A DNA stretch of 8,589 nucleotides from Clostridia bacterium (GTDB lineage: Bacteria > Bacillota_A > Clostridia > Oscillospirales > CAG-272): positions 1 to 8,589 of the forward strand of contig JAFTRT010000193.1 of NCBI GenBank assembly GCA_017462145.1. Direction: 5' to 3'. Below are positions 1-8,589 of the stretch, in pieces. The position numbers and the translations under genes were made by a program. The notes beneath the pieces were generated by a model. It was not told where the DNA came from and did not search any database. It saw only the letters and a list, made by a program, of their open reading frames with translations. How positions within the stretch are numbered: position 1 is the first letter of the stretch; every line of letters begins with the position of its first letter.

Positions 1-975
1 CTTGGATTCTCGGATATCGGTGGCGGACAGAAGGTGGCCCACACAGCGTTGGGGGAGATTCAGCTCCACCGCACGGGTCTTACAGCCAAACCGTTCCTTC
101 ACGGCTCGGATCAGCGTTCGTCCCACACCGCCCAAAAAGCGGTGGCCAAAGCTGTCACTCTCACCCGTACGCTGTTTTGCTCCCACGTACCGTCCATCGG
201 GCAACCGTATGCCCTCGGAAACGGCCACCACCACGTTGGGATGCCGCTGCAAGGCTCGTCCTACATCCTCCAAAAAGTCCTCGATCCGAAAGGGGTGCTC
301 CGGCAGATACACAAAATCCGGCTCGCTTCCTCCCGACAGTCTGCCAAGAGCGGAAGCGGCTGTCAGCCAACCTGCATCCCGCCCCATGACCTCGATCACC
401 GTGACCGAGGGCTTGGTATAAACGGCGCAATCGCAAAGAATCTCCCCCGTCACCGTGGCAACGTATTTGGCCGCCGAGCCAAAACCGGGAGTATGATCGG
501 TTCCTGCCAGATCGTTGTCCACGGTCTTGGGCACACCGATAAAATGCATCGCTTGCCACCCGACACGCCTTGCATATCGGTTGAGCTTGTCCACCGTATC
601 CATGGAATCGTTGCCGCCGATGTACCAAAAGCAGCTGACATCCATGACACAAAGCCGTGCTCGGATCTGCTCGTACATCCCCACGTCCTCAGGCCGCTCG
701 GACAGAGGATCCGGCAAGCGGACACGGCAAGAGCCCAGTGCGGCCGCAGGGGTCAAGGAGAGGCGGCTCAGCCGTTCCTCATTCCTGCAAAAGACCTTGT
801 CCAATCGGGTCGTCCTCCCTTGCAACAAGCCCTCCAAGCCGTTTTTCATGCCCCAAAGGGCACCGATCTCCTCGGAAGAGATCGCTTCTTCGATGATTCC
901 GGACAGGGTCGCATTGATCGCTGCGGTCGGACCTCCGGACTGTCCGACAATTGCATTCTTCTTGAACTTCTCCAT
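1..975 (-). CDS. pfp: PPi-dependent 6-phosphofructokinase, 3' end cut by window edge
   Basis: Phosphorylates fructose 6-phosphate to fructose 1,6-bisphosphate in glycolysis, in the cytoplasm. The first 325 residues are visible; the frame stays open to base 1, and family members of about 400-420 residues suggest some 80-100 are missing. Residues 10-24 hold the N-terminal nucleotide/phosphate loop (GQSGGPTAAINATL). Residues 120-124 read GGNDS, where ATP-dependent enzymes have GGDGS. Residues 149-155 read PKTVDND, with Lys150 in place of the Gly of E. coli PfkA. Asp123 plus Lys150 is the known signature of pyrophosphate rather than ATP use. MGRDAGWL at 197-204 is the substrate-binding motif. ATG at 975 is the only possible start near the motif; an AAGGAG lies at 978-983, only 2 bases away, which is unusually tight. 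Transcribed divergently from sigK. Phosphoryl donor is inferred from the two residues, not proven. Confidence 0.93.
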   Translation of the reverse strand, partial: MEKFKKNAIVGQSGGPTAAINATLSGIIEEAISSEEIGALWGMKNGLEGLLQGRTTRLDKVFCRNEERLSRLSLTPAAALGSCRVRLPDPLSERPEDVGMYEQIRARLCVMDVSCFWYIGGNDSMDTVDKLNRYARRVGWQAMHFIGVPKTVDNDLAGTDHTPGFGSAAKYVATVTGEILCDCAVYTKPSVTVIEVMGRDAGWLTAASALGRLSGGSEPDFVYLPEHPFRIEDFLEDVGRALQRHPNVVVAVSEGIRLPDGRYVGAKQRTGESDSFGHRFLGGVGRTLIRAVKERFGCKTRAVELNLPQRCVGHLLSATDIRESK

Positions 976-1114
976 TTCTCCTTCAAGAACCTGCCTTTCT
1001 TTTTTATATTTCCCACTCTGCGGGCTTTCACCCGTAAAATGCGGATTTTTTTCAAAAACGCCTCATAAACTGGAAGCACAGCCCAAATGGGCAATTTCTC
1101 CCATGGAGGTCTCT
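976..1114. other. Divergent intergenic region between phosphofructokinase and sigK
   Basis: These 139 bases carry the 5' ends of both divergent genes. Two small inverted repeats are visible: CGGG/CCCG at 1021-1034 and the palindrome GCCCAAATGGGC at 1081-1092, about 20 bases before the sigK start. On the minus strand an AT-rich TATAAA (about 1000-1005) preceded by GTGAAA at 17 bases could be a weak SigA promoter for the phosphofructokinase, but the match is poor. No open frame here is credible. Confidence 0.6.
1043..1071 (+). promoter_or_regulatory. Possible SigE-type promoter of sigK
   Basis: GGATTTT at 1043-1049 and CATAAACT at 1064-1071, separated by 14 bases, resemble the -35 (ATA-TT core) and -10 (CATACAAT) elements of mother-cell SigE promoters. 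Placement gives a leader of roughly 35 bases before the sigK ATG. In Bacillus sigK is transcribed by SigE with SpoIIID, so the type of promoter fits the gene. The -35 match is partial, and AT-rich sequence gives chance matches. Confidence 0.35.
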
Positions 1115-1813
1115 ATGTTTTCTGCCATCCTTTCTTTCTTCTCTCAATGTTTGCATCTGATCTTGGGTATCTCCACCCCACAGCAATTTCCGCCGCCCCT
1201 CTCCCACAAGGAAGAGGATGCCTGCTTTGCTCAAATGGAGCAAGGCAGTGCCGCCGCACGGGAGAAGCTGATTCTTCACAACCTGCGTCTGGTCTCCCAC
1301 ATCGTGCGCAAATATTACGCCACCGCAAAGAACCAAGAGGATCTGGTGTCCATCGGTACCATGGGGTTGATCAAGGCGGTTGACAGCTTTCACCGTGACA
1401 GCGGCACTCGCTTTGCCACCTATGGTGCCAAGTGTATTCAAAATGAGATTCTAATGTATTTTCGGGCTCAAAAAAAGCTGTCCGCCGAGGTCTCTCTCAA
1501 CGATACCATCGATGTGGATCGAGACGGAAATCCCCTGACCTATATGGATGTGATCGGATCGGATGAAAACTTGGAGGACGAAGTGACTCGCAAGCTCTCC
1601 TCTGCCCGTGCCATGCGTTACATGAAGCTGTTGCTGTCCGATCGGGAGCGGCGCATCCTTACCCTGCGCTACGGTCTCCAAGGAAAGCCGCCCTTGACCC
1701 AAGCCCAAGTCGCAAAGCGTCTGGGCATCTCCCGTTCCTATGTGAGCCGCATTGAAAAGAGCGCACTCACAAAGTTACGGGAGGCTATGACACAGCCTCC
1801 CGTAAACGGTTAA
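1115..1813 (+). CDS. sigK: RNA polymerase sporulation sigma factor SigK (with pro-sequence)
   Basis: Late mother-cell sigma factor that directs RNA polymerase to coat and maturation genes during sporulation. 232 residues. Region 2 spans about 52-121, with [14 protein letters not shown] (55-68), [14 protein letters not shown] (76-89) and [18 protein letters not shown] (101-118). Region 4 spans about 161-225 and includes the helix-turn-helix [20 protein letters not shown] (196-215). The HNLRLVxHIV and [10 protein letters not shown] wording fits SigK better than its close paralogue SigE. Residues 1-20 are hydrophobic and precede the PPPLS motif (26-30). This is where SigK carries a pro-sequence that anchors it to membrane until SpoIVFB cleaves it. 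Start 1115 is chosen because GGAGGT at 1105-1110 sits 4 bases ahead; the in-frame ATG at 1103 would overlap that site, and the frame's much longer upstream extension is antisense to the phosphofructokinase. No skin-type element interrupts it. Its last codons form a hairpin and its stop overlaps that of the next gene. Confidence 0.95.
1775..1805. terminator. Hairpin at the sigK / UPF0210 convergent gene ends, inside sigK coding sequence
   Basis: TTACGGGAGGCT (1775-1786) and AGCCTCCCGTAA (1794-1805) form a perfect 12-bp stem with a 7-base loop. On the plus strand a run of five T follows at 1814-1818, eight bases past the stem. On the minus strand the hairpin begins five bases after the UPF0210 stop and is followed by a short CTTTGTG tract. 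It probably terminates both convergent transcripts, more convincingly as a barrier than as a textbook intrinsic terminator, since neither U-tract is ideal. Confidence 0.6.
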
Positions 1814-3169
1814 TTTTTCAGCGAATGAATGGGTGCGGGAATCCGTCCGCCCCGTGCAATAAACTTCTCGCAGGAATAGGTGCTGATCGGCATGACGGGA
1901 GCATATCCCAACAATCCGCCGAATTCCACCTCGTCTCCCGCCTTTTTCCCGTATGCGGGGATCACTCTCACAGCCGTGGTCTTGGTATTGGCTACACCAA
2001 TAGAAATCTCGTCGGCAATGATACCGCAAAGGGTTGCTTCTGTAGTATCTCCGGGTACGGCGATCATATCCAGTCCCACCGAGCAAACAGCGGTCATCGC
2101 CTCCAGCTTCTCCAAAGACAGTGCACCCACCTTGACGGCATCGATCATGCCTGCATCCTCGGAAACGGGAATAAAAGCACCCGACAAGCCGCCCACATGA
2201 GAGGAGGCCATAACGCCGCCCTTTTTCACAGCGTCGTTCAGCAAAGCCAATGCGGCCGTTGTACCGGGGCCGCCGCAACGCTCCAGACCCATTCCCTCCA
2301 AAATATGTGCCACAGAATCCCCCCACTGCGGGAGTGGGTGCCAAAGAAAGATCCACAATACCAAAGGGAACGCCCAAGCGGTTGGAGGCCTCCGTGGCCA
2401 CCAGCTGTCCCATACGGGTGATCTTGAACGCCGTCTTTTTGACCGTTTCTGCCAATGTGGAGAAATCACAATCCCCTGCTCTGCGGACAGCCGAAGCCAC
2501 CACACCGGGGCCGGAAACTCCTACGTTGATCACCGTCTCGGCCTCACCCACACCGTGGAATGCACCTGCCATAAAGGGGTTGTCCTCGGGAACATTGGCA
2601 AAGACCACCAGCTTGGCACAGCCAATAGAGCGGTCGTCACGGGTCAGATATGCGGTTTGCTTGATAATACGGCCCATCATGGCCACCGCATCCATATTGA
2701 TGCCGGCCTTCGTGGATGCCACGTTGACCGAAGAGCAAACCCGCTCAGTCTCCGACAGCGCCACAGGAATGGATTCGATGAGATTACGGGCGTTATCGGT
2801 AAAGCCCTTTTGCACCAGCGCACCGTAGCCACCGATGAAATTGATGCCCAACGTATGGGCCGCTCTGTCAAGGGTCTGTGCCAGCTTGACGTAATCCTCG
2901 GAGCTGTACCGTCCGCCCACCAGAGAAATGGGGGTCACGGAAACACGCTTATTGATGATCGGAATCCCGTACTGCTTTTCAATATCACAGCCGGTCTGCA
3001 CCAGGTGCTCTGCACTCTTGGTGATCTTATCGTAAATTCGGTCGCAAACCACGTTCACATCATCCGATGCGCAATCGTAAAGAGAGATCCCCATGGTGAT
3101 CGTACGGATATCCAGGTTCTCTTCCTTTATCATATTGATGGTTTCCAGTATGTCCTTCATGTTGAGCAT
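1810..3169 (-). pseudogene. UPF0210 / DUF711 (PFL family) protein, frameshifted
   Basis: Conserved cytoplasmic protein of unknown reaction, annotated as PFL family because its fold is distantly related to pyruvate formate-lyase. The N-terminal part (residues 1-283, e.g. [37 protein letters not shown]) is read from 3169 to about 2321. The C-terminal part ([33 protein letters not shown], ending [10 protein letters not shown]) is read in the next frame down to the TAA at 1812-1810. Removing one base gives an unbroken 452-residue protein of normal family length. Left as it is, the first frame runs on out of frame to 1775 as an unrelated Arg/Gly/Cys-rich tail, giving 464 residues. GGAGGA (3179-3184) lies 9 bases ahead of the ATG. 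It follows the ACT gene by 18 bases on the same strand and is surely co-transcribed. It may be a true pseudogene or a sequencing error. Confidence 0.9.
2319..2324 (-). other. Single-base frameshift site in a homopolymer
   Basis: The plus strand has six C (six G in the gene). With five, the codons after APTPAV read GGG GAT TCT GTG, giving the conserved GDSVA. With six, they read GGG GGA TTC TGT and the frame is lost. This pinpoints the lesion in the UPF0210 gene to residue 283. Homopolymer miscalls and real slippage both produce exactly this pattern. Confidence 0.85.
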
Positions 3170-3187
3170 GGTCGCCTGTCCTCCGCC

Positions 3188-3457
3188 TCAGATTCGATGC
3201 ATGGACTGGAAAATATCCTCGTGCATGGCACGGATATCCAAGCCGTTCTCCTGTCCGAGAACCGTCAAAGCATCCACAAGTTCAGAAAAAGCAACAGCCT
3301 TCTCGTCCATCTCCACCACCATAATCATGGCGAAATACTCCTTCAATACACTTTGGGAGATCTCGGTGATATTGGCACCCTTTTCCGCACACTTGGTGCT
3401 CACCTTGGAGATAATTCCCTTGGCATCGTGACCCACAACCGTTACAACTGCTTTCAT
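3188..3457 (-). CDS. ACT-domain protein (UPF0237 type)
   Basis: An 89-residue protein made of essentially a single ACT domain, the fold that binds amino acids or other small ligands and controls metabolic enzymes; the ligand is unknown here. The beginning MKAVVTVVGHDAKGIISKVS matches the first strand and the ligand-loop Gly-x-Asp-x-x-Gly-Ile-Ile. NITEISQSVL (29-38) is the second strand, and FAMIMVVEMD (42-51) the third. AGGAAGG at 3464-3470 lies 6 bases before the ATG. It is the first gene of an operon with the UPF0210 gene. The same pairing is known in other Firmicutes, for example the neighbouring S. pneumoniae genes SP_0238 and SP_0239. An allosteric or regulatory role towards the UPF0210 partner is inferred from this pairing only. 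Confidence 0.9.
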   Translation of the reverse strand: MKAVVTVVGHDAKGIISKVSTKCAEKGANITEISQSVLKEYFAMIMVVEMDEKAVAFSELVDALTVLGQENGLDIRAMHEDIFQSMHRI

Positions 3458-3505
3458 TTTACGCCTTCCTTTCCGGATTCCAAGCCTTTTTTTTCACACC
3501 TATTC

Positions 3506-3534
3506 ATTATAGCATACTTTTTTCCTTTTTGCAA
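3506..3534 (-). promoter_or_regulatory. SigA promoter of the ACT-UPF0210 operon
   Basis: On the minus strand, TTGCAA (3534-3529) and a perfect TATAAT (3511-3506) are 17 bases apart. The -10 is preceded by TG-C, making an extended -10 (TGCTATAAT). The start point would fall near 3499, about 42 bases before the ACT-gene ATG. A strong vegetative promoter is the natural reading. Confidence 0.8.
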
Positions 3535-3668
3535 GTCCCGTTTCGCATTTTGTCGAACGGATGCTTCCACTTTCGCCTCTCTCCGATGGGCTGTGACAAA
3601 CCATGACATTTTTGTGCGGTTTGCAAAGGATGTCGATGAAAAATGAGCCGAAAAATTTTCCTCTTTTC

Positions 3669-3697
3669 TTGACTGGAATTCCATTTATTGGTAAACT
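3669..3697 (+). promoter_or_regulatory. SigA promoter of the large membrane protein gene
   Basis: TTGACT (3669-3674) and TAAACT (3692-3697) are separated by 17 bases, close to the TTGACA/TATAAT consensus. The start point would be near 3704, about 31 bases before the ATG at 3735. GGGAGG at 3720-3725 is the ribosome binding site, 9 bases ahead of that ATG. This promoter and the minus-strand one point away from each other across about 130 bases that hold no other evident feature. Confidence 0.7.
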
Positions 3698-3734
3698 ATG
3701 AAATTGAAACACCATACATGGGAGGAAGTCAAAC

Positions 3735-6700
3735 ATGAAAGAAATCAAAACCGTTCCCCGCTCTTCGGGGACACATCCGCACAGGCGATGGCTCCTTGGG
3801 GGAATTCTCCTGCTGTTGCTTGCCTGCTTTGCCACCACAGCATCCGCCGCCTCGCTTCGGGAGGAGAATCTGGCTCTTTGCACCAAACGCTCGACAGAGC
3901 TGACGGGGCAGCTGGAGTCCTACCGCACCATGGACGACTCCGTGGGGCAACAGATCTCCGGAAGCGTGACCTCTGCGGTGGTCAAATACCAAAAGCAGCT
4001 CTTGGATCTGCAAACCCATCCCGAGCTTTCGACCCGCTCCTTGGAGAGCGAGATCGATCTTGCCTTTTGGCGAGGGACAACGGCGGGAAAGCTGACTTGG
4101 ATCTATGTGACGAATGCCGCCTCCGCCTCCGGCGAGACAGAAAGCCGAAGCTTTCTGGCCGCCTACGAGGCCTTGATGACTGAGTTGGACGGTGACAGCC
4201 TGCTCTCGGATTCCTCTCCCGATTCCTACGCCTGCCGTCTGAACGTAGCCATCTACTCGGAGCGCATCCGTTCCCTTGCCGAGGACGGCGATTCCCGTAC
4301 CACATCGGCCATTTTAGCAGGAGCGGTCGCCCGGGTACGTGCCATGACCTCGGGTGAGCTGTCGGGAGAGAGCTATCAGGCCGTATGGGAGCAGGCACGC
4401 ACCGACGCCGCCGCACAGCGTCATCGGGATGCACTGTACGGCGACTTTTGTCACTTCTACGAGTCCATTGCTCCCGCCGCCTCTGCGGAAGCGGATGAGA
4501 TCACCTCGCTGTTGTTCCACTGTCTTTCTCACGACACCACGCTGTCACAGATGAACACCTCTCTCAAGGAAGCTGCCTTTTCCCTGTTGGATCGTTATGC
4601 AACGGGCACGCACCGTACCGCCTACATCCTTACGGTAAAAGAAAAGGTCTCTCGTGAAATCGCCTCTGCTTCGGCGAACGGCAGAAGAGCCTGTATTTCC
4701 CCCTTGGGAGATGGCTTTTCCCACGCTTATGCCGTCTCCGAAGCCAAAGATGAGCTGACGCTGACCGCACAAAACAGCGGTCTGCTCCCCTCGGAAACGC
4801 TGACCGCTTTGGTGAGTGAATACGTGGCAGACCGTGGGATTTTCGATCGTTGCACCACGGCAGAAGCGCTTTCCTTTGAGCTGTGGCGTGCCTCTCTGCG
4901 GATCGACTGGCTCCGAGAGACCGAGATGGCCAAGGGTACCGTTAGTCAGATCCTTTCGGGCTTTGATGCACAAGAACTGTTGCAACAAGCCGATGCACTC
5001 CGCACGGCAACTGATCTTCGCATCCTTGGGGTCACCGCCACGGATGAGGCCGCCAAGACCCTTTGCACCGCGATCGTTGCGGAAGGAACTGCGGGGCTGG
5101 CCGCCTTATCATTGGATGCCCATGCCGAACAGTTTCGGCTGACACACGTCAGTGCCATTGAGACCGCCCCTTCGGCACTCACCGTGTCCCACCGTGCGGT
5201 CCTCACCGCTGCTTTGGAGGATTGGGAGCTCCTGTCCACGGAGGTCAAGAACCGTCTGACCGAGGAAGCGGCCAAGCTGAAGGAAAATTACCGCCGTATG
5301 ATCCGCCTCCTGATTGCCGCCTCGGTTCGTTCCGACGAGGCAGAAGCCTACCGCTCCATGGAGGCAGACAAGCTGTACGTCTCCCTGTCTGCCTTGTCTC
5401 ACGCCGATCTGACGGCTTTTCGAAAAGCCGCTGACAGCATCTTGATGCGCTCGGACACCATTGCCGCATTGTTGGACGCCTATGGGCAGATCCTGCAAAA
5501 GACCGACTACAGCCAATATGCCGAGGCAAGGAAAAACGCCCTTCGTCTGGCCACAGAGGCAGGGTGTCTGGCCATTCAAAGCTGTACCTCGGAGGGCGAG
5601 ACCTTACAGGAGGAGCTGGCAACGCTTCTCTCCGACCGTCTGTTGGAGCTCACACGGCAGGATGCCATTGCCCGTATCTATCTTGCGGCAGAGGGCACAG
5701 AGACCGATGAGATCACCGGAGCCATCCGCATTGCCGAGACCCAGATCTTGGCCGCTGTTTCGGAGGACACCGTTCTCTCCTTGGCCAAAAGCTGTATTCT
5801 GACCGTCCGCAAAACGGTTTTGCGGGACAAGGCAGACGGACTGGCTCTGACTGCCGAACAAGCCCTTTCTACTCTCACCTATCTGAGTGATACCGATCGC
5901 TCTCTCTATCTGACCCGTCTCCAAGAAAAGATCGGCACCGCCAAATCCGCTCTTTTGTCGGCGGCCGAAACACCGACGGCCGAATTGGCCTACGCCACGC
6001 TTACCTTAGAATGGGAGGAAATTTGGAAAGAAGCAACGGCCGCCGATCTGCTCCTTTGCAAAACCGACGCCGCCCTGCGCTTGGAAACGATGATTGCAGC
6101 GGCCAAGGCCGAGCTTGCGGCGTTAGAGGACACGGAGGAATCGGTCAAGCAACAGTTCGCCACCGACCTGGAGACCTTACTGACCAATGCTTTGGCCTCG
6201 GTTCATCTGTCTGCTGACACCCAAGGTGTCTCCCAACTTCTGACCAAAACAGGAGAAGAAGCAACCGCCTTGGTCAAGGATGCCCGTCTGTATCGGATTC
6301 GCCTATACCGTGCGGAGCTTCTCACCGAATTGGAGGGGCTGTTTGGGCAGTCCGAGCATTACAGCGAAGCGGCCTACGCCCGTGTGCAAGCCGAGCTGAC
6401 CGCCTTTTCGTTGAGCTTGGAGGCCAGAGAGACCTCCGAGGAGTACGACACGCTGTTCCGCACGGCCAAAGCTCGCCTTGCTTCCATTCCCACCCTGTTA
6501 GAAGATGCCAAGACCGAAGTTTCCGCACTCCTCCAAAGCACCTATGATTCTCTCACCGCATCGTCTGCACTGTATTCCGAGGAGGCCTTGGCAGAACTTA
6601 CCCGTTTGGCCGAGGAAGCCAAAAACGCGATCTCCGCCGTGACGGCTGTTTCTCAACACGGTTTGGTACGGGAGCTTGCCGACCAAGCGTTGGCCGCCAT

Positions 6701-8051
6701 GAAAGCCGTCAAGCGAGATCGTTTGTGCAACGGACAATCCGATCTGTCCGACGTGGGCTATCCTGCCGAGTTTGACCATGCGGTAAACGGCTATTGGGGA
6801 ACGGTGGAAAAGGCAGATGCCATTCCGTCGGGAAGCTCGTTGACCATTACCGAATGTCCGAAAAACAGCGAGGATCTTTACAATAAACTCTCCGTGGCGA
6901 TGAAGCGGGATCTGCTTTTGAACGCCCAAGGCGAGCCTGTCAGCGCATCCTTGGGGCGAAAGCTGAAAAAGGGGGAACTGTTGCTTGCTTTGGACATTCG
7001 CACCGATCTCCCCTCCGCCTCTCTGCCCTACCGTGTGACCATTCTGCTTCCGAATGGCTTTGAGCAGGAGACCTTATTGGGTGTGGTATGCTTCGGAGCA
7101 GGCGGCTCTGCCGAGTTTCTCCCTTGCACCAGAGAGGGAGATCAGTTGATCTTTGAGACCACACATTTCTCCGATTTTTATTTGGTAGCCGAATCCGACC
7201 TGAATTTACTGCCCGCCATCCTACTGGTAAGTCTGCTGATTCTCTGCGAGCTCATTGCGGTGTCATGGCTCTTATATCGCCGCTACCGTCGCAGAAAAAA
7301 TGAAGATGATACCGAGGCAGATGGAGAGCCGCCTCTGCTTCCCTTTGCTGCCGTCGTTCCGTTCTCTCTTTTCTCTTATCCCAAGCTTTTGCAGATCAAG
7401 CCCGAGCACGGCGGAAGCCTACTGATCGTGCTGTCGGGAGCGGCTCTGCTGTTGGGTGCCGCCATTGCGGTGTTGATCCGTCAGGAAGCCGAACGAGAGA
7501 AGAGAAACAAGCAGAACGCAATCGAAAAACAAAAGGCCGCTCACAGCGGCAAAAAAGAACGGCATGCTCTGCCCAACCGCCACACAGCGGCGCTCCCGCC
7601 AAGACGGGCTGATGAATTTATGATGCGAGACAGCACGGAAATGGTCACCGACACCGAGGCGCTTCGGGTCTCGGCAGCGGCCAACATCGCTTTGGCCGAG
7701 GAGGAAACCTTGAACGATGAGCTTTTGTCCACCGCTCGGGAGGGTCGTCCGCCCGAGGACCTGGATCTCCCCCAAGCAGGAGATGCCGCCTTGGAAGAAA
7801 CCGACCGTGAAGAGGAGGAACGGCGCTATGAGCTCAACGTGGATGTACTGGCCCGACATTTTTCCGCAGGGGATTGCGTAACCCCTGAATTGTTGAAGAA
7901 AATGGGCGTGATTCCATCCAATGTGACCCACCTAAAAATCTTGGCACGGGGACGGTTGACCATTCCCTTGCATATCTCTGCGCAGGAATTCAGTTCCGCC
8001 GCCCTCCGTATGATCCGCAAAGCCGGCGGCAAGGCATATAAAATCCGCTGA
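3735..8051 (+). CDS. Large secreted, membrane-anchored helical protein with a C-terminal L15-like domain
   Basis: 1438 residues; the full architecture is not one I recognise by name. Residues 18-38 are a signal peptide (basic HRRW, hydrophobic core, ASA-AS cleavage site). Residues 40-995 are Ala/Leu/Glu-rich and almost wholly helical, built as successive bundles. Two alignable units near the end (about 857-925 and 926-992) each contain a YSE-(A/E)-A motif, like FIVAR-type surface bundles. About 1000-1152 looks beta-rich and ends TTHFSDFYLVAE, a motif common just outside the membrane in clostridial surface proteins. 1157-1181 is a membrane helix followed by RRYRRRK (inside). 1200-1215 is a shorter hydrophobic segment, and 1228-1248 another membrane helix followed by a basic stretch. 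Then comes an acidic linker and, at 1365-1438, a ribosomal L15/L18e-like domain. Three C-terminal passes would place that domain in the cytoplasm; with only two it would be outside. No sortase or S-layer motif. Single gene with its own promoter and terminator. Confidence 0.9.
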   Translation: MKEIKTVPRSSGTHPHRRWLLGGILLLLLACFATTASAASLREENLALCTKRSTELTGQLESYRTMDDSVGQQISGSVTSAVVKYQKQLLDLQTHPELSTRSLESEIDLAFWRGTTAGKLTWIYVTNAASASGETESRSFLAAYEALMTELDGDSLLSDSSPDSYACRLNVAIYSERIRSLAEDGDSRTTSAILAGAVARVRAMTSGELSGESYQAVWEQARTDAAAQRHRDALYGDFCHFYESIAPAASAEADEITSLLFHCLSHDTTLSQMNTSLKEAAFSLLDRYATGTHRTAYILTVKEKVSREIASASANGRRACISPLGDGFSHAYAVSEAKDELTLTAQNSGLLPSETLTALVSEYVADRGIFDRCTTAEALSFELWRASLRIDWLRETEMAKGTVSQILSGFDAQELLQQADALRTATDLRILGVTATDEAAKTLCTAIVAEGTAGLAALSLDAHAEQFRLTHVSAIETAPSALTVSHRAVLTAALEDWELLSTEVKNRLTEEAAKLKENYRRMIRLLIAASVRSDEAEAYRSMEADKLYVSLSALSHADLTAFRKAADSILMRSDTIAALLDAYGQILQKTDYSQYAEARKNALRLATEAGCLAIQSCTSEGETLQEELATLLSDRLLELTRQDAIARIYLAAEGTETDEITGAIRIAETQILAAVSEDTVLSLAKSCILTVRKTVLRDKADGLALTAEQALSTLTYLSDTDRSLYLTRLQEKIGTAKSALLSAAETPTAELAYATLTLEWEEIWKEATAADLLLCKTDAALRLETMIAAAKAELAALEDTEESVKQQFATDLETLLTNALASVHLSADTQGVSQLLTKTGEEATALVKDARLYRIRLYRAELLTELEGLFGQSEHYSEAAYARVQAELTAFSLSLEARETSEEYDTLFRTAKARLASIPTLLEDAKTEVSALLQSTYDSLTASSALYSEEALAELTRLAEEAKNAISAVTAVSQHGLVRELADQALAAMKAVKRDRLCNGQSDLSDVGYPAEFDHAVNGYWGTVEKADAIPSGSSLTITECPKNSEDLYNKLSVAMKRDLLLNAQGEPVSASLGRKLKKGELLLALDIRTDLPSASLPYRVTILLPNGFEQETLLGVVCFGAGGSAEFLPCTREGDQLIFETTHFSDFYLVAESDLNLLPAILLVSLLILCELIAVSWLLYRRYRRRKNEDDTEADGEPPLLPFAAVVPFSLFSYPKLLQIKPEHGGSLLIVLSGAALLLGAAIAVLIRQEAEREKRNKQNAIEKQKAAHSGKKERHALPNRHTAALPPRRADEFMMRDSTEMVTDTEALRVSAAANIALAEEETLNDELLSTAREGRPPEDLDLPQAGDAALEETDREEEERRYELNVDVLARHFSAGDCVTPELLKKMGVIPSNVTHLKILARGRLTIPLHISAQEFSSAALRMIRKAGGKAYKIR
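7827..8048 (+). other. Region encoding the ribosomal protein L15/L18e-like domain
   Basis: Residues 1365-1438 read like the C-terminal half of bacterial ribosomal protein L15. ELNVDVLARHF corresponds to the L15 'vsvd-LN-F' strand, CVTPELLKKMGVI to 'VVTPELL-ENGVI', and KILARGRLTIPLHISAQEFSSAALRMIRKAGG (1401-1432) to the KxLGxGxLxxxLxVxAxxFSxSAxxxIExAGG block. Residues 1401-1431 satisfy the PROSITE L15 pattern as I remember it, including Phe1419, Ser1420, Ala1423, Ile1427 and Gly1431. The N-terminal rRNA-threading half of true L15 is absent, so this is not the ribosomal protein gene but a borrowed domain. What it binds is unknown; RNA or a protein partner at the membrane are both open. Confidence 0.85.
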
Positions 8052-8070
8052 AGGATGCGGGGATGCGTTT

Positions 8071-8102
8071 TTTGGAAACTTTCTTGAAAGAAAGTTTCCA
8101 AA
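8071..8102. repeat. 15-bp perfect inverted repeat after the large gene
   Basis: TTTGGAAACTTTCTT (8071-8085) and its exact reverse complement (8088-8102) flank only GA, so the real loop must open two or more base pairs. It begins 20 bases after the stop of the large membrane-protein gene. It is AT-rich at both ends and lacks a T-run after it on either strand, so it is more likely an mRNA-stabilising hairpin or a dispersed palindromic element than a terminator. Confidence 0.75.
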
Positions 8103-8180
8103 CCTTCAAAGAACTGAACAAAATAGATTTTTGCGCCCTACGCTTTGTGTAGCAAAACCGCTTCGCTTTCTTCTTAAGAG

Positions 8181-8250
8181 AGAAACCCGTCGGACACTGC
8201 ACAAGCCCATCAAAGATGGGCTGTGCTAACCGATCGGGTTTCTTTTTATT
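8181..8250 (+). terminator. Strong intrinsic terminator of the large membrane-protein gene
   Basis: An outer stem pairs 8181-8193 with 8230-8243 (AGAAACCCG/CGGGTTTCT core, one bulged T at 8234). Across a small internal loop, an inner stem pairs 8199-8211 with 8215-8226 (GCCCATC/GATGGGC core, bulged A at 8204, loop AAA). The stem is followed by TTTCTTTTTATT. It lies about 130 bases past the stop codon, so the transcript would include the 8071 hairpin. It is unusually long and two-tiered for a terminator. Confidence 0.8.
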
Positions 8251-8348
8251 TGTTATTTGGAAAACAAAGTGTGAAGCTGTTTGTATGGCTTTCTATTGCG
8301 AATGTTTGCGTTCTCCCCGTCTTTGTCATCATACTTGCTTCGCAAGAG

Positions 8349-8429
8349 GAGCGAGCGCAAGCGAGTCGAACATTTGCGGTCGAGCGGAAGCGAGCGATGC
8401 AAATGTACAAGACCATGTCTTGAGGGATC
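8349..8429 (+). repeat. Structured two-hairpin repeat, left copy
   Basis: A 22-base block (8349-8370: GAGCGAGCGC then AAGCGAGTCGAA) is followed by hairpin A, with stem ACATTTGC/GCAAATGT at 8370-8377 and 8399-8406 and a 21-base loop containing GAGCGGAAGCGAGC. Hairpin B follows, with stem CAAGAC/GTCTTG at 8408-8413 and 8417-8422 and loop CAT, and then GAGGGATC to 8429. A second copy in opposite orientation lies at 8502-8588. Likely a dispersed intergenic element; family not recognised. Confidence 0.65.
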
Positions 8430-8501
8430 CATAAACAGATTTCGTTGTCTTACTTTACACAATGTTACATTTACAAAATAAGATCGCAAAATCCCATCGG
8501 A

Positions 8502-8588
8502 GATCCCATCGGAACACGATGTGTTCCTCGGTTTTGTATCGGCTCGCTTCGCTCCCTCAACAAAACTTCGACTCGCTTACGCTCGTTC
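8502..8588 (-). repeat. Structured two-hairpin repeat, right copy (inverted)
   Basis: Read on the minus strand it follows the same order as the left copy. The opening block (8588-8567) matches at 20 of 22 positions. Hairpin A has stem GTTTTGT/ACAAAAC (8560-8566 with 8531-8537 on the plus strand) and a 22-base loop containing GAGCGAAGCGAGC. Hairpin B has stem GGAACAC/GTGTTCC (8511-8517 and 8521-8527), and GATGGGATC closes the unit. It may continue past the right edge. Stems differ in sequence from the left copy while keeping full pairing. Confidence 0.65.
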
Positions 8589-8589
8589 A

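Follow-up and report, generated by a model that had tools for sequence, protein, structure and literature searches.

A uL15/L18e-type domain at the C-terminus of a predicted membrane-anchored surface protein of Clostridia

The L15/L18e family (PF00828) is described as a family of ribosomal proteins, and the N-terminal arm of ribosomal protein L15 binds rRNA. Large cell-surface proteins of Clostridia are built from a signal peptide, a long ectodomain and a C-terminal membrane anchor. Proteins in which the two are joined presumably carry the NCBI name 'uL15 family ribosomal protein', and we assume that other Clostridia have such L15-type tails; the name itself is absent from our literature search. 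The part of a review available to us names uL15 a single time, among the genes of the spc operon (PMC10931766), and the accessible part of a second paper (PMC2672003) does not mention L15. The titles and abstract openings searched, which a differently worded paper could escape, describe no L15 domain in a membrane protein. The case presented here is therefore one of a known domain in an architecture for which that literature holds no description.

The window, by which we mean the whole stretch of 8,589 nucleotides analysed, contains a single open frame running to its stop codon (3735..8051, + strand) that encodes a predicted surface protein of 1438 residues with a C-terminal L15-type domain. 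As in the Clostridia surface proteins, a signal-like segment is followed by a long Ala/Leu-rich region and then by a membrane segment with an Arg cluster behind it. Unlike those proteins, the window protein continues past its anchor into a folded domain of ribosomal origin.

The C-terminal tail and its homologues

Residues 1366–1434 (7830..8036, + strand) were assigned to the uL15/L18e type on the basis of a profile match, a PDB sequence match, a structural model and an alignment. The profile match to PF00828 scores 45.4 bits against a curated cut-off of 21.5 (E 1.1e-11) and spans positions 1–71 of the 72 in the profile; the tail searched alone reaches 51.6 bits (E 1.3e-13). By these measures the tail belongs to the family, but unlike the family's ribosomal proteins it is joined to a membrane protein. 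The best PDB chain by sequence is 7nhn_O, a 50S ribosomal protein L15 (E 3.2e-9), and the FSxxAxxxIxxxGG ending described in an earlier note on this DNA is present as FSSAALRMIRKAGG. An AlphaFold model made from the two fused tails only (the second tail is that of the homologue described below) is of modest confidence (mean pLDDT 64.9), and its top hits in the PDB are bacterial uL15 chains; in a longer model of 600 residues the tail takes shape only poorly. Profile, PDB match and model together bear out the proposal of the earlier note that residues 1365–1438 (7827..8048) correspond to the C-terminal half of L15. That note had named a weak profile score, an unlike fold and an unconserved tail as outcomes that would count against it, and none of the three was observed. 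We conclude that the evidence supports a genuine domain of the L15/L18e type, joined to a large protein with a membrane anchor.

One independent full-length homologue, P0001 (1411 aa), was found. It is 47% identical to the window protein, aligns with it in order over the whole length, N-terminal segment and tail included, and has the same architecture, including the N-terminal and two strong membrane segments predicted by hydropathy; its tail scores 47.6 bits against PF00828. A second relative, P0002, is a partial record of 524 aa ('hypothetical protein IJX13_00790, partial') from a Clostridia bacterium MAG. It is 100% identical to the window protein after rounding, with one residue differing by eye, which gives the window protein its taxonomic setting; encoded on a contig of 1,573 bases, it crosses the linker and stops short within the tail. 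Could the fusion have been created by an assembly chimera or a frame error that joined two unrelated genes? The adjacent DUF711 gene is divided by a frame change, and the record may thus contain one or more defects of this kind, but the end-to-end colinearity of P0001 refutes a chimera, and P0002 likewise continues across the linker and enters the tail. We give this explanation next to no weight: because an independent homologue has the same architecture, the fusion is, as judged from the sequences, genuine and no assembly artefact.

The same comparison bears on whether the tail has a function. With P0001 as the single independent homologue, the tail is 74% identical over 73 residues, against 47% for the proteins overall; in 60-column windows, identity falls to 18–33% in the linker and reaches 78% in the last window. 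The difference between tail and linker argues that the tail is under selection, and it answers the concern of the earlier note about conservation. A fragment of rplO picked up by recombination at the gene's 3′ end and retained with little function would fit a frame that closes with no more of L15 than its C-terminal half. Such a remnant is already disfavored by the pattern of identity and is, in our estimation, very improbable.

The protein searches reach relatives that share exact five-residue words. Among proteins of 790–2516 aa, where scoring was limited to the 7,986 candidates with the most words in common, only P0001 was recovered, and among the 6,321 candidates of 330–1050 aa, only P0002. 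A search with the tail alone came back empty; this is a false negative, since local phmmer of the tail scores P0001 at 112.7 bits. Scans of genome contigs with narrow exact peptide and DNA patterns, and of viral contigs with narrow exact patterns that included an rplO query, returned no relative, a result that does not imply absence. Against plasmids (tblastn, E up to 10), the window tail matched 32 records, the best 20 of which comprise 18 L15 genes and 2 matches unannotated there; the P0001 tail matched 24, made up of 17 rplO genes, 6 unannotated matches and 1 ABC transporter gene (E 5). The full protein had no plasmid match at E 0.01, a weak null since the tail alone does match.

In the phage collection, 8 records match the tail. 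Among these are two records without annotation, named Staphylococcus phage, with matches at E 1e-4. Another of the eight, MT835508 (L001, 1–10204; 'Bacteriophage sp.', UNVERIFIED), carries an ordinary bacterial ribosomal-protein operon, and its L15 is closest to that of Subdoligranulum (70.7%, plasmid collection); given this operon and nearest relative, the record looks mislabelled as phage.

Gene context and layout of the protein

The genes around the open frame are not those of a ribosomal operon. A PPi-type phosphofructokinase gene (1–975, − strand; NF010675, 355 bits against a cut-off of 273) runs off the start of the window and is followed by a gene for a SigK-type sporulation sigma factor (1109–1813, + strand; NF004471, 266 bits against 252), which scores 250.2 bits against TIGR02846, below the cut-off of 298.65. 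A SigK-type gene upstream of the frame fits a spore-former lineage. The DUF711 gene (1775–3169, − strand) lies in two frames that change near 2320–2340, with roughly two thirds of the profile, counted from its start, matched in one and the remainder in the other; the gene is either broken or was misassembled. Ahead of the long frame, a sigma-70-type promoter-like site (TTGACT-17-TAAACT, 3669..3697, + strand) with TG before the second hexamer is recognized by consensus match only; four sigma-70-like sites were observed in 401 bases on both strands, where 0.4 are expected. A ribosome-binding site, GGGAGGA (3720..3726, + strand), can be read directly, with the ATG 8 bases further on. A perfect 15-bp inverted repeat (8071..8102) lies shortly past the stop codon, three putative terminator-like sites are predicted at 8044–8061, 8048–8075 and 8511–8527 (0.8 expected), and a long imperfect inverted repeat occupies 8349–8588, with 47-nt arms (8349–8395 and 8542–8588) that are 74% complementary and rich in GCGAGC/GCTCGC.

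Signal-like and membrane segments were assigned from hydropathy alone. A signal-peptide-like hydrophobic segment (residues 18–42; 3786..3860, + strand), also present in P0001, precedes an outer region of about 1,115 residues (40–1156; 3852..7202, + strand) that is rich in Ala and Leu and has a net charge of −61. No Pfam family exceeds its cut-off in a profile search of this region. Its membrane-distal part (residues 61–330; 3915..4724, + strand) is better conserved, with 55–78% identity to P0001 in 60-column windows, and the AlphaFold model, which begins at residue 839, is mostly helical up to about residue 990. A membrane-proximal alpha/beta domain is predicted at residues of about 1013–1153 (6771..7193, + strand; mean pLDDT 47–81 per ten-residue block). 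Foldseek matched the model holding this domain to ankyrin ZU5/UPA chains at non-significant values (E 0.08–0.25, rmsd 7–9), the matched range not being given.

The first strong membrane segment (residues 1158–1180; 7206..7274, + strand) is followed by RRYRRRK, and the second (residues 1228–1249; 7416..7481, + strand) by a Lys/Arg-rich stretch. Between them is a Pro-rich, semi-hydrophobic segment, PPLLPFAAVVPFSLFSYPKLL (residues 1199–1219; 7329..7391, + strand), which falls below the hydropathy thresholds used and which P0001 keeps as PPALPFSAFLAPTSLLS. The signal-like segment, the roughly 1,115 residues and the two strong segments agree with the large membrane-anchored protein that the earlier note saw ahead of the tail; of its 'two or three membrane segments', two stand and the third does not reach the thresholds. 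After the second segment, a linker (residues 1251–1362; 7485..7820, + strand) leads to the tail. Alignment, charge and AlphaFold show it to be poorly conserved and largely without confident structure; it is basic at first (net +5 over residues 1250–1295) and then acidic (net −16 over residues 1296–1362).

From the signal-like and C-terminal membrane segments, both proteins are predicted to be membrane-anchored surface proteins, but the side on which the tail lies is read differently by two lines of evidence: the charge pattern says inside and the count of strong segments says outside. With no more than two membrane crossings beyond the signal peptide, the tail would be an external part of the envelope. 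Exactly two strong segments besides the N-terminal one are present in both proteins, and these alone, with a cleaved signal peptide, would place the tail outside. By the positive-inside rule, on the other hand, the Arg cluster after segment 1 and the net basic stretch after segment 2 favor the inside, and export of an L15-type fold is, as far as we know, without precedent, which we also count against an external tail. The loop between the segments has a net charge of only +1 in the window protein (+4 in P0001), which counts against the inside reading. It is possible that the Pro-rich segment forms a re-entrant or third membrane segment, which would reconcile charge with segment count. Because this third segment lies below the thresholds, the earlier note's picture of a domain tethered under the membrane is inferred, not observed. 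On balance we consider a cytoplasmic tail likely and an external one quite unlikely.

Departure of the tail from ribosomal L15

To what extent the tail remains a ribosomal protein can be judged from an alignment of the two fused tails with 14 rplO proteins from public records. The tail shares with rplO its fold, length, spacing, core residues and the FS..A...I...GG ending, but it scores 34.9 bits against the rplO equivalog TIGR01071 (cut-off 77.95), and it also misses the archaeal L18e equivalog NF003079 (19.2 bits against 85). The basic, Gly-rich N-terminal arm seen in all 14 rplO proteins is present in neither fused protein. Identity between the window tail and the rplO C-domains is 22–45%, compared with 31–70% among the rplO C-domains themselves. 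At 30 positions agreed in at least 10 of the 14 rplO proteins, the two fused tails retain the rplO residue at an identical set of 16, of which 11 are hydrophobic or Gly, and change the other 14. Changed positions fall at 1404–1405, 1410–1415, 1428–1429 and 1435. The changes include G-N to A-R ahead of the invariant Gly1406, Lys (10/14) to Ile/Val, Pro and Ser at positions 1410, 1411 and 1415, and E-A to (R/K)-K ahead of AGG. Thirteen residues are common to both fused tails and found in none of the rplO proteins, and in the tree a long, fully supported branch leads to the fused pair.

Genomic placement also differs. In all eight annotated loci fetched, secY is the next gene after rplO (5 of the 14 loci had no feature listed after rplO), and in the unannotated MT835508 the frame after L15 reads as SecY by eye. 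The window tail ends a 1438-residue membrane protein and does not lie in an spc operon beside secY: the window genes are the PPi-type phosphofructokinase, the SigK-type factor, DUF711 and ACT, and profile searches of the window found no other ribosomal genes. Taken together, the comparisons indicate that the window protein is not a ribosomal protein. Annotation by PF00828 alone could label such a protein ribosomal, a label to which the tests made here lend no support.

A tail that is not part of the ribosome could still bind it. One explanation is that the tail tethers rRNA, the 50S subunit or assembly intermediates at the membrane, and the L15 fold of the predicted model, the reach offered by a long flexible linker and the charge of the window C-domain (net +7 over 73 residues, above the −1 to +3 of the 14 rplO C-domains) are consistent with this. 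The corresponding charge in P0001, however, is +3, within the rplO range, so the extra charge is no shared feature, and the charge of the C-domain does not decide between an RNA and a protein partner. The missing basic arm, the loss of three Lys positions and the A-R before the invariant Gly all argue against rRNA binding, and the site would presumably be filled by the uL15 of the cell itself. We regard tethering of ribosomes or RNA as possible but doubtful.

A proposed docking role

Our preferred reading, to which we assign a probability of about 0.5, is that an exported, membrane-anchored surface protein carries a remodelled L15 domain in the cytoplasm as a docking module for a cytoplasmic partner. 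The protein would be exported and anchored in the membrane, with a long, largely helical outer region whose far end is conserved, followed by the membrane-proximal alpha/beta domain and the membrane segments. Inside the cell, the domain derived from the C-terminal half of uL15 would hang on a flexible linker some 110 residues long; this domain is predicted to keep the L15 fold, lacks the N-terminal arm and is altered at many rplO-conserved positions. Through this domain the envelope protein would dock to a cytoplasmic partner, probably a protein rather than rRNA. The membrane side is the weakest link of this model.

Loss of the arm together with the changed positions favors a new partner, and a protein seems more likely than rRNA in that role. 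The earlier note had left a choice between adaptor reuse and ribosome binding; with the arm gone and positions that are Lys in 10 of the 14 rplO proteins replaced, adaptor reuse fits somewhat better. Against the docking reading, both tails are net basic, which would also suit RNA binding. A more far-reaching version, in which a family of Clostridia surface proteins has a captured ribosomal-protein domain beneath the membrane, recruits ribosomes, 50S precursors or RNA with it to one defined place in the envelope and so links outside contact to local translation or export, strikes us as unlikely.

What the architecture would mean for these bacteria depends on the partner. If the tail binds ribosomes, an envelope protein would have borrowed its means of ribosome contact from the ribosome. 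Should the partner be a protein, the tail would clearly exemplify the conversion of a ribosomal domain into an adaptor on the membrane side.
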